Position numbers and translations under genes: made by a program. Shown here one piece after another: positions 1 through 64,000 of a stretch of 64,000 nucleotides of DNA. Within the stretch, counting starts at the first letter, position 1; each line of letters starts with the position of its first letter. Source of the DNA: Saccharopolyspora endophytica (lineage in GTDB: Bacteria; Actinomycetota; Actinomycetes; Mycobacteriales; Pseudonocardiaceae); assembly GCF_018070075.1 (NCBI RefSeq), contig NZ_JAGPXE010000004.1, forward strand, positions 124,001 through 188,000, read 5' to 3'. The notes beneath the pieces were generated by a model that saw only the letters and a list, made by a program, of their open reading frames with translations, did no database searches and was not told the origin of the DNA.

Positions 1-1579
1 GCCCCGGCGAGATCTCCGGACTGGAGCTCGACGGCGACGAGCTCCCGAGCGAGCCGTCGGCGCCGACGCTGACGGTCTCCACCGACTCCGGCGAACCACC
101 GGTACCCGACCCCGGCTGCGACGGGACCTGCGTCTGCGACTCGGTGATCGACGGCGGACCGCTCGACTCCGGACCGCCCTGACCGTCCGACCGGCCCGGG
201 ACCTGCGTCTGGGACTGCCCGAGCGACGACGGGTTCGTTCCAGCGCCGTCCGGCCCGCGGCTTCCCCCGCCCTGGTTCCCCTGGCCCTTGGAGCCATCGG
301 AGCCGCCGCCTGCGACGCCGCCTCCCCCGGCGAGGCCGCCGTCGGAGGAGGTGCTCTGGGCGTCGCCGTCGATGTCGGGGGTGTCCAGGTCCCCGTCGCC
401 GCCCAGCAGCGGCGAGGTGTCGGAGTTCGAGCCGTCGCCCTCCCGCTGCGCGGCGAGGAACGGGTTCTCGCCGCTGCCCGGGGTGAGGTTGCCGTAGATC
501 CCGGCGCCGATGACGCTGCCCAGGTTCTCCGAGAGACCGGCGGACATGCCCGCGGTGAACGAGTACGGGTTGGCCTGGAAGCCCTTGCCCGTCATCGCGC
601 TGTAGAGGCCCTCGGTGAAGAACTCGTGCAGGCCCTCTTCGACCGCGTCGGCCAGGCCGCGACCGAACTTCTCGGCCCACATGCCCTTGAGGCTCATGCC
701 CGCGTAGTTGCCGGGGGTGGCGGCACCGAGGTCGCGGGCGATGTGGGTGTTCATGTGGTCGGAGACCTGGGTGGCGAACTTGGCCAGCGACGGGGCCTTC
801 GGGAAGTCGTCGGCGAAGTTCTTGGCAGCGGCTTCGGCGGCGGCCTTGAGGATGTCGTTGTCGATCTGGTCGCCGATGCCCTTGACCAGGCCCTTGGCCA
901 GCATGTTGCCCATCGCGCCGCCGAGCGCTGCGAAGGGCAGGGCCAGCGCTCCGCCGAGCGCACCGACGGCTGCCGCCTGCTTGGTGGAGTCCTCGTCCCA
1001 GTCGTCGCGGGTGCCCTTGGCCATCTGGATGCCCTGGGCGGCGGCGTCGATGGCGACCTGGAAGGCGATGCCGAAGACCTGCGCCTGGATGACGCGCATC
1101 AGCAGCCGGCCCCAGATGTTCTTCAGCAGGAAGCGGACGATGGCGTAGCGACCGGCGAGCCAGGCCATGCTGGCGCCGAAGGTGGGGCCGGCCATCGCGA
1201 TGGCCCAGGCGATCTCGGCGAGCAGCTCGATCAGCGACAGCAGGCTGACGAGCTTGACGTACTCGGTCTGCACCGAGAGCTGCTTGAGGAATCCGGCGAT
1301 CTGCTCGTAACCGGTGGCGGCGGTTTCGATGTAGCCGTTGCTCTCGACGTACGGCGCCATGCGGTCGGCGAAGCGCATCGCCGCCTTGCCGTAGAACTCC
1401 GAGCGGATGAGCTTGATGGCCTGGGCGAGTTCTGGCGTGAGTTCGCTTCGCAGCCGTGCGGAGGTGTTGCGCCACGAATCCGACAGCTTCCGAAGTTGAT
1501 CTTCGTTGATCTGCGGCCACTTCTCACCGGTCAAGACCATGAAGAGGTTTCCGACCTCTTCCGGAACCATGATCGCCAT
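1..1579 (-). CDS. CpnT-like WXG100-domain polymorphic toxin, C-terminus off the left edge
   Basis: The first 526 codons are visible; the 3' end lies outside the window. The N-terminus (VPEEVGNLFMVLTGEKWPQ, then a helical stretch to about residue 100) resembles the WXG100-like N-terminal domain of CpnT-type secreted toxins. Hydrophobic, alanine-rich helices follow at about residues 105-165 and 190-230, a helical region to about 370, then a low-complexity Gly/Ser/Asp/Gln linker that reaches the window edge. A passenger such as a toxin domain would be expected after this linker. It is the last visible gene of the leftward ESX operon, 71 bp after the 110-aa gene. The ATG has a G-rich stretch about 7 nt upstream; a second in-frame ATG lies 3 codons on. 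The toxin function is inferred from the family layout and the locus. Confidence 0.75.
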   Translation of the reverse strand, partial: MAIMVPEEVGNLFMVLTGEKWPQINEDQLRKLSDSWRNTSARLRSELTPELAQAIKLIRSEFYGKAAMRFADRMAPYVESNGYIETAATGYEQIAGFLKQLSVQTEYVKLVSLLSLIELLAEIAWAIAMAGPTFGASMAWLAGRYAIVRFLLKNIWGRLLMRVIQAQVFGIAFQVAIDAAAQGIQMAKGTRDDWDEDSTKQAAAVGALGGALALPFAALGGAMGNMLAKGLVKGIGDQIDNDILKAAAEAAAKNFADDFPKAPSLAKFATQVSDHMNTHIARDLGAATPGNYAGMSLKGMWAEKFGRGLADAVEEGLHEFFTEGLYSAMTGKGFQANPYSFTAGMSAGLSENLGSVIGAGIYGNLTPGSGENPFLAAQREGDGSNSDTSPLLGGDGDLDTPDIDGDAQSTSSDGGLAGGGGVAGGGSDGSKGQGNQGGGSRGPDGAGTNPSSLGQSQTQVPGRSDGQGGPESSGPPSITESQTQVPSQPGSGTGGSPESVETVSVGADGSLGSSSPSSSSPEISPG

Positions 1580-1650
1580 AGTCAGCCCCCACGCCCTCGT
1601 TCGTGCGCGATCGGGCTCGGCGTGACTCGCGGATCACGCCGAGCGCGCGC

Positions 1651-1983
1651 TCACGCCTTCCTGCCGCCCTGGCTCACCTCGCTGTTCGCGGTCTGGTTCA
1701 TGTCGTCGAAGGTCTTGCCGACGTCGACGACCTTCTCGCCGTCGGTGCCGATGGTGATGCCGAGCATGCGGAGGAACTCCAGCCCGTCCTTCTCACCGGG
1801 CTCGTACTTCGTCCGCAAGGTCTTGGCGATGTCGTCGTCGCCCTCGATGGCGAAGGCGTTGCAGTCGTGGGCGAGATCGGCGTAGATGGAGTTGGCGGTC
1901 TCGGCGATGCGGGTCAGGTCGACGCCGCCCTTCTTGAGCGCCTCGATGTCCGCTGCGACGAGGTCGCTGTCCTCACTTGCCAC
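1651..1983 (-). CDS. Small ESX-operon protein (110 aa), function unknown
   Basis: This is a 110-residue, acidic, mostly helical protein with no signal peptide, no membrane segment and no WxG motif. The N-terminal part (residues 10-55) looks like an amphipathic helical hairpin, as in small ESX-associated proteins of the EspC type. That resemblance is in size and style only. Its GTG start overlaps the end of the YbaB gene by 11 bp, so the two are probably translationally coupled. The GGGGA stretch 5 nt upstream supports this start. The large CpnT-like gene follows. A role as partner or chaperone of that protein is plausible but inferred from position. Confidence 0.6.
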   Translation of the reverse strand: MASEDSDLVAADIEALKKGGVDLTRIAETANSIYADLAHDCNAFAIEGDDDIAKTLRTKYEPGEKDGLEFLRMLGITIGTDGEKVVDVGKTFDDMNQTANSEVSQGGRKA

Positions 1984-2410
1984 GATCGGTCCCCTCCCCC
2001 TCGTCGGCGGCGTCGGACATGCCGTCGGCCTCGCGCACCGCCTCGTCGAACATCTTGTCCAGGTCGAACTCGCCGTTGACCATCTCGGTCAGCGCCGAAC
2101 CGAAACCCGCGGGTGCCATCGCGCTGTAGGTGGCGATGGACTTCTGGCTCGCCTCGTCCTGGGCCTGCCGAACCAGCTCGACGATCTTGTTGGCCAGTTC
2201 GGCGGGCGCCATCGTGCGGTAGCGGGTGCCGGAGAACTTCAGGCCGGTGAGCCGTTGCCGGTGGTCCACCGTCGCGGATATCGAGCGGTCCTTGCTGGAG
2301 ACCGTCGTGGTCTCCTTCTCGGCCCGCTCCTGCGCCTCGCGGATGCGCTCCTGCTGCTTCCGGAGGTCGGCCAGCGCGTTTTCCATCTGGTTGAACAGGG
2401 GAGATGACAT
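1973..2410 (-). CDS. YbaB/EbfC family protein in the ESX operon
   Basis: This 145-aa protein has the YbaB/EbfC layout: an N-terminal charged coiled coil (residues 5-40), then a beta-rich core (SISATVDHRQRLTGLKFSG), then a C-terminal helix. The acidic tail ends in Asp/Glu/Gly. Classical YbaB proteins are dimeric nucleoid-associated DNA-binding proteins. Members inside actinobacterial type VII loci are common, and there the role is not established. GGAGGGAG lies 11 nt upstream of the ATG. The gene sits 123 bp after the 1043-aa gene and overlaps the next gene by 11 bp. A second YbaB gene at 37070 heads another WXG module, which suggests a shared role with WXG-type effectors. Confidence 0.8.
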   Translation of the reverse strand: MSSPLFNQMENALADLRKQQERIREAQERAEKETTTVSSKDRSISATVDHRQRLTGLKFSGTRYRTMAPAELANKIVELVRQAQDEASQKSIATYSAMAPAGFGSALTEMVNGEFDLDKMFDEAVREADGMSDAADEGEGTDRGK

Positions 2411-2533
2411 CGCTGGTCACTCCCTCCTTCCCGGTGCCTGCCTGACGAAGACTTCTCAGAACCCGGCCGCAGCCGCCGATTCAGGTGCAGGACTCACGCG
2501 CCGCTGAGCAAGTCCGCACCTCCAACTCGTTCC

Positions 2534-5500
2534 TCAGCCCTGCCCGGACGCGGTCGCCTGGGCGGTCTGCTCCTGCTCCGCGGGCGTGGGCTGCGTCTGC
2601 GGCTGGCGCGGCGGACGGACGGGACCCGCGGCGACCTGCTCGTCGACGTCGAAGTCCGCTTCGTCGGGCAGCCCGATGACGCCCATGCCCGCGTCGGCGT
2701 TGGTGCCCCAGACGTCTTCGTCCTCGGACAGCCAGGTCTGCCGTTCGCGCTCGTTCTTGTCGCCCTGCTGGCCGCCCATTCCGCCCATCATCGGCGGCAT
2801 GAACGGCATTCCGCCCATTCCCTGCTGGGTGGAGGGGCCGTTGAGCTGGCTCATGCCCGGTGGCAGCGCCGAGGACTGCGATCCGCCGAGGCCGGAGCCC
2901 GCGCCGGAACCCATGCCGAAGCCGGTCGTGCCGCCACCTGCTCCGCCGCGCTGCTGCTCGGAGCCGCTGCCCGAGCCGCCGAGACCGTCGGCCGAACCGT
3001 CCGGCGAGCCGAAGCCGTCGGAGACGCTGTCGAAGCCGTAGCCCTCGGCCGGATCGGACACGCCGTCGAAGCCGCCGGAGCCGAGACCGCCTGCGCCGTC
3101 GCCGAATCCACCGGCTCCGCCGTTGGCGACGTCGCCGAGGCCCGCGCCCGCGCCGGACCCGAGACCGCCGGGGTCGAAACCGCCCAAGCCGCCGTTGGCG
3201 GGGTCGCCCAAGCCGGCGCCGGCGTCGGAACCGAGGCCACCGGGATCGAAACCGCCCTGGCCGCCGGGCAGATCGCCGAATCCTCCGGCACCACCGTTCG
3301 CCGGATCGCCCAGGCCCTGACCCGCGCCCACACCACCATCAGCGCCACCCGGCAGATCACCGAAACCACCGGCACCACCATTGGCCGGGTCGCCGAGGCC
3401 TTGGCCCGCCCCGAGACCGGAATCCGCGCCACCAGGAAGACCCGCGTCACCGAAACCACCAGCGCCACCGTTGGCGAGATCACCCAGACCCGCACCAGCA
3501 CCATCGTTGGCACCGGTACCGAAACCACCGGCACCACCATTGGCCGGGTCGCCGAGGCCCTGGCCAGTGCCAAGACCGGAATCCGCACCACCTGGCAGAC
3601 CCGCGTCACCGAAACCACCGGCACCACCGTTGGCGAGATCACCCAGACCCGCACCAGCACCATCGTTGGCACCGGTACCGAAACCACCGGCACCACCATT
3701 GGCCGGGTCGCCGAGGCCCTGGCCAGTGCCAAGACCGGAATCCGCACCACCTGGCAGACCCGCGTCACCGAAACCACCGGCACCACCGTTGGCCAGGTCA
3801 CCGATGCCTTCACCGGCACCCGGGATCGGGTTTCCGTTGGAGTCCAGGGGAACGCCGGTCATGCCGCCGGGACGGTCCTGGTCCTGCTGACCGGGGATGT
3901 CGCCGAAGCCGCCGGCACCGCCGTTGGCGGGGTTGAAGGAGCTCTCGGTCAGGCCGCTGTCGACCAGGCCGGGCTGCTGCGGTCCGTCGCCGAGGCCACC
4001 GGCGCCTCCGTTGGCGAGGTCGTTCTGACCGAAGTCGCCGAAGCCGCCCGCGCCGCCGTTCGCCGGGTCGCCGTTGGGGGTGGTGCCGGGCTTGTTGCCC
4101 GCACCGCCGCCTGCGCCACCAGGCAGACCGAGCCCGCCGGGGCCGACCATCGGCGGGGGCGCACCGCCGTTCGCACCGTTGTCGCCGGTACCCAAACCGG
4201 AGTCGCCGCCGAGGCCGTCGCCACCGCCGAGGCCACCGGCACCGCCGTTGGCGAGGTCACCACCACCGGGGCCACCGAGGCCGTCACCGGTGCCGAGGCC
4301 GCCGATGCCACCGTTGGCCGGGTCGCCTCCGCCGGGACCTCCGAGGCCGTCACCGCCACCGAGGCCACCGGCACCGCCGTTGGCGAGATCGCCACCACCG
4401 GGGCCACCGAGGCCGTCACCACCGCCGAGACCGCCCACACCACCGTTGGCCGGATCACCGCCGCCGAGTCCGTCACCGCCACCGGGTGGCGGCACGTCGG
4501 TGTTCCCGTCGGGCGGGGGCACGTTCGTGTTGCCACCGGGCGGCGGGACGTTGGTGTCCCCACCGGGCGGCGGTGGGAAGTTCGTGTTGCCACCGGGCGG
4601 CGGCGGCACGTTCGTGTTGCCGTCGGGCGGCGGCGTGGTCGACGGGGTGTGCGGGGCGCTGGTCTCCGGCTCGGTGAGCTCCTTGATCGCCGACTGCGCG
4701 TACTTCAGCTCCTCCTCGAGGGGCTTGAGCGCCGCGGCCGCCGCGGTGTCGAGCGTCTTGAGCTCGGTGAGCGCGGCGTTGGTGATCTCCGTGTTCATCT
4801 TGTCCCACGGACCGGCGGTGACCAGGTTGCCTTCCTTGAAGCTGGCCAGCGAGGTGTTGATGTACTCCTGGGCTTCGGAGGTGCTCTTGCCGTCGAGCTG
4901 GTAGTTCGGCGCGCCCTTGACCAGGCCGACGCCGTTGGTCAGGAACTCGTAGAGCTGGTTCTCGTAGTCGACCCGCTTGTTGTTGGGCAGGTAGAGCGCC
5001 CGGGCGCGGAAGTCGTAGAAGGCTTGGGCGAGTCCGTTGACCGCCGCTTCGATCTTGTCGCCGAGGTTCTTCAGCGCCACCGAGACCGCGACGCCGCGGT
5101 CGATGGTGAGCTGTTCGTGCAGGCCCTCCAGCTTGTCGGCGTTCTGGTCCATGCGCCCCTGGATGACCGAGGCGGCCTTGCCGCTGAACCCGGAGTCCTC
5201 TGAGTCCAGCGACTTGGCCCAGGTCCGGAAGTCCTTGCCGGTGGCTTCCAGCCACTTCTCGTACTTGCCGACGAGGTCCTGCGCCTGGCGCAGGGTCGGC
5301 AGGTCGAGGGTGCCGCTCTTGCCCGAGGACATCTCGGCGACGATGGTCCCGGCGTCGTTGATCGCCTTGGTCCACGCGTCGGCCGCCGCCGTGTTGCGGT
5401 TGACCCGGTAGTAGACCCGGTCGAACGCGGTGTAGGTGAGGTCTTCGGTGGGGGCGACCCGGTTGGTCAGGTCTTCCTTGAGCTTGTCCCCGGTGAAGTC

Positions 5501-5665
5501 GGCGTCCTTGCCGCCGGCACCACCATCCCCGCCGCCGGCGACCTCGAACCACTTGACGCCTTCGGCCATGGATTTCAGGTCCGGCCCCTTTCCGGTCAAC
5601 GCGTTGAGGGCCTGGAAGAACGTCCAGTCACTGCTGGGGCCAGACAGGTCCGCGTTCTCGGGCAT
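2534..5665 (-). CDS. ESX-associated protein with PGRS-like ANGGAGG repeats (1043 aa)
   Basis: Residues 1-335 are a helical, acidic domain with several Trp residues, of the kind found at the N-terminus of PPE/WXG-like type VII substrates. Residues 335-385 are a proline/glycine linker. Residues 390-890 carry about sixteen copies of a D-P/L-ANGGAGG-F/L-G unit, the proline and leucine forms often alternating. The C-terminal part has a Met/Gly-rich patch and, near residues 973-990, a conserved-looking tail (ERERQTWLSEDEDVWGT) seen in other large actinobacterial ESX-locus proteins. There is no signal peptide. AGGAGA precedes the ATG. It lies between the small WXG-type genes and YbaB in one operon. 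A secreted or surface role is inferred; no enzymatic domain was recognised. Confidence 0.75.
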   Translation of the reverse strand: MPENADLSGPSSDWTFFQALNALTGKGPDLKSMAEGVKWFEVAGGGDGGAGGKDADFTGDKLKEDLTNRVAPTEDLTYTAFDRVYYRVNRNTAAADAWTKAINDAGTIVAEMSSGKSGTLDLPTLRQAQDLVGKYEKWLEATGKDFRTWAKSLDSEDSGFSGKAASVIQGRMDQNADKLEGLHEQLTIDRGVAVSVALKNLGDKIEAAVNGLAQAFYDFRARALYLPNNKRVDYENQLYEFLTNGVGLVKGAPNYQLDGKSTSEAQEYINTSLASFKEGNLVTAGPWDKMNTEITNAALTELKTLDTAAAAALKPLEEELKYAQSAIKELTEPETSAPHTPSTTPPPDGNTNVPPPPGGNTNFPPPPGGDTNVPPPGGNTNVPPPDGNTDVPPPGGGDGLGGGDPANGGVGGLGGGDGLGGPGGGDLANGGAGGLGGGDGLGGPGGGDPANGGIGGLGTGDGLGGPGGGDLANGGAGGLGGGDGLGGDSGLGTGDNGANGGAPPPMVGPGGLGLPGGAGGGAGNKPGTTPNGDPANGGAGGFGDFGQNDLANGGAGGLGDGPQQPGLVDSGLTESSFNPANGGAGGFGDIPGQQDQDRPGGMTGVPLDSNGNPIPGAGEGIGDLANGGAGGFGDAGLPGGADSGLGTGQGLGDPANGGAGGFGTGANDGAGAGLGDLANGGAGGFGDAGLPGGADSGLGTGQGLGDPANGGAGGFGTGANDGAGAGLGDLANGGAGGFGDAGLPGGADSGLGAGQGLGDPANGGAGGFGDLPGGADGGVGAGQGLGDPANGGAGGFGDLPGGQGGFDPGGLGSDAGAGLGDPANGGLGGFDPGGLGSGAGAGLGDVANGGAGGFGDGAGGLGSGGFDGVSDPAEGYGFDSVSDGFGSPDGSADGLGGSGSGSEQQRGGAGGGTTGFGMGSGAGSGLGGSQSSALPPGMSQLNGPSTQQGMGGMPFMPPMMGGMGGQQGDKNERERQTWLSEDEDVWGTNADAGMGVIGLPDEADFDVDEQVAAGPVRPPRQPQTQPTPAEQEQTAQATASGQG
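3381..3800. repeat. 159-bp tandem repeat inside the Gly-rich ESX protein gene
   Basis: A 159-bp unit (53 codons) repeats head to tail. The marker ttggccgggtcgccgaggcc starts at 3381, 3540 and 3699, exactly 159 bp apart, and the third copy decays near 3800. The second and third copies are almost identical over more than 100 bp, which points to a recent duplication. The unit encodes two ANGGAGG modules, one with proline and one with leucine before ANGG. The period is a multiple of three, so copy-number change would keep the frame. Confidence 0.9.
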
Positions 5666-5746
5666 GGGCTTTCTCCTGCTCCAGGGCTGATGCCGTCAGA
5701 TGAGGTCGATCAACGGGGGTCGTGGGCTAGCTGCTGGGAACCTGAG

Positions 5747-6130
5747 TCAAGCGGCCGGGGTCTGCGTTCCGGAGATGTCCGGGTAGTCCTGGACGAACTC
5801 GGTCGCCGAGTAGCTGGCCAGGTCGTCGGTGTCCTCGAAGACTCGCTTGGCGTCGTTGAGGGCCTCGGTGAACTTGCGCCAGTCCTTGCTGGTCTTCTCG
5901 TTCATCGTCTCGGTGGACTTGCCCAGCGCGCCCAGGGATTCGTTGAGCGACGCGATCGCCGGCCACTCCGGGTTGCCCGCGTGGACCCGCTCGCCGAGGT
6001 CGGCGGCGAGGCGGATTCCCGAGCTGGCGCCCAGGAACTCCCTGCGCAGGTCGTCCTCGTGCGTGTCGACGTTCTTGATCAGCTTCTCGTACTGACCGCT
6101 GTCGAACTTCGTCTTCGTCTCGTCAGCCAC
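5747..6130 (-). CDS. Helical ESX-operon protein (127 aa), WXG-like size
   Basis: This is a 127-residue, charged, almost entirely helical protein with no signal peptide and no membrane helix. The single Trp-containing turns (NPEWPAI near residue 55 and KDWRKF near 84) are not a WxG motif. It follows the two WXG100-type genes and precedes the 1043-aa Gly-rich gene, all on the same strand. The GTG start has AAGGAGAG 6 nt upstream. It may be a further small substrate or a partner of the 1043-aa protein. That is inference from position; I do not recognise the family with confidence. Confidence 0.65.
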   Translation of the reverse strand: MADETKTKFDSGQYEKLIKNVDTHEDDLRREFLGASSGIRLAADLGERVHAGNPEWPAIASLNESLGALGKSTETMNEKTSKDWRKFTEALNDAKRVFEDTDDLASYSATEFVQDYPDISGTQTPAA

Positions 6131-6265
6131 GAGACTCTCCTTTTCTCAGGGAGGGAAAGGGGAATCGGGTGCGGGCCGCTGCGCGTGGCGACCCGCACCC
6201 GAAACTTCAACCACCTGAAGCACTTCAGCGGCTGTAGCCGCCTCTTCAGGTCTGGGACTCAGCTT

Positions 6266-6401
6266 GCACCGCCGCGGGTTCTCAGCGGTTCTCTGGTGAG
6301 GACGGCCGACACGCCGTGTCTTGGCATACATCAGCCTCGGATCCCGGAGCCAGAGGGCCGCTGCGCCTTCCCCGTTCGGGGGTTTCCGCCACCCGCACCG
6401 C
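6266..6401 (-). repeat. Intercistronic repeat, copy A (after the second WXG100 gene)
   Basis: This 136-bp element begins 28 nt after the stop of the 95-aa WXG100 gene. It shares with copy B (6817-6935) both ends (gcaccgccgcgggttct on one side and ccgccacccgcaccgc on the other) and a 24-bp core, acgccgtgtnttggcatacatcag, at 6311-6334. On the transcribed (minus) strand the core carries a perfect 13-bp inverted repeat (GACACGGCGTGTC). It could be an RNA processing or attenuation element, or a dispersed miniature repeat. Confidence 0.7.
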
Positions 6402-6428
6402 ATAGCAAGGTGAGTGAGAACCACCTAC

Positions 6429-6716
6429 CTACGCCATGATCTGGGCGCTGCGGTTGTCACCGTCCTGGAAGGCCTGCGCGGCGTTGTTCGAGGAGGTGTA
6501 GCCGCTGCTCAGGCGGGTGTTCATCTCGGTGTAGGCCTGGTTCCACTTCTGCTGCTTCTCGGCCCACAGCGGCGCGGCCTTGCCCTGGGTGGCCTCGCCC
6601 ATGTTCTTCAGGAAGCCGTTGAGCTCGTCGAGGATGGTGCCCATCTGACGAACGGCCTGCTGCAGCCCCATGTTGACCTCTTCGTAGGCCCCGTGCTGCA
6701 CGCTGAACTGCGTCAT
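6429..6716 (-). CDS. WXG100 family type VII secretion target (95 aa)
   Basis: The length (95 aa) and helix-turn-helix hairpin are typical of EsxA/EsxB-type proteins. The turn is PLWAEKQQKWNQAY near residues 48-61: the conserved Trp is present, but the usual WxG glycine is replaced (Trp-Ala-Glu). Such proteins form helical heterodimers that are exported by the ESX machine and can engage EccC. The adjacent 103-aa gene is the natural partner. GGAG lies just upstream of the ATG. It is separated from both neighbours by about 250-300 bp that hold the two copies of a repeat. The C-terminus (NNAAQAFQDGDNRSAQIMA) has no obvious YxxxD/E export signal. Confidence 0.85.
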   Translation of the reverse strand: MTQFSVQHGAYEEVNMGLQQAVRQMGTILDELNGFLKNMGEATQGKAAPLWAEKQQKWNQAYTEMNTRLSSGYTSSNNAAQAFQDGDNRSAQIMA

Positions 6717-6816
6717 CTCGATCTCCGTTCTGAGTAAGTGGGTCGATCAGGGGGTGTTCGGTGCACCGCCGTGCAAGCGGCGGAGCCGCTTTCTCCTTGC
6801 CCCACCCTTGCAACCG

Positions 6817-6935
6817 GCACCGCCGCGGGTTCTGACACGTCTTCTGGCGAGTACGCCGCGACGCCGTGTATTGGCATACATCAGGAGTGGCGCACGGAGT
6901 CCAGAAGGCGTGTCAGGTTCCGCCACCCGCACCGC
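6817..6935 (-). repeat. Intercistronic repeat, copy B (between the two WXG100 genes)
   Basis: This is a 119-bp element starting 35 nt after the stop of the 103-aa WXG100 gene. It has the same conserved ends and core as copy A (core ttggcatacatcag at 6871-6884 here, 6321-6334 there). The inverted repeat of copy A is partly lost. Because each copy lies between two genes of the operon, it may set the relative amounts of the esx transcripts. Confidence 0.7.
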
Positions 6936-6969
6936 CTCGCACAACGAGCTGCACCGAACACAAAAAGAA

Positions 6970-7281
6970 TCAGAGGCCTGCGCCGGAGGCGCTGTCTGCT
7001 GCCTGCTGGGCTGCCTGCAGCGAGGCGTTGCGAACGTCCATCACGCGCTGGTTGAGCTGGTTGAGCTCGTTCTCGATGCGCGAGAAGTCGCCGGCCCACA
7101 CGCCGAACTTGTCGACCAGCATGCGACCGGAGTCGGACACGTTGGCCTGGCCCAGCGAGGAGGCCTGCGCCTGGACCTGGTTGTTGAGCTGGCGCATCTG
7201 CGACAGCGACTGGTTGGTCGCCTCGATGATCTGCTGCAGCTGCGAGTCGTTGAGGCCGTACTGGGCGCCTGGTGCGGTCAT
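6970..7281 (-). CDS. WXG100 family type VII secretion target (103 aa)
   Basis: This is a 103-aa helical hairpin protein. The turn is KFGVWAGDFSRIENEL near residues 58-73, with Trp-Ala-Gly matching the WxG motif. The N-terminal helix is Gln/Asn/Ser-rich and the C-terminal helix ends in an Ala-rich tail. It is paired with the 95-aa WXG100 gene downstream, the usual arrangement for an EsxA/EsxB-like heterodimer. AAGGAGA lies 6 nt upstream of the ATG. It follows eccB by 67 bp in the eccD-eccB-esx order. Export through this ESX system is expected from the family and the linkage. Confidence 0.88.
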   Translation of the reverse strand: MTAPGAQYGLNDSQLQQIIEATNQSLSQMRQLNNQVQAQASSLGQANVSDSGRMLVDKFGVWAGDFSRIENELNQLNQRVMDVRNASLQAAQQAADSASGAGL

Positions 7282-7348
7282 CGGGTTCTCCTTGCAAATG
7301 TGCGGGATTCGACTTGCTTACTGCGAGCCGTCCACGGGGGACGGCATG

Positions 7349-8773
7349 TCATGGTGCTGTGTGCACACCACCACCTGCGGCTCGCTCCGGTGCGAGAACC
7401 GGTCCGGTCGGCAGCAGCGAGAGCAGGTGCGCTGGAACCGGAACCGCGTCGGACAGCCGATAGCCGAGGGCTTCGGCCGCGCTCTGGCCGGGCACCGGGT
7501 ACTTGGCGCCCGAGTCGGTGACCAGGTAGAGGCCGGCGCCTGGCACGCCGGGCGCGGGCAGCGTGCGAGCGAGCACGCCCGCGCCTGGTTGGACGTCGAT
7601 GCGGTCGGCGGTGAACTCGTCGCGCTCGATGCCCGGTCCGTCGACGATCACGCCGGCTTCGGGCCATCCGCTGACCAATGTGGACTTGGCGCCGCGTGAC
7701 CCGGGTTCGACCTGGGCGCAGGGCGCTCCGAGGTCCGAGGAGTCCGACGTTCCGGCGGTGGGCAGCAGCGACGGCGGCTTGTCCGGCAGCTGCGACATCA
7801 GCGGCGACGAGGGCATCTGCCCGACCGAGGCCATAGCCGCGGGTGAGAGGACCCGCGGGCTCGGCTGCCCGCCACCGGCCGGGTCGCCCATCGCCAGCGC
7901 GGCGGTGGTGCCGTTGACCGGCATCAGTCCGCCCGTGGTGAGCATGTGGAGCGTCTGCGGGCGGCCGACGACACTGACGGAGAAGATCTGCCCGATGCGG
8001 GTGGGCTGGCCGCCGAGCGACGGGCCGGGCTGTCCCGCTCCGGGGATCCGCAGCGGTCCGAGGTCCGGTCCGGCGGGCATGGCGTTGATGAACGCGTCTC
8101 GCACCGGCAGCGCGGTGGAGGCGTCGTAGCCCAGCACCGCGGCCACCCACGGCGCGCTGAGCTTCATCCGCTTGTCCCGCCACACCAGGTACTGGTCGCC
8201 GCTGCTGGAGCGCACCAGGACGGCTTCGTCCTGCCGCGCGGGTTCCACATCGGACGTGTCGCCGACGTGCAGGGTGACGGTGGCGTGCGGAGCCCCGGCG
8301 GCGTCGCGGGTGGTGGTCGCGCAGACCAGCCACGCCTGGGCCGCGCTGCCCGCGCCGCCTGCCGGGATCCCGTCGGGGGCGCCGATGATGCCGATCGGAG
8401 TGCCGCGCGGGACGTCGCTCAACGTCGAGCGGGACACCTCCGCGACCTCCTTCGCCCCGAGCAGCCGCGCCGACGCGTAGTTGAGCACCGGGCGCAGCGT
8501 GCCGTCGGAGGCCAGCACGTACTGGCTCCCCGTCTCCTTCTCCACGATGAGCTTGCCGGGCTCGGACCAGTCGGTCGCTCCGCCGAAGCCGAGAACGCCG
8601 GCGACGGCGAATCCGGCGACGATGAGCATCGACAGCATCAGGCCGATGACGTAGCCCAGCGGGGTCCGCCGCAGCGGCGGATCGGGCGCGTCGGGTTCGG
8701 CCTGCACCAGCGCGGAGACGACCCGCGCCGACATGAAGGAGTGCGCCTGGACCTGATCACTTCGCGAGTGCAC
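7349..8773 (-). CDS. eccB: Type VII secretion membrane protein EccB
   Basis: This is a 474-aa bitopic membrane protein of the ESX core complex. The N-terminus (SRSDQVQAHSFMSARVVSALVQ) matches the start of EccB proteins. One membrane helix lies at about residues 41-63. The periplasmic-side part carries EccB-type repeat segments such as SGDQYLVWRDKRMKL and GAKYPVPGQSAAEALGY. Two Cys residues (CATTT near 151 and GAPCAQV near 351) could form the usual disulfide. The GTG start has GGGGAGG 5 nt upstream. It is 48 bp downstream of eccD and 67 bp upstream of the first esx gene. Confidence 0.93.
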   Translation of the reverse strand: MHSRSDQVQAHSFMSARVVSALVQAEPDAPDPPLRRTPLGYVIGLMLSMLIVAGFAVAGVLGFGGATDWSEPGKLIVEKETGSQYVLASDGTLRPVLNYASARLLGAKEVAEVSRSTLSDVPRGTPIGIIGAPDGIPAGGAGSAAQAWLVCATTTRDAAGAPHATVTLHVGDTSDVEPARQDEAVLVRSSSGDQYLVWRDKRMKLSAPWVAAVLGYDASTALPVRDAFINAMPAGPDLGPLRIPGAGQPGPSLGGQPTRIGQIFSVSVVGRPQTLHMLTTGGLMPVNGTTAALAMGDPAGGGQPSPRVLSPAAMASVGQMPSSPLMSQLPDKPPSLLPTAGTSDSSDLGAPCAQVEPGSRGAKSTLVSGWPEAGVIVDGPGIERDEFTADRIDVQPGAGVLARTLPAPGVPGAGLYLVTDSGAKYPVPGQSAAEALGYRLSDAVPVPAHLLSLLPTGPVLAPERAAGGGVHTAP

Positions 8774-8821
8774 GACGACCTCCCCGCACAGCTGCGCAAG
8801 TCGGCCGCGGCAGCGCCTCTG

Positions 8822-10252
8822 CTACGACCATGAGGCCCTCACCAGTGCGTAGAGGTTCAGGGCGGCGAAGGTCATCGGGATGATCGCGATGGCGAGGGTG
8901 GTGTGCGCCCAGTCGCCGGCGCGGCCCCAGTGCGGCAGCATCTTCCGGCCGGGCAGGCCGCGGGCCCCGGCGAGCAGGAGCCCGGCGAGCAGGACCAGCC
9001 CGCCGATGATGAAGATCCGCCAGGTTCCGGGGATCAGCAGGCACATCGCGGAGATCACCGCGGCGAGCCCGAGGAAGCCGGGCACCATGACGGCGACGCG
9101 CTGGCGGGAGCTGACGAACTCGCGGGAGTGCAGCAGGAGCAGCAGCGAGGCGATCGCGGCGAGGGTCGGCGACGCCCACCCCGGGGTGAAGGCGAGGATG
9201 CCGAGGCAGCCCGCGATGACGACGCCGAGCCCGAAGCACAGGGCGGTGAGGTTGAAGTCGGCCGCGGCGGTGCGGTTCATCAGCTCGCGTCCGGGTTCCG
9301 GGTCGATGCCTTCCTGGAACTCCTCGGCGGAGGTCGGCAGCGGCGGCACCTTGAGCCCGGCCATCCAGGCGGCGATGCGCGGAACGCGGGTTCCGACCAG
9401 CAGCGTCACGGCGAGCACGACGGCGGCGGCACCGCCCGCGGAGAGCATGTCGAAGGTGTTGAGCAGGCCGACGAGCGCGGTGAGGCCGGTCGCCAGCATC
9501 GCGGCGAGGTACCCGGCGCCGAATCCGCCGCCGACCAGGAAGCGGCCGAGCACGATGGCGCTGGTGCACACCGCCGCCGCGGTCAGGCAGGGCGCGACGA
9601 GCTGCGGGTTCATCGCGAGGACGGGTCGGCCGATCATCGGCAGCGCCCAGCCGGCGGCGGCGCCGAACGCGGCGCTGCCGGTGAACAGCAGTTCCGCGGC
9701 GGCCCGGTCGCCGAGCGCCCGCGAGGCCAGGGTGGCCGCGCCGAGCAGCAGCAGCGCGACGCTGCCGGCGGTGATCGCCACCCACTGCCCCGCGCCGACG
9801 GTGGGCAGCAGGACGAGCCCGAGCGCGAGCGAGGCGCCGAGCAGCGCGAGGAACGCGCGGCGGGTGCTCTCCGGACGCCACAGGTCGCGGCGCTGGTTGC
9901 GGATTCCGGTGGCCACGCCGTCGGCGAGGTCGTCGAAGTCGGCCGGCGGCAACTGGTCGTTGCGCGGCCTGAGGTAGAGGATGTCGCCGTCGTAGAGGCC
10001 CAAGGCGGCGGTGCCGAGATCCTCCTGCAGGGCGGGCTCACCGAGCCGCTGCAGGACCCAACCGTCGTGTTCCAGACCCGCGTTGCCGAGTCCTCCCCCG
10101 AGGTGGTCGAGGAAGGTGGGCAGCAGGTCCGCGAGCGGAATGTGGGCGGGTACCGCGAGCTCGACCCGCGAGCTGGGGCCCTGAATCGTCAGTCGACACA
10201 CCTCGCCCGCGGCGACCGCGGGCTGAGCCGTCGTTCCCGTCATACCCACCAC
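8822..10252 (-). CDS. eccD: Type VII secretion integral membrane protein EccD
   Basis: This 476-aa protein has a ubiquitin-like cytosolic domain at residues 10-100 (from CRLTIQGPSSRVELAVP to YDGDILYLRPRND) and then about eleven hydrophobic membrane helices from residue 135 to the end. This is the EccD layout; EccD forms the membrane-spanning vestibule of the ESX pore. It is the first gene of the leftward unit and is divergent from eccC across 238 bp. The start is uncertain between GTG 10252 and ATG 10243; neither has a strong ribosome-binding site. Confidence 0.92.
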   Translation of the reverse strand: MVGMTGTTAQPAVAAGEVCRLTIQGPSSRVELAVPAHIPLADLLPTFLDHLGGGLGNAGLEHDGWVLQRLGEPALQEDLGTAALGLYDGDILYLRPRNDQLPPADFDDLADGVATGIRNQRRDLWRPESTRRAFLALLGASLALGLVLLPTVGAGQWVAITAGSVALLLLGAATLASRALGDRAAAELLFTGSAAFGAAAGWALPMIGRPVLAMNPQLVAPCLTAAAVCTSAIVLGRFLVGGGFGAGYLAAMLATGLTALVGLLNTFDMLSAGGAAAVVLAVTLLVGTRVPRIAAWMAGLKVPPLPTSAEEFQEGIDPEPGRELMNRTAAADFNLTALCFGLGVVIAGCLGILAFTPGWASPTLAAIASLLLLLHSREFVSSRQRVAVMVPGFLGLAAVISAMCLLIPGTWRIFIIGGLVLLAGLLLAGARGLPGRKMLPHWGRAGDWAHTTLAIAIIPMTFAALNLYALVRASWS

Positions 10253-10490
10253 ACGGTCCCCGGTCTAGGAACAGTTCAACCAATTTGACGAACGCCGGTC
10301 TCCGGCGGCAGCCCGCCCACCTGCGCCGGGCGCGTTGCGCACCGCCGATCGGCCGAACCGGGCCCACTCCGCCCAGTTCCGGACGATGGTCGGTATTTCG
10401 GTCGGCCGGTTTCCCGCTGCGGCTTTGACCCGTTTGGAGTCCTGCAGCCGTGTAGGGGATGAGGGGTAGCAGGGAAAGGATCTGATCGCA
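10253..10490. promoter_or_regulatory. Divergent promoter region between eccD and eccC
   Basis: This 238-bp gap separates the two divergent ESX transcription units, so both promoters must lie here. An AGGGAAAGGA ribosome-binding stretch at 10471-10480 serves eccC. No clear -35/-10 pair or strong palindrome could be assigned by eye. Confidence 0.6.
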
Positions 10491-13400
10491 TTGAGTGTGA
10501 CGCCGTTTCGGCGACCGGCCAGGCAGAAGCCCCCCGCGATGCCCGACGGGGAACTGTCCTTGCAGGAGCCGCCCGTCATACCCGAGCAGGTCAGTGGCGG
10601 TTTCGGCGGTCTGCTGATGTACCTGCCGATGGCGCTGGGTTCCGGGGCCATGATGCTGATGTTCATGGGCCGCGGCGGTTCCGGCGGTTTCGGCGGCATC
10701 GGGCTCATCGTGGTGGCGCTGATGGCGGTGTCCATGCTGGCCATGGGTTTCGGCCAGATGGGGCGCAACATCGGCGAGCGCAAGCGCCGCCTCAAGGGCG
10801 AGCGCCGCGACTACCTGCGCTACCTGGGCCAGATGCGCAAGCAGGTCCGCCAGGTCGCGGTGGATCAGCGAAAGGCGTTGTCGTGGCGGCATCCTGACCC
10901 GTCGGGCCTGTGGTCGGTGGCGATGAGCGGACGGCTGTGGGAGCGGCGCTTGTCGCACGCCGACTTCGCCGAGGTCCGCATCGGCCGGTCCGCGCAGCGG
11001 CTGGCGATGAAGATGACGCCGGTGCAGTCCAAGCCGGTGGAGGACCTGGAGCCGCTGTCCGCTCGGGCGCTGCGCCGGTTCATCAAGGCATACACCACTG
11101 TGGACGATCTGCCGACGGCCCTGTTCCTGCGCGGTTTCTCGCAGGTGCAGATGCGCGGTGACGTCGAGGCCGCGCGCGGCCTGCTGCGCGCCGTGCTGGC
11201 GCAGCTGGTGACCTTCCACTCCCCCGACGACCTCAAGATCGCCGTGTGCGCGAGCTCCGACCGGGCGTCCGAGTGGGACTGGGTGAAGTGGCTGCCGCAC
11301 GCCCAGCACGCCAGCCAGCAGGACGGCGCCGGTCACGTGCGGATGCTGACCAGCACGCTCGCCGAGCTGGAGGCCGTCGTCGGTCCGGACCTGGGCGACC
11401 GGGGCCGGTTCGAGGCCGGTGCGAGCCCGACCCGCGACGAGCCGTTCGTGGTGGTCGTCCTCGACGGCATCACCACCCCGGCGGAGTCCCGGCTGGCCGG
11501 TGCCGGCTACCGCAACGCGACCGTGCTCAACCTCGACATGTCCGGGACCGCCCAGCGCACGACGCTGCGCCTGGAGCTGGCGAGCGAAAAGATCGACATG
11601 ATCCGGCTCAACCGCTCCGGCGCCGAGGTGCGCACCGAGCTGGGCACCCCGGACTCGCTGAGCCTGTCGCAGGTGACCTCGCTGGCGCGCACGCTGGCTC
11701 CGTTCCGGCTCAGCGCCACCACCGACATCGTCGAGCCGATGGTCACCGACTTCGACCTCGCCGCGCTGCTGGAGGTCGGCGAGATGGACAAGCTCGACGC
11801 CGCCCGCACCTGGGCGCGGACCTCGCCGCAGGACCGGCTGCGGGTGCCGATCGGCATCGCCGAGAACGGCACCAAGATCGAGCTGGACATCAAGGAGTCC
11901 GCGCAGGGCGGCATGGGCCCGCACGGCCTGCTGATCGGCGCGACGGGTTCGGGCAAGTCGGAGCTGCTGCGCACGCTGGTGGTCGCGATGGCGATCACGC
12001 ACTCCTCGGAGTTCCTCAACTTCGTGCTGGTGGACTTCAAGGGCGGCGCGACGTTCCTGGGCCTGGACGAGCTGCCGCACACCTCGGCGGTGATCACCAA
12101 CCTGGCCGACGAGGCACCGCTGGTCACCCGCATGCAGGACGCGCTGCAGGGCGAGATGGTGCGCCGCCAGGAGCTGCTGCGCTCGGCGGGCAACTACAGC
12201 TCGCTGCTGGAGTACGAGAAGGCCCGCGCCGCGGGCGCTCAGCTGGCTCCGATGCCGAGCCTGTTCCTGGTGGTCGACGAGTTCAGCGAGCTGCTGGCCT
12301 CGCACCCCGACTTCGCGGAGCTGTTCGTGATGATCGGCCGGCTGGGCCGGTCGCTGGGCGTGCACCTGCTGCTGGCCTCGCAGCGCATCGACGACGGCCG
12401 GATGCACAAGCTGGAGAGCCACCTGTCCTACCGGATCGGCCTGCGCACCTTCTCGGCGATGGAGAGCCGTTCGGTGATCGGTGTCCCGGACGCCTACCAG
12501 CTGCCGAGCGCGCCGGGCAACGGCTACCTGCGCTCGGACGTGGCCACCCTGTCGCGGTTCAAGGCCGCCTACGTCTCGGCGCCGTTCAAGCGGCGCACCG
12601 CGGAGCAGCGCAAGGCCGAGATCAGCCGCCAGGTGGTGACCTTCGGCGCCGCCCGGCTGCCCGACGCGCCCACCGCGCAGGTCCCGGAGCCGGAACCCGA
12701 GACCGAGGAGGAGTCGACCGAGACCCTGCTGCAGGTCGCGGTCAGCCGTCTCAAGGGCCAGGGCCCGCCGGCGCACCAGGTGTGGCTACCTCCGCTGGAC
12801 GAGCCGCCGACGCTCGACGAGCTGCTGCCGCCGCTGGTCCCGGATGCCGACCACGGCCTGACCCCGATCAGCTGGCCGGGTCGCGGCAAGCTGCAGGTGC
12901 CGGTGGGCGTCATCGACAAGCCCTTCGACCAGGCCCGCGAGCTGTACATGGTGGACCTGTCCGGGGTCGGCGGGCACGTCGGCATCGCCGGTGGCCCGCA
13001 GGCGGGCAAGTCGACGATGCTGCGCACGCTCATCGCCGGTCTCGCGCTGACCCACACGCCCTCGGAGGTGCAGTTCTACTGCCTGGACTTCGGTGGCGGC
13101 ACCCTGCAGACCCTCGGCGAGCTGCCGCACATCGGCGGCATCGCCGGGCGCATGGACAAAGAGCGGGTCAGCCGCACCGTGGCCGAGGTGCAGGGCGTGC
13201 TGGCCAAGCGCGAGGAGCTCTTCGCCGCGCACGGCGTGGAGAACATGGCCGAGTACCGGGAGCTGCGCCGCAAGGGCAAGATCCCGGAGGACTCCTTCGG
13301 CGACGTGTTCCTGGTGGTGGACAACTGGGGCACTCTGCGCAGCGACTTCGAGCAGCACGACCAGACGATCCGCTCGCTGGCCTCGCGCGGCCTGACCTAC

Positions 13401-14462
13401 GGCATCCACCTGATGCTGACCACCGGCCGCTGGGCCGACATCCACAGCCAGCTGCGCGACCAGCTGGGAACCCGGCTGGAGCTGCGGCTGGGCGACTCGA
13501 TCGACTCGGTGATCGACATGCGCGCGGCGGCGGGCGTTCCGCGCCAGCCGGGGCGCGGTCTGACGATGGACAAGCTGCACTTCCTGTCCGCGGTCCCGCG
13601 CCTGGACGGCCTGCGCCGGGTCGACGACCTGGCCAAGGGCGCCCGGATGCTGGCCGAGGCCGTTGCCGACAACTGGGACGGCGAGGACGCCGCCGGGGTC
13701 CGGATGCTGCCGTCGGTGCTGCCCGCCGGGCAGCTGCCCGAGCCGCAGGGCACGCTGCGGGTCGCGCTGGGCTGGGGCGAGGCGGACCTGCAGCCGGTGT
13801 GGCACGACTTCTCCACCCAGCCGCACCTGACGGTCCTCGGCGACACCGGCAGCGGCAAGACCGCGCTGCTGCGGTTGATCGCCGACGCGATCCCGAAGAA
13901 CTACGCGCCGGGCGAGGCCGAGCTGATCCTGGTCGACTCGCGCCGCGTGCTGCTGGACGCGGTCCCGGACGCCTACCGGCGGGGTTTCGCGTTCTCGGCG
14001 ACCGCCGCGAAGGACATCGTGGGCACCGCCGCGGGCGAGCTGCGCGAGCGGCTGCCCGGCGCGGACGTCACGCCGCAGCAGCTGCAGCGGCGCGACTGGT
14101 GGTCGGGCCCGGAGGTGTTCATCCTCGTCGACGACTACGACCTGCTGGCCAGCACCATGGGCGGTCCGCTGGACTCGCTGCTGGACCTGCTGCCGCAGGC
14201 CGCTGACATCGGTCTGCACGTGATCCTCACCCGCAGCGCCGCCGGTTCCTCGCGGCTGTCGATGGACTCGGTGGTGCGACGCATGCAGGAGTCCAACACG
14301 CCGGACCTGGCGTTCTCCTGCCCGCCCACGGAGATGCCGCTGCTCAACGGCATGCGCCCGCAGGTGCTGCCCACGGGCCGGGCGCACCTGGTGACCCGCC
14401 GCAGCGCGACGCTGATGCAGGCGGGCTGGCTGGAGCCGCGTCCGGCGGGAGACCGGGCGTGA
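10491..14462 (+). CDS. eccC: Type VII secretion FtsK/SpoIIIE ATPase EccC (fused EccCa-EccCb)
   Basis: This 1323-aa motor protein is made as one chain, with two membrane helices near residues 40-90. Three FtsK-like ATPase domains follow. Domain 1 has Walker A GATGSGKS near residues 483-490 and Walker B LFLVVDEFSELL. Domain 2 has a slightly unusual P-loop, GGPQAGKST, near 833-841 and FLVVDNWGTL. Domain 3 has GDTGSGKT near 1116-1123 and FILVDDYDLL. EccC binds the C-terminal tails of WXG100 substrates and powers export. The TTG start at 10491 has AGGGAAAGGA 10 nt upstream; a GTG two codons on is the alternative. Its stop overlaps the mycP start (GTGA). Confidence 0.95.
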   Translation: MSVTPFRRPARQKPPAMPDGELSLQEPPVIPEQVSGGFGGLLMYLPMALGSGAMMLMFMGRGGSGGFGGIGLIVVALMAVSMLAMGFGQMGRNIGERKRRLKGERRDYLRYLGQMRKQVRQVAVDQRKALSWRHPDPSGLWSVAMSGRLWERRLSHADFAEVRIGRSAQRLAMKMTPVQSKPVEDLEPLSARALRRFIKAYTTVDDLPTALFLRGFSQVQMRGDVEAARGLLRAVLAQLVTFHSPDDLKIAVCASSDRASEWDWVKWLPHAQHASQQDGAGHVRMLTSTLAELEAVVGPDLGDRGRFEAGASPTRDEPFVVVVLDGITTPAESRLAGAGYRNATVLNLDMSGTAQRTTLRLELASEKIDMIRLNRSGAEVRTELGTPDSLSLSQVTSLARTLAPFRLSATTDIVEPMVTDFDLAALLEVGEMDKLDAARTWARTSPQDRLRVPIGIAENGTKIELDIKESAQGGMGPHGLLIGATGSGKSELLRTLVVAMAITHSSEFLNFVLVDFKGGATFLGLDELPHTSAVITNLADEAPLVTRMQDALQGEMVRRQELLRSAGNYSSLLEYEKARAAGAQLAPMPSLFLVVDEFSELLASHPDFAELFVMIGRLGRSLGVHLLLASQRIDDGRMHKLESHLSYRIGLRTFSAMESRSVIGVPDAYQLPSAPGNGYLRSDVATLSRFKAAYVSAPFKRRTAEQRKAEISRQVVTFGAARLPDAPTAQVPEPEPETEEESTETLLQVAVSRLKGQGPPAHQVWLPPLDEPPTLDELLPPLVPDADHGLTPISWPGRGKLQVPVGVIDKPFDQARELYMVDLSGVGGHVGIAGGPQAGKSTMLRTLIAGLALTHTPSEVQFYCLDFGGGTLQTLGELPHIGGIAGRMDKERVSRTVAEVQGVLAKREELFAAHGVENMAEYRELRRKGKIPEDSFGDVFLVVDNWGTLRSDFEQHDQTIRSLASRGLTYGIHLMLTTGRWADIHSQLRDQLGTRLELRLGDSIDSVIDMRAAAGVPRQPGRGLTMDKLHFLSAVPRLDGLRRVDDLAKGARMLAEAVADNWDGEDAAGVRMLPSVLPAGQLPEPQGTLRVALGWGEADLQPVWHDFSTQPHLTVLGDTGSGKTALLRLIADAIPKNYAPGEAELILVDSRRVLLDAVPDAYRRGFAFSATAAKDIVGTAAGELRERLPGADVTPQQLQRRDWWSGPEVFILVDDYDLLASTMGGPLDSLLDLLPQAADIGLHVILTRSAAGSSRLSMDSVVRRMQESNTPDLAFSCPPTEMPLLNGMRPQVLPTGRAHLVTRRSATLMQAGWLEPRPAGDRA

Positions 14463-15613
14463 GGGCGGCGGTCGCGGTGGTGGCCGGGGTGGTGCTCGCG
14501 ATGGCACCGATCCCGGCCGCAGCCCAGCAGCAGCAGTGCGCGCAACCGGCGAATCACGTGGTGCCGCAGGAGGGTTGGGCCCTGCAACGCCTCGACCCGA
14601 GCCGCGTGTGGGGACTGACGACCGGCGAGTCGGTGACCGTCGCGGTCATCGGCACGGGTGTCAGCGCTGCGGCGCCGGCGCTGTCCGGTGCGGTGCTGTC
14701 CGGGCAGAGCCTCAGCGGCGGCGCGGGCGACGACGACTGCGCGGGCCGCGACACGTTCATGGCCGGGGTGATCGCGGCACGTCCGGCGGCGGGCACCGGT
14801 TTCACCGGCATCGCACCGGGCGCGCGGATCCTGCCGATCCGCATCACCAACGACCCGAAGGAGGTCGAGGCGGGCAAGCTGGCCTCGGCGATCCGCTCGG
14901 CCGCCGACGGCGGGGCGAAGGTGATCGCCGTGTCGGTCGGCACGGCCGCCGCCGACGGCGGGCTGCGCGCGGCGGTGTCCTACGCGCTGAGCAAGGACGC
15001 ACTGGTCATCGCACCGTCCGATGTGGACGTGGGCGAGGACGCGATCCCCTACCCCGCCGCGTTCCCGGAGGCGCTGGCGGTCACCGGCATCACCGGCGCG
15101 GGCGAGCCGATCCAGCACGCGGCAGGCCCGCCCGCGCTGGTCGCGCCGGGCAACGAGGTGGTCGGCATCGCCCCGCGCGGCAGCGGTCAGCTGGTGGCCT
15201 CCGGCGGCGGCATCGGGGTCGCGTTCGTCGCGGGCACGGCCGCGCTGGTGCGGGCCTACCACCCGCAGCTGTCCGCGTCCCAGGTGCGAGAGCGCCTGCA
15301 GGACACCGCCGATCACCCGCCCGCCGAGCTGCCGGACCCGCAGCGCGGCTACGGCGTGGTCAACCCGGCGTCCGCGGTCACCTCGGTGCTGCCCGCCGAG
15401 TCCGGCGAGATGCCGATGGCCGCGGCCGCTCAACCGGTTCACCTGCCACCGACGCCGGTCGTCGACCCGCTGCCGCGACTGGTCGCGCTGCTGGTCACCG
15501 GCTCGGTGGGGCTGCTGGCGGTGCTCGGCGCGATCGGCGCGGTGCTGCTGCCGCGAGCCCGCGAGCGGGGCTGGCGGTCGGCGTGGCACGGCACCCCGAA
15601 GAACGGGGGCTAG
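14459..15613 (+). CDS. mycP: Mycosin-type subtilase of the ESX locus, catalytic triad absent (pseudoprotease)
   Basis: This is a 384-aa mycosin: a signal peptide (residues 1-22), a subtilisin-like fold, a proline-rich linker, one C-terminal membrane helix (about 343-365) and a short basic tail. All three catalytic positions are changed. The Asp of the VIDTGV motif is Gly65 (VAVIGTGV), the His of GHGT is Arg97 (GRDT), and the Ser of GTS is Gly251 (SGGGIGVAFVAG). The oxyanion region (AAGN in relatives) reads APSD. The reading frame and surrounding fold motifs are intact, so this is not decay by frameshift. Mycosins of mycobacteria also stabilise the ESX membrane complex independently of proteolysis, so a purely structural role fits. 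The GTG start overlaps the eccC stop by 4 bp. Confidence 0.9.
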   Translation: MRAAVAVVAGVVLAMAPIPAAAQQQQCAQPANHVVPQEGWALQRLDPSRVWGLTTGESVTVAVIGTGVSAAAPALSGAVLSGQSLSGGAGDDDCAGRDTFMAGVIAARPAAGTGFTGIAPGARILPIRITNDPKEVEAGKLASAIRSAADGGAKVIAVSVGTAAADGGLRAAVSYALSKDALVIAPSDVDVGEDAIPYPAAFPEALAVTGITGAGEPIQHAAGPPALVAPGNEVVGIAPRGSGQLVASGGGIGVAFVAGTAALVRAYHPQLSASQVRERLQDTADHPPAELPDPQRGYGVVNPASAVTSVLPAESGEMPMAAAAQPVHLPPTPVVDPLPRLVALLVTGSVGLLAVLGAIGAVLLPRARERGWRSAWHGTPKNGG

Positions 15614-15758
15614 GCTACGTGCGCGAGCAGAACTCGATCACGCCCGCTGCGGCGGCGCACATCGGTCGCGATCCGCGAATGACCCAACCGAAAAGTTCGA
15701 ACGCGCGCGACTCCGGTGACCGGTCGGCACCGGTCCGGGATCAGGCAGGGGCGCGTTG

Positions 15759-18602
15759 ATGACGTCGGGTGGAGCATCGGAGGTCTTCGGGCGGGACTCG
15801 GAGCTGGCGCAGCTGCGCGGGCTCGCCGGTGAGGTGGTGGCCGGTCGCGGCAACGTGCTCTGGCTCGAGGGTGAACCGGGCATCGGCAAGACGGCGCTGC
15901 TGCGCGCCCTGCTCGCCGAGGCCGAGCGCCTGGGCTGCGCGGTGCACCACGCCGCGGCCGACCAGCTCTCCCAGCGCTTCCCGCTGCGCGTGCTGCTGGA
16001 CTGCCTCGCGGTGCACCCGAAGTCCGACGACCCCGAGATCCTCGGGATCCACGAACGCCTGCGCCTGGCCAGCGACGACCCGGTCCCGGCGATCGCCGAG
16101 CAGCTCATCTCGCTGGTCGAGAAGCTGTGCGCGGCGGGCTCCCTGGTGCTGGCCGTGGACGACGTGCAGTGGGCGGACGAGTCCAGCCTGCTGGTGTGGC
16201 ACCGGCTGAGCCGGCTCGCCGAGCACCTGCCGCTGCTGCTGGTGGCGGCGATCCGCCCGTCCGGCAGCCGCACCGAGCTCGGCGTGGTGCGCGGCGAGGA
16301 CCGCGCTGCGGTGCGGATCTCGGTCCCGCCGCTGGACGAGGCGGCCACGGCGGACCTGGCCGCGCACCTGACCGGCGCCGCCGAGGTCGGGCCCGCGCTG
16401 CTGGAGACGCTGGGCCGCGCGGCCGGAAACCCCCGCTACGTGCGGGAGATGGTGCTGGCGCTGGCGCGCGAGAACCACCTCGACGCCGACGCTGCGCGCG
16501 CGGAGCTCACCCCGGACATGACCGACGGCGCGCTGCCGCGCTCGCTGGCCGAGGCCATCGCCGCCCGGCTGGGCTTCGTCGGCAGCGACACCATCGGGCT
16601 GCTGCGGATGGCGGCGCTGCTGGGCCCCACGTTCTCGGTGACCGATCTGCGCACCGTCTCCGAGCGCCCGGTGGTGGCCCTGGTGGGCTGCGTGGAGGAG
16701 GCCCTGACCGCCGGTCTGCTGGTGGAGTCGGGGTCGCGGTTGACCTTCCAGCACGGGCTGATCCGCCAAGCGCTGCACGAGACCACGCCGACCGCCCTGA
16801 GGCTGGCGCTGCACCACCAGGCCGCCCGCGCGCTGGCGTCGTCCGGCGCTCCCGTGGAGCGCATCGGCGAGCAGCTGCTGGCCTCGATCTCCGTCGACGA
16901 CGCCGAGATCGACGACTGGGGCCTGGACTGGCTGGTCGACAACAGCCGGATGCTGGCCCACCGCGCGCCGGACTGCGCCGAAGCGCTCCTCGGCAGCGCG
17001 ATCCCGCTGCTGTCCACGCACGACCCGCGGCGTGAGTGCTTGCGCACCGCACGGGTTCTGGCGATGGTGCAGCTGGGGCGCCCGGAGCAGGCGCGCGAGC
17101 TCAGCGAACGCGCGCTGGCCGACACCCACGACCCGTCGTGCGCGGCGGAGCTCAGCTGGTACCTGGCGTGGTCGCTGGCCGTGCTCGGGCTCGACGACCT
17201 GGCCACCGAGGTGGTCGAGAAGGCTTTGCGGACACCGGGTTTCGACCGGCCGTGGCTGGCGCGGATGCACGAGGTGCTCGGGCAGGTCATGCTCTCGCGC
17301 GGGCACTTCGAGGCCGCGGACGCCGCGGTGGAGCGCGCGCTGGCCGAAGCCCGCCCCGCCCGCGACGGTTTCGCCCTCGGCCTCGCCCTGCACGTGCGCG
17401 GAGCCGCGATGGCGCGCCGGTGCGACCTGGCCGAGGCGGTGATCTGCTACGAGCAGGCGGGCGCCGCCCTGGGAGACGCACCGGAGAACACCGATCTTCG
17501 GCTGACGGTGCTCGGCAACCGGATGATGCTGCTGTTCGGCCTGGGCCAGGCGGCGGAGGCCGAGGGCGCCCTGCACGAGATGCTCGCCATCGCCGAGCGT
17601 TCCGCGACCCCGGCGCGGCTGGCCGCGGTGCGCCTGTCGGCGGCCAACCACTACTACACGATTGGCCGGTGGGAGGACGCGACAGCCGAGCTGGACGCGG
17701 CCACCGAGCTCGCCGACCGGCTCGACGAGGCGGGACGCCGCTGGCTGCACGGTCTTTCGGCGCTGCTGGCGGGTCACCGCGACGACAGGTCGACGCTGCT
17801 GCGCAGCCTGCAGGCCGCCGGCTGCGAGGAGAACCCGGCCACCCGCTCGGCCGCGGAGTTCCTGCTGCTGGCGGGTGCGATGCGCGCGGAGACCGAGTCG
17901 GATCCGCAGCGCGCCGTGCGGCTGCTGGCGGAGGCGCTGACCGAGGGCAAGCGGTTCGGCACCCGCTACCTGTGGCTGCCGAACCTGGTGCGGCTGGCGA
18001 TCGAGACCGGCGAGACCGGGATCGCAGGCCGGGCCACGGACGCGTGCGCCGAGGACGCCGCGGTCGGTGCGGTGCCCAACATCGTCGCCGCCTCGCAGCA
18101 CTGCCGCGGCCTGCTGGAGCGGGATCCGACGGCGCTGCGGGCCGCGATCGAGCTCTACAGCAAGACCAGCCAGCCGCCCAGGTACGCGCGAGCGCTGGAG
18201 GACATGGCGGTGGTGCTGGCCGAGCGCGGCGAGTCCGCGCAGGCGCGCACCGCCTACGGGCGGGCCGTGAAGGTCTACCAGAAGCTCGGCGCGACCTGGG
18301 ACCTGCGGCGTGCGGACGCGCGGATGCGCCCGCACGGCGTGCGGCACGCGCGGGGCCGGCGGCACCGCGCCACCAACGGCTGGGAGTCGCTGACGCCGAC
18401 GGAGCGGCAGATCGCCCACCTGGTGGCCGACGGGCTGCCCAACCCGGACATCGCGGCGGCGCTGTTCTCCTCCCGGCGCACGGTGGAGGTCCACGTCTCG
18501 CACATCCTGGCCAAGCTCGGCGTGCGGTCGCGCGTGGAGATCGCGGTGGAGGCGACGCGGCACGGTGGCGAGGAGATGCGCAGCGACTCCAGATCCGCGT
18601 GA
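15759..18602 (+). CDS. LuxR-family ATP-binding transcriptional regulator (LAL type)
   Basis: This is a 947-aa regulator. An AAA/NACHT-like N-terminal ATPase has Walker A GEPGIGKTALL near residues 37-47 and Walker B LVLAVDDVQWADESS near 130. A long TPR-like helical middle follows, then a C-terminal LuxR helix-turn-helix at about 874-938 (LTPTERQIAHLVADGLPNPDIA..., SSRRTVEVHVSHILAKLGV). LAL regulators bind an inducer or partner protein and activate transcription. Its place directly after mycP, 145 bp on and on the same strand, makes it a candidate regulator of the ESX genes; that is inference. ATG 15759 has AGGGGCG 6 nt upstream. Confidence 0.85.
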   Translation: MTSGGASEVFGRDSELAQLRGLAGEVVAGRGNVLWLEGEPGIGKTALLRALLAEAERLGCAVHHAAADQLSQRFPLRVLLDCLAVHPKSDDPEILGIHERLRLASDDPVPAIAEQLISLVEKLCAAGSLVLAVDDVQWADESSLLVWHRLSRLAEHLPLLLVAAIRPSGSRTELGVVRGEDRAAVRISVPPLDEAATADLAAHLTGAAEVGPALLETLGRAAGNPRYVREMVLALARENHLDADAARAELTPDMTDGALPRSLAEAIAARLGFVGSDTIGLLRMAALLGPTFSVTDLRTVSERPVVALVGCVEEALTAGLLVESGSRLTFQHGLIRQALHETTPTALRLALHHQAARALASSGAPVERIGEQLLASISVDDAEIDDWGLDWLVDNSRMLAHRAPDCAEALLGSAIPLLSTHDPRRECLRTARVLAMVQLGRPEQARELSERALADTHDPSCAAELSWYLAWSLAVLGLDDLATEVVEKALRTPGFDRPWLARMHEVLGQVMLSRGHFEAADAAVERALAEARPARDGFALGLALHVRGAAMARRCDLAEAVICYEQAGAALGDAPENTDLRLTVLGNRMMLLFGLGQAAEAEGALHEMLAIAERSATPARLAAVRLSAANHYYTIGRWEDATAELDAATELADRLDEAGRRWLHGLSALLAGHRDDRSTLLRSLQAAGCEENPATRSAAEFLLLAGAMRAETESDPQRAVRLLAEALTEGKRFGTRYLWLPNLVRLAIETGETGIAGRATDACAEDAAVGAVPNIVAASQHCRGLLERDPTALRAAIELYSKTSQPPRYARALEDMAVVLAERGESAQARTAYGRAVKVYQKLGATWDLRRADARMRPHGVRHARGRRHRATNGWESLTPTERQIAHLVADGLPNPDIAAALFSSRRTVEVHVSHILAKLGVRSRVEIAVEATRHGGEEMRSDSRSA

Positions 18603-19005
18603 CGCCTGAATCGGTGCCGCAGAGTCACGGTTTCGGTGCGATGATCACGCGTTAGGCCGATCGCGCACGGCACTCAACGCGACCCCGCGCACCGACGAGC
18701 TCACGCCGTGTCACCGATCACAGCACCGTCATCGTTCGTTCACAGGAGCTTTATTTTTCCGACCGACTGGTTGGTTCGGCACATGGGGACGGAACACGGC
18801 AAATCGACCACCCCCGTGCTCATCTGAGCGCCACGCGGGCACCACGGAGAAAAACTACGTGAGCTCCCGGATTTCCCCCGTTCGAGCTAACGGGCAAGCT
18901 CATCGCTGCCATCCGGAGATCCCGTTTCCGGTCGTCCTCCTCCCGATCTTTCCGGGATTTGTGAACGATTCACCGACGGGGCAGACAACCGAATGAAGAA
19001 GCCAC
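18603..19005. other. Intergenic region between the LAL regulator and the ECF sigma gene
   Basis: This 403-bp stretch has no supported gene. It is less GC-rich than its surroundings and contains a T-rich run (ttattttt at 18751) followed by an imperfect TetR-operator-like palindrome, ACCGACTGGTTGGT, near 18762-18775. Part of it must carry the promoter of the ECF sigma gene. No tRNA or other RNA gene was recognised. Confidence 0.5.
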
Positions 19006-19617
19006 ATGACGCTAGTCGGAGATCCGCGATCCGCGATCGCATTCGAACGGGCCCACGCCTCCTCCACGAACAGAGGTGGTGAGCACACGATTCGGAACAC
19101 TGATACGACGTTGAAGTCGCTCTACGACGACCACTACGTGAGATTGCTGGCGTACGTGAACAGAATCCTCTCCGATCCGCACCACGCCGAGGACGTCGTG
19201 CAGGAGACGATGCTCCGAGCCTGGCAGCACGCGGACACCCTGACGCCGGAGCGCGGCTCGGTCTGGGGCTGGCTGACCAGGGTGGCGCACAACATCGCCA
19301 TCGACCGCATCCGCGCCCGCCGCGCGCGCCCCACCGAGGTCGACGAATCCGCAGGCAGCAGCTCCGCCGAGTACGACGCCGACCACGCCGACGCCGTGGT
19401 CAACCGGGTCGTGGTGGCCACCATGGTCAACAAGCTGGGGCCCGCGCACCGCTCGGTGCTCTACGAGGTCTACTTCGCCGACCACACCGCGACCAGGGCC
19501 GCGAGCTCGCTGGGCATTCCGCCGGGAACGGTGAAATCCCGGCTGCACCACGCCCTGAGGAACCTCAAAACCACCATGGAACCCCGTTCCCGGGATCCTT
19601 TTCGCGCGAAATCCTGA
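19006..19617 (+). CDS. ECF RNA polymerase sigma factor
   Basis: This 203-aa sigma-70 family protein has only regions 2 and 4. Region 2 spans about residues 38-105 (LYDDHYVRLLAYVNRIL, HAEDVVQETMLRAWQ, GWLTRVAHNIAIDRIRARR). Region 4 spans about 140-190 with the helix-turn-helix LGIPPGTVKSRLHHALRNL. ECF factors redirect RNA polymerase to stress promoters and are usually held by an anti-sigma factor. No zinc-finger anti-sigma gene is adjacent; the next gene is a convergent lacI. The first 35 residues are not part of the sigma fold, so the true start could lie further in. The chosen ATG has only a weak ribosome-binding site. Confidence 0.88.
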   Translation: MTLVGDPRSAIAFERAHASSTNRGGEHTIRNTDTTLKSLYDDHYVRLLAYVNRILSDPHHAEDVVQETMLRAWQHADTLTPERGSVWGWLTRVAHNIAIDRIRARRARPTEVDESAGSSSAEYDADHADAVVNRVVVATMVNKLGPAHRSVLYEVYFADHTATRAASSLGIPPGTVKSRLHHALRNLKTTMEPRSRDPFRAKS

Positions 19618-19717
19618 GAGCGGTCCCACCGCGGGGAAACGTCCGACATCCCATTGCGATGTGACAATGCGACGGCGAACGTCCCACCGAGTTCGATTTC
19701 GCGGTTTCCGAAACGAT

Positions 19718-20713
19718 TCAAGGGCAGCCGCACGAATTCCTGTGGATGAGACTCGACTCCAATCTATGTGTTTGCGGCGAGGAATCGGGATCGGCTATTC
19801 GGCGCAACAACAGGCGGGCGGCAGTGGTGCCGATCTCCGCACTCGGTTGAGCGATCACGGTCAACCGGGGCGAGAACCAATCCGCCCACGGGAAATCGTC
19901 GAATCCCACCAGAGCCACGTCGTCGGGCACCCGCAGACCGGCCTCGCTGATCGCCCGCATGGCACCGATGGTCATGCTGTTGTTGGCCGCGATGACCGCC
20001 GTCGGCGCGTCCGGCCGCGCCAGCAGCCCGGCGGTGACCCGCGTCGCGCGCTCGCTCTCCGAAGCGCCCTCCACCAGCAGCTGCTCGTCGAAGCCGATCC
20101 CGTTGCGCGCCAGGCCGTCCCGGTATCCGCGCAGCCGCTCCTCGGTCGTGGTCAACCCGCCCAGCCCGGAGACCATCGCGATCCGGGTGTGCCCCAGCTC
20201 GGCGAGGTGGTCGACCAGCATCGCGGTGGGCTCGGCGTTGTCCGGCCCGACCTGGTCGTAGCGGTCGTCGCTGAGCCGGTCGGTGAGCACGACCGGAACC
20301 CGTTGCGCGTCCAGGTATTCCAGCGCGCGCGCCGGTTCGGCCGAGGGCGCCAGGATCACCCCGTCCACCCGGCGCTCGTGCATGCTGCGGGCCACGGTGA
20401 GCTCGTGGTCGGGGTCGTCGCGCGGGTCGGCCAGCAGCAGCGTGTAGCCCTGCCGCACCGCCTCTGACTCGATGCCCTGCAGCACCTGGCCGAAGTAGGG
20501 GTTGGAGATCGCCGACATCACCACGGCGATGGACCGCGACCCGCCGGTGGCCAGCGAGCGCGCGAGGGTGTTCGGGCTGTACCCGGTCTCGGCGATCGCG
20601 GCCTGCACGACCTGCCGGGTCTCCTCGCGCACCGTGCGGGTGCCGTTGATGACGTGCGAGACCGTCGCGGTGGACACTCCCGCGACGCGCGCTACGTCGG
20701 CCATGGTCGCCAT
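19718..20713 (-). CDS. LacI-family repressor of the adjacent sugar operon
   Basis: This 331-aa protein has an N-terminal LacI helix-turn-helix (ADVARVAGVSTATVSHVINGT) with hinge helix (NTLARSLATGGS) and a periplasmic-binding-protein-like sensor domain (residues 60-330, ending near VALVGFDDFPWADWFSPRLTVIAQP). It is divergent from an MFS sugar transporter gene. A perfect 14-bp palindrome lies between them. The ATG at 20713 has GAAGGAG 9 nt upstream; a longer reading frame upstream has no such signal. It should repress the transporter/kinase operon and release in the presence of a sugar, following the family rule. Confidence 0.9.
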   Translation of the reverse strand: MATMADVARVAGVSTATVSHVINGTRTVREETRQVVQAAIAETGYSPNTLARSLATGGSRSIAVVMSAISNPYFGQVLQGIESEAVRQGYTLLLADPRDDPDHELTVARSMHERRVDGVILAPSAEPARALEYLDAQRVPVVLTDRLSDDRYDQVGPDNAEPTAMLVDHLAELGHTRIAMVSGLGGLTTTEERLRGYRDGLARNGIGFDEQLLVEGASESERATRVTAGLLARPDAPTAVIAANNSMTIGAMRAISEAGLRVPDDVALVGFDDFPWADWFSPRLTVIAQPSAEIGTTAARLLLRRIADPDSSPQTHRLESSLIHRNSCGCP

Positions 20714-20765
20714 CGACAAGCACTCCTTCGGGCTCGATCGGGTGAGGGGAAGCATACCCGGCAAA

Positions 20766-20779
20766 CGCTTGCGCAAGCG
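20766..20779. promoter_or_regulatory. LacI-type operator
   Basis: The perfect 14-bp palindrome CGCTTGCGCAAGCG sits between the divergent lacI gene and the MFS transporter gene. Symmetric CG-centred sites of this type are the usual operators of LacI-family repressors. It is 53 bp upstream of the lacI start and about 100 bp upstream of the transporter start. Confidence 0.75.
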
Positions 20780-20880
20780 CTTAACTTGGACTTACAGTGC
20801 CGAGCACTCAAAGCGGAGGCCGCGCCGAGGCGCGCACATCGACCCGCACCGCCGCGGGTCCGGGGAGGACGAGAGCACCC

Positions 20881-22256
20881 ATGACCACATCAAGGGCCCC
20901 GGAGACGTCCGCGCCCCCTCGCGCACGGCGCGGGGCCGTGCTCGGCGCGTCGACCATCGCCGCGCTCGGCGGTCTGCTCTTCGGCTACGACACCGGCGTG
21001 ATCTCGGCGGCGCTGCTCTACATCGCCCCGGAGTTCTCGCTGTCCGACGGCATGCAGCAGTTCGTGGTGGCGTCCCTGCTGCTCGGCGCGATCGTCGGCT
21101 CGATCGGCGCGGGACCCGTGGTCGACCGCATCGGCCGCAAGGTCACCCTGATCGCCCTGTCGGCCGTGTTCTCCGCGGGCGCGCTGCTGTCGGCGCTGGC
21201 CCCGGACACCACGATCCTGGTCGTGGCGCGGGTCCTGCTGGGCCTGGCCATCGGCGGTTCGTCGCTGGTGGTGCCGACCTACATCGCCGAGATCGCCCCG
21301 CCGACGCTGCGCGGCCGGCTGGTGTCGATGAACCAGCTGATGATCACCATCGGCATCTTCGCGTCCTACCTCGTCGGCTACGCCTTCGCCGAGAGCGGCG
21401 GCTGGCGCTGGATGGTCGGACTGGCCGTGGTGCCGTCGCTGGTCATGCTGGCCGGCCTGTTCACGCTGGCCGAGAGCCCGCGCTGGCTGCTCTCGCGCGG
21501 CCGGACCGAGGACGCCCGCAAGGCGCTGCTGCGCACGCACTCCGCGGCTGACGCCGACGCCTCGCTGGCGGAGATGTCCGAGGCGATGCGCGAGGAGAGC
21601 AAGTTCAGCTACCGGGACCTGCTGAGCCCGAAGCTGCGTCCCGCCGTGCTGCTCGGCTTCGCGGTCGCCGCCACCAACCAGCTGGTCGGCGTCAACGCGG
21701 TCATCTACTACGCACCCACGATCCTCAAGCAGGCCGGGCTCGGCGACTCCGCAGCGATCCTGTCCTCGGTCGGCATCGGCGCCGCCAACATGATCTTCAC
21801 GATGATCGCGCTGCTGTTCATCGACAAGGTGGGCCGCCGCCCGCTGCTGCTGGGCGGCACGAGCGTGGTCATCCTGGTGCTGTTCGGGCTGGGCGCGCTG
21901 TACCTGCTGCCCAGCGTGCACGGGCTGGGACTGCTGCTCACCGGCGGGCTGATGCTCTACGAGGCGGCGTTCGCGGCGAGCCTGGGTCTGGCGATCTGGC
22001 TGATCAACAGCGAGGTGTTCCCGACCGCGGTGCGCGGCAAGGCCGCCGGTGTCGGCACGGTGACGCACTGGGGCCTGGACTTCCTGATCTCCATCTCGGT
22101 GCTGACGCTGATCAACGCGCTGACCCCGACCGGCCTGTTCTGGATCTACGGCCTGCTGGGCGTCCTCGGCCTGGTCTACCTGTGGCGGAACCTGCCGGAG
22201 ACGAAGAATCGCACGCTGGAGGACATCGAGAGCTCGCTGCGCAAGGGGAAGCAGGC

Positions 22257-22260
<4 letters not shown>
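20881..22260 (+). CDS. MFS sugar porter (XylE/GalP type)
   Basis: This is a 459-aa protein with 12 membrane helices and sugar-porter signatures: GGLLFGYDTGVISAAL in helix 1, DRIGRK between helices 2 and 3, ESPRWLLSRGR after helix 6, NQLVGVNAVIYYAP in helix 7 and PETKNRTLEDIE at the end. It imports a hexose or pentose with protons; the exact sugar is not readable. ATG 20881 has GGGAGG about 12 nt upstream. An in-frame start further upstream would add 28 residues unlike the family. The stop overlaps the next gene's GTG start by 4 bp (GTGA), so both form one operon under the divergent LacI repressor. Confidence 0.92.
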
Positions 22261-22886
<626 letters not shown>

Positions 22887-22912
22887 CGTGGATCAGGAAA
22901 TCACTCCGCTCG

Positions 22913-22932
22913 GCGGTGCGGGTAGCGGAACC
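22913..22932 (+). repeat. Partial third copy of the esx intercistronic repeat end
   Basis: Twenty bases (GCGGTGCGGGTAGCGGAACC) match, with one change, the first end of copies A and B at 6401 and 6935 read on their sense strand. It begins 27 nt after the stop of the kinase gene, close to the 28 and 35 nt seen in the esx operon. The following 100 bp are only weakly similar. Confidence 0.5.
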
Positions 22933-23080
22933 CGTCGCTCCGCCGCCCACCACCAGCCGTGGGTTCAGGACTGGGGGCGGTTGTGATCGAGCGCATCGCT
23001 TCGTCGATTGGCACGGGTGGCGAACCCGCGCATACGGTCGGAGGTGGAACCGCACACCTCTAGTTTGAGAGCGAAACCCC

Positions 23081-23770
23081 ATGGCGAAGATCCTGTTCGT
23101 GCTCACCGGCGCGGACCACTGGACGCTCAACGACGGCACGAAGCACCCCACGGGGTTCTGGGCCGAGGAGTTCGCGGCACCGTACGAGGCCTTCACCGAC
23201 GCGGGCCACGAGGTCGTGATCGCCTCCCCGGGCGCGGTGGTGCCCCCGGTCGACCGAGGCAGCCTGAGCGCCGACGCCAACGGCGGGCAGGAAGCCGCCG
23301 ACCGCGTCGCCGCGATCCTGGACGACGCCACCGAGCTGAAGAACCCGATCGACCTGGCGAAGGTGAACCCGGCCGACTACGACGCGGTGTTCTACCCGGG
23401 CGGGCACGGCCCGATGGAGGACCTCGCGGTCAACGCCGACTCCGCTCGCGTCCTCACCGAGACCCTCGACTCCGGCAAGCCCCTGGCGATCGTCTGCCAC
23501 GCCCCGGCCGCGCTGCTGGCCACCGCACGGGGCGGCGAGTCCCCGTTCCGCGGTTACTCGCTCACGGCCTTCACCAACTCCGAGGAGATCCAGGCAGGCC
23601 TGGCGGACAAGGCCCCGTGGCTGCTGCAGGACCGCCTCGCCGATCTCGGCGTCACCTTCGACGAGGGCACGCCCTGGTCCCCCAACGTCGTGGTCGACCG
23701 CAACCTCTACACGGGCCAGAACCCGGCGTCCTCGGCCCCGCTCGCCCAGCGGGTCCTCAAAGCGCTCTGA
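23081..23770 (+). CDS. DJ-1/PfpI family protein (class I glutamine amidotransferase-like)
   Basis: This is a 229-aa protein of the Hsp31/DJ-1/PfpI superfamily. The nucleophile-elbow Cys is in AIVCHAPAALL (about residue 146) with the next-door His, and a Glu at WAEEFAAPYEAF (about 29) is in the position of the family acid. The YPGGHGPMEDL motif near 107 is conserved. Hsp31-like members act as chaperones, glyoxalases III or deglycases; which applies cannot be told from sequence alone. It is monocistronic, followed by a strong hairpin terminator. Confidence 0.87.
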   Translation: MAKILFVLTGADHWTLNDGTKHPTGFWAEEFAAPYEAFTDAGHEVVIASPGAVVPPVDRGSLSADANGGQEAADRVAAILDDATELKNPIDLAKVNPADYDAVFYPGGHGPMEDLAVNADSARVLTETLDSGKPLAIVCHAPAALLATARGGESPFRGYSLTAFTNSEEIQAGLADKAPWLLQDRLADLGVTFDEGTPWSPNVVVDRNLYTGQNPASSAPLAQRVLKAL

Positions 23771-23797
23771 CCCCAGCAGCTTTCGCCTGCCCTGAAA

Positions 23798-23840
23798 CGA
23801 GACCGGTCCCGACACGACGCGCGTGTCGGGACCGGTCTCG
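23798..23840 (+). terminator. Strong hairpin after the DJ-1/PfpI gene
   Basis: Two perfect 19-nt arms (23798-23816 and 23822-23840) enclose a 5-nt loop, starting 28 nt after the stop codon. The stem is long and GC-rich, with only a short T-rich start (TTC) after it, as is common for actinobacterial terminators. Confidence 0.85.
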
Positions 23841-23872
23841 TTCGGGGGCGATCAGATCGAGGAGGGGTAGCG

Positions 23873-23909
23873 CTGAGGCGAGGAGGCTTCCCTCTCCCCC
23901 TCGCCTCAG
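23873..23909. repeat. Second inverted repeat in the 23771-24186 gap
   Basis: Perfect 11-nt arms, CTGAGGCGAGG and CCTCGCCTCAG, are separated by 15 nt, 33 bp after the terminator hairpin. It may be a backup terminator or an unrelated hairpin. The rest of this 416-bp gap shows no supported gene; its end carries the promoter of the PucR-type regulator gene. Confidence 0.55.
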
Positions 23910-24186
23910 CACGGTGTTTGCTGCTCGCGAACACCGACCCCCAGGGTGACGTGGCGCGGCGTCAACCGGTCGCCGGCGGCGGGGCGTCGGGCCGGCTCCC
24001 GTGCGCGAGATCCGCGCGCGTTCGCCCGGCACTGCGGCGACGCCTCCAGGGTATGGCCGGTGATCATCTGACCTCCAGTTCGTTCTCGCACAGTCAGCGC
24101 CGGAAATCAGGAACCGATTGCTGCACCAGGAGCCCCCTGCCCCGTAGGATCGCTCCCTCGATCTCACGAAAGAGGGGTGTGCCTCG

Positions 24187-25638
24187 GTGTTGGCCGGCGA
24201 CGATCGGGAGTGCCTGGGACGGCTGCGCGACATGCAGCGCGAGGCCGCCGAGCCCGGTGGGTTGCGCCGGTTGCTCACCCGCTTCGCCGACGAGGTCGGG
24301 GGGTCCGCGGCGCTGTTCGACGCTGCGGGCAAGCCCATCGCCAGCGCACCCGCCCGCGCTCTGCCCGAGGAGGTCGTCGACACCGCGCGCCGCGTGCGGC
24401 TGGGCGAGCACCGGTCCGTCGTCGAGCACGACGGGCACGACCAGCTCGCGGCGTTCGCCATCAGCGGCGAACCCGGCGCGCCCACGCTGGCGCTGGCCGG
24501 ATCGGCGCTCGACCGCTTCACCTCCGAACCGAGGCGCACCGACTCCCTGCGCGTGCTGGCGCTGACCTGGCAGGCCCAGCACGCGCACGAGCGGTCCAGG
24601 CTGGTGGAGGCCGCCAACGACCAGGTCCGCGAGGCCGTGCTGCACCTGCTGATGGACGGCGGGCTGGCCACCGCGCACCGCACGGCCGAGGCGCTCGGCG
24701 ACTCGCTGCCGGACCCGATGCGGGTGTGGGTCGTGGAAGTCGGTTCCCTCGACAAGGGCGAGCGCGACGCGATCGCCGACGAGCTGATCCGCATCACCGA
24801 CGGCCGGGCCTGGATGATCAAGTGCCCGGTGTACAGCGGGCACCTCATCCCCGCGGTCGCGCCCATGAGCCACGAGGAGGAGCAGGCCTGCCTGCGGGAG
24901 CTGGTGGCGAAGGCCAACGCCGACATCGGCCGGATCAGCGCGGGCATCAGCACCGTCCTCCCGCTGCGGGACTTCCCCACCGGCTACCAGCAGGCGTTCC
25001 ACGCGCTGGCGCACGCGCGCGGCAACGCCGAGCGCTTCGCGACCTTCCGCCGCAGCCACGACCTCGCCGCCGAACTCACCGGCCGCGGGCAGGACTGGGC
25101 GCGGCGGGTGCTGGCACCGCTGGAGGACTTCGAACCCGCGCGCCCCCAGGACCCGTCGCGCGACGACCTGCGCAGCACCCTCATGTCGTGGCTGGCGTTC
25201 CACCAGCAGGCCACCCGGCACCTCAAGATCCACCGCAACACCCTCAGCGGTCGGCTGCACAAGATCGGTGGGCTGCTGGGCCGCGACCTGCACCGGCTCC
25301 CCGACCAGGCGGAGCTGGACCTCGCGCTGCGGCTGCACGGCGGCCCCGAGGCGCCGCGGTCACCGCGCGACATCGACGATCTGCTGCGCGGCGAGGAGGT
25401 TCGCCATTGGGCGGAGGTGCTGATCGCGCCGCTGCGGGACTCACCGCGACTCGTCGACACCGTGCGGGCTTGGCTGCTGGCCGACGCCAGGACGAGCCTC
25501 GCCGCCGAGGCGCTGGGCACCTCCGCCGCGGCGGTCCGCAAGCGACTGGTCAGCGCCGAGCAGCTGCTGGAGCGATCGCTGCTGAACTCCCCCTCGCTGA
25601 GCTACGACCTGCACTTCGCGTTCCGCGCGCTCGACTGA
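24187..25638 (+). CDS. PucR-type helix-turn-helix transcriptional regulator
   Basis: This is a 483-aa regulator. The N-terminal half (residues 1-280) is a GAF-like/PucR sensor region with GGSAALFDAAGKPIASAP. Around 330-360 there is a PucR C-terminal helix-turn-helix (FHQQATRHLKIHRNTLSGRLHKIGGLLGRDL), and a second similar unit lies at about 420-460 (TSLAAEALGTSAAAVRKRLVSAEQLL). Two such helix-turn-helix units in one chain is notable. The GTG start has AAGAGGGG 8 nt upstream. The target is unknown; the next gene downstream is the GH55-like enzyme, but that gene has its own operator. Confidence 0.78.
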   Translation: MLAGDDRECLGRLRDMQREAAEPGGLRRLLTRFADEVGGSAALFDAAGKPIASAPARALPEEVVDTARRVRLGEHRSVVEHDGHDQLAAFAISGEPGAPTLALAGSALDRFTSEPRRTDSLRVLALTWQAQHAHERSRLVEAANDQVREAVLHLLMDGGLATAHRTAEALGDSLPDPMRVWVVEVGSLDKGERDAIADELIRITDGRAWMIKCPVYSGHLIPAVAPMSHEEEQACLRELVAKANADIGRISAGISTVLPLRDFPTGYQQAFHALAHARGNAERFATFRRSHDLAAELTGRGQDWARRVLAPLEDFEPARPQDPSRDDLRSTLMSWLAFHQQATRHLKIHRNTLSGRLHKIGGLLGRDLHRLPDQAELDLALRLHGGPEAPRSPRDIDDLLRGEEVRHWAEVLIAPLRDSPRLVDTVRAWLLADARTSLAAEALGTSAAAVRKRLVSAEQLLERSLLNSPSLSYDLHFAFRALD

Positions 25639-25904
25639 CGACCGGCGCGCGGATCCAGGGGCTGAAAAATCGTGACCCGAGAATTGAACCGTAGTAGGCT
25701 CGAATACGTGCCCCCGCTTCTTTCCGCTCTGCGGGTGGAAATCGAAAAAGGGGAAATGCAACCGAATCCGTGAATGCGGCACCGCGATGGCCGCTCTGCC
25801 CACGGCGGACACCTCAGCTGGGAAAACGGGAATCCACTGGCGCGCTGGCGGTTTCACGACGACCACCTTCCGGAGATGCTCTTGATCGGTCTAGGGTCCC
25901 GATC

Positions 25905-25918
25905 TGAGAGCGCTCTCA
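25905..25918. promoter_or_regulatory. Operator TGAGAGCGCTCTCA upstream of the GH55-like gene
   Basis: This is a perfect 14-bp palindrome 45 bp before the GH55-like start codon. The identical sequence is found upstream of the GH64 gene at 29129. It resembles the CebR-type LacI box of streptomycetes (TGGGAGCGCTCCCA). The LacI gene at 27918 lies between the two enzymes. The remainder of the 325-bp gap 25639-25963 shows nothing else. Confidence 0.85.
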
Positions 25919-25963
25919 TGCAGTGCGTTCGTCGCATTGTCCTTTTCCGGAGGTGCTTGAAAC

Positions 25964-27805
25964 ATGACTCCCGTCTCACAACGGCGTGGGCGACGCCGGT
26001 TCCCGTTCTTCGCGGGAATGGCCGCTGTCGCCGCCGTCACCGCCGTCGCGCCCAGTGCGGCGGCGATGCCCGGCGCGATCCACGCTCAACCCGCGAAGCC
26101 CGCGGCTCCGGCACCCGGACCCCAGGCATGCGCGGGCACCGACACGCCGGACTTCGGTCCGAACATGCGGATCTTCGACCCGTCGATGTCGCCGGAGAGC
26201 ATCCAGCAGCAGCTCGACGACGACTTCAACAACCTCAAGGACACGCTGGCCGACCAGATGTCCGAGGACCGGGTCGCGCACCTGTTCAAGCCGGGTGAGT
26301 ACGCCGTCAACGACAACGTCGGCTACTACACCTCGGTGGCGGGCCTGGGCAAGAACCCGGGTGACGTCACCATCAACGGCAACATCACGGTCGACGCGTT
26401 CAACGAGTCCGACGAGGGCAACGCGACCCAGAACTTCTGGCGCTCGGCGGAGAACATGACCGTCAAGCCCAACGGCGCCAACCGCTGGGGCGTGTCGCAG
26501 GCCGCGCCGATGCGTCGCATGGACATCCAGGGCGACCTGGACCTGTACCCGGCGAGCTACGGCTGGGCCAGCGGTGGCTACCTCGCCGACACCAAGGTCT
26601 CGGGCACCACGGAGTCCTCGTCGCAGCAGCAGTGGTACACCCGCGACTCGCAGCTGGGCGCCTGGGACGGCGGCGTCTGGAACATGACGTTCTCCGGCGT
26701 GCAGGGCGCACCGCCCACCGCGTTCCCGACCCCGCCGCACACCACGCTGGAGTCGACCCCGGTGTCGGCCGACGTGCCGTACCTGTACGTCGACGACGCG
26801 GGCAAGTTCCAGGTGTTCCGCCCGGACGTGCGCACCGATGCCACCGGTCCGAGCTGGGCCAACGGTGAGACCCCGGGCAAGTCGGTGCCGATGAGCCAGT
26901 TCTACGTGGCCAAGCCGACCGACACCGCCGCGGACATCAACGCCGCCGTGGCCTCGGGCTGCAACCTGTTCTTCACCCCGGGTGTGTACCACCTGGACGA
27001 CACGATCAAGATCACCAACCCGGACACCATCGTGCTGGGCATCGGTTACCCGACGCTCATGCCCGACACCGGCAAGACGGCGATGGAGGTCGCCGACGTC
27101 GACGGCGTGCGCATCAAGGGCGTGCTGTTCGACGCGGGCACCCAGAACTCGCCGAGCCTGCTGACCGTCGGCGAGGAGGGCGCTTCGGCGGACCACTCGC
27201 AGAACCCGACGATCATGCAGGACGTGTTCTTCCGGCTGGGCGGCACCGTCGCGGGCAAGGCGACCAACAGCCTGATCGTGAACAGCAAGAACGCGGTCAT
27301 GGACCACATCTGGGCCTGGCGCGCCGACCACGGCAACGAAGGCTCGTTCGGCTGGGACGTCAACCCGGGCGACACGGGTGTGCTGGTCAACGGTGACGAC
27401 GTGACGGCCACCGGCCTGTTCGTCGAGCACTACAACAAGTACCAGGTCATCTGGAACGGCAACAACGGCAAGACGATCTTCTTCCAGAACGAGATGCCCT
27501 ACGACGTTCCGGACCAGGCCTCGTACATGAACGACAACGGCCTGGAGGGCTGGGCCGCCTACAAGGTGGGCGACCAGGTCACCAACCACGAGGCCTGGGG
27601 CTTGGGGAGCTACTGCTTCTTCAACACCAACCCCGAGGTGAAGAACCACCACGCCTTCGAGGTTCCGGCGGTGCCGGGCGTGAAGTTCCACAGCATGGCG
27701 ACGGTCTCGCTCAACGAGAAGGGATCGATCACCCACGTCATCAACGACACGGGTGATGTGACCCCGCCGGCGACCACGCCGTCGAACCTGGCGAACTTCC
27801 CGTGA
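25964..27805 (+). CDS. Secreted GH55-like right-handed beta-helix protein (probable exo-beta-1,3-glucanase)
   Basis: This 613-aa protein starts with an Arg-rich N-region and a hydrophobic signal sequence (residues 12-34, ending near AAA). Two pectate-lyase-like beta-helix halves follow: one around 90-200 (HLFKPGEYAVNDNVGYYTSVAGLG, GDVTINGNITVDAFNES) and one around 330-500 (LFFTPGVYHLDDTIKITNPDTIVLGIGYPTLMP, VDGVRIKGVLFDAG). This double arrangement is that of family 55 glycoside hydrolases, known exo-1,3-beta-glucanases. The catalytic residue was not assigned. The ATG has CCGGAGG 10 nt upstream. It shares its operator with the GH64 gene, so both should be induced together. Confidence 0.75.
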   Translation: MTPVSQRRGRRRFPFFAGMAAVAAVTAVAPSAAAMPGAIHAQPAKPAAPAPGPQACAGTDTPDFGPNMRIFDPSMSPESIQQQLDDDFNNLKDTLADQMSEDRVAHLFKPGEYAVNDNVGYYTSVAGLGKNPGDVTINGNITVDAFNESDEGNATQNFWRSAENMTVKPNGANRWGVSQAAPMRRMDIQGDLDLYPASYGWASGGYLADTKVSGTTESSSQQQWYTRDSQLGAWDGGVWNMTFSGVQGAPPTAFPTPPHTTLESTPVSADVPYLYVDDAGKFQVFRPDVRTDATGPSWANGETPGKSVPMSQFYVAKPTDTAADINAAVASGCNLFFTPGVYHLDDTIKITNPDTIVLGIGYPTLMPDTGKTAMEVADVDGVRIKGVLFDAGTQNSPSLLTVGEEGASADHSQNPTIMQDVFFRLGGTVAGKATNSLIVNSKNAVMDHIWAWRADHGNEGSFGWDVNPGDTGVLVNGDDVTATGLFVEHYNKYQVIWNGNNGKTIFFQNEMPYDVPDQASYMNDNGLEGWAAYKVGDQVTNHEAWGLGSYCFFNTNPEVKNHHAFEVPAVPGVKFHSMATVSLNEKGSITHVINDTGDVTPPATTPSNLANFP

Positions 27806-27824
27806 TCTGATCACCGGCGATCGG

Positions 27825-27859
27825 AGTCCGGGCGGGGCCACCACGGCCTCGCCCGGACT
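27825..27859. terminator. Hairpin between the GH55-like gene and the convergent lacI gene
   Basis: Fifteen-nt arms with one mismatch (27825-27839 and 27845-27859) enclose a 5-nt loop, starting 20 nt after the GH55-like stop and followed by TCTC. It probably terminates transcription from both sides. Confidence 0.8.
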
Positions 27860-27917
27860 TCTCGCATCGGGGCCCGGGAACCGGGCGGTTCGGACCCGAA
27901 CCGCCGGCTGGTGCCCC

Positions 27918-28922
27918 TCAGGTGGACTCGCGGACGACGAGTTCCGTGGTCAGGGTGATCGCCGGCTCGACGGGCTCGCCGGCGATCAGGCGCAGCAGCT
28001 GGGACGCGAGGTGGCGGCCGATGCCGTCGATGGGCTGGCTCACGGTGGTCAGCCGCGGCTCGGTGTAGCGGGCCCTGGTGATGTCGTCGAAACCGACCAG
28101 CGCCACGTCGTCCGGAACGCGGGAGCCGTTCTGGCGCAGCACGTGCAGCGCCCCCTCGGCCATCAGGTCGGAGGCGGCGAACACGGCGTCGATCCCGGGG
28201 TCCTCGTCCAGCAGCCGCTTCATCGCCGCCTCGCCGGAAACGCGGGTGAAGTCCCCCGCCGCCACGACCGGCTCCTGCGAGCCCCCGACGGCGTCCAGGT
28301 ACCCGTCGAGGCGGTCCATCCCGGCGATCATGTCCTGCGGTCCGGTGATCGTCGCGATGCGCCTGCGCCCGGAGGAGATCAGGTGCTCCACGGCCGTCCT
28401 CGCACCACCCCGGTTGTCCACGCCGACGCTGGGCACCTCGACCGGGCCGAGTACGCGTTCGTTGCTGACCACCGGGATTCCCGACTTCGCCAGCGCCGCC
28501 GACAGCGGGTCCGTGCCGTGCAGCGAGGCGAGCATGACGCCGTCGACCCGACCGGCCACGGCCGAGCGCTCGATCCGGTCGCGACTCGCCTCGGACCCGG
28601 CCAGCATCAGCACCAGCTGCTCGTCCTCGTCGTCCAGCTCCTGGCTGACGCCCTGGATGAGCCGGGGGAAGAACTGGTCGTCGGAGAACACGCGCGTCGA
28701 GGATTCCGGCAGCACCAGCGCGATCAGGCCGGTCCGGTGGGTGACGAGGCTGCGCGCGGCCTGGTTGGGCACGTAGCCGACCTCGGCGATCGCGCGTTCC
28801 ACCGCTCTCCTGCTCGACGGTGCGACGGGCTGGTCGTTGATCACCCGCGACACGGTCGCGCGGGAGACCCCGGAGCGGGCCGCGACGGTCTCCAGGGTCG
28901 GGCGACGATCGCCTCTGGCCAT
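27918..28922 (-). CDS. LacI-family repressor of the beta-1,3-glucanase genes
   Basis: This 334-aa protein has the LacI helix-turn-helix LETVAARSGVSRATVSRVINDQ and hinge helix NQAARSLVTHRTG, then the sugar-binding sensor domain to VALVGFDDITRARYTEPRLTTVSQP. It is convergent with the GH55-like gene and divergent from the GH64 gene. The identical palindromes at 25905 and 29129 fit its family's operator type. No transporter gene accompanies it, so the inducer (probably a laminari-oligosaccharide) would enter by another system. The ATG has GGGGAAGG a few bases upstream. Confidence 0.88.
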   Translation of the reverse strand: MARGDRRPTLETVAARSGVSRATVSRVINDQPVAPSSRRAVERAIAEVGYVPNQAARSLVTHRTGLIALVLPESSTRVFSDDQFFPRLIQGVSQELDDEDEQLVLMLAGSEASRDRIERSAVAGRVDGVMLASLHGTDPLSAALAKSGIPVVSNERVLGPVEVPSVGVDNRGGARTAVEHLISSGRRRIATITGPQDMIAGMDRLDGYLDAVGGSQEPVVAAGDFTRVSGEAAMKRLLDEDPGIDAVFAASDLMAEGALHVLRQNGSRVPDDVALVGFDDITRARYTEPRLTTVSQPIDGIGRHLASQLLRLIAGEPVEPAITLTTELVVREST

Positions 28923-29128
28923 GACCCTTCCCCTCGGTGGAGCGAACTGATGGTGAACGGTACCCAGATCGGCCGGCGGCGGTCAGCGAAATCCGGCAAT
29001 CCACCGGAGGGGCGTCGAAAAGTCGCAGAACGCCCGGGAAGTGCGAACTCCGGCGTCGTCGCTGGCGAGAAGCGGACAGCCCGGAACCGGAACGTTGACT
29101 TCCGTTCGGGATCGAGAAAGTCTGAAAT

Positions 29129-29142
29129 TGAGAGCGCTCTCA
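29129..29142. promoter_or_regulatory. Operator TGAGAGCGCTCTCA upstream of the GH64 gene
   Basis: This is identical to the palindrome at 25905 and lies 35 bp before the GH64 ATG. Two perfect copies upstream of two enzyme genes flanking one lacI gene define a small regulon. Confidence 0.87.
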
Positions 29143-29177
29143 GATCTTCATTCCTCCTAGTTCGGAGAGTGAAAAAC

Positions 29178-30155
29178 ATGACCGCATCCGCAACGAAGCG
29201 GCGCTGGCGCCGTGGTGCACTGGGCCTGCTGACCGCGAGCGCGCTGGCCTCGGCCACCGTCTCCGCCTCGCTCCCGGCCCAGGCAGCACAACCCGCCGAG
29301 CCGCACCCCGCGACCGTCGCACCCGCGGGAACCCCGCCGCCCGAGGCGTTCTGGGGTGATGTCGCGAGCATTCCCCCGGCGCAGAACGAACTCATGGTCA
29401 AGGTCGTCAACCAGACCAACGGGCAGTACCCCGACGACCAGGTGTACTGGACGTTCAACGGCGAGACGCACTCGATCGCCGAGCAGCCCTACCTGGACAT
29501 GCCCGCGAACAACTCGGGTCGCATGGAGTTCCACCTCGGCGCCCCGGACAGCCCGCTGACGGACTTCATCGAGTTCACCGTCGGCGAGAACGTCTTCAAC
29601 GGCAACACCACTCGCGTCGACGCGTTCGGCTTGAAGCTGGCGATGCGGCTGCACGCCGACGACGGGTTCGACGCGGCGTTCGGCGAGGACTACGAGACGT
29701 TCCAGGAGACCCGCGAGGCGACGTTCCAGAAGTTCCGCGACGAGGTCCCGGAGGAGTTCAAGCACCTGGCCGACGACCCGAACCGGATCATCGCGCCCGG
29801 CAGCTCGCCGGAGTTCCAGGACGGCGGCGCGCAGGCGAACTACTTCACCGACTACGCGAACTCGGTGGGCGTCGACGAGACGACCAAGAACATCTTCGGT
29901 TGCGCCGGAACCCTCGGCGGCGACGCCAACAAGTGCGCCGCGCTCAACCGCCACGTCGCCGACCTGCCGGAGGACCAGCAGCACGACCCGTCGAAGTTCT
30001 ACCCGACGGGACCGGCGAACTACTACGCCAAGTTCTGGCACGACCACAACATCGACGGGAAGTCCTACGGGTTCCCGTACGACGACGTGGCCGAGCAGGC
30101 CTCCTACGTCTCCCACGAAGGCCCGCAGTGGCTCGTGGTCGCCGTCGGGTGGTGA
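29178..30155 (+). CDS. Secreted beta-1,3-glucanase, glycoside hydrolase family 64
   Basis: This 325-aa protein has a signal peptide (residues 1-37, RRWRRGALGLLTASALASATVSA..., cut near AQA). The mature part carries GH64/thaumatin-like segments: VYWTFNGETHSIAEQPYLDMP, DFIEFTVGENVFNGNTTRVDAFGLKLAMRL and NIFGCAGTLGGDANKCAALNRH. GH64 enzymes release pentasaccharides from 1,3-beta-glucan such as laminarin or fungal wall glucan. The ATG has GGAGAG 8 nt upstream. With the GH55-like exo-enzyme under the same operator it forms an endo/exo pair. The stop codon lies inside a long perfect palindrome. Confidence 0.87.
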   Translation: MTASATKRRWRRGALGLLTASALASATVSASLPAQAAQPAEPHPATVAPAGTPPPEAFWGDVASIPPAQNELMVKVVNQTNGQYPDDQVYWTFNGETHSIAEQPYLDMPANNSGRMEFHLGAPDSPLTDFIEFTVGENVFNGNTTRVDAFGLKLAMRLHADDGFDAAFGEDYETFQETREATFQKFRDEVPEEFKHLADDPNRIIAPGSSPEFQDGGAQANYFTDYANSVGVDETTKNIFGCAGTLGGDANKCAALNRHVADLPEDQQHDPSKFYPTGPANYYAKFWHDHNIDGKSYGFPYDDVAEQASYVSHEGPQWLVVAVGW

Positions 30156-30180
30156 GGTTTTCATGAAAACCTCACCACCC
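30147..30180. terminator. 34-bp perfect palindrome containing the GH64 stop codon
   Basis: Positions 30147-30180 read the same on both strands, centred on CATG. The last codons and stop (30153-30155) of the GH64 gene are inside the left arm. It can act as a bidirectional terminator between the convergent GH64 and esterase genes. Confidence 0.85.
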
Positions 30181-30261
30181 CAACAAAGGTGACCTCCAAC
30201 GAGACCCCCGATGAGCAGGGGCGATGAGTTCCGGAGGACGTTCAGGCCCGTTCTTCGGGAG

Positions 30262-30287
30262 GGGGAAGTTCCCATGAGAACTTCCCC
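30262..30287. terminator. Second hairpin before the convergent esterase gene
   Basis: Ten-nt arms GGGGAAGTTC and GAACTTCCCC enclose CCATGA. The layout (arm, CATGA centre, arm) resembles the 34-bp palindrome 80 bp earlier. It probably terminates the leftward esterase transcript. Confidence 0.7.
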
Positions 30288-30342
30288 GTGAGAGCTCGGG
30301 ACGCGCCCGCACCCTCCCGCGCGGGCGCGTCCCGGACCTGCA

Positions 30343-31308
30343 TCAGTCGGCGACGCGGGGTCGCACCAGTGCGGTTTTGAGTTCTTCGCAGAGTTCGGCG
30401 AGGGCTTGGGGCGCGCTGCGGCAGATGTTCGGGAAGGACATGTAGCCGTGCGGCATGCCGACGTAGGTGGTGGTGCGGACCGGGACACCGGCGGCTCGCA
30501 GCGCTTCGCCGTAGCGCAGGCCGTCGTCGCGGATCGGGTCGTGCTCGGCGACCTGGATCAGCGCCGGCGGCAGCCCCTCGTGCGTCGCCGCCTTCAGCGG
30601 TGACACCAGCGGGTTCGCCGGGTCCTGCCCGTCGAGGTAGGTGTCGCGCATCTTCCGCGCCTCGCGGGCGGTGATCACCGGGGCCTCGGCGTTGTCCTCC
30701 AGCGACCGGCTGCCCAGCGTCATGTCGGTGGCCGGGTAGATCAGGCCCTGGAAGGCGATCTCCGGACCGGAGCGGTCCCGCGCGAGCAGGCACATCACGG
30801 CGGCGAGGTTGCCGCCGGCGCTGTCGCCCATGACCGCGATCCGGTCCGGGTCGGCACCGAGTTCGGCGGCGCGTCCGGCGACGTCGACGAGCGCGGCGTA
30901 GCAGTCCTCCACGGCCACCGGGAACCGGTGGGTGGGCGCGAGCCGGTAGTCCACCGACACCACGACGGCCCCGACCTCCGTGGCGACCCGGCCGCACAGC
31001 CAGTCCGCCATGTCGAGGTTGCCGCTGACCCAGCCGCCGCCGTGGATGTTGACGATCAGCGGCAGCGGCCCGGTGGCCCGCATCGGCCGGTACACCCGGA
31101 TCCCGATGCGGCCGTCGGCCCCGGCAGCGGTGAGGTCGCTGGTGACGATGCCGGGAGCGCGAGAGCCCAGCAGGAAGTCGATGACCTTGTTTCGCGGCAA
31201 GGTCTTCCGCTGCCGCGCGATCAGCTGCTCGTCGGTCATGCCGGTGACGCTGGGAGCCAGGCCCAGCGCCTTGCCCAGCAACCGGACGCGCAGATCCATC
31301 TCCGTCAT
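30343..31308 (-). CDS. Alpha/beta hydrolase esterase of the HSL family
   Basis: This is a 321-aa esterase/lipase. The hormone-sensitive-lipase signature HGGGW (oxyanion hole) is near residue 90 and the nucleophile elbow GDSAGGN near 162. Candidate acid and base residues are in EHDPIRDDG and GMPHGYM. It acts on short-chain esters by family. GGGAGGA lies 6 nt before the ATG at 31308. A longer reading frame upstream would run into the MFS gene. It is the last gene of a TetR-MFS-esterase operon with a 16-bp gap to the MFS gene. Confidence 0.88.
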   Translation of the reverse strand: MTEMDLRVRLLGKALGLAPSVTGMTDEQLIARQRKTLPRNKVIDFLLGSRAPGIVTSDLTAAGADGRIGIRVYRPMRATGPLPLIVNIHGGGWVSGNLDMADWLCGRVATEVGAVVVSVDYRLAPTHRFPVAVEDCYAALVDVAGRAAELGADPDRIAVMGDSAGGNLAAVMCLLARDRSGPEIAFQGLIYPATDMTLGSRSLEDNAEAPVITAREARKMRDTYLDGQDPANPLVSPLKAATHEGLPPALIQVAEHDPIRDDGLRYGEALRAAGVPVRTTTYVGMPHGYMSFPNICRSAPQALAELCEELKTALVRPRVAD

Positions 31309-31324
31309 GCGATTCCTCCCGCGA

Positions 31325-33562
<2,238 letters not shown>

Positions 33563-33570
<8 letters not shown>

Positions 33571-33580
33571 TATTGCACTC
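33563..33580. promoter_or_regulatory. TetR operator overlapping the tetR start codon
   Basis: Perfect arms GAGTGCA and TGCACTC are separated by TTAT. The tetR ATG is inside this site. The divergent marR start lies 47 bp away, so one bound repressor could affect both genes. Confidence 0.7.
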
Positions 33581-33626
33581 TGCCTTCCATGGTGCAGAAG
33601 GGGTGGCCTGGGGTACAACTGGCGCC

Positions 33627-34061
33627 ATGGTGGACGCCATCGGCACCGGTCTGGGCAGCCTCGGATACCGGTTCAACATGATCGCCCGGCAAGCGCGGGC
33701 GAACTTCGAGCAACGGCTCGGCGAGGCCGGGGCGAGCTTCACGACGTGGACGATCCTGGAGGCCCTCACCGTGCACGGGCCGATGATCCAGCGGGACCTG
33801 GCCGGATCGCTGCACGTCAGCGGCCAGACGCTGGCCCGCCAGGTGGACCGGCTGGTCGAGACCGGATGGCTGGAGCGCGGCGAGGCCGAGGGCGACCGCC
33901 GCGCGGTCCGCCTGCACCTCACCGACGCCGGTCGCGCCGCCCACCGCCGCCTCCAGCGGGCGTCGCGGAAGGCCAACGAGCAGCTGGTGGCAGGCCTGTC
34001 ACCGGAGGAGATCGACGGCCTCAGCGAGCTGCTCACCCGGCTCTCCCGGAACTTCGGGTGA
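33627..34061 (+). CDS. MarR-family transcriptional regulator
   Basis: This 144-aa protein has the winged helix-turn-helix IQRDLAGSLHVSGQTLARQVDRLVETGWLERGEAEGDRRAVRLHLTDAGR, typical of MarR. It is divergent from the TetR/MFS/esterase operon and 36 bp upstream of the N-acetyltransferase gene. It may regulate either neighbour. ATG 33627 gives the usual length; an in-frame start further upstream would add about 27 residues unlike the family. Confidence 0.87.
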   Translation: MVDAIGTGLGSLGYRFNMIARQARANFEQRLGEAGASFTTWTILEALTVHGPMIQRDLAGSLHVSGQTLARQVDRLVETGWLERGEAEGDRRAVRLHLTDAGRAAHRRLQRASRKANEQLVAGLSPEEIDGLSELLTRLSRNFG

Positions 34062-34097
34062 CACCGTTGACCTCCACCGCGCTGGAAGTGTGAGGCT

Positions 34098-34883
34098 GTG
34101 ACCATGACCGATCCCTGGGACGTCGAGTCGCTCGACCTCGACGCGTACCTGGCCCGCACCGGGCAGCCCGCGTCACCGCCGTCCGTCGAGGCCCTCACCG
34201 CGCTGCACGAGGCGCACGTGCGCACGATCCCCTTCGAGAACGTCGATCCCGCGCTCGGGCGCACACCGCGCCTCGACCTGGAATCGATCACGGCGAAGCT
34301 GGTGCGCAGGCAGCGCGGCGGGTACTGCTTCGAGCACTCCCTGCTGTTCGCCGCCGTCCTGGAACGCCTCGGCTACGCGGTGTCCCGCCGTGCGGCGCGG
34401 GTGCAGCCGCACCGCAACGGCCCGCGCACCCACATGAACCTCGTCGTCACCGTCGACGGCGACGAGCACCTGGCCGACGTCGGCTTCGGCGCGGGCGTGC
34501 TGCGCCCGATGAAGCTGGCCGACGGCGCGGCGGTCGACCAGGCCGGCTGGAACCACCGGCTGACCTGCGACGGTCGACTGTGGACGCTGGAGAAGGAGAC
34601 CGCCGAGGGCTGGGAACCGCTGCACGCCTTCGACGACCAGCCGCAACGGCTCATCGACTACGAGGTCTACAACCACTACACCGCCACGCACCCGGACTCG
34701 CCGTTCACCGGCAGGCTCGTCGTGATGCGGCTCGACGAGGGCATCAGCCGCAAGCTCATCGGCGACACGCTCGTCGTCGAACGACCCGACGGCACGCAGG
34801 AGAGGACACCGATCGACGACCGGGCAGAAGCCCTCCGCGCGCTCGACGTCGTGCTCACCGACGACGAACTGTCCGGCCTCTAG
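34098..34883 (+). CDS. nat: Arylamine N-acetyltransferase
   Basis: This 261-aa enzyme moves an acetyl group from acetyl-CoA to arylamines or hydrazines. The Cys-His-Asp triad is visible: Cys77 in RGGYCFEH, His112 in THMNLVV and Asp127 in LADVGFG. The 15-residue His-Asp spacing matches the family. The first domain has the IPFENVDPALGR motif. The start could be GTG 34098 or ATG 34104. It overlaps the end of the convergent glycosyltransferase gene by 4 bp. It lies among genes for drug handling, which fits detoxification. Confidence 0.92.
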   Translation: MTMTDPWDVESLDLDAYLARTGQPASPPSVEALTALHEAHVRTIPFENVDPALGRTPRLDLESITAKLVRRQRGGYCFEHSLLFAAVLERLGYAVSRRAARVQPHRNGPRTHMNLVVTVDGDEHLADVGFGAGVLRPMKLADGAAVDQAGWNHRLTCDGRLWTLEKETAEGWEPLHAFDDQPQRLIDYEVYNHYTATHPDSPFTGRLVVMRLDEGISRKLIGDTLVVERPDGTQERTPIDDRAEALRALDVVLTDDELSGL

Positions 34884-36070
34884 ACCAGCTGCTGCAGGTC
34901 GTCGGCGATCTGGGAGAGGGGCGGCAGGGCCAGGACTCGGCGCTGCACCGCTCGGGCGGCGTTGCGGAACGACGGTTCGTCCAGGACCCGGGACACCGCC
35001 TCGTGCAGCAGCGGCACGGTCACGTCCTCGATGGCGAACGCCAGCCCCGCGCCGATCTCGGTGATGCGGGCGGCGTTGCCGGGCTGCTCGGCGAACATCG
35101 GCAGCCCCACCATCGGCACCCCGGCGTAGAGCGATTCGCGGGTGCTGTTGAATCCGCAGTGGGTGATGAACGCGTCGCAGGCGGGCAGCAGCGTCTGCTG
35201 CTGAACGAACGAGGTCAGGTGCACGTTCTCCGCGCGCACCCCGGTCCACTCCCCCGGATCGCGGTTGGCGCCGAGCGCGACGACACCCGTGACCGGGAGC
35301 TTGCCGAGCGTTTCGATGATCGTGTCGAGCAGCTGGGGGCGCTCGCCGAGCATCATCGGCGCGTTGGACCCGAGGCTGGCCAGCACCAGCGGGCGGTCCG
35401 GGAGGTCGGCGACGGCCGGCTCGAGCCGCTGGGGGTCGCCGTCGGGAATCCGGTAGTGGTGCGCGGATTCGAGCCGCGCTGCGTCCGGGTAGTAGGCCTC
35501 GGGCACGACTCCGGCCCGGAAGGCGCTCATCGGCTGCCACGGGTCGTCCACGGGGGCGAGCCCGAAGTGCGCGCGACCGGCGTTGATGTCGTCGAGGACC
35601 TCGCCGAACGGTGCCATCGGGCCGATGTCGATCACGGCGTTGGGGATGCCCCACTTCTCGGCCGCGAAGTAGCCGCCGAACTCGGTGGCCTCGCGGACGA
35701 TCAGGTCCGGGCGCTCCACGTGCTCCAGGAGCTTCTCGCCGAAGTGACGTCCGAGCACGCCGATGAAGTTGCCGCCGAAGACCTCCGGGGTGACGCCGAT
35801 GGTCTCGGTGCCGCGCCGCTCGGCGACGTCGGTGAGCCCCTTCGCACCGAAGCGCTGCGGGTCCGCGGCGAGGTCGCGCATGGTGATCAGGCCCGGCAGG
35901 ACGACGGACCGGAGACCGGCCTGCTCGACGGTCTCCGCCATGGCTTCACTGGTGGCGACGAGGACGTCGTGCCCGGCGTCGCGCAGCTGGCGGCCGACCG
36001 GCAGCATCAGCGGGACGAGGTGCGAGTAGGCGGGCATTGCGGTCAGGACGATGCGCAAGGGGAATCCCAT
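34880..36070 (-). CDS. UDP-glycosyltransferase of the macrolide/antibiotic type
   Basis: This 396-aa protein has the GT-B fold: N-terminal acceptor domain MGFPLRIVLTAMPAYSHLVPLMLPVGRQLRDAGHDVLVAT and a C-terminal donor-binding signature THCGFNSTRESLYAGVPMVGLPMFAEQPGNAARITEIGAG. This resembles antibiotic glycosyltransferases and macrolide-inactivating enzymes. No aglycone synthase is nearby, so self-resistance or detoxification is more likely than biosynthesis. A 24-bp near-perfect palindrome lies 15 bp upstream of the ATG and is probably its operator. Confidence 0.85.
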   Translation of the reverse strand: MGFPLRIVLTAMPAYSHLVPLMLPVGRQLRDAGHDVLVATSEAMAETVEQAGLRSVVLPGLITMRDLAADPQRFGAKGLTDVAERRGTETIGVTPEVFGGNFIGVLGRHFGEKLLEHVERPDLIVREATEFGGYFAAEKWGIPNAVIDIGPMAPFGEVLDDINAGRAHFGLAPVDDPWQPMSAFRAGVVPEAYYPDAARLESAHHYRIPDGDPQRLEPAVADLPDRPLVLASLGSNAPMMLGERPQLLDTIIETLGKLPVTGVVALGANRDPGEWTGVRAENVHLTSFVQQQTLLPACDAFITHCGFNSTRESLYAGVPMVGLPMFAEQPGNAARITEIGAGLAFAIEDVTVPLLHEAVSRVLDEPSFRNAARAVQRRVLALPPLSQIADDLQQLV

Positions 36071-36085
36071 TCGGGCTCGACGACG

Positions 36086-36109
36086 AACTGGACAGCATGC
36101 TGTCTAGTT
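36086..36109. promoter_or_regulatory. Palindromic operator upstream of the glycosyltransferase gene
   Basis: The central 14 bp, GACAGCATGCTGTC (36091-36104), are perfectly symmetric. Extension to AACTG...TAGTT adds four more matched pairs with one mismatch. It is typical in form of TetR-family sites, but no tetR gene is directly adjacent. Confidence 0.72.
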
Positions 36110-36129
36110 GCGACGGTACACCCGCCTCG

Positions 36130-36909
36130 TCACCGCTCGTGACGGGGAACCACCGCGTACACGGCGAGGTCCTTCGGCGTCCCCTTCGCCCGGAAACGAC
36201 GGCTGCGCGCCACGTACCGCGCGCGGTCGGCGGCCTCCAGGACCTGCTCGGTGACCAGCATTTCCCCGCCGTTGGCGGCGTCGGCGACGCGCGCGGCGAT
36301 GTTGACGTCGACCCCGATGTAGTCCTTGCCGACCTTGCGCGGCCAACCGCGGTGCAGGCCCACGCGCAGCGACGGGCGGTAGCCGTCGTGGTTGAGCGCG
36401 CTGACCGCCGACCCCAGCGCAGCGGCGGCCTCGATCGCCTTGTCGACGTCGGAGAAGGCCACCATCACGCCGTCGCCGAGCGACTTGACCACCACGCCGC
36501 CGTACCCGCCGACGACCTCGCGGCTGACGCCGAAGAACTCCCGCAGCAACCGCAGGACCTGGTCGTCACCGGCGCGCAGCGCCCAGGTGGAGAAGCCCAC
36601 GAGGTCGGTGAACATGATCGTCACGGCACCGTCGGCGGCGCCCCGGCTGGTCAGCGCCTGCCACGCCTGCACGGTCACCAGGCCGAGCTCGCGCACCGCG
36701 CTCGGCTGATCGCCCGCGACCTGCATCATCAGCCGCGCCACGCGGTCGGAGGGCTTCCCCGATTCGGAGAACGCGAGCTCACCGGCCCCGGGCAGCATCC
36801 GCCGGACCCCGCGCAGCGTTCCGACCACCCGCCGGCTCTGGTTGACCTGCCGCGCTCGATCCCCGGCACGACCCCAGAACCCCGCGGGCCGCGACTCACC
36901 GACCATCAC
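36130..36909 (-). CDS. Class III adenylate/guanylate cyclase
   Basis: This 259-aa protein has one cyclase homology domain (about residues 90-255). The two metal-binding Asp residues are present (IMFTDLVGFS and KSLGDGVMVAF), the Lys before LGDG is in the adenine-specifying region, and the transition-state Asn/Arg are in VDVNIAARV. All key residues are present, so it should be active. The N-terminal 85 residues are basic and helical without a clear membrane span. It precedes the glycosyltransferase gene on the same strand, 60 bp away. Confidence 0.88.
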   Translation of the reverse strand: MMVGESRPAGFWGRAGDRARQVNQSRRVVGTLRGVRRMLPGAGELAFSESGKPSDRVARLMMQVAGDQPSAVRELGLVTVQAWQALTSRGAADGAVTIMFTDLVGFSTWALRAGDDQVLRLLREFFGVSREVVGGYGGVVVKSLGDGVMVAFSDVDKAIEAAAALGSAVSALNHDGYRPSLRVGLHRGWPRKVGKDYIGVDVNIAARVADAANGGEMLVTEQVLEAADRARYVARSRRFRAKGTPKDLAVYAVVPRHER

Positions 36910-36942
36910 ACACCGTCCCTCGCACCGAGCCAGCCTACCGGC

Positions 36943-36962
36943 AACCTACTCCGAAGTAGGTT
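36943..36962. promoter_or_regulatory. Inverted repeat between the cyclase gene and the second YbaB gene
   Basis: Perfect 8-bp arms AACCTACT and AGTAGGTT are separated by CCGA. It lies between divergent genes, 34 bp upstream of the cyclase start. It could be an operator; the cognate regulator is unknown. Confidence 0.5.
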
Positions 36963-37069
36963 TCAGCCGACCCCGAGGTGCAGCGCAGATCACCCGGAAT
37001 CACCCCACGAAGATCGTTGCGCTGGCTAGCATCCACCGCGCGGTAGGTCGAACGACGAGGGGACTGCTC

Positions 37070-37486
37070 GTGGCACAGCCGTCGGAGCGCATCCAGGAGA
37101 TGATGCGGAAGTTCGAGGAGCAGGCAGCGCAAGCCGGTCAGCTCCGCGAGCGCATGCAGGAGATCAAGGGGCAGGGCCGCAGCGCCGACGGCAGCGTCAC
37201 GGTGACCGTCGCCCCGTCCGGCGCGGTGCTGGACCTGCAGCTGACCGCGAGCGCCACGCGCCAGCCGCACACCTCCCTGCAGCAGAGCATCATGACCGCG
37301 ATCCGCGAAGGCACCCAGGACGCCGCCCGGCAGATGGACGAGACCGTCCAACCGGTGCTGGGCGATCGCGCCGAGCAGTTCAAGAGCGCCTTCAACGCCC
37401 ACTCCCCCGCACCGCCCACGGCACCATCCGCTCCGCCTCGCGCGGACGACGATGACGACTACTCCGACGGCTCGTTCCTGAGGTGA
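37070..37486 (+). CDS. YbaB/EbfC family protein heading a WXG module
   Basis: This 138-aa protein begins with a charged coiled coil (residues 5-40), then a YbaB core (VTVTVAPSGAVLDLQLTASAT), then a helix and a Pro/Asp-rich tail. The GTG at 37070 lies in a G-rich context (GAGGGGA about 8 nt upstream). The next gene starts 4 bp after its stop. Together with the 1973-2410 gene this is the second YbaB next to a WXG-type protein in this window. A role in DNA binding is the family textbook role; a role with the WXG effector is inferred from linkage. Confidence 0.82.
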   Translation: MAQPSERIQEMMRKFEEQAAQAGQLRERMQEIKGQGRSADGSVTVTVAPSGAVLDLQLTASATRQPHTSLQQSIMTAIREGTQDAARQMDETVQPVLGDRAEQFKSAFNAHSPAPPTAPSAPPRADDDDDYSDGSFLR

Positions 37487-37490
37487 CCCG

Positions 37491-39143
37491 ATGACGATGA
37501 AGGTCGCCCCAGGGGCGCTGTCCGCCCACAGCCAGGGTTCCGAAGGCGTGTCCCAGCACCTCGACCAGCTGGCCCAAGTGCTGGAGCAGGCTCGCGTCAG
37601 CGATGACTGCTTCGGCCCTCTCGGCGAGCTGATGGCCTTCGCCTACTTCGATTCGCTGGAGGAGTGCCGGGACCTGGCCACGAAGGCCGGTGGGTTCATG
37701 CAGCACATCTCCCAGGCCGTGGCGGACTGCGCGAAGGACTACAGCGAGACGGATCAGAAGGAAGCCGACAACCTCGGCGGCATCGACATCGCCGGCCTGG
37801 GCGGCGCGGGTTCCGGCCCCGGCACGATCGGCGGGGTCAACGGCGCCGGTGGAGCGCGCCGCGGCTTCATGGACCAGACCGCCGCGTACGGCATGTCCAC
37901 CGCCTCGGCCGCGCAGGACCTCGCCAGGGCCGAGAACCCGCCGGACATCGCCATCGCGACGGTCAACGCCCGGATGGAGCAGCTCCAGCTGGTCACCAGC
38001 CCCGGTCAGTCCTTCGTGGACAACGGTCTGGGTTTCCTGATCTCGCTGGTGATCAGCCCGCTGGTCGAGTTCGTGCTGGAACCGGCCATCGGCGACCCCG
38101 AGCAGATGCGCGCCACGGCCAAGGGCTGGGCGCAGGTCGCCGAGTGGCTGGAGAAGCTCGGCGAGCAGGAGCAGCAGCGCGCCGAGTCCACCCGCCCGGC
38201 CTGGGAGGGCCAGGCCGGTGACGCGTTCCGCAAGCAGATGACCGAGTTCACCGGCGGCACCCGGGCTTTCGCGGCCGACGTCCTCGGCCTGAAGCAGATG
38301 CTGGAACTCGCCGCGGACCTCTTCGACGCCTTCGTCGAGATGGTCATCGACATCATCCAGGAACTGGTCCTCGGCCTGATCATCGAGTGGGTCGCCGCCC
38401 TCGCGGCCTCCTGGATCACCGCCGGAGCCTCGGTCGGAGCCGCCTCGGGCATGACAGCGGGCCAGGTCGCCATCACCGGCACCCGCCTCGGCACCAAGGT
38501 CGCCGAACTCCTCCACAAGCTGAAGCCGCTGGTCACCAAGCTGGAAGAACTCCTCGTCCAACTCCGACGCGGCCCGCTCCGCCAAGTCGTGGAGAAGATG
38601 AACGACCTCCGCGGCGGCAACATGGCAGAGCGCTGGGTCTCCCGCCAGATCGACGCCAACCCGCTGGCCAAGACGCTCACTCGTGGAGATCACGGAAGCC
38701 TGCCGAATGCCCAGAACGCGGTGAGAGAGGCAGAAGAAGCCTTGAGCGCGGGCAGGCCAGGAGCGGAAGCGGAGCTCCGAGCAGCGCGGAACGCCCTGGA
38801 GAACGCCCGGGAGAACGACATGGCGTCGACGACGGGCAATCGTTTCGCACGGCAAGGTGCTACCGATCCCGACGCTCCAGGTGCGCGCACCAGCTGGAGC
38901 GGGGATCTCGTCGAAAGCGCCAAGGGAGAACAAGCCCTCGCGACCAACGTCGTGCAAGCAGGGCTCGGGACGCTTGGCCTGGGAGGCACGACTCGTGCGA
39001 CCGACGCCGCTCTCAGCGCGGGCGGCCAAGCCCTCACCGAGCAGGGCATCGAGCAAGGCGTCAAATACGGTTACAACAAGGCTGAGGACCCGTCCACGGC
39101 TGAGGACCGGAAGGCCGCAACGGAACGTGGCTTCGAGGTTTAG
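37491..39143 (+). CDS. WXG-domain effector-like protein (550 aa)
   Basis: Residues 1-95 form a first helical domain (MKVAPGALSAHSQGSEGVSQHLDQL..., ACAKDYSETD) of the small ESX-associated type. A Gly-rich linker follows (95-125). Residues 180-275 form a WXG100-like domain with RPAWEGQAGDAFRKQM. Two or three hydrophobic helices (285-345) come next, then a charged C-terminal region of about 200 residues containing a coiled coil (NAQNAVREAEEALSAG). No known toxin fold was recognised in that tail. The layout is that of type VII polymorphic effectors. The downstream genes are candidate partners or immunity proteins. Confidence 0.75.
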   Translation: MTMKVAPGALSAHSQGSEGVSQHLDQLAQVLEQARVSDDCFGPLGELMAFAYFDSLEECRDLATKAGGFMQHISQAVADCAKDYSETDQKEADNLGGIDIAGLGGAGSGPGTIGGVNGAGGARRGFMDQTAAYGMSTASAAQDLARAENPPDIAIATVNARMEQLQLVTSPGQSFVDNGLGFLISLVISPLVEFVLEPAIGDPEQMRATAKGWAQVAEWLEKLGEQEQQRAESTRPAWEGQAGDAFRKQMTEFTGGTRAFAADVLGLKQMLELAADLFDAFVEMVIDIIQELVLGLIIEWVAALAASWITAGASVGAASGMTAGQVAITGTRLGTKVAELLHKLKPLVTKLEELLVQLRRGPLRQVVEKMNDLRGGNMAERWVSRQIDANPLAKTLTRGDHGSLPNAQNAVREAEEALSAGRPGAEAELRAARNALENARENDMASTTGNRFARQGATDPDAPGARTSWSGDLVESAKGEQALATNVVQAGLGTLGLGGTTRATDAALSAGGQALTEQGIEQGVKYGYNKAEDPSTAEDRKAATERGFEV

Positions 39144-39156
39144 GAGACGATGACCC

Positions 39157-39885
39157 GTGACGGTGTCGGAGAAGCTCGGCGCCGCGTTGACCGCGCGGCG
39201 GTGGTGCAGGCCTGGCGAACCAATCTTGTGGGCGACCTGGCAGGTCGACAAGCGCTATCAGGTCAAGGGGCTCGACGAGGACGGCCGTCCTAAGAAAGGA
39301 CTGGGCGCCACACTGGGAGACGCCGCTTCGAGCGCTGCCGGCGCCGTGGCAGTCGGCGCGCTCACCATGGTTTTCGGAGGTGGCGACAGCAGTTTCGGCC
39401 CCGGCACCACCCAGCGTGGTCGCGACTTGACGATCGTCGGATCTGGCCAGGAGTGCGCTGCCATGAATCTGATCAACACCAGATACCCGGCCGGTCATGT
39501 CGGATTCGACATGCTGTGGGTGCTGACTCCGCAACGGCTCGCGGTCCTCGTACCACCCATGTTGGAGGACTCCGAGATCCCCGCTCACCCCACCTTGTCC
39601 GAGACGTTCAGCGAAATGGGCCGGATTCTGGTCGGGAAGGAGACCGAGCAGTTCGGCTGGAACACGCCTGGCGAGCCGGTCTCCAGCAAGCCGGTCACCA
39701 CCTGGTTCGAGATCGCGCTTCACGACGTCGTCGACTGCCGGACCGTGGGCGAGAAGAAGGACTCGCACCGCTATTGCGGTCTGCAGTTCGCCGACGGATC
39801 AGGGTTCGTGCTCAACGCCCGCAACCCGGCCGACGCGCAGACGATGGTCGACGCCCTGAACCACCAGCGAGGCATCCGTGGCTGA
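39157..39885 (+). CDS. Unknown protein downstream of the WXG effector (242 aa)
   Basis: I do not recognise a named family. The protein has a small-residue segment (AASSAAGAVAVGALTMVFGGG, residues 57-77), then strand-rich segments MLWVLTPQRLAVLVPP and TWFEIALHDVVDCRTV...LQFADGSGFVLNAR. This resembles a PH-like or GRAM-like small beta domain. The segment near the end is similar to one in the next gene product. AGGAGA precedes the GTG start at 39157 by about 10 nt. It starts 13 bp after the effector gene and overlaps the next gene by 8 bp, so the three are co-expressed. Immunity or chaperone function is possible. Confidence 0.65.
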   Translation: MTVSEKLGAALTARRWCRPGEPILWATWQVDKRYQVKGLDEDGRPKKGLGATLGDAASSAAGAVAVGALTMVFGGGDSSFGPGTTQRGRDLTIVGSGQECAAMNLINTRYPAGHVGFDMLWVLTPQRLAVLVPPMLEDSEIPAHPTLSETFSEMGRILVGKETEQFGWNTPGEPVSSKPVTTWFEIALHDVVDCRTVGEKKDSHRYCGLQFADGSGFVLNARNPADAQTMVDALNHQRGIRG

Positions 39886-40672
39886 TCTGAAGTTGCTTGA
39901 CCGCGAGCTGCTTCGGGAGAAGTGGCAGAAGATGCTCGCTGAAACCTGGCTCAGCGAGGGGGAAACGCTGCGCTGGCTGGAAGTTCCGGCGCAGGGCCAC
40001 GTGGGCTCCGTGGTGAACCAGAAACCGGCGGTTCCACACAAACCGCTCTCCGAGGTGCGGAAATCGCTGGTCGAGGAACCGAACTGGCCGCTTCCCAGCG
40101 AACAGCTGACCAGAGGCGAGTTCCTCGGCGACGAGTGGGCCGACGACCCCGCAGTCATGTGGTGGGCCTTCGCCGACCATCCGGAACGGGACGCGGTGCG
40201 CATGGCCGACCACATCGCCAACGTTCCCGGCGAGGCGTTCCTCGCCATCACCGAGCGGCGAGTGGCGGTCGTGGTGAGGAGCAACCAGGTCGCGAAGGAA
40301 GCCGAGGAACCACAGGGTCTGTTCGGCCGGGCGAGGTCCGTCGTCCAGAAGGCCACCGACAGCCTGCCCTCGACGAACCACCCGGTCTCCTACTTCGAGG
40401 TCCCGACCGAGCGGATCACCCGGATCCAACCGGTCCGCATGGGCCGGAGCATCCCCCGGGCCACCTGCCTCCGCCTCGACTTCACCGACGGCTCGACCTT
40501 CTACGCCCACTCCCGCACCAAACAGGACCCGGCGGAGGTCTTCCCCCCCGCGCTGACTCCCCACCCCGGTCTTGGACCTCCAACCAGACCCTCGCGCCCA
40601 GGTGAGGTTCCGGATTTCAGTGGAAGTCCGAACCCCGATTTCAGCGGAGATCCGTGTTCCGACTTCCACTGA
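39878..40672 (+). CDS. Unknown protein, related to its upstream neighbour (264 aa)
   Basis: No named family was recognised. The core has FLAITERRVAVVVRS and SYFEVPTERITRIQPV...LRLDFTDGSTFYAHSR, parallel to TWFEIA...LQFADGSGFVLNAR in the 242-aa protein, so the two are probably distant paralogues with a PH-like fold. The last about 20 residues (PDFSGSPNPDFSGDPCSDFH) are the translation of a DNA repeat that has become part of the frame. The GTG start overlaps the previous gene by 8 bp. Confidence 0.65.
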   Translation: MADLKLLDRELLREKWQKMLAETWLSEGETLRWLEVPAQGHVGSVVNQKPAVPHKPLSEVRKSLVEEPNWPLPSEQLTRGEFLGDEWADDPAVMWWAFADHPERDAVRMADHIANVPGEAFLAITERRVAVVVRSNQVAKEAEEPQGLFGRARSVVQKATDSLPSTNHPVSYFEVPTERITRIQPVRMGRSIPRATCLRLDFTDGSTFYAHSRTKQDPAEVFPPALTPHPGLGPPTRPSRPGEVPDFSGSPNPDFSGDPCSDFH

Positions 40673-40676
40673 AATC
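40613..40676 (+). repeat. Three-unit 24-bp-period element (copy 1) at a gene 3' end
   Basis: Three 16-bp units start at 40613, 40637 and 40661, separated by 8-bp spacers. Units 1 and 2 are direct (GATTTCAGTGGAAGTC, GATTTCAGCGGAGATC). Unit 3 (GACTTCCACTGAAATC) is the exact reverse complement of unit 1. RNA could fold unit 1 with unit 3, or unit 2 with unit 3. The stop codon of the 264-aa gene lies inside unit 3. A second copy lies at 58623-58686. Confidence 0.88.
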
Positions 40677-40719
40677 GTGTCCCCCAGGGCGCCTGACCAG
40701 GTCACGGCGCCTGGTTGAG

Positions 40720-40749
40720 TTGACATGCAAGTCGTGGCTTGCCTATTGT
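40720..40749 (+). promoter_or_regulatory. Promoter with embedded ArsR operator; probably leaderless
   Basis: TTGACA at 40720-40725 and TATTGT at 40744-40749 are spaced 18 bp. The GTG of arsR starts 7 nt after the -10 hexamer, so the mRNA probably has no leader. Between the hexamers lies an inverted repeat, GCAAG (40727-40731) and CTTGC (40738-40742), suitable for autorepression. Confidence 0.72.
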
Positions 40750-40756
40750 TCGTGGT

Positions 40757-41071
40757 GTGGATGACGCCGTGTTCAAGGCGCTGGCCGATGGCACGCGGCG
40801 CGCGATCCTCGACGAGCTGACCGAGCAGAACGGGCAGACACTGTTCGAGATCTGCGCACGATTGGCCACCAAGCACGGGCTCGCCTCGTCACGGCAGGCG
40901 ATCTCGCAGCACCTCGACGCCCTGGCGGCAGCGGGGCTGGTCAGGGCGAGCCGTGAAGGCCGGTACAAGTTCCACCACATCGACACCGCGCCGCTCGAAC
41001 CGATCGTCGAGCGGTGGCTGGGGAAAGGCCGGGAGCATGAGGATCAACCTGCACAGCATGATGGTCGATGA
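40757..41071 (+). CDS. ArsR-family repressor
   Basis: This 104-aa winged helix protein begins VDDAVFKALADGTRRAILDEL and has the recognition helix region GLASSRQAISQHLDALAAAGLVRASREGRYKFHHID. It lacks the CxC metal motif of metal-sensing members, so it probably answers to another signal. It overlaps the VOC gene by 35 bp. The pair arsR-VOC is common in actinobacteria. GTG 40757 is taken as the start because the promoter lies right upstream; a TTG at 40739 would fall inside the promoter. Confidence 0.88.
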   Translation: MDDAVFKALADGTRRAILDELTEQNGQTLFEICARLATKHGLASSRQAISQHLDALAAAGLVRASREGRYKFHHIDTAPLEPIVERWLGKGREHEDQPAQHDGR

Positions 41072-41426
41072 CCAGGACAAGGCGCTGCGCTTCTACACCG
41101 AGATGCTCGGTTTCGAGGTCAAGCACGACATCCCGATGGGCGAGTTCCGCTGGATCACCCTCGTCTCGCCCGAGGAGCCCCACGGCACCGAACTCGTGCT
41201 CGAACCCGACCAGCACCCTGCGGCCAAGCCCTTCAAGCAGGCGCTGGTGGCCGACGGGATCCCCTTCACCTCGTTCGCGGTCGAGGACGTCCAGGCCGAG
41301 TACGACCGCCTCACCGCCCAGGGCGTGCGCTTCACCCAGCAGCCCACCGACATGGGCCCGGTCACCACGGCGGTCCTCGACGACACCTGCGGGCACCTCA
41401 TCCCGCTCGCCCCCGCGACGGCCTGA
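41037..41426 (+). CDS. VOC (glyoxalase/bleomycin-resistance) family protein
   Basis: This 129-aa protein has two beta-alpha-beta-beta-beta modules: MRINLHSMMVDDQDKALRFYTEMLGFEVKHD and FTSFAVEDVQAEYDRLTAQGVRFTQQP. Metal ligand candidates are His6 and Glu residues (TELVLEP). Members act as lyases, dioxygenases or drug-binding proteins; the exact role is open. The start lies inside arsR, so the two are translationally coupled. Confidence 0.87.
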   Translation: MRINLHSMMVDDQDKALRFYTEMLGFEVKHDIPMGEFRWITLVSPEEPHGTELVLEPDQHPAAKPFKQALVADGIPFTSFAVEDVQAEYDRLTAQGVRFTQQPTDMGPVTTAVLDDTCGHLIPLAPATA

Positions 41427-41476
41427 CCAGGGCGCCGGTTCGAACTGCGCGCTAAGTACGAACGGGCCGCACCTCC

Positions 41477-42625
41477 TCAGGTCGTCTGGTTGAGGGCTCG
41501 GTCGAGGTCTCGCCAGAGGTCTTCCGGGGATTCGAGGCCGACCGACAGCCGGAGCAGGGTGTCCGGGATGCCGCCTGCCGCGCGGTCCTCCGGGGCGACG
41601 ATGTGGTGCGACAGCGATGCCGGGTGTTGCAGCAGCGTGTCGGTGCTGCCGAGGCTGACCGCCGGGGTGATCAGGCGGACGGCGGAAACCACCTCGTGCG
41701 GCGGGGTTTCCGCCTCGAACGACAGCATCGCGCCGCCGGTGGCGAGCTGGCCGAGCTTGCTCGGGTCCGGGTAGTGCACGGCGCTGACCTTCGGGTGCGC
41801 GAGCAGCCGCTCCGCGAGAACCGCTGCGGTGGCCGACGAGCGCTCCATGCGGACCGGCAGCGTGGCCAGACCGCGCTGCAGGAGGTACGCGGCCGAGGGG
41901 TGCAGCACGCCGCCGGTGGCGATGCGGACCTGCCGCAGGCGCTGGGCGAACTCCTCCGCGCAGGTCACCACACCGCCCATCGCGTCCCCGTGCCCGCCGA
42001 GGAACTTCGTCGCGCTGTGCAGGACCGCGGCGGCGCCGAAGTCGGTGGGCCGCTGCAGAGCGGGTGTGGCGAAGGTGTTGTCGACGAGCACCGGAACGCC
42101 GCCCGCGGCGTCCACGACGGCGCGGATGTCGATCTCCGCGAGCGTCGGGTTGGCCGGGCTCTCGACGATGACGAGCCCGGTCTCCGGCCTGACGGCGGCG
42201 CCGACGTCGGCCGGGTCCGCCCAGGTGAGCTGGTTGCCCAGCAGCCCGGACGCGATGAGGTGGTCACTGGTGCCGTAGAGCGGCCTGACCGCCACGACGT
42301 GCGGTCTGCCTGCGGCGACGGTGGCGAGCAGGCACGCCGACAGCGCCGCCATGCCCGAGGCGAAGGCGACACCGGACTCGCAACCTTCGAGCTCGGCGAT
42401 CGCTCCTTCGAACCGGGCGACCGTCGGGTTGCCGAGCCGGGCGTAGATCGGCGGGCCCGTCACCTGGGCACCGGTGGTCATCACGTCGAGGCGCTCGGCC
42501 TCGTCCCTGCTGTCCCGGCTGGGATAGGTCGTCGAGAGGTCCAGCGGAACGGCGTGCAAGCCCTGATCGGTGAGGTCGTCGCGGCCTGCGTGCACGGCAC
42601 GGGTCCAAAACGTCTGTTCGGTCAC
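41477..42625 (-). CDS. Cystathionine gamma-synthase/lyase family PLP enzyme
   Basis: This is a 382-aa enzyme of the Cys/Met metabolism PLP-dependent family. The PLP Lys is in LHSATKFLGGHGDAMGG (about residue 200), the phosphate-binding region is ASGMAALSACLLA (about 88) and the PLP-ring Tyr is in PIYARLGNPTVARFEGA. It could be a gamma-synthase, gamma-lyase or methionine gamma-lyase; sequence alone does not decide. The start is taken at GTG 42625, which gives the family length. A longer in-frame version would add an Arg/Pro-rich tail unlike the family. A divergent-strand Lrp regulator gene lies just upstream on the same strand. Confidence 0.85.
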   Translation of the reverse strand: MTEQTFWTRAVHAGRDDLTDQGLHAVPLDLSTTYPSRDSRDEAERLDVMTTGAQVTGPPIYARLGNPTVARFEGAIAELEGCESGVAFASGMAALSACLLATVAAGRPHVVAVRPLYGTSDHLIASGLLGNQLTWADPADVGAAVRPETGLVIVESPANPTLAEIDIRAVVDAAGGVPVLVDNTFATPALQRPTDFGAAAVLHSATKFLGGHGDAMGGVVTCAEEFAQRLRQVRIATGGVLHPSAAYLLQRGLATLPVRMERSSATAAVLAERLLAHPKVSAVHYPDPSKLGQLATGGAMLSFEAETPPHEVVSAVRLITPAVSLGSTDTLLQHPASLSHHIVAPEDRAAGGIPDTLLRLSVGLESPEDLWRDLDRALNQTT

Positions 42626-42753
42626 CACCCGAGGATCAGCGGTCCTCCGGCGCTGCGGTCGGATCTCCGGACGAACGTCGGCCGAGGGCGGTGTTGCTCC
42701 GCATCGGTCCGGCCGCGCCGGTGTGGGAGCGCGTTCGTCCGGCGATCGTCCGG

Positions 42754-43257
42754 TCAGCTTTCGGCGCCCGGCGGCATGAGCGGGCCACCGCGCCACTGGT
42801 GGAAGATCAAGTGGGTGTGCACCATGACGACCTCGTCGCGCGCGGTGAGCTCGTCCAGCACCAGCCTCTGCAGGTCGCCGGCGTCAACGACGGTCACGTG
42901 GATGAGGTAGTCGTCCGGGCCGGTCAGGTGGTAGAGGTGCCGCGTCTCGGGCAGGGACAGGACGTGCTGCACGAACGGGTCCACGATCGGACGCCGGTGC
43001 GGGTGCACGCGCACCGCCAGCATCGCCTCCAGCGGGCGACCGACCGAGCTCGGCTCGATCCGCACCGCCGACCCGCACATCACGCCCGCGTCCCGGAGGC
43101 GCGCCAGCCGGTCCGAGCACGTCGAGGTCGCGATGCCCGCTCTCGCCGCTAGTTCGCGGTTGGTCATCCGGGCGTCCTCCTGCAACGCCCGCAGCAACCG
43201 CATGTCCACGACGTCCAGTTCCACCTGTGCAGCCACGGGCCGCAGGGTACGGGGCAT
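42754..43257 (-). CDS. Lrp/AsnC-family regulator
   Basis: This 167-aa protein has the helix-turn-helix LDVVDMRLLRALQEDARMTNRELAARAGIATSTCSDRLARLRDAGVM and a C-terminal RAM (effector-binding) domain (AMLAVRVHP...GPDDYLIHVTVVDAGDLQRLVLDELT). Lrp proteins sense amino acids. It precedes the Cys/Met enzyme gene on the same strand by 128 bp and probably controls it. The start is uncertain: ATG 43257 or GTG 43236, neither with a clear ribosome-binding site. Confidence 0.86.
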   Translation of the reverse strand: MPRTLRPVAAQVELDVVDMRLLRALQEDARMTNRELAARAGIATSTCSDRLARLRDAGVMCGSAVRIEPSSVGRPLEAMLAVRVHPHRRPIVDPFVQHVLSLPETRHLYHLTGPDDYLIHVTVVDAGDLQRLVLDELTARDEVVMVHTHLIFHQWRGGPLMPPGAES

Positions 43258-43390
43258 CGGGATTTTGACGGTTTCTTGATGGCTGACCGCCGGTCGCGGA
43301 CCTAGCATCTGGGCATCGGCCTTCGGCCGTGGTGTGCCGGGAAGTCTGGTCGGCGTTGTCATGGTGTGCGCCGTTCGGACTGGAGTGGTG

Positions 43391-45823
43391 ATGATGACCG
43401 GCAACGACGCTGGAGTGCTCGAACTCGCGCAGGTCGACGCGAGCATGCTCGGACTGGTGGGTGGCAAGGCCGCCGGGCTCGGTGAGCTCATCGGAGCCGG
43501 GTTCCGGGTCCCCGAGGGGTTCTGCCTGACGACCCGGGCGCACGTGACCGGCGAGATCCCCGAGCGGGAGGTCCTCGACGCCTACCGGCGGCTCGGGGGC
43601 GGTCGGGTGGCGGTGCGGTCGAGCGCGACCGCGGAGGACCTGCCGGACGCGAGCTTCGCCGGGCAGCAGGACACGTTCCTCAACGTCAGCGGCGAGCAGG
43701 AACTGCTGTCGGCGATCCGCCGCTGCTGGGACTCGCTGCACTCCGACCGGGCCGTCGCCTACCGCGACGCCAACGAGATCGGCACCGACGTGCGCATGGC
43801 CGTCGTGGTGCAGCGGATGGTCGACGCGAAGGCCGCCGGGGTGCTGTTCACCGCGAACCCGCTGACCGGGACGCGCGCGGAGATGGTCGTCGACGCCGCG
43901 CCCGGGCTGGGCGACGTGGTCGTCGACGGATCGGTGATCGCCGACCACTACGTCCTCGACGGAACCCCGCCGCGCACCGACGGGTGCCTGGACCGCGGCC
44001 AGCTCGACGCGCTGCGCGACGCGGGCGCGCGGGTGCAGGAGAGCTTCGGCTCGCCGCAGGACATCGAGTGGGCCATCGACCGGGACGGCGAGCTGTGGCT
44101 GTTGCAGTCCCGGGCCATCACGACGCTCTTCCCGCTCCCGCCCCGAACCGACGACCTGCGGGTCTACTTCGAGATGGGGCACATGCAGGGGATGCTGCGT
44201 CCCTTCACCCCGGCCGGCATGTCGGCGATGACGCACGGCGCGAAGCTGTGGATGGACTCCGCTGGTCTCTCCGGTGGCGCGTTCGGCGATGCGATGGGCA
44301 TCGTCCCCGTGGGCGGCCGGCTGTTCATGGACTTCTCGGACCTGCTGCGCAACAAGCGGTTCCGCTCCCGGTTGCCGCAGATGATGGAGGTCTACGGCCC
44401 GCGCAACGTCGAGATCGTGCAGCGGCTGCTCACCGATCCGCGGTTCGCGCCGACCACCGGCGGACTGCCCTTCCCGGTCGCGCCGCTGCTGAAGAAGAGC
44501 CTCGTGGTCGTGCCGAAGGCGAAGTTCGAGCTCATCCGCACGCTGATCGACCCCGACGCCGCGCGCGAGCGCGCCTTCCGCGCCACCGAGAAGCTCAAGC
44601 GCCAGGCGAGGGCTCCGGAGTTCGCCCACTCGCAGCAGCGCCTGCGCTTCGCCGAAGAGGTGCAGCGGGACTTCATGACCGCCTCGGACGTGATCTGGCC
44701 GCTGTTCATCGGCATCCTCCTCGGTCAGCTGCCGAAGTCGCTGCTCAAGGGCGTCGCCACGACGAGCGAGCTGGACACCGTCCTCGGCGGGCTGCCGCAC
44801 AACGTCACCACCGAGATGGACCTCGCGCTGTGGCGGCTGACCACCGGCCTCGACGACGAGGCGCGGGAACTCCTGCGCAGCACGCCACCTGCCGAGCTCA
44901 CCGACCGCTACCGAGCGGGCGAGCTGCCCGACATCGGGCTGGACGACTTCCTCGCCCGCTACGGCCACCGCGCACCGGCGGAGGTCGACGTCGGGATGCC
45001 GCGCTGGTCGGAGGACCCGACGCAGATCTTCGCCACCATCGCCGGATACCTGCGGATCACCGATCCCGAGCAGGCACCGGACCGGCGGTTCGAGAAGGCC
45101 GCGGCCCGAGCTGAGGCCATGATCGACGAGCTGTTCCAGCGCGCCCGTCGCGAGCGCCCGGTCCGCGCCCACCTCGCCCGCTTCCTCATGCGCCGCGCCC
45201 GCAAGCTCACCGGGCTGCGCGAGCTGGGCAAGTTCGCGTGGCTGTACTCGTTGCAGGCGGTGCGCGAGCAGCTGCTGCGCATCGGCGACGACCTCAGCCG
45301 GCGCGGTCTGCTGGAACGGCCCGGCGACGTGCTGTTCCTGGAGCTCGACGAGATCCGCGCCGCTGTGGGCGGATCTGATCAGAGCGCCCTCGCCGCGGAG
45401 CGACAAGCCCGCTACGACAGGGAGGTTCGCCGCCGCTCGGTTCCGATCGCGGTGCTCTCCGACGGCACGGACCTGGAGGCCACGGCACCGCCCGCACCGG
45501 CCGCCGACGGCGCGCTGGTCGGGCTGGGGGCCTCTCCCGGCAAGGTCACCGGGCCCGCTCGCGTGGTGCACGACCCGGCGACCGCGCGGATCGAGCCCGG
45601 CGAGATCCTGGTGGCCACCACCACCGACCCCGGTTGGACGCCGTTGTTCATGACGGCGGCCGGTCTGGTCACCGAAACCGGTTCACCGATGGCGCACGGG
45701 CCGACCGTGGCCCGCGAGTACGGCATCCCGGCGGTGATCTGCGTCCGCGACGCCACCACGGACATCACCACGGGTCAGATCATCACCGTGGACGCGACCT
45801 CGGGAACCGTCACACCGGGATGA
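43391..45823 (+). CDS. Rifampin phosphotransferase-like PEP-synthase family enzyme
   Basis: This 810-aa protein has three parts. An ATP-grasp domain (residues 1-260) contains VGGKAAGLGELIGAGFRVPEGFCL and VAVRSSATAEDLPDASFAGQQDTF. A helical middle domain (about 275-700) has MQGMLRPFTPAGMSAM. A C-terminal swivelling phosphohistidine domain (about 720-810) carries the catalytic His in TETGSPMAHGPTVAREYGIPAV. This is the layout of rifampin phosphotransferases, which inactivate rifamycins using ATP. The middle domain decides the substrate, and it may not be a rifamycin. No rifamycin-associated inverted repeat was seen upstream. The start is ATG 43391 or 43394 with GGAG upstream. Confidence 0.83.
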   Translation: MMTGNDAGVLELAQVDASMLGLVGGKAAGLGELIGAGFRVPEGFCLTTRAHVTGEIPEREVLDAYRRLGGGRVAVRSSATAEDLPDASFAGQQDTFLNVSGEQELLSAIRRCWDSLHSDRAVAYRDANEIGTDVRMAVVVQRMVDAKAAGVLFTANPLTGTRAEMVVDAAPGLGDVVVDGSVIADHYVLDGTPPRTDGCLDRGQLDALRDAGARVQESFGSPQDIEWAIDRDGELWLLQSRAITTLFPLPPRTDDLRVYFEMGHMQGMLRPFTPAGMSAMTHGAKLWMDSAGLSGGAFGDAMGIVPVGGRLFMDFSDLLRNKRFRSRLPQMMEVYGPRNVEIVQRLLTDPRFAPTTGGLPFPVAPLLKKSLVVVPKAKFELIRTLIDPDAARERAFRATEKLKRQARAPEFAHSQQRLRFAEEVQRDFMTASDVIWPLFIGILLGQLPKSLLKGVATTSELDTVLGGLPHNVTTEMDLALWRLTTGLDDEARELLRSTPPAELTDRYRAGELPDIGLDDFLARYGHRAPAEVDVGMPRWSEDPTQIFATIAGYLRITDPEQAPDRRFEKAAARAEAMIDELFQRARRERPVRAHLARFLMRRARKLTGLRELGKFAWLYSLQAVREQLLRIGDDLSRRGLLERPGDVLFLELDEIRAAVGGSDQSALAAERQARYDREVRRRSVPIAVLSDGTDLEATAPPAPAADGALVGLGASPGKVTGPARVVHDPATARIEPGEILVATTTDPGWTPLFMTAAGLVTETGSPMAHGPTVAREYGIPAVICVRDATTDITTGQIITVDATSGTVTPG

Positions 45824-45862
45824 CCCGGTCCGCACAATCGCGAAAATCGTTGGCACACAAGC

Positions 45863-46042
45863 AGAGATGCTGAAGTCGGAGGGCTGGGGACGCTGCAGGC
45901 CTCGATCTTCCCGGAGAACGAGGCCGGCCTCGCCTTGCACCGCGCCGCCGGGTTCCGCGTGGCCGGAACCCGGGAGCGCATCGCCCTGCACCAGGGGGTC
46001 TGGCGCGACACCGCCCCGCTGGAACGCCGCCGCGCCGGCTGA
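45863..46042 (+). pseudogene. 3' remnant of a GNAT (phosphinothricin-type) acetyltransferase gene
   Basis: The frame ending at the TGA 46040-46042 reads GLGTLQASIFPENEAGLALH, then RAAGFRVAGTRERIALHQGVWRDTAPLERRR. This is the C-terminal third of Pat-like N-acetyltransferases, including the fold's conserved NEAGLALHRAAGF segment. No start codon or N-terminal two thirds precedes it; the upstream 40 bp are the end of the Rph-like gene. It is a deletion remnant. Confidence 0.75.
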
Positions 46043-46384
46043 TCAGGCCGCGCCTTCGGCCTCCAGGGGGAGCTCGACCTCGCTCGGGGTGAGCTGGACG
46101 TACACCGTGCCGCCCTCGACGAGGACCTGGTGGGTGCGCAGCGCCCGCTTGGCCGGCGGGCCCGTGGGCGTGCCGCTGCGCAGGTCGAAGAACGCCGCGT
46201 GCAGCGGACATTCGACGAAGCAGCCTTCGAGGAATCCGGCGGACAACGACGCGTCCTGGTGGGTGCAGGTGTCGTCGACCGCGTAGAACACGCCGTCGGC
46301 GTTGAACACGGCGATCGGGACGTCGGCGACGAACCGGGTCGACTCGCCCGGGGCGAGCTCGTCGGCGCGGCAGACAGCGAACAT
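46043..46384 (-). CDS. Rieske-type [2Fe-2S] ferredoxin
   Basis: This 113-aa protein has the Rieske ligands Cys40-x-His42 (DDTCTHQDASL) and Cys59-xx-His62 (ECPLHAAFFD). It should pass electrons to an oxygenase. GGAGG lies 5 nt before ATG 46384. It is divergent from a Rieske oxygenase alpha-subunit gene across 290 bp with a long-armed inverted repeat, so the two probably work as one system. A reductase gene is not present nearby. Confidence 0.9.
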   Translation of the reverse strand: MFAVCRADELAPGESTRFVADVPIAVFNADGVFYAVDDTCTHQDASLSAGFLEGCFVECPLHAAFFDLRSGTPTGPPAKRALRTHQVLVEGGTVYVQLTPSEVELPLEAEGAA

Positions 46385-46395
46385 CGAACCTCCAG

Positions 46396-46433
46396 TGTTG
46401 CGCATTAGAGAACTGGTTACGCCATGCGCAACA
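46396..46433. promoter_or_regulatory. Inverted repeat in the Rieske divergent promoter region
   Basis: Perfect 10-bp arms TGTTGCGCAT (46396-46405) and ATGCGCAACA (46424-46433) are separated by 18 bp, 12 bp upstream of the ferredoxin gene. Related GCGCAACA half-sites recur near 46627, before the oxygenase gene. It is a likely operator for a regulator not encoded here. The rest of the 290-bp gap shows no gene. Confidence 0.65.
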
Positions 46434-46674
46434 GAGTGAAGGTCATCTCCGAGGCGCGTCAAGACGTCGAAGGAGTCGATTTTCCGATGGATTTCCCTGT
46501 TAACGCACGACATCGTCGATCAACCCGACGTGGCGGCGGCTACCTCGCGGTAACCCGCGCGGACGTCTTGACAGCGCCCGATCCGCGCCCGCATCGTGTT
46601 GTCGATCGAGCAACGCAGTGCTCATCGCGCAACAACTTCACACCCTTGCGGAACGAGCCGAAAGGCACCCCGAG

Positions 46675-47796
46675 ATGACCGCTGCGGAGTTGCCGCACAG
46701 CCTGCTGGCCACTCTCCCCGGCCACCACTACACCGATCCGTCGATCTTCGCCCTGGAGCAGTCGCGGATCTTCGAAACCGGTTGGTTCTGCGCGGTGCGC
46801 AGCGCCGACCTGGCGGAACCCGGCGCTTTCCAGACCGCGCAGGTCGGGCGGGAGAGCGTGCTCATCGCCCGCGACCGCAGGGGAAACCTCAACGCCTTCC
46901 TCAACGTGTGCCGGCACCGGGGCGCCCGGTTGTGCACCGAGGAGGCCGGACAGGTGCAGCGGTCGCTGCAATGCCCGTACCACGCCTGGACCTACGGCCT
47001 GGACGGCAAGCTGATCGCGGCGCCGAACCTCGGCGGCATGCCCGACATCGACCGCGAGGAGTACGGCCTCAACCGCGTCCACCTGCGCGAATGGCTCGGC
47101 TACGCCTGGGTCTGCCTGGCCGAGGACCCGCCGTCCTTCGACGACACGGTGATCGCCGACGTCGCCCAGCGCCTCGGCGACGCGGGCGAGCTCGACGCCT
47201 ACGACATCGCCGCGCTCGAACTCGGCGAGCGGATCCGCTACGACGTCAAGGCGAACTGGAAGCAGATCATCGAGAACTTCATGGAGTGCTACCACTGCGC
47301 CACGATCCACCCGGAGCTCACCGAGGTGCTCCCGGAGTTCGCCGACGGGTTCGCCGCCCAGTACTACGTCGGGCACGGAGCCGAGTTCGGCGATGACGTG
47401 CGGGGTTTCACCGTCGACGGCGGTGACGGCGTGCAGCGGCTGCCGGGCGTGGCCGAGCACCAGGACCGGCGCTACTACGCGATCACCGTGCGCCCGCAGG
47501 TGTTCATCAACCTGGTCCCCGACCACGTGATCATCCACCGGATGTTCCCGCTCACCGCGGAGCGGACCCTCGTGGACTGCGACTGGCTGTACCTGCCGGA
47601 CGTCGTCGCCTCCGGCCAGGACCTGTCGCGGTCGGTGGAGCTGTTCCACCGGGTCAACCAGCAGGACTTCGACGCCTGCGAGCGCTGCCAGCTCGCCATG
47701 GGCTCCCGCTCCTACGCCTCCGGCGGCGTGCTCGTGCCCAGCGAGCACCACATCGCCGAGTTCCACGACTGGGTCCGCGAACGGCTCGCCGGGTGA
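46675..47796 (+). CDS. Rieske non-heme iron oxygenase, alpha subunit
   Basis: This 373-aa oxygenase has Rieske ligands Cys79/His81 (NVCRHRGARLC) and Cys100/His103 (QCPYHAWTYG). The mononuclear iron site has NFMECYHCATIHPEL (2-His part) with the third carboxylate probably in NQQDFDACERCQ. It is most like the demethylating/hydroxylating group acting on quaternary amines (glycine betaine, stachydrine, carnitine, choline); the substrate is unproven. ATG 46675 has AAAGG 10 nt upstream. The divergent ferredoxin is the likely electron donor. Confidence 0.85.
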   Translation: MTAAELPHSLLATLPGHHYTDPSIFALEQSRIFETGWFCAVRSADLAEPGAFQTAQVGRESVLIARDRRGNLNAFLNVCRHRGARLCTEEAGQVQRSLQCPYHAWTYGLDGKLIAAPNLGGMPDIDREEYGLNRVHLREWLGYAWVCLAEDPPSFDDTVIADVAQRLGDAGELDAYDIAALELGERIRYDVKANWKQIIENFMECYHCATIHPELTEVLPEFADGFAAQYYVGHGAEFGDDVRGFTVDGGDGVQRLPGVAEHQDRRYYAITVRPQVFINLVPDHVIIHRMFPLTAERTLVDCDWLYLPDVVASGQDLSRSVELFHRVNQQDFDACERCQLAMGSRSYASGGVLVPSEHHIAEFHDWVRERLAG

Positions 47797-47801
47797 CCCG
47801 C

Positions 47802-48089
47802 TCAGCGGGCGCGCTGATCAGGTCGGTGCGCGTTCAGCAGGAGGTAGCGGACCGCGATGCCGCCGACTCCCAGGCTGATGCCGACGAAGATCAGGCCCGG
47901 GCTGGCGGCGAGCAGCCCGGTCAGGAACACCAGCGCACCGAGCAGCGCGACCGCGATCGCCGCCCACCGCCGACGACTGGTGGCGCGGTCCGGCGGTGGG
48001 TGCTTCACCGACTCCGCGAACCGGGGGTCGTTCTCCTCGAACCACCGCTCGATCTCCTGGAGCCTCCGACGCTCGTACCGGCTCAACAT
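47802..48089 (-). CDS. DUF3040 small membrane protein
   Basis: This 95-aa protein starts MLSRYERRRLQEIERWFEENDPRFAESV, the hallmark of DUF3040 proteins of actinobacteria, and has two membrane helices (about 41-59 and 62-80). The function is unknown. GGGGAG lies 5-6 nt before the ATG. The stop lies 6 bp from the stop of the convergent oxygenase gene. Confidence 0.88.
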   Translation of the reverse strand: MLSRYERRRLQEIERWFEENDPRFAESVKHPPPDRATSRRRWAAIAVALLGALVFLTGLLAASPGLIFVGISLGVGGIAVRYLLLNAHRPDQRAR

Positions 48090-48202
48090 CACATCTCCCC
48101 GGCTCACGCGCAGGGTGCCACACCATCAACATAGACCTCCTGCTCACCCTCTGTGAAGTGCGCGAAACGCCTGATCATGCCCATTTCTGGCATATTGAAG
48201 AC

Positions 48203-48631
48203 GTGGTCGCGCTGTTGTGGCTCATCGCCGGTGTAGTGCTGGTCGCGGCCGAGGTCATCTCGGGTGAACTCGTGCTGCTGATGCTCGGCGTCGCCGCGCT
48301 GGGATCCGCCGGAGCCGCCGCGCTGGGCGCGCCGCTCGCCGTCGACGCCGCGGTGTTCGCCGCGCTGAGCCTGGGCCTGGTCCTGCTCGCGCGTCCGGCG
48401 CTGAAGCGGCGGCTGATGCGGGGCATCGAGTACCGCACCAACACCGAAGCCCTGATCGGCAAGAAGGCGTTCGTCGAATCCACCGTGAACTCCGTCGGTG
48501 GCCTGGTGCTGATCGACGGGCAGAGCTGGTCGGCGCGTCCGCTGGACGAGAACGAGGTGCATCGAGCGGGCGAGACGGTGACGGTCATGGACATCTCCGG
48601 AGCGACCGCCGTCGTTTCGGGCGAACTGTGA
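48203..48631 (+). CDS. NfeD-like membrane protein
   Basis: This 142-aa protein has three or four hydrophobic segments (residues 1-85) and a C-terminal OB-fold domain (ALIGKKAFVESTVNSVGGLVLIDGQSWSARPLDENEVHRAGETVTVMDISGATAVV). NfeD proteins pair with SPFH/stomatin proteins at the membrane. The SPFH gene follows 10 bp later. GTG 48203 gives the family start; the mRNA may be nearly leaderless. A longer frame upstream is unlike the family. Confidence 0.88.
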   Translation: MVALLWLIAGVVLVAAEVISGELVLLMLGVAALGSAGAAALGAPLAVDAAVFAALSLGLVLLARPALKRRLMRGIEYRTNTEALIGKKAFVESTVNSVGGLVLIDGQSWSARPLDENEVHRAGETVTVMDISGATAVVSGEL

Positions 48632-48641
48632 GGAGGCCGCC

Positions 48642-49820
48642 ATGGACCCGACCGCACTGATCGTGCTGGCCGTCATCATCCTGCTGGTCGTCGTGCTCGC
48701 GACCAAGACCGTGCTGCTGGTGCCGCAGGCGACCGCATCGGTGATCGAACGGCTCGGCCGCTACCGGTCCGTCGCGCAGCCGGGGCTCAACCTGCTGGTG
48801 CCGTTCTTCGACCGGGTCCGCGCCCGCGTCGACCTGCGCGAGCAGGTCGTCTCCTTCCCCCCGCAGCCGGTCATCACCCAGGACAACCTGACCGTGTCCA
48901 TCGACACCGTCGTCTACTTCCAGGTCACCGACGCGCGCTCGGCGGTCTACGAGATCTCCAACTACATCACCGGCGTCGAGCAGCTCACCACCACGACGCT
49001 GCGCAACGTCGTCGGTGGCATGAGCCTGGAGGAGACGCTGACCTCGCGCGACGCGATCAACACGCAGCTGCGCGGGGTGCTGGACAAGGAGACGGGCCGG
49101 TGGGGCATCCGCGTCGCGCGCGTGGAGCTCAAGGCCATCGACCCGCCACCGTCCATCCAGGATTCGATGGAGAAGCAGATGCGCGCCGACCGCGAGAAGC
49201 GCGCGATGATCCTCAACGCCGAGGGAACCCGCGAATCGGCCATCAAGACCGCCGAAGGCCAGAAGCAGGCGGCGATCCTGGGCGCGGAAGGCCAGAAGCA
49301 GGCCGCCATCCTCACCGCGGAAGCCGCCCGGCAGTCCAGCATCCTGCGCGCCCAGGGCGACCGCGCGAGCCAGTACCTCAAGTCGCAGGGGCAGGCCAAG
49401 GCCATCGAGAAGGTCTTCGCGGCGGTCAAGCGCGCCAAGCCGACTCCGGAACTGCTCGCGTACCAGTACCTGCAGACGCTGCCGAAGATGGCCGAGGGCG
49501 ACGCCAACAAGGTGTGGGTCGTGCCCAGCGAGTTCGGCAAGTCGCTGGAGGGCTTCGCCCGGAGCCTGGGCAAGGCCGACGAGGAGGGCGTCTTCCGCTA
49601 CGAACCGCCGGAGCAGACCGAGGACGCTCCCCCGGCCGAGACCGTGGAGGACGCGGTGCAGGCGTGGTTCGACACCTCCACCAACCCCGAGGTCGCCGAG
49701 GCGGTCCGCGCGGCCGAAGCCGTAGCGCGCAAGGAGGTCCCCGCCCCCGGCGAGTTCGGCACGCAGGTCCCCGCGCCGCGACCGGGCATCGCGCAACAAC
49801 CGTCGTCCGACCAGACCTGA
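48642..49820 (+). CDS. SPFH/Band 7 (stomatin-like, QmcA type) protein
   Basis: This 392-aa protein has an N-terminal membrane anchor (residues 3-22), an SPFH domain (about 25-190, from VIERLGRYRSVAQPGLNLLVPFFDRVRARVDLREQVV), a long Ala/Gln-rich coiled coil (180-270) with repeated EGQKQAAIL, and an acidic tail. Stomatin-like proteins form oligomeric membrane microdomain scaffolds. It is in an operon with nfeD. GAGG precedes the ATG. Confidence 0.9.
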   Translation: MDPTALIVLAVIILLVVVLATKTVLLVPQATASVIERLGRYRSVAQPGLNLLVPFFDRVRARVDLREQVVSFPPQPVITQDNLTVSIDTVVYFQVTDARSAVYEISNYITGVEQLTTTTLRNVVGGMSLEETLTSRDAINTQLRGVLDKETGRWGIRVARVELKAIDPPPSIQDSMEKQMRADREKRAMILNAEGTRESAIKTAEGQKQAAILGAEGQKQAAILTAEAARQSSILRAQGDRASQYLKSQGQAKAIEKVFAAVKRAKPTPELLAYQYLQTLPKMAEGDANKVWVVPSEFGKSLEGFARSLGKADEEGVFRYEPPEQTEDAPPAETVEDAVQAWFDTSTNPEVAEAVRAAEAVARKEVPAPGEFGTQVPAPRPGIAQQPSSDQT

Positions 49821-49903
49821 CGTCGGCTTCGGAGCGCCGCTGTGCGTACCGTGATGCCATCCGGGCGCGTTCCGGGCGATGTCGATCGAGGAGTGGTTCG
49901 GGC

Positions 49904-50281
49904 GTGGGTGAGCGGATGCAGATCGGCGAGGTCGCCGAGCGCACGGGGCTGTCGCTGCGCACGATCCGCTACTACGAGGAGGTCGGCCTGGTCGTGCCCA
50001 GCGCGCGCAGCCAGGGCGGGTTCCGCCTCTACACCGACCCCGACGTCGAGCGGCTGGAGCTGATCAAGGGCATGAAGCCGCTGGGCTTCCAGCTCGACGA
50101 GATGCGCGACCTGCTGGCGATCCTCGACCCGACCCCGGGGTCCGCGGAGGTCGAGGACCCGCAGCTCCGGCTGGCCGAGTTCAGCGCCACCGCCGAGAAG
50201 TCCTGCCAGAAGCTGCGCACGAAGCTCCGGCTCGCCGAGAAGTTCGCGGCGATGCTGCGCGAGCGCGTCGACCACGAGTGA
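49904..50281 (+). CDS. MerR-family transcriptional regulator
   Basis: This 125-aa protein has an N-terminal MerR helix-turn-helix (MQIGEVAERTGLSLRTIRYYEEVGLVVPSARSQGGFRLYTDPDVERLELIKGMKPLGFQLDEM) and a C-terminal coiled coil. Only one Cys is present (KSCQKL), so it is not a typical metal sensor. The GTG at 49904 has GAGGAG 10 nt upstream; ATG 49916 is the alternative. It is followed by the SulP transporter gene. Confidence 0.88.
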   Translation: MGERMQIGEVAERTGLSLRTIRYYEEVGLVVPSARSQGGFRLYTDPDVERLELIKGMKPLGFQLDEMRDLLAILDPTPGSAEVEDPQLRLAEFSATAEKSCQKLRTKLRLAEKFAAMLRERVDHE

Positions 50282-50311
50282 TCCCGGCCTCATCCGGCCT
50301 GCCGGATTCGG

Positions 50312-50326
50312 GAGTTCCGGGAACTC
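50312..50326. promoter_or_regulatory. Inverted repeat between merR and the SulP gene
   Basis: Perfect 7-bp arms GAGTTCC and GGAACTC flank a single G. It is 31 bp after the merR stop. It could be a MerR or other operator, or a weak terminator. Confidence 0.45.
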
Positions 50327-50396
50327 TCATCTAACGTAAGGGAAGAGTTGCCGGGCAGCGTCGCCCCTCTCCCCTGTTCTCCTCCCGCCGCGATCG

Positions 50397-51914
50397 GTGA
50401 CGATGCGCGGCGCCCGAACCACGTCTGGTTGTCGCGTGCCCGAGCTGTCGCTGTCCCGCCCCGCCTGGCTGTCGCCGAAGGTCGCCCGCACCGAGGTCCT
50501 CGGTGGCCTGGTCGTCGCGCTCGCGCTGATCCCCGAGGCGATCTCGTTCTCGATCATCGCCGGTGTCGATCCGAGCGTGGGCCTGTTCGCCTCGTTCACC
50601 ATGGCGGTGGTCATCTCGATCGTCGGCGGACGACCCGCGATGATCTCGGCCGCCACGGGTGCGATCGCGCTGGTCGTGGCCCCGCTGGCGCGCGAGCACG
50701 GGTTGGGCGTGCTGGTCGCCACCGTGATCCTGGGCGGGGTGTTCCAGGTCGCGCTGGGGGCGTTGGGCGTGGCGAAGCTGATGCGGTTCGTGCCGCGCAG
50801 CGTCATGGTCGGGTTCGTCAACGCGCTGGCCATCATGATCTTCATGGCCCAGGTGCCCGAGCTCATCGGTGTGCCGTGGATGGTCTACCCGCTGTTCGCG
50901 GCCGGGCTGCTCGTCATGGTGCTGTTCCCGAAGCTCACCAAGGTCGTCCCGGCACCGCTGGTGTCGATCGTGGCGCTGACCGCGGTGACCATCGCCGCGG
51001 GCATCGCCGTGCCCACCGTCGGCGACAAGGGGGCGCTGCCGTCCTCGCTGCCGATCCCGGGCATCCCGGACGTGCCGCTCACGCTGGACACGCTCGAGCT
51101 CATCGCTCCCTACGCCCTGGCGTTCGCGCTGGTCGGGCTCATGGAGTCGCTGATGACGGCGAAGCTCGTCGACGACATCACCGACACGCGATCGAACAAG
51201 ACCCGCGAGTCGATCGGGCAGGGCATCGCCAACATCGTCACCGGCTTCTTCGGCGGCATGGGCGGCTGCGCGATGATCGGCCAGACCATGATCAACGTGA
51301 AGACGGCCGGCTCCCGCACGCGGTTGTCGACCTTCCTGGCGGGCGCGTTCCTGATGGTGCTGTGCATCGCCTTCGGGCCGCTGGTCTCGCAGATCCCGAT
51401 GGCCGCGCTGGTCGCGGTGATGGTGCTGGTCTCCGTCGGCACCTTCGACTGGCACAGCATCGCGCCGAAGACCCTCAAGCGGATGCCGGCGGGCGAGATC
51501 ATCGTGATGCTGGCGACGGTGGCCGTGGTCGTGGCCACCGACAACCTCGCGATCGGCGTGGTCGTCGGATCGATCACCGCGATGGTCATCTTCGCCCGCC
51601 GCGTCGCCCACCTCGTCGAGGTCACCGCCGTCACCGACCCCGACGGCGGCCAGGTCGTCTACCACGTCACCGGTGAGCTGTTCTTCGCCTCCAGCAACGA
51701 GCTGGTCCACCGGTTCGACTACGCGAACGACCCCGCCGAGGTCGTCATCGACCTCACCGACGCCCACATCTGGGACGCCTCCACCGTCGCCGCCCTCGAC
51801 GCCATCACCACCAGGTACGAGGCGCGCGGCAAGCAGGTCGACATCGTCGGCCTCAACGAGCCCAGCGCCGCCATGCACCACCGCCTCACCGGAGAGCTCA
51901 CCGGAAACCACTGA
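50397..51914 (+). CDS. SulP (SLC26) anion transporter with STAS domain
   Basis: This 505-aa protein has 10-12 membrane helices starting near residue 32 (GGLVVALALIPEAISFSIIAGVDPSVGLFASF), with GGRPAMISAATGAIALVVAPLA and GFVNALAIMIFMAQVPELIGVP. A cytosolic STAS domain lies at about 405-500 (DPDGGQVVYHVTGELFFASSNELVHRF..., VVIDLTDAHIWDASTVAALDAI). SulP members move sulfate or bicarbonate. The STAS Asp/Ser region is intact. The start is GTG 50397 or ATG 50403. Confidence 0.92.
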   Translation: MTMRGARTTSGCRVPELSLSRPAWLSPKVARTEVLGGLVVALALIPEAISFSIIAGVDPSVGLFASFTMAVVISIVGGRPAMISAATGAIALVVAPLAREHGLGVLVATVILGGVFQVALGALGVAKLMRFVPRSVMVGFVNALAIMIFMAQVPELIGVPWMVYPLFAAGLLVMVLFPKLTKVVPAPLVSIVALTAVTIAAGIAVPTVGDKGALPSSLPIPGIPDVPLTLDTLELIAPYALAFALVGLMESLMTAKLVDDITDTRSNKTRESIGQGIANIVTGFFGGMGGCAMIGQTMINVKTAGSRTRLSTFLAGAFLMVLCIAFGPLVSQIPMAALVAVMVLVSVGTFDWHSIAPKTLKRMPAGEIIVMLATVAVVVATDNLAIGVVVGSITAMVIFARRVAHLVEVTAVTDPDGGQVVYHVTGELFFASSNELVHRFDYANDPAEVVIDLTDAHIWDASTVAALDAITTRYEARGKQVDIVGLNEPSAAMHHRLTGELTGNH

Positions 51915-51988
51915 GGCGTGGGGGAAACGTTCGTCAAGTGAGATGCCGGGGCGTCGACAGCGAGATCACGACGCGCGATCATGGCTGC

Positions 51989-52813
51989 ATGCACGACGAG
52001 CGTCCCGTCACCGACATCGACACCTCCTCGCCCAGCGTCGCCCGCGGTTACGACCACTGGCTGGGCGGCAAGGACAACTTCGAGGTCGACCGGACGATCC
52101 TCAAGGCCATCGAGGAGATCGTGCCCGAGGCCCGCCCGCTCGCCCAGGAGAACCGGTACTGGCTGATCCGGGCCGCGCGGTTCCTCAGCTCGCCGCTGCA
52201 CGCCGGCATCGACCAGTTCCTGGACCTGGGCTGCGGGCTTCCGACGATGCAGAACGTGCACCAGGTCGCCCAGGCCAACAACCCGGACGCCGTCGTGGTC
52301 TACGTCGACAACGACCCGACGGTCGCCGCCTACGGGCGGGCGATGCTGGCGGAGAACGAGAACACCCACTTCTCCATCAACGACCTGCGCCACCCCGACG
52401 AGATCCTCGGCGACCCGGTGATCACCGCGAACCTGGACTTCGAGCGCCCGATCGCGCTGATCCACTCGGGCACCATGCACCACGTCTCCGACGAGCACCG
52501 GCCGCGCGAGGTCATGCAGCGCTACGTCGAAGCGCTCGCCCCCGGGTCGTACGTGGCGATGTCGCACTTCAGCTGGCCGCCGGACTCGGAGTCCTACCGC
52601 GAGATGGCCCGCACGATCGAGGGCACGCTGCACGAGATGGTCGCGTCCTGCTGGTGGCGCAGCAACGAGGAGGTCCTGACCTTCCTCGACGGCCTGGACG
52701 TCCTCTCCCCCGGCCTGGTCCGCACGGTCGACTGGTGGCCCGAAGGCCCCTCGCTCACGCCGAGGTCGGAGATCACCAACCTCATCTACGGAGCCGTGGC
52801 GAGGAAGCCCTGA
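51989..52813 (+). CDS. SAM-dependent methyltransferase, DUF574 family
   Basis: This 274-aa protein starts with the family hallmark SPSVARGYDHWLGGKDNFEVDRTILKAI. The SAM-binding glycine motif is FLDLGCGLPTMQNVHQVAQ. Later segments VVYVDNDPTVAAYGRAML and LIHSGTMHHVSDEHRPREVMQRYVEALAPGSYVAMSHFS are also typical. Actinobacteria have many such genes; substrates are unknown. ATG 51989 matches the family start; an upstream in-frame start is not supported. Confidence 0.9.
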   Translation: MHDERPVTDIDTSSPSVARGYDHWLGGKDNFEVDRTILKAIEEIVPEARPLAQENRYWLIRAARFLSSPLHAGIDQFLDLGCGLPTMQNVHQVAQANNPDAVVVYVDNDPTVAAYGRAMLAENENTHFSINDLRHPDEILGDPVITANLDFERPIALIHSGTMHHVSDEHRPREVMQRYVEALAPGSYVAMSHFSWPPDSESYREMARTIEGTLHEMVASCWWRSNEEVLTFLDGLDVLSPGLVRTVDWWPEGPSLTPRSEITNLIYGAVARKP

Positions 52814-52824
52814 CCTCCGCGTCG

Positions 52825-52870
52825 GGCGGTCCTGGCCCGTCCCGCCCGGACGGTTCGGACCAGAACCGCC
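52825..52870. terminator. Hairpin between the methyltransferase and peptidase genes
   Basis: Arms GGCGGT-C-CTGG and CCAG-A-ACCGCC (52825-52835 and 52860-52870) can pair around an inner GC-rich stem. It lies between two convergent genes and probably ends both transcripts. Confidence 0.65.
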
Positions 52871-52886
52871 ACCTGGTGACGCCGGG

Positions 52887-54323
52887 CTAGTCCCGCTGGG
52901 GGCGGGGGAAGGTCACCGGGCTGCGGTGGCCGTCGGCGTCGATCGCGCGCACGCCGAAGAAGACGTTGTCCTTCGACAGGTCGATCACCGCGGTCGTGAC
53001 GTCGCCGACGTCGATGCGGTGCGTCCAGTCGGAGTCGGTCGTCTCGCGCCACACGACCTCGTACCCGGCCAGGTCCGGTTCCGGGCCGCGTTCCCAGGCC
53101 AGCTCGGTGTCGTTGGTCAGGTTCGCGGTGCGCACGACCACGCCGGTGGGCGCGCCCGGCCCCTGCGCCAGCGACCAGATCGCCGCCAGGTTGACCTTCG
53201 CGACGCGGGCGATGTAGCCGAAGTCGCAGAACTCCGGCAGGTCCCCGTAGCGGACGCCGCCCTCCTCGCGCACGTCCTGGTGCTGGTGCCGGAAGTCCTC
53301 GTTCGGCTCGGTGAACCGCGCTGCCGGATAGCCCTTCTCGAGGAACGGGATGTGATCACCACCGCGCAGGAAGCGGTCTCGGCGGTAGATGACCCGGACG
53401 TCCATCCCCGTCGCGGAGTTGGCGGCGACGTCGGTGACGAAGCGGGAGAGCTGACGCGAGGGTGAATCGTTCTCTCCACCCACCGAGCGCCGGGTCTCGG
53501 CCTCCTCGGGGGTTTCCGAGGTGGGCACGCCTTCGGCGAACAACCGGATGGTGCGCGGATCGGAGGTGCCGTCGTCGGCGCGGCTGGCTCCGACGATGTC
53601 GTCGGTGAACATCGCGCGCACGTCCACGCCGTCGGCGGCGAAGCGCTCGGCCATGTGGTTCGCGCCGTAGAGCCCCTGCTCCTCGGCGGCCACGGCCGCC
53701 AGGACCACTGTGGACTCGATCGGCTCCTCGGCCAGCAGCCGCGCCAGTTCGAGCACGACCGCCACGCCGGAGGCGTCGTCGTCGGCACCGGGCGCATCGC
53801 TGACGGCGTCCATGACGTCGGTGGCGCGGGAGTCGTAGTGCCCGCTGACCACGTGCACCCGATCCGGGTCGGTGGTGCCGCGGATGGTGGCGACCACGTT
53901 GGTGATCCGGGTGGTGACCGGGATGCGGTTGGCGGGCTCCTGGTCGTAGGACTGCAGCTCGACGGTCATCCGCCCGCCGGAACGGGCCGCGCAGGCCTGC
54001 ATCTCGGCGAACAACCAGTCGCGCGCGGCTCCGATGCCGCGCTGCGGGTCGTCCTGGCTGGACAGGGTGTGCCGCGTTCCGAAGCTCACCAGCCGGCGCA
54101 CCACGTCCTCGATCCGCCGCTCGTCGACCTGGGCGAGCAGCGCGCGCAACCGCGCGTCGGGCTCCTGCGGCGAGATCGGATCACCGGGCGGCAGCGCTCC
54201 ACCTCCGACCGGCCGCAGGTCGGCGGCCCCGGCGGTGCCGGTGAGCACGACGGCGCCGGTGATGCCGGCGGAGGCGGACAGGAAGGCGCGACGGCTGTGA
54301 CCAGCACCGGATGTGAGACCCAT
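52887..54323 (-). CDS. Secreted M28 zinc aminopeptidase with Tat signal and FN3-like tail
   Basis: This 478-aa protein has a Tat signal, SRRAFLSASAGITGAVVLTG (residues 10-29). The M28 zinc ligands are visible: His in VVSGHYDSRA, bridging Asp in GADDDASG, the catalytic Glu pair in AVAAEEQGL, an Asp in MFTDDIVGA and a His in EDFRHQHQDV. Residues about 385-478 form a fibronectin-III-like domain (TELAWERGPEPDLAGYEVVWRET). It would be exported folded with zinc and cleave N-terminal residues from peptides. No clear ribosome-binding site precedes the ATG; it may be leaderless. Confidence 0.88.
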   Translation of the reverse strand: MGLTSGAGHSRRAFLSASAGITGAVVLTGTAGAADLRPVGGGALPPGDPISPQEPDARLRALLAQVDERRIEDVVRRLVSFGTRHTLSSQDDPQRGIGAARDWLFAEMQACAARSGGRMTVELQSYDQEPANRIPVTTRITNVVATIRGTTDPDRVHVVSGHYDSRATDVMDAVSDAPGADDDASGVAVVLELARLLAEEPIESTVVLAAVAAEEQGLYGANHMAERFAADGVDVRAMFTDDIVGASRADDGTSDPRTIRLFAEGVPTSETPEEAETRRSVGGENDSPSRQLSRFVTDVAANSATGMDVRVIYRRDRFLRGGDHIPFLEKGYPAARFTEPNEDFRHQHQDVREEGGVRYGDLPEFCDFGYIARVAKVNLAAIWSLAQGPGAPTGVVVRTANLTNDTELAWERGPEPDLAGYEVVWRETTDSDWTHRIDVGDVTTAVIDLSKDNVFFGVRAIDADGHRSPVTFPRPQRD

Positions 54324-54407
54324 GCACAGTTTCTACGTGTCCGCACGGGCCCGAAGAAGCGGCCGAAGAGGTCACCGGATGCCGCCGAACGGAGCACCCG
54401 CGGAGGT

Positions 54408-54995
54408 TCAGCTGAAGCCGTCGAGGACGCGCCGCTGGACGTCCGCGGCGAAGTCGTCGAAAGCGGCTGACACGCGCTGCTCGTCGCCGGTGGCCAGCAG
54501 GTCGACGAACAGACCGCGCAAGGTCGACATCAGCGAGGTCGCCACGGCCTGCGCCCGCGATTCCGGGCAGCCGTAGCGGACCAGCCCGGCGGCGATGAGG
54601 TCGTTGCGCTGCCGCATCGAGTCCGCGACGGCCTTGGTCAGCGCGGGGTCGCCGTACATGGCGTGGCCGGTGATCGCCACGAACAGCCGGACGTACCGGC
54701 GACCGCTCTCGCTGACGGCCCGGCGCCAGATGGCGCGCAGCGGATCGGGGTCGTCGCGCGGCATGTCGGGCAACGACAGCGTTTCGGCCAGCACCCGGTC
54801 GACGATCTCGGCGACGAGCCGGTCCTTCGACGCGAAGTGGTGGACCAGCGTCGCGTGGCTGACCCCGACCGACTCGGCGACCTTGCGCAACGACAGGTCG
54901 TCGAGCCCCTTCTCCAGGGCGTGTTCCGTCGCGGCGGCGAGCACCTCGCCGCGGCGGTGCTGGAAGCGCAGCTTCCGTCCGTCGACCCGTTCCAT
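54408..54995 (-). CDS. TetR-family regulator divergent from the cutinase-like gene
   Basis: This 195-aa protein has the TetR helix-turn-helix RGEVLAAATEHALEKGLDDLSLRKVAESVGVSHATLVHHFASKDRLVAEIV and a helical ligand domain. It is divergent from the secreted polyester-hydrolase-like gene; a palindrome 33 bp upstream of its start is the likely operator. It may therefore control the hydrolase. Confidence 0.85.
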   Translation of the reverse strand: MERVDGRKLRFQHRRGEVLAAATEHALEKGLDDLSLRKVAESVGVSHATLVHHFASKDRLVAEIVDRVLAETLSLPDMPRDDPDPLRAIWRRAVSESGRRYVRLFVAITGHAMYGDPALTKAVADSMRQRNDLIAAGLVRYGCPESRAQAVATSLMSTLRGLFVDLLATGDEQRVSAAFDDFAADVQRRVLDGFS

Positions 54996-55028
54996 GACGC
55001 CAGAGTAGCTGGTCCGAGAGATTGATTG

Positions 55029-55038
55029 ACCAATTGGT
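55029..55038. promoter_or_regulatory. TetR operator candidate ACCAATTGGT
   Basis: This is a perfect 10-bp palindrome inside TTGACCAATTGGTAGA, between the tetR start and the cutinase-like gene. Sites of the form TTGACCAATTGGTCAA are typical for TetR regulators. Confidence 0.65.
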
Positions 55039-55179
55039 AGAGCTACTTTAAAGTCGATCGCGTTCTGGAACGCTTGCTCGTGCGCCGAACGCGTTTCGAC
55101 GGTCGTGCGACCCGAGGAACTTCGCGAGGACCCATCCGGTGCGCCCGCTCGAAGGGCGCCTCCCCAAGAGGACGAATAC

Positions 55180-56070
55180 ATGGAATTGAAACGTTCCACC
55201 GGCCCCCTCTCCCGATTCCGGCGATTACTGGTCGTCTCCACGGCCGTGCTCGGGCTGGTCGGCGGCAGCGTCACGCTGGCCCAGGCGGCCGAACCCGCCG
55301 ACGTGCACGGTCCCGACCCGACCGAGGAGAGCATCACCGCCCCGCGCGGACCGTTCGAGGTCGACGAGGAATCCGTGTCGCGCTTGAGCGTCACCGGTTT
55401 CGGCGGCGGGACGATCTACTACCCGACCGACACCACCGACGGGCTGTTCTCCGCGGTGTCGATCTCCCCCGGCTACACCGGGACGCAGGACTCCATCGCG
55501 TGGCTCGGCCCGAGGCTCGCCTCGCAGGGCTTCGTGGTGTTCACGATCGACACCAACTCCACCTCCGACCAGCCCGACTCCCGCGCACGGCAGCTGCAGG
55601 CGTCGCTGGACTACCTCACCAACGACAGCAGCGTGAAGGACCTCATCGACCCGGCTCGGCTCGGCGTGATGGGCCACTCGATGGGCGGCGGCGGTTCGCT
55701 GAAGGCCGCGCTGGACAACCCGGCGCTCAAGGCCGTCGTCCCGCTGACCCCGTGGCACACCACCAAGGACTTCTCCGGGGTGGGCGCGCCGACGCTGGTC
55801 ATCGGCGCGCAGAACGACACGGTCGCGCCGGTTTCCCAGCACTCCAAGCCGTTCTACGAGAGCCTGCCCGACGACCCGGGCAAGGCATACCTGGAACTGG
55901 CCGGCGCCAGCCACTTCGCGCCCAACCGGGACAACACCACGATCGCCAAGTTCGGCATCTCCTGGCTCAAGCGGTTCCTCGACGACGACACCCGCTACGA
56001 CCAGTTCCTGTGCCCGCCCCCGGAGGGCGACCCGGCGATCTCGGACTACCAGTCGACCTGCCCGTACTGA
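55180..56070 (+). CDS. Secreted cutinase / PET-hydrolase-like polyester esterase
   Basis: This 296-aa protein has a signal peptide of about 37 residues (RRLLVVSTAVLGLVGGSVTLAQA). The mature chain follows the actinomycete cutinase pattern: SISPGYTGTQDSIAWLGPRLASQGFVVFTIDT, then DQPDSRARQLQASLDYL. The triad is Ser167 (GHSMGGGG), Asp213 (NDTVAP) and His245 (ASHFAPN); its 46 and 32 residue spacing equals that of Thermobifida cutinases. The substrate-stacking Trp is in LTPWHTT and the oxyanion Tyr in GYTG. C-terminal Cys residues in FLCPPP and STCPY fit the family disulfide. AAGAGGA lies about 8 nt before ATG 55180. It should hydrolyse cutin or other polyesters; PET activity is not proven. Confidence 0.9.
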   Translation: MELKRSTGPLSRFRRLLVVSTAVLGLVGGSVTLAQAAEPADVHGPDPTEESITAPRGPFEVDEESVSRLSVTGFGGGTIYYPTDTTDGLFSAVSISPGYTGTQDSIAWLGPRLASQGFVVFTIDTNSTSDQPDSRARQLQASLDYLTNDSSVKDLIDPARLGVMGHSMGGGGSLKAALDNPALKAVVPLTPWHTTKDFSGVGAPTLVIGAQNDTVAPVSQHSKPFYESLPDDPGKAYLELAGASHFAPNRDNTTIAKFGISWLKRFLDDDTRYDQFLCPPPEGDPAISDYQSTCPY

Positions 56071-56092
56071 CCCGGGTGGACAGGTGACCATC

Positions 56093-56122
56093 GCGGCGCC
56101 GGAACGGGGGGTCCGGCGCCGC
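56093..56122 (+). terminator. Hairpin after the cutinase-like gene
   Basis: Perfect 11-nt arms (56093-56103 and 56112-56122) enclose an 8-nt G-rich loop, 22 nt after the stop codon, between two convergent genes. Confidence 0.8.
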
Positions 56123-56130
56123 GGTGCTGT

Positions 56131-56682
56131 TCATCTGGACAGGACCGAGAGCAGCGCGTCGTAAGTCCGCTCGACGACCCCTTCTTCGCTGCTCAGGACC
56201 GTCACCGCCGGCCGGCTCCGCACGACCTCCGCGAGCTGGTCGTAGGCCCGGGCGAGGAATTCGGCCCCGCCTTCGCGCGCCACGATCCTCTTGACCTGCT
56301 CGTGCCAGTCCGGGTCACCGCCACCACCGCGCCGGGCGAACCGCTCCACGGAGCGCCGCCGCGTGTCCAGCACCATGACCTCGACGAACTCGGCGCCGCT
56401 GTCCCGAGCCACGGCCTCGAACCGCTCGATCTCCGCCGTCCTGGCCAGGTACTGCGGGAAGACCACGTCCCGCCCTCCTCGCAGGTGTTCCGCCGCCATC
56501 CGCAGGGCCAACGGCCGAACGATCTCCCCGACCTCGGCGAAGTGCTCCCGCCATCCGCCGATCAAACCGCGCAGCACGTCCACGTCGAGGTTGAGCACCC
56601 CCGCGTGCTCGTCGACGTACCGCCGGGCCAACGTCGACTTCCCGATCCCCGGAGGCCCGTTCAAGTGCACCATCCGAACCAC
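56131..56682 (-). CDS. P-loop AAA-type small kinase
   Basis: This 183-aa protein has Walker A NGPPGIGKSTLARRY (about residues 8-22) and LNLDVDVLRGLIGGW, typical of small P-loop kinases such as shikimate/gluconate/chloramphenicol phosphotransferase relatives. Helical lid segments with many Arg residues follow (DTRRRSVERFARRGGGG). The substrate is unknown. It is single and convergent with the cutinase-like gene. Confidence 0.8.
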   Translation of the reverse strand: MVRMVHLNGPPGIGKSTLARRYVDEHAGVLNLDVDVLRGLIGGWREHFAEVGEIVRPLALRMAAEHLRGGRDVVFPQYLARTAEIERFEAVARDSGAEFVEVMVLDTRRRSVERFARRGGGGDPDWHEQVKRIVAREGGAEFLARAYDQLAEVVRSRPAVTVLSSEEGVVERTYDALLSVLSR

Positions 56683-56775
56683 GCGACCACCCCAAGCACG
56701 AGGGCGTGCATTTCGTCCGAAACCTACACCCCGCGCTCCCGGGGAGACGCGTTCGCGGGAGCCGGCGCCGCGGGA

Positions 56776-58290
56776 TCAGGTTGCGTTCGGCTGGGTGGTT
56801 CTCGCTGGTAGGGGGTCGGTGTTCGGTGTCTCCCGGAGGGGCACCAGCAGCGAACCCACGACGCAGATGGCGAGGTTGAGACCCAGGCCGAGCAAGCCTG
56901 CCGGGATGCCGTGGAACTTGTCGATGTCGAAGACCGTCCAGGCGCCGGAGACCAGTGCGCCCGCGAGCATCCCCCAGAACAGCGGTCCCGCGGAGAGCCT
57001 GCGCCAGTAGAGGCCCAGGATGAACGCCGGGGCGATCTGGACGATGAGCTCGAACTTGAGCACGAAGATGTTGTACAGCGTGGTCGGCGGGTTCCAGGCG
57101 AGCACCAGCAGCAAGGCGATCGCGACCACGCCGGCGAGCTTGCCGACCAGGACCTGCTTGCGCTCGGAGGAGTTCGGCGCGATGTAGCGGCCGTAGAGGT
57201 CTCGCGAGATCACCGAGGAGAAGCTCAGCAGCGCGGAGTCCGCAGTGGACACGATCGCGGCCACCACTCCGCCGAAGAGCACGATCATCAGCGCGTAGAA
57301 GAACAGGTTGATGCCCGCGACCTCGTTGGCGATCAGCCCGACCAGCTGCTCCGAGTCGTCCTCCGACAGTCCCGGGAACATCCGGATCCCGATGATGCCG
57401 ACCACGAACACGACGCCGGTGGTGGCCAGCGGCATCCACGCCATGATCGCCAGCGACCGCTTGAGGGTGCGTTCGCTGCGGGCCGCGTAGATGCGCTGGA
57501 TGGCGTGCGGGTAGACCGCCGCACCGATGCCGATCATGATGATCATCGACAGCCAGTTCACCGAGTCCTCGCTGCTGGGCACACCGAGCTTCTCGGGCTC
57601 GTTGTCGGCCAGGTACTGCGTCACCGCGCCCAGGTCGCCGCCGACCAGGGACAGCGCGCCGATCAGCAGCACCGCCACGCCCACCAGCAGCGCGATGCCC
57701 TGCATGACATCGGTGAGCGCGACCGCGCGCATACCGCCCGACCACGAGTAGACGAGCATGACGACGACGAAGGCGATCACGCCGATCTGGTACGGGACGG
57801 TGTTGCCGGTGAGCCCGGAGATGCCCTGGCCCATCGCCACCAGCTGCTCCAGCAGGTAGTTCGCCAGACCCCACAGCATGAGCACCGTGACCAGCAGCGA
57901 CACCGGCGTGGAGCGGAAGCGGTGGCGCACCCAGTCGGTGGGGGTCACGAACTTCTCGCGCTTGGCGATGGCGTAGAGCCGGGGCGCGAACAGCAGGTAA
58001 GCGGCGATCACCGCGATCATGAACGGGACCGACTGCCACCAGGTGAAGCCGGAGCGGTAGGCCTCGGGCGCGTAGCCGACGATCGAGTTACCGCTGTACT
58101 GCGAAGCGTAGAGGGTGAAGAACAGGGCGACGAAACCGAGTCCGGATCCGCCGAGGTAGTAGCCGCGGGAGGTCTTCTGCTCCCCCTCGGGCTGGCCGCG
58201 TCCGGCGAAGTAGCCGATGACCAGCATGATGATCGCGTAGGCGGCCAGCACCAGGATTCCGCTGAGACCGGCGAAGCTCAGGCCGTTCAC
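56776..58290 (-). CDS. Sodium:solute symporter (SSS family)
   Basis: This 504-aa protein has about 13 membrane helices. Family motifs include the GYFAGRG region with SRGYYLGGSGLGFVALFFTLYASQYSGNSIVGYAPEAYRSGF and ALTDVMQGIALL. A sodium-site-like segment, AAIVSTADSALLSFSSVISRDLY, is near residue 345. The GTG start has GGAGG 6 nt upstream and overlaps the end of the small upstream gene (GTGA). Next on the same strand, upstream, are a class III CoA-transferase and a GntR gene, so a carboxylate substrate is likely but inferred. Confidence 0.88.
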   Translation of the reverse strand: MNGLSFAGLSGILVLAAYAIIMLVIGYFAGRGQPEGEQKTSRGYYLGGSGLGFVALFFTLYASQYSGNSIVGYAPEAYRSGFTWWQSVPFMIAVIAAYLLFAPRLYAIAKREKFVTPTDWVRHRFRSTPVSLLVTVLMLWGLANYLLEQLVAMGQGISGLTGNTVPYQIGVIAFVVVMLVYSWSGGMRAVALTDVMQGIALLVGVAVLLIGALSLVGGDLGAVTQYLADNEPEKLGVPSSEDSVNWLSMIIMIGIGAAVYPHAIQRIYAARSERTLKRSLAIMAWMPLATTGVVFVVGIIGIRMFPGLSEDDSEQLVGLIANEVAGINLFFYALMIVLFGGVVAAIVSTADSALLSFSSVISRDLYGRYIAPNSSERKQVLVGKLAGVVAIALLLVLAWNPPTTLYNIFVLKFELIVQIAPAFILGLYWRRLSAGPLFWGMLAGALVSGAWTVFDIDKFHGIPAGLLGLGLNLAICVVGSLLVPLRETPNTDPLPARTTQPNAT

Positions 58291-58553
58291 GCCCCACCTC
58301 CGGCTTCTTCTTCGGGCTCGTCGATGTTCCAGCGGCGCAGGCAGATCCAACTGGTCAGCGCGGCGAACAGCAGCGTGGAGACCACCGAGATCGCCATCCA
58401 GTAGGGAACTCCGAGCACCATCGGGTGCGTGGTGCCGGGCGGCAGGTAGAACGGGACTCCGAACAGCACGATCACCGCCATGCCCACCCACAACGAGCGG
58501 AGGCGGATCGGTTCGTACCTGGGGCGGTCCTGAGATCTTCGTTGATCCATCAT
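58287..58553 (-). CDS. Small membrane subunit coupled to the symporter (DUF3311-like)
   Basis: This 88-aa protein has a basic N-terminus and two membrane helices (SLWVGMAVIVLFGVPFYLPPG and YWMAISVVSTLLFAALTSWICL), then an acidic Gly/Ala tail. Small proteins of this type are often encoded directly before SSS symporters. It is coupled to the symporter by a GTGA overlap. The start is taken at ATG 58553 with GGAG 5 nt upstream; ATG 58550 is the alternative. Confidence 0.75.
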   Translation of the reverse strand: MMDQRRSQDRPRYEPIRLRSLWVGMAVIVLFGVPFYLPPGTTHPMVLGVPYWMAISVVSTLLFAALTSWICLRRWNIDEPEEEAGGGA

Positions 58554-58622
58554 GGACTCCGAATCGTTCTGTCTCGTACTCTTTTTCGCGCAGGATGGCA
58601 CACCTGGCCACACGGTGCCCAC

Positions 58623-58686
58623 GATTTCAACGGAAATCGGATCCCCGATTTCCGTTGAGATCCGGTCCCTGGTTTCCCTTGAAATC
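58623..58686 (-). repeat. Three-unit 24-bp-period element (copy 2) at a gene 3' end
   Basis: Units of 16 bp start at 58623, 58647 and 58671, again 24 bp apart with 8-bp spacers. Read on the minus strand the order is direct, direct, inverted, as in copy 1 (40613-40676). It begins 6 nt after the CoA-transferase stop codon in sense orientation. The first and last units are nearly perfect complements, so the RNA can form one long stem or an alternative one. Confidence 0.87.
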
Positions 58687-58691
58687 GTGGG

Positions 58692-59897
58692 TCAGATGAC
58701 GTTGTCGGAACGCCAGCGCGCGAGTTGCTCCTCGTCCGCGCCGAGTAGTTGGCCGTAGATCTCGGCGTTGTGCTCGCCGAGCTCCGGGCCGAGCGAGCGG
58801 ACCTCACCCGGCGTGTCGGACAGGCGCGGCACGACGTTCTGCATCGGGAACTCCCCCAGCTCGGGGTGCATCAGCCGGACGATGGCCTGCCGCGCCGCGA
58901 AGTGCGGATCGGCCGTCATGTCCGCCGCGGTGTACACCCGACCGGCCGGAACCCCCGCTTCGTGCAGCTTGTCGAGCACGTCCGCGGCGTCGAACCCGCG
59001 AGTCCAGGCGGCGATGAGCTCGTCGAGCTCCACCTGGTTCTCGCCCCGCGCGTCATGGGTGCCGTAGCGCTCGCCGGTGGCCAGTTCCGGTTCGCCCATC
59101 AGCTCGCACAGCCGCGCGAACACGGTGTCCCGGTTCGCACCGATGATGATCTCGGCGCCGTCGGCGGTCGGGTAGGCGTTGCTGGGGGCGATGCGCGGCA
59201 GCACCGAACCGGTGCGTTCCCGCTGGTAGCCGGCGATTTCCCACTCCGGCAGCATCGACTCCATGAACGCCAGGACCGCCTCGTAGATCGCGGTGTCGAC
59301 GACCTGGCCCCGCCCAGTGCGGTTGCGCGCGTGCAACGCCATGACCGCGCCCAGCGCCGAGAACGTCGCCGCCAGCGAGTCGCCGACGCTCACGCCGACG
59401 CGGCTCGGCGGGCGGTCCGGCTCACCGGTCACGTGCCGCATGCCTCCCATGGCCTCGCCGATGGCGCCGAACCCGGCGCGAGAGGCGTACGGGCCGTCCT
59501 GGCCGTAGCCGGTGACGCGGACCAGCACCAGCCGCGGGTTGATCTCCTGCAGCTCGTCGTAGCTCAGGCCCCAGCGCTCCAGCGTGCCCGGCCGGAAGTT
59601 CTCCACGAAGACATCGGCACCGGCCACGAGTTCGCGCAGGATCCGCTGCCCCTCCGCGGTGCGCAGGTTGGCGGTCACCGACTTCTTGTTGCGGGCGATC
59701 ACCGGCCAGGACAGGGACTTCCCCTCGTGCTTGACCTGCCCCCACTGCCGCATCGGGTCACCCGCGCCGGGGTCCTCGACCTTGATGACCTCGGCTCCGA
59801 AGTCGGCCAGCAGCTGGCCGCAGAACGGGCCCGCGATGAGCGTTCCCGCCTCGATGACGCGGACGTCCGACAGCGGACCGCTCCTCGTTGCCGTCAC
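58692..59897 (-). CDS. Class III CoA-transferase (CaiB/BaiF family)
   Basis: This 401-aa enzyme moves CoA between carboxylic acids. Signatures are VRVIEAGTLIAGPFCGQLLADFGAEVIKVEDPGAGDPMR at the N-terminus, ENFRPGTLERWGLSYDEL, and the catalytic Asp near residue 170 in VGVSVGDSLAATFSALGAV. The GTG start overlaps the gntR stop (GTGA). The divergent HMG-CoA lyase-type gene and the downstream symporter suggest uptake, CoA activation and cleavage of a branched hydroxy-dicarboxylate. Confidence 0.9.
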   Translation of the reverse strand: MTATRSGPLSDVRVIEAGTLIAGPFCGQLLADFGAEVIKVEDPGAGDPMRQWGQVKHEGKSLSWPVIARNKKSVTANLRTAEGQRILRELVAGADVFVENFRPGTLERWGLSYDELQEINPRLVLVRVTGYGQDGPYASRAGFGAIGEAMGGMRHVTGEPDRPPSRVGVSVGDSLAATFSALGAVMALHARNRTGRGQVVDTAIYEAVLAFMESMLPEWEIAGYQRERTGSVLPRIAPSNAYPTADGAEIIIGANRDTVFARLCELMGEPELATGERYGTHDARGENQVELDELIAAWTRGFDAADVLDKLHEAGVPAGRVYTAADMTADPHFAARQAIVRLMHPELGEFPMQNVVPRLSDTPGEVRSLGPELGEHNAEIYGQLLGADEEQLARWRSDNVI

Positions 59898-60553
59898 CGG
59901 GTTTCCTCCTCTTCCTCTTCCGGGCGCAGCAGCGTCGCCCGAGCGGCCAGCACGTGCGACTGCATGACGGAGTGCGCCCAGTCGCCGTCACCTGCCTCGA
60001 TGGCCTCGGTCAGCTCGCGGTGCTGGGTGAAGCTGCGGTGGAGCTCGGCGGTCGTGTACCGGTGGAACGTGCGGCGCACCAGCGGCACCTCGATCACCCG
60101 CGACAGCAGCTCCGGCAGCAGCCGCCGTCCGCCCGCCTGGTGGATGGCCTGGTGGAACTGCATGTTCAGCCGGGTGATCTCGTCGTGCGCCCCGTCGTCG
60201 TCGAGGCGCTCCAGCTGCCGCTCCATGGCATCGCAGAGCTCGCGCAGCGCTGCGACGTCGGCGTTGCCGCGCAGGGCGGCGTTGCGGGCGGCGTAGCTCT
60301 CCAGAACGCTGCGCAGCCCGAAGATCTCCTCGAAGTCCTCCGCGCTGAGCGAGACGACCTCGGCACCGCGGTTGGGCACCACCTGCACCAGGCCATCGGC
60401 CTGCAATCGGCGGATCGCCTCGCGCACCGGGGTGCGGCTCAGGCCGTAGTCCTCGGCGAGCTGTTCCTCGCGCAGCCGGGTTCCGGCCGGGCGCATTCCG
60501 GTGAGGATGTCCTCGCGAAGTGCCCGGTAGGCCCGCGCGGCAGCTTGTGACAC
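59894..60553 (-). CDS. GntR-family regulator (FadR/FCD type)
   Basis: This 219-aa regulator has a winged helix (RAYRALREDILTGMRPAGTRLREEQLAEDYGLSRTPVREAIRRLQADGLVQVVPNRGAEVV) and a helical FCD domain whose metal/ligand His residues are in MQFHQAIHQAGG and FTQHRELTEAI. GTG 60553 has GAAGGGA about 8 nt upstream. A start at GTG 60580 would lie inside the operator palindrome. It is coupled to the CoA-transferase gene and divergent from the lyase gene, with two identical operators between. Confidence 0.88.
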   Translation of the reverse strand: MSQAAARAYRALREDILTGMRPAGTRLREEQLAEDYGLSRTPVREAIRRLQADGLVQVVPNRGAEVVSLSAEDFEEIFGLRSVLESYAARNAALRGNADVAALRELCDAMERQLERLDDDGAHDEITRLNMQFHQAIHQAGGRRLLPELLSRVIEVPLVRRTFHRYTTAELHRSFTQHRELTEAIEAGDGDWAHSVMQSHVLAARATLLRPEEEEEETR

Positions 60554-60572
60554 GTCCCACTTCCCTTCGAAA

Positions 60573-60582
60573 TTGTGCACAA
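60573..60582. promoter_or_regulatory. GntR operator 1 (TTGTGCACAA)
   Basis: This is a perfect 10-bp palindrome fitting the FadR-type pattern TnGTn..ACnA, 20 bp upstream of the gntR start. An identical copy lies at 60658. Confidence 0.82.
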
Positions 60583-60657
60583 CCTAGCAATCAGATCTGG
60601 GCCTGAACAGACCTTGCGCCAGGTTGATGGAAAACGCAGCATTGCTTCGCACGCAGA

Positions 60658-60667
60658 TTGTGCACAA
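60658..60667. promoter_or_regulatory. GntR operator 2 (TTGTGCACAA)
   Basis: This is identical to the site at 60573, 85 bp away, and directly abuts the AAAGGAGG ribosome-binding site of the lyase gene. Bound repressor would block lyase expression; two sites facing divergent genes suggest joint control. Confidence 0.82.
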
Positions 60668-60679
60668 AAGGAGGCGATC

Positions 60680-61588
60680 GTGACCGCAAGGCTGCCGTCC
60701 AGCATCGAGATCGTGGAGGTCGGGCCGCGCGACGGCCTGCAGAACGAGAGCACCTTGCTGCCCACGGCGACGAAGGTGGAGCTCATCGAGCGGGCGATCG
60801 CAGCGGGTGCGCGCCGGATCGAGGCCGTCTCCTTCGTGCATCCGCGGCTCGTGCCGCAGATGGCCGACGCCGAGGCGGTGATGGCCGCCGTCCCGCGGCG
60901 CGACGACGTCTTCTACTCGGGCCTGGTGCTCAACCGGCGCGGTTTCGACCGCGCGCTGGACACCGGGTTGACGGAGGTCAACGTCGTGGTCGTGGCCACC
61001 GACGAGTTCAGCGAGCGGAATCAGGGCGTCACCACCGAGGAAGGCCTGCGCACCTGGGAGGACATCGCCGCGCGCGCCCACGCCGTCGGGGTGCGCCCGG
61101 TGGCCACGATCGCCGTGGCGTTCGGCTGCCCGTTCGAGGGGCCGGTGAGCAGCGATCACGTTGTCGAGCTGGCGCGCCGCATCGCCGAGGCGGGCCCGTT
61201 CGAACTCGCCCTGGCCGACACCATCGGCGCGGGCGTGCCCACCCAGGTCGGCGAGCTGGTCGGCAGGATCCGCGAGACGACCGGCGCCCGCCTGCGCTGC
61301 CACTTCCACAACACACGGAACACCGGCTACGCCAACGCCTTCGCCGCCGCGACAGCCGGTGTGTCCACGTTGGACGCCAGCGTGGGCGGGATCGGTGGTT
61401 GCCCCTTCGCTCCCGACGCCACCGGCAACATCGCCACCGAGGACCTCGAACACCTGTTGACCGGCATGGGGGTGCGCACCGGTCTCGACCTGGAAGGACT
61501 GTCGCGCACGGGAACGTGGATCGGCGAGCGGCTGGGCAAGGAGGTTCCCGCGCTGCTCGGCAGGGCAGGCCCGTTCCCGCAGCGGTGA
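60680..61588 (+). CDS. HMG-CoA lyase-type enzyme
   Basis: This 302-aa enzyme of the DRE-TIM family has the divalent-metal Asp in EVGPRDGLQNE, the His pair in CHFHNTRNTGYAN, and the catalytic Cys loop in GGIGGCPFAPDATGNIATEDL. It cleaves 3-hydroxy-3-methylglutaryl-CoA or a related branched acyl-CoA to acetyl-CoA/acetoacetate-type products. GTG 60680 has AAAGGAGG 5 nt upstream. It is divergent from the GntR/CoA-transferase genes and shares their operators. Confidence 0.92.
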   Translation: MTARLPSSIEIVEVGPRDGLQNESTLLPTATKVELIERAIAAGARRIEAVSFVHPRLVPQMADAEAVMAAVPRRDDVFYSGLVLNRRGFDRALDTGLTEVNVVVVATDEFSERNQGVTTEEGLRTWEDIAARAHAVGVRPVATIAVAFGCPFEGPVSSDHVVELARRIAEAGPFELALADTIGAGVPTQVGELVGRIRETTGARLRCHFHNTRNTGYANAFAAATAGVSTLDASVGGIGGCPFAPDATGNIATEDLEHLLTGMGVRTGLDLEGLSRTGTWIGERLGKEVPALLGRAGPFPQR

Positions 61589-61620
61589 CCAGCAGACCTC
61601 ATCCGAACCGTCCGCGTGAG

Positions 61621-61655
61621 AGCGCCGAGCACCCCGCATCGGGATGCTCGGCGCT
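61621..61655. terminator. Bidirectional hairpin between the lyase and subtilase genes
   Basis: Eleven-nt arms AGCGCCGAGCA (61621-61631) and TGCTCGGCGCT (61645-61655) are perfect. The stem extends inside with CCC/GGG after a mismatch. It lies 32 nt after the lyase stop and 11 nt before the subtilase stop. Confidence 0.85.
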
Positions 61656-61666
61656 TCTGGCCCGGT

Positions 61667-62881
61667 CTAGAAGCCGGAGACGTCGAGGAGGGGTTCCTGG
61701 GTTCCGTCGGGGTCTTGCGACGGCCAGGTCCAGTCCTTCGTTCCCGCTGCCCTCAAGGCGTTCTTGACCTGCTCCGGGGACGCGGTCGGGTTGGTCGCCT
61801 TGTGGAGGGCGGCGCCTCCCGCCACGTGCGGTGCGGCCATGGAGGTCCCGGAGATCGTGTTGTAGGTGCCGTTGGGCCAGGTGGAGTTGATGCACACGCC
61901 CGGTGCGATCAGGTCGACGTCGGCGCCGAAGTTGGAGAAGTCGGCGAAGGTGTCGTCCTCGTCGTCCCGGCAGGTCGCCGGAGCGCCGCCGCCCGGTCGG
62001 CCGTTGAAGTCGGCCAGCGCGCTGACGGTGATGACCTCGTCGTAGGCGGCCGGGACGCTGTCCTTGGCGTCGGCGGCGTCGTTGCCCGCGGCGACCGCGA
62101 AGGTGACGCCGGCCGAGACCGCGCGGCAGATCGCCTGGTGCTCGGAATCGCCGCTGCTGCGGCCGCACTGCCCGTCGTCGGTGCCCTCGCCGCCGAGGCT
62201 CATGTTGGCCACGTCGATCTGCCCGGCGTTGGCCGCGACGTAGTCGATGCCGCAGACGACGTCGGCCGTGGTGCCGACGCCCGCGTCGTTGAGGACCTTG
62301 ACCGGCCAGATCCGCGCGCCCGGCGCGACGCCGACGACGCCGTCACCGTTGTCGAGCGCGCCGATCGTGCCCGCGACGTGCGTGCCGTGACCGTGGCCGT
62401 CCTCCGGAGGCAGTATCGGCAGCGTGCAGTTCTTGCCGCCCACCACGTTGAGGTCGGGGTGGTCGCTGTCCACGCCGGTGTCGATGACCGCGACGTCGAC
62501 GTCGGTGCGCTGGTCGGTGCCGTCGATCCCGGCGGTCGGGCTGGCGTCGGCGTTGGCGCGGTCGACGCCGGTGGGCAGCGACTGAGCGGTGCTGCGCACC
62601 TGGCGGACCGGCTCCACCCAGGCCACGTCGGGATCGGCCGCGATGCGGTCGCGCGACTGCTCGCTCATCCGGCCGGAGTAGCCCTTCAGCGCCGACTGGT
62701 AGAGGTGCCCGACCTTGGCGCCGTTGTCCTGGGAGTGCTTGTTCGCCTTGGCCTTCGCGTCGGTGCCGTCCTTGAGCACCACGATGTAGTCGCCCTCGGG
62801 CGCGGGCGCGGCCTGCGCGGTCAGCCCCGTCGCACCCGCTAAAGCGCAGGCCAGCAGGATCGCCGTGGTTCGTCTTCGCAT
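61667..62881 (-). CDS. Secreted S8 subtilisin-like protease, intact triad
   Basis: This is a 404-aa preproprotein: signal peptide (1-24), I9-type propeptide (YIVVLKDGTDAKAKANKHS..., about 30-95), then the subtilase domain. The triad is complete: Asp in VAVIDTGVDSDHPDL, His in GHGHGTHVAGTIG and Ser in ISGTSMAAPHVAGGAAL, with the oxyanion Asn in VAAGNDAADA. It should be a free extracellular endopeptidase, unlike the ESX mycosin, as it has no C-terminal membrane helix. It is convergent with the lyase gene. Confidence 0.93.
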   Translation of the reverse strand: MRRRTTAILLACALAGATGLTAQAAPAPEGDYIVVLKDGTDAKAKANKHSQDNGAKVGHLYQSALKGYSGRMSEQSRDRIAADPDVAWVEPVRQVRSTAQSLPTGVDRANADASPTAGIDGTDQRTDVDVAVIDTGVDSDHPDLNVVGGKNCTLPILPPEDGHGHGTHVAGTIGALDNGDGVVGVAPGARIWPVKVLNDAGVGTTADVVCGIDYVAANAGQIDVANMSLGGEGTDDGQCGRSSGDSEHQAICRAVSAGVTFAVAAGNDAADAKDSVPAAYDEVITVSALADFNGRPGGGAPATCRDDEDDTFADFSNFGADVDLIAPGVCINSTWPNGTYNTISGTSMAAPHVAGGAALHKATNPTASPEQVKNALRAAGTKDWTWPSQDPDGTQEPLLDVSGF

Positions 62882-62984
62882 CGAAACCCCTCCGTTGATC
62901 CGACCTCTCGCCGACCACGACGACGTGCGACATCAACTCACGACGGCAGACCGCCCAGTCGGTACGAGCATGGCTGAAGACCAT

Positions 62985-63006
62985 GACATGCGAGTTGACG
63001 CATGTC
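62985..63006. promoter_or_regulatory. Inverted repeat upstream of the subtilase gene
   Basis: Perfect 8-bp arms GACATGCG and CGCATGTC are separated by AGTTGA. It lies 104 bp upstream of the subtilase start in the 389-bp divergent gap 62882-63270. It could be an operator. Confidence 0.55.
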
Positions 63007-63085
63007 CAGATCTCGATCACTCAAAATCGTTGTCGGAGTTGTTATTTCGACACCCACCCCTCCGCTTCTTACGATTCGGCAATAA

Positions 63086-63099
63086 TGTTCGGCCGAACA
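63086..63099. promoter_or_regulatory. Palindrome TGTTCGGCCGAACA in the same gap
   Basis: This is a perfect 14-bp palindrome in the more AT-rich centre of the divergent region between the subtilase gene and the partial endonuclease/phosphatase gene. No regulator gene is next to it. Nothing else was seen in this gap. Confidence 0.5.
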
Positions 63100-63270
63100 A
63101 CCGGATGATCTCCTTCCGATACGTGGTTTTCGGAGGAAGTCGACTTCGCATCACGCGGGGGAAGATCTCAGGTGAAGGGCCGGAGAACGCGACCCCGCGG
63201 GTATTGCGCGCGGCGCAGCGACCTGGCGACGCTCTTCGAGTCCGGAGAATTCCTGCGCGAGGAGGGCGTC

Positions 63271-64000
63271 GTGGTCACGTTAGGCACGTGGAATCTGGAG
63301 AACCTGTTCCGCCCGGGCAGCGACGGCGGACCCGACTCCGCCCAGGAGTACCAGGCCAAGCTGGACTCGCTGGCCGCGACCATCACCTCGATCGCGCCGG
63401 ACGTGCTGGCCGTGCAGGAGGTCGGTGACCCCGAGGCACTCGCGGACCTGATCGGCAAGCTCGAAGGCCGGTGGCACACCGAGCTCGCCGAGCCCGACGG
63501 TCGCGGCATCCGCGTCGGCTTCTGCTCCCGGCACCCGCTGACCGACCTCGCGCAGGTCACCGACTTCCCCGAACAGCTCCAGCCCGTGCAGACCACCGAC
63601 GACGGCGAGACCGTCCGGCAGATGAGCCGTCCCGTGCTGCAGGCCGGCGTCGAGATCGACGGACAGCACCTCACCCTGCTGACCTGCCACCTCAAGTCGA
63701 AGCTGCTGACCTACCCGGGCGGCCGGTTCAACCCGCGCGACGAGGACGAACGCGCCCGCTACGCGGTCTACGCGCTCGACCGGCGGGCCGCCGAGGCCGC
63801 CACCGTCCGCGTCCACGCCACCCAGCTGCTCGAAGGCCGCGGTCAGGAGCGGGCCGTGGTGGTCCTCGGCGACCTCAACGACACCCCCGACGCCGCGACC
63901 ACGACGCTGCTGCACGGGCCGCCCGGATCCGAGATCGGCACGCCCGGGTTCGACCGCCCCGACCAGGGCGACGGAGCGCGGCTGTGGAACCTGGCCGGCC
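63271..64000 (+). CDS. Endonuclease/exonuclease/phosphatase family protein, 3' end off the window
   Basis: The first 243 codons are visible. Family motifs are LGTWNLENLF at the start (Asn metal/phosphate site), VLAVQEVGD (catalytic Glu), LTLLTCHLKSKL and VVVLGDLNDTPDAATTTLL (Asp/Asn pair). Such enzymes cleave phosphodiesters in DNA, RNA or lipids. There is no signal peptide. The GTG start has GAGGAGG 5 nt upstream. Codon 4 is TTA (63280-63282), rare in this kind of genome. Confidence 0.85.
   Translation, partial: MVTLGTWNLENLFRPGSDGGPDSAQEYQAKLDSLAATITSIAPDVLAVQEVGDPEALADLIGKLEGRWHTELAEPDGRGIRVGFCSRHPLTDLAQVTDFPEQLQPVQTTDDGETVRQMSRPVLQAGVEIDGQHLTLLTCHLKSKLLTYPGGRFNPRDEDERARYAVYALDRRAAEAATVRVHATQLLEGRGQERAVVVLGDLNDTPDAATTTLLHGPPGSEIGTPGFDRPDQGDGARLWNLAG

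What the first reader, a model, noticed from the sequence alone, without database searches (positions are those of the whole stretch)
14459..15613. ESX mycosin with all three catalytic residues replaced
In the mycosin encoded directly after eccC, the Asp, His and Ser of the subtilase triad are Gly65, Arg97 and Gly251, and the oxyanion AAGN reads APSD. The frame, signal peptide, fold motifs and C-terminal membrane helix are intact, so this looks like a maintained pseudoenzyme and not a decaying gene. In mycobacteria, mycosins are known to stabilise the ESX membrane complex apart from their protease activity. Here a system may have kept only the scaffold role, which would separate the two functions naturally.
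Basis: partly seen in the sequence, partly recalled or inferred. Interest (0 to 1): 0.85.

Follow-up and report, generated by a model that had tools for sequence, protein, structure and literature searches.

The report
Natural protease-dead ESX mycosins
A secretion-system subunit known as a protease has lost its whole cutting site in this soil bacterium and its relatives yet is still kept intact by selection, and related secretion systems have lost it separately, which suggests that its lasting job is structural rather than cutting.

The parts
14459..15613 (+). mycP: protease-dead mycosin (pseudo-subtilase), 384 aa
   Evidence: TIGR03921 257.6 bits (cut-off 278.75) and PF00082 70.3 bits (cut-off 21.8)
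14651..14653 (+). codon of Gly65, at the place of the catalytic Asp
14747..14749 (+). codon of Arg97, at the place of the catalytic His
15023..15025 (+). codon of Val189, aligned with the oxyanion Asn
   Evidence: the 51 intact sister rows have Asn there
15209..15211 (+). codon of Gly251, at the place of the nucleophilic Ser
14459..14462 (+). 4-nt overlap GTGA: mycP start codon over the eccC stop codon
10491..14462 (+). eccC, ESX ATPase
   Evidence: TIGR03924 1006 bits and TIGR03925 880 bits, both over cut-off
8822..10252 (-). eccD, ESX membrane protein
   Evidence: TIGR03920 232 bits over cut-off, PF19053 and YukD PF08817
7349..8773 (-). eccB
   Evidence: TIGR03919 323 bits over cut-off, PF05108
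6970..7281 (-). small Esx-like protein next to eccB (103 aa); identity by position and size only
   Evidence: no family over cut-off
6429..6716 (-). WXG100-like Esx protein (95 aa)
   Evidence: TIGR03930 E 4.8e-7 (29.9 bits, cut-off 44.85); PF06013 20.1 bits (cut-off 27.3)
2534..5665 (-). 1043-aa protein with long Gly-rich repeats; possible secreted substrate (inferred from position)
   Evidence: no Pfam family

Best explanation
It is a pseudoprotease: a mycosin whose subtilase domain should no longer cut peptides but is kept as a structural subunit of its ESX (type VII) secretion complex. Shown here: loss of Asp, His, Ser and the oxyanion Asn; the same loss in six genomes; purifying selection; a predicted intact mycosin fold with C-terminal helix; a start codon that overlaps the eccC stop codon. 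Inferred: like MycP5 it sits as a trimeric cap on EccB and holds the periplasmic part of the complex together, so that cutting is dispensable for this system. In its class the nucleophile and oxyanion Asn were lost first (all 33 rows lack both, 10 of them still with Asp and His); His then became Arg, on the tree in two separate branches; Asp became Gly only in the window's own branch.
Against: No assembly, secretion or binding data for these proteins. MycP5's contact elements are poorly conserved: loops 2 and 3 are short in this branch (alignment, by eye), and a tryptophan that the published interface buries on EccB is absent in the window; but it is absent in intact sisters as well (2 of 2, L079 and L080) and present in dead D/R/E systems (5 of 5), so it does not discriminate. 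The window mycP has the highest omega of the five genes compared.
Confidence: 0.7

Rival explanations
1. The dead cleft has a new positive job: it binds a substrate, peptide or ligand inside the periplasmic chamber and gates or senses export, as the pseudo-subtilase CspC does in spore germination.
For: New residues are fixed near the old active site: in the 33-row class Ser69 0.97, Ala157 1.00, Val254 1.00; Glu251 in 22 of 33 rows and Arg97 in 21 of 33. In ESX-5 the active sites face the chamber lumen (PMC8131196).
Against: The residue at the nucleophile site differs between groups (E, G, Q, A, V), which one shared binding role would not predict. No ligand known.
Confidence: 0.15
2. The system still needs cutting, but the active canonical mycosin of the same cell supplies it in trans.
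For: 20 of 20 canonical mycosins read in the genus are intact, the one of this genome (L115) included. The canonical copies of G002 and G014 were found but not read.
Against: The canonical mycosin belongs to another, distant system (30% identity to the window protein), which has an eccE where the window system has none; mycosins are called system-specific in mycobacteria (a title in the reference list of PMC8131196).
Confidence: 0.08
3. A different catalytic arrangement: the protein is an active hydrolase with displaced residues.
For: The D/H/E forms keep Asp and His; Arg97 is fixed in 21 of 33 rows.
Against: Of 72 dead rows, 70 have another residue than Asn at the oxyanion site, one has Asn and one a gap. 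The only His invariant in the nine-row alignment is His286, which also aligns with a His of active MycP1 and lies outside the active site (recalled).
Confidence: 0.04
4. A decaying gene or a sequencing artefact.
For: Highest omega among the five genes compared.
Against: No stop in any of the six orthologous frames, identical substitutions in separate assemblies, omega 0.11.
Confidence: 0.02

Closest known systems
Mycobacterial mycosins MycP1, MycP3, MycP5 (4kb5/4m1z, 4kg7, 7np7)
   Same: Subtilase fold, N-terminal extension with Cys, C-terminal membrane helix, encoded with eccB, eccC, eccD and esx genes; MycP1 is the best structural match
   Different: Those have Asp-His-Ser (PMC5156307, part 1 of 2 read) and longer loops 2 and 3; here all three catalytic residues and the oxyanion Asn are gone
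Engineered protease-dead MycP1 S354A and MycP5 S461A in M. marinum (PMC5082899, passages)
   Same: A mycosin without catalytic Ser; in that study secretion was kept with both
   Different: There one laboratory mutation; here natural, fixed and spread over the whole active site
ESX-4 gene clusters of non-mycobacterial actinobacteria (PMC4791881, passages)
   Same: eccB, eccC, eccD, mycP and esx genes without eccE: the only eccE of this genome lies in the other system
   Different: The passages read do not mention mycosins with lost catalysis
CspC pseudo-subtilase of Clostridioides difficile (PMC6636752, search listing only; NCBIfam NF040808)
   Same: A natural catalytically dead subtilase kept for another function
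   Different: A germination regulator, not a secretion subunit; of seven mycosins scanned one (L110) shows a weak match, 21 bits against a cut-off of 675

Membership tests
Mycosin (TIGR03921, type VII secretion-associated serine protease) | Score over the curated cut-off | tested here: not met
   257.6 bits against 278.75; but L077 (D/R/G, 305 bits) and L089 (D/Q/A, 304 bits), also without triad, pass it
Mycosin (TIGR03921, type VII secretion-associated serine protease) | Asp-His-Ser triad with oxyanion Asn | tested here: not met
   Gly65, Arg97, Gly251, no Asn
Mycosin (TIGR03921, type VII secretion-associated serine protease) | Subtilase fold like MycP1/MycP3 | tested here: met
Mycosin (TIGR03921, type VII secretion-associated serine protease) | C-terminal membrane helix | tested here: met
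   Helix 338-369 in the model, hydrophobic by inspection
Mycosin (TIGR03921, type VII secretion-associated serine protease) | Signal peptide | tested here: inconclusive
   Hydrophobic start by eye; no predictor was run
Mycosin (TIGR03921, type VII secretion-associated serine protease) | Encoded with eccB, eccC, eccD and an esx gene | tested here: met
   TIGR03919, TIGR03924/5, TIGR03920 over cut-off; the WXG100 match is below cut-off
Mycosin (TIGR03921, type VII secretion-associated serine protease) | Stabilises the EccB/EccC/EccD complex | not testable with these tools
   Needs biochemistry
Peptidase S8 (PF00082) | Score over the gathering score | tested here: met
   70.3 bits against 21.8
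Peptidase S8 (PF00082) | Proteolytic activity | not testable with these tools
   Catalytic residues absent, so activity is not expected

The most novel reading that the evidence does not exclude
Across actinobacterial ESX-4-like systems proteolysis by mycosin is an optional trait that has been lost repeatedly, while the EccB-capping subunit itself is kept; in the window's class the dead mycosin has become a dedicated structural subunit co-translated with the EccC ATPase. Nature has thus done the scaffold-versus-protease separation several times.
Probability: 0.5. Interest if true: 0.85.

Novelty: new variant of a known kind. Interest (0 to 1): 0.74.

Why it matters
In M. marinum mycosins are needed for type VII secretion while their cutting activity is not (PMC5082899), and why the active site is kept is open. 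Natural, long-lived dead mycosins show which parts are under selection without catalysis and give ready-made comparisons (dead and intact sisters, sometimes in one genome) for testing the scaffold model. They also show that the family model names some catalytically dead proteins as serine proteases.

Tried and rejected
Single origin of all dead mycosins: not rejected by the mycosin tree alone (43 dead of 89 rows, AU p 0.113), strongly rejected by the EccC tree (40 of 69 rows, dlnL 613, p 3.9e-53), which assumes that eccC and mycP are inherited together. Unordered parsimony gives 3 changes on the 135-row mycosin tree if the triad may be regained (without regain 4, by my own reading of that tree) and 5 on the EccC tree. 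Further AU tests did not finish (four, two) and are not used.

The Trp interface of MycP5-EccB5 as a test of the scaffold role: not informative. Relaxed selection: not seen. Plasmid relatives: only matches below 60% identity. A Foldseek search was not obtained; the VIA second look was used.

Overlap of mycP and eccC: one search showed an in-frame start at the overlap in 32 of 33 loci but did not check for stops between it and the gene; one search did. L162 fails (an in-frame stop follows; its mycP starts further downstream), and L203, missed because its eccC is split, passes, so the count is again 32 of 33. The class is one lineage, so overlap and loss going together is one event and only suggestive. 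One intact mycosin, L173, also lies directly after eccC on the same strand, without overlap. In one search, 15 of 56 intact, 4 of 13 G/R/A-type and 2 of 8 D/H/A-G/Y/A loci had no eccC in the fetched stretch.

Rows dropped: one search left out L116 (partial; also not in the count) and L015 (duplicate). One search also left out other duplicates, all canonical rows but six, and four rows for their long branches (L117, L119, L122, L124). The EccC tree used 69 of 82 loci, near-duplicates removed. One search counted duplicates and L116; one search recounts without them. The family and class samples were picked by similarity to the dead class, so their fractions are not frequencies. L222 repeats L175.

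Full report
What is there. The window lies in a Saccharopolyspora genome: contigs of S. aridisoli, S. ipomoeae and S. dendranthemae match contigs of three same-genus genomes in length. Positions 7349-15613 hold eccB and eccD on the minus strand and eccC and mycP on the plus strand; EccB, EccC and EccD pass their curated cut-offs. Beyond eccB lie two small Esx-like genes, a 127-aa gene, a 1043-aa Gly-rich repeat gene and a YbaB-like gene; only one of the Esx-like pair has a WXG100 match, below cut-off. The genome has one other strong mycosin, L115, with an intact triad. The one EccE of the genome lies about 4 kb from that canonical mycosin (G000:C1:620743-621924), not in the window, so the window system is of the EccE-less, ESX-4-like kind.

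The observation. The 384-aa product has Gly65, Arg97 and Gly251 at the triad positions (thermitase alignment; 91-row alignment) and lacks the oxyanion Asn. It matches Peptidase_S8 (70 bits, cut-off 21.8) and the mycosin model at 257.6 bits, below its cut-off of 278.75.

Fixed in the clade. Orthologues at 93, 87, 86, 83 and 64% identity all have G/R/G. The next relatives (L077, L078 and, from another genus, L125) are D/R/G. A search of 390 genomes of the family and 60 further neighbourhoods added D/R/E and D/H/E relatives. On the 135-row tree these make one group of 33 rows (SH-aLRT 93): nine D/R/G and G/R/G rows as sister of 24 D/H/E, D/R/E, D/T/Q and D/S/Q rows; EccC gives the same split. So Ser went first, and His to Arg happened in both branches (or went back once). 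The G/R/G rows also share Asp98 after Arg97, seen in none of the other rows; this is one event and only hints at a replaced salt bridge.

Selection. A codon model on five species gives omega 0.112 for this mycP; omega = 1 is worse by 2dlnL 344. Canonical mycP of the same species gives 0.060, eccB 0.085, eccD 0.054 and eccC 0.037 (IQ-TREE's log gives 0.112 for the first). Seven chosen dead sets give 0.039-0.121 and five chosen intact sets 0.038-0.115. There is no sign of decay, though the window gene is the least constrained of the five.

What was lost and what was kept. Of 129 columns at least 90% conserved in 51 intact sister mycosins, the 33-row class keeps 74 (in at least 80% of rows), loses 38 (under 50%), and 17 lie between. 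At the 98% level (85 columns) the six groups tabulated have each lost three or four of the four catalytic columns (P 0.0014-0.039; descriptive, as groups were named by their triad); the D/Q/A group lost only 7 columns, three of them catalytic. Over 195 distinct rows, 122 of 123 intact ones have the oxyanion Asn; of 72 dead ones one has it (L247) and one has a gap.

How common. In the 22 genomes of the genus, 37 of 44 non-canonical mycosins read lack the intact triad, 20 of 20 canonical ones have it, and 17 of 22 genomes carry at least one dead mycosin (the G002 and G014 canonical copies and the partial L116 were not counted). Five types occur in the family: the window class; D/H/A to G/Y/A; G/L/E and G/I/A; G/R/A; and D/Q/A. 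In a class-wide sample of 394 genomes, 8 of 30 mycosin rows read lacked the triad, in three other families; two of the 8 lack only Asp by the alignment (L226, L248). That sample was chosen by similarity to the dead class and includes L222, a repeat of L175.

How many losses. The mycosin tree with motif columns removed places the dead types among intact ones but does not reject one clade of all (p 0.113). EccC, four times longer, puts G/L/E next to intact systems and D/Q/A inside an intact group; it rejects one clade of all 40 dead-linked rows (p 3.9e-53) and a clade of D/Q/A with the window class and its D/H/A-G/Y/A kin (p 2.8e-4). If eccC and mycP travel together, the tests require more than one loss, and parsimony on the EccC tree counts five changes.

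Gene arrangement. In 31 of 33 loci of the class the script placed mycP directly after eccC on the same strand; the other two are L162, with a longer gap, and L203, whose eccC is split over three frames. In 32 of 33 the mycP frame opens with a start codon overlapping the eccC stop by 4 nt; L162 is the exception. Of 41 intact loci with eccC in view (of 56), 24 are convergent with it. Overlapping stop and start codons often mean coupled translation (recalled), which fits a subunit made along with EccC.

Mechanism. In M. [quoted passage not shown] MycP5 forms a trimer that caps and orders EccB5 (PMC8131196, passages and section 7). I infer that the window protein does the same without cutting. This step is not shown: the known contact residues and loops are not conserved even in intact sisters.

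Known or new. Eight searches of the open library listed no paper on naturally inactive mycosins by title or abstract start; most subscription papers are not in it, and I read passages of few. Dead subtilases as such are known (CspC, seen in search listings). I rate this a new variant of a known kind.

Noticed in passing
L223:269-2559 (genome G050, same order): Two adjacent mycosin-like frames, both without a full triad (D/T/E and D/R/A).
   Followed up: partly
L077, L089: NCBIfam TIGR03921 scores these triad-less mycosins above its cut-off (305 and 304 bits), so they would be named serine proteases.
   Followed up: yes
L162, L169, L172, L176, L178, L198, L200, L204, L209, L210: Ten mycosins keep Asp and His but have Glu for Ser; the Asp/His/Glu set could be a metal site, which was not tested.
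   Followed up: no
L203:2298-5999 and L078:10559-14996: eccC is split over three and two reading frames next to a dead mycosin; frameshift, natural split or assembly error was not resolved.
   Followed up: no
window 2534-5665 (-): 1043-aa protein with Asn-Gly-Gly-Ala-Gly-type repeats coded by tandem DNA repeats (periods up to 159 bp) beside the esx genes.
   Followed up: partly
window 61712-62926 (-): A second subtilase with an I9 propeptide domain (PF00082 171 bits), by its domains an ordinary secreted protease and not a mycosin.
   Followed up: partly
L076, L083, L084, L091, L103, L110 (genome G008): One genome holds six dead mycosins of six different triad states, plus two intact ones.
   Followed up: partly
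L251 (G000:C1:620743-621924): The genome's single EccE sits near the canonical mycosin, so the intact mycosin belongs to an EccE-bearing system and the dead one to an EccE-less system.
   Followed up: partly
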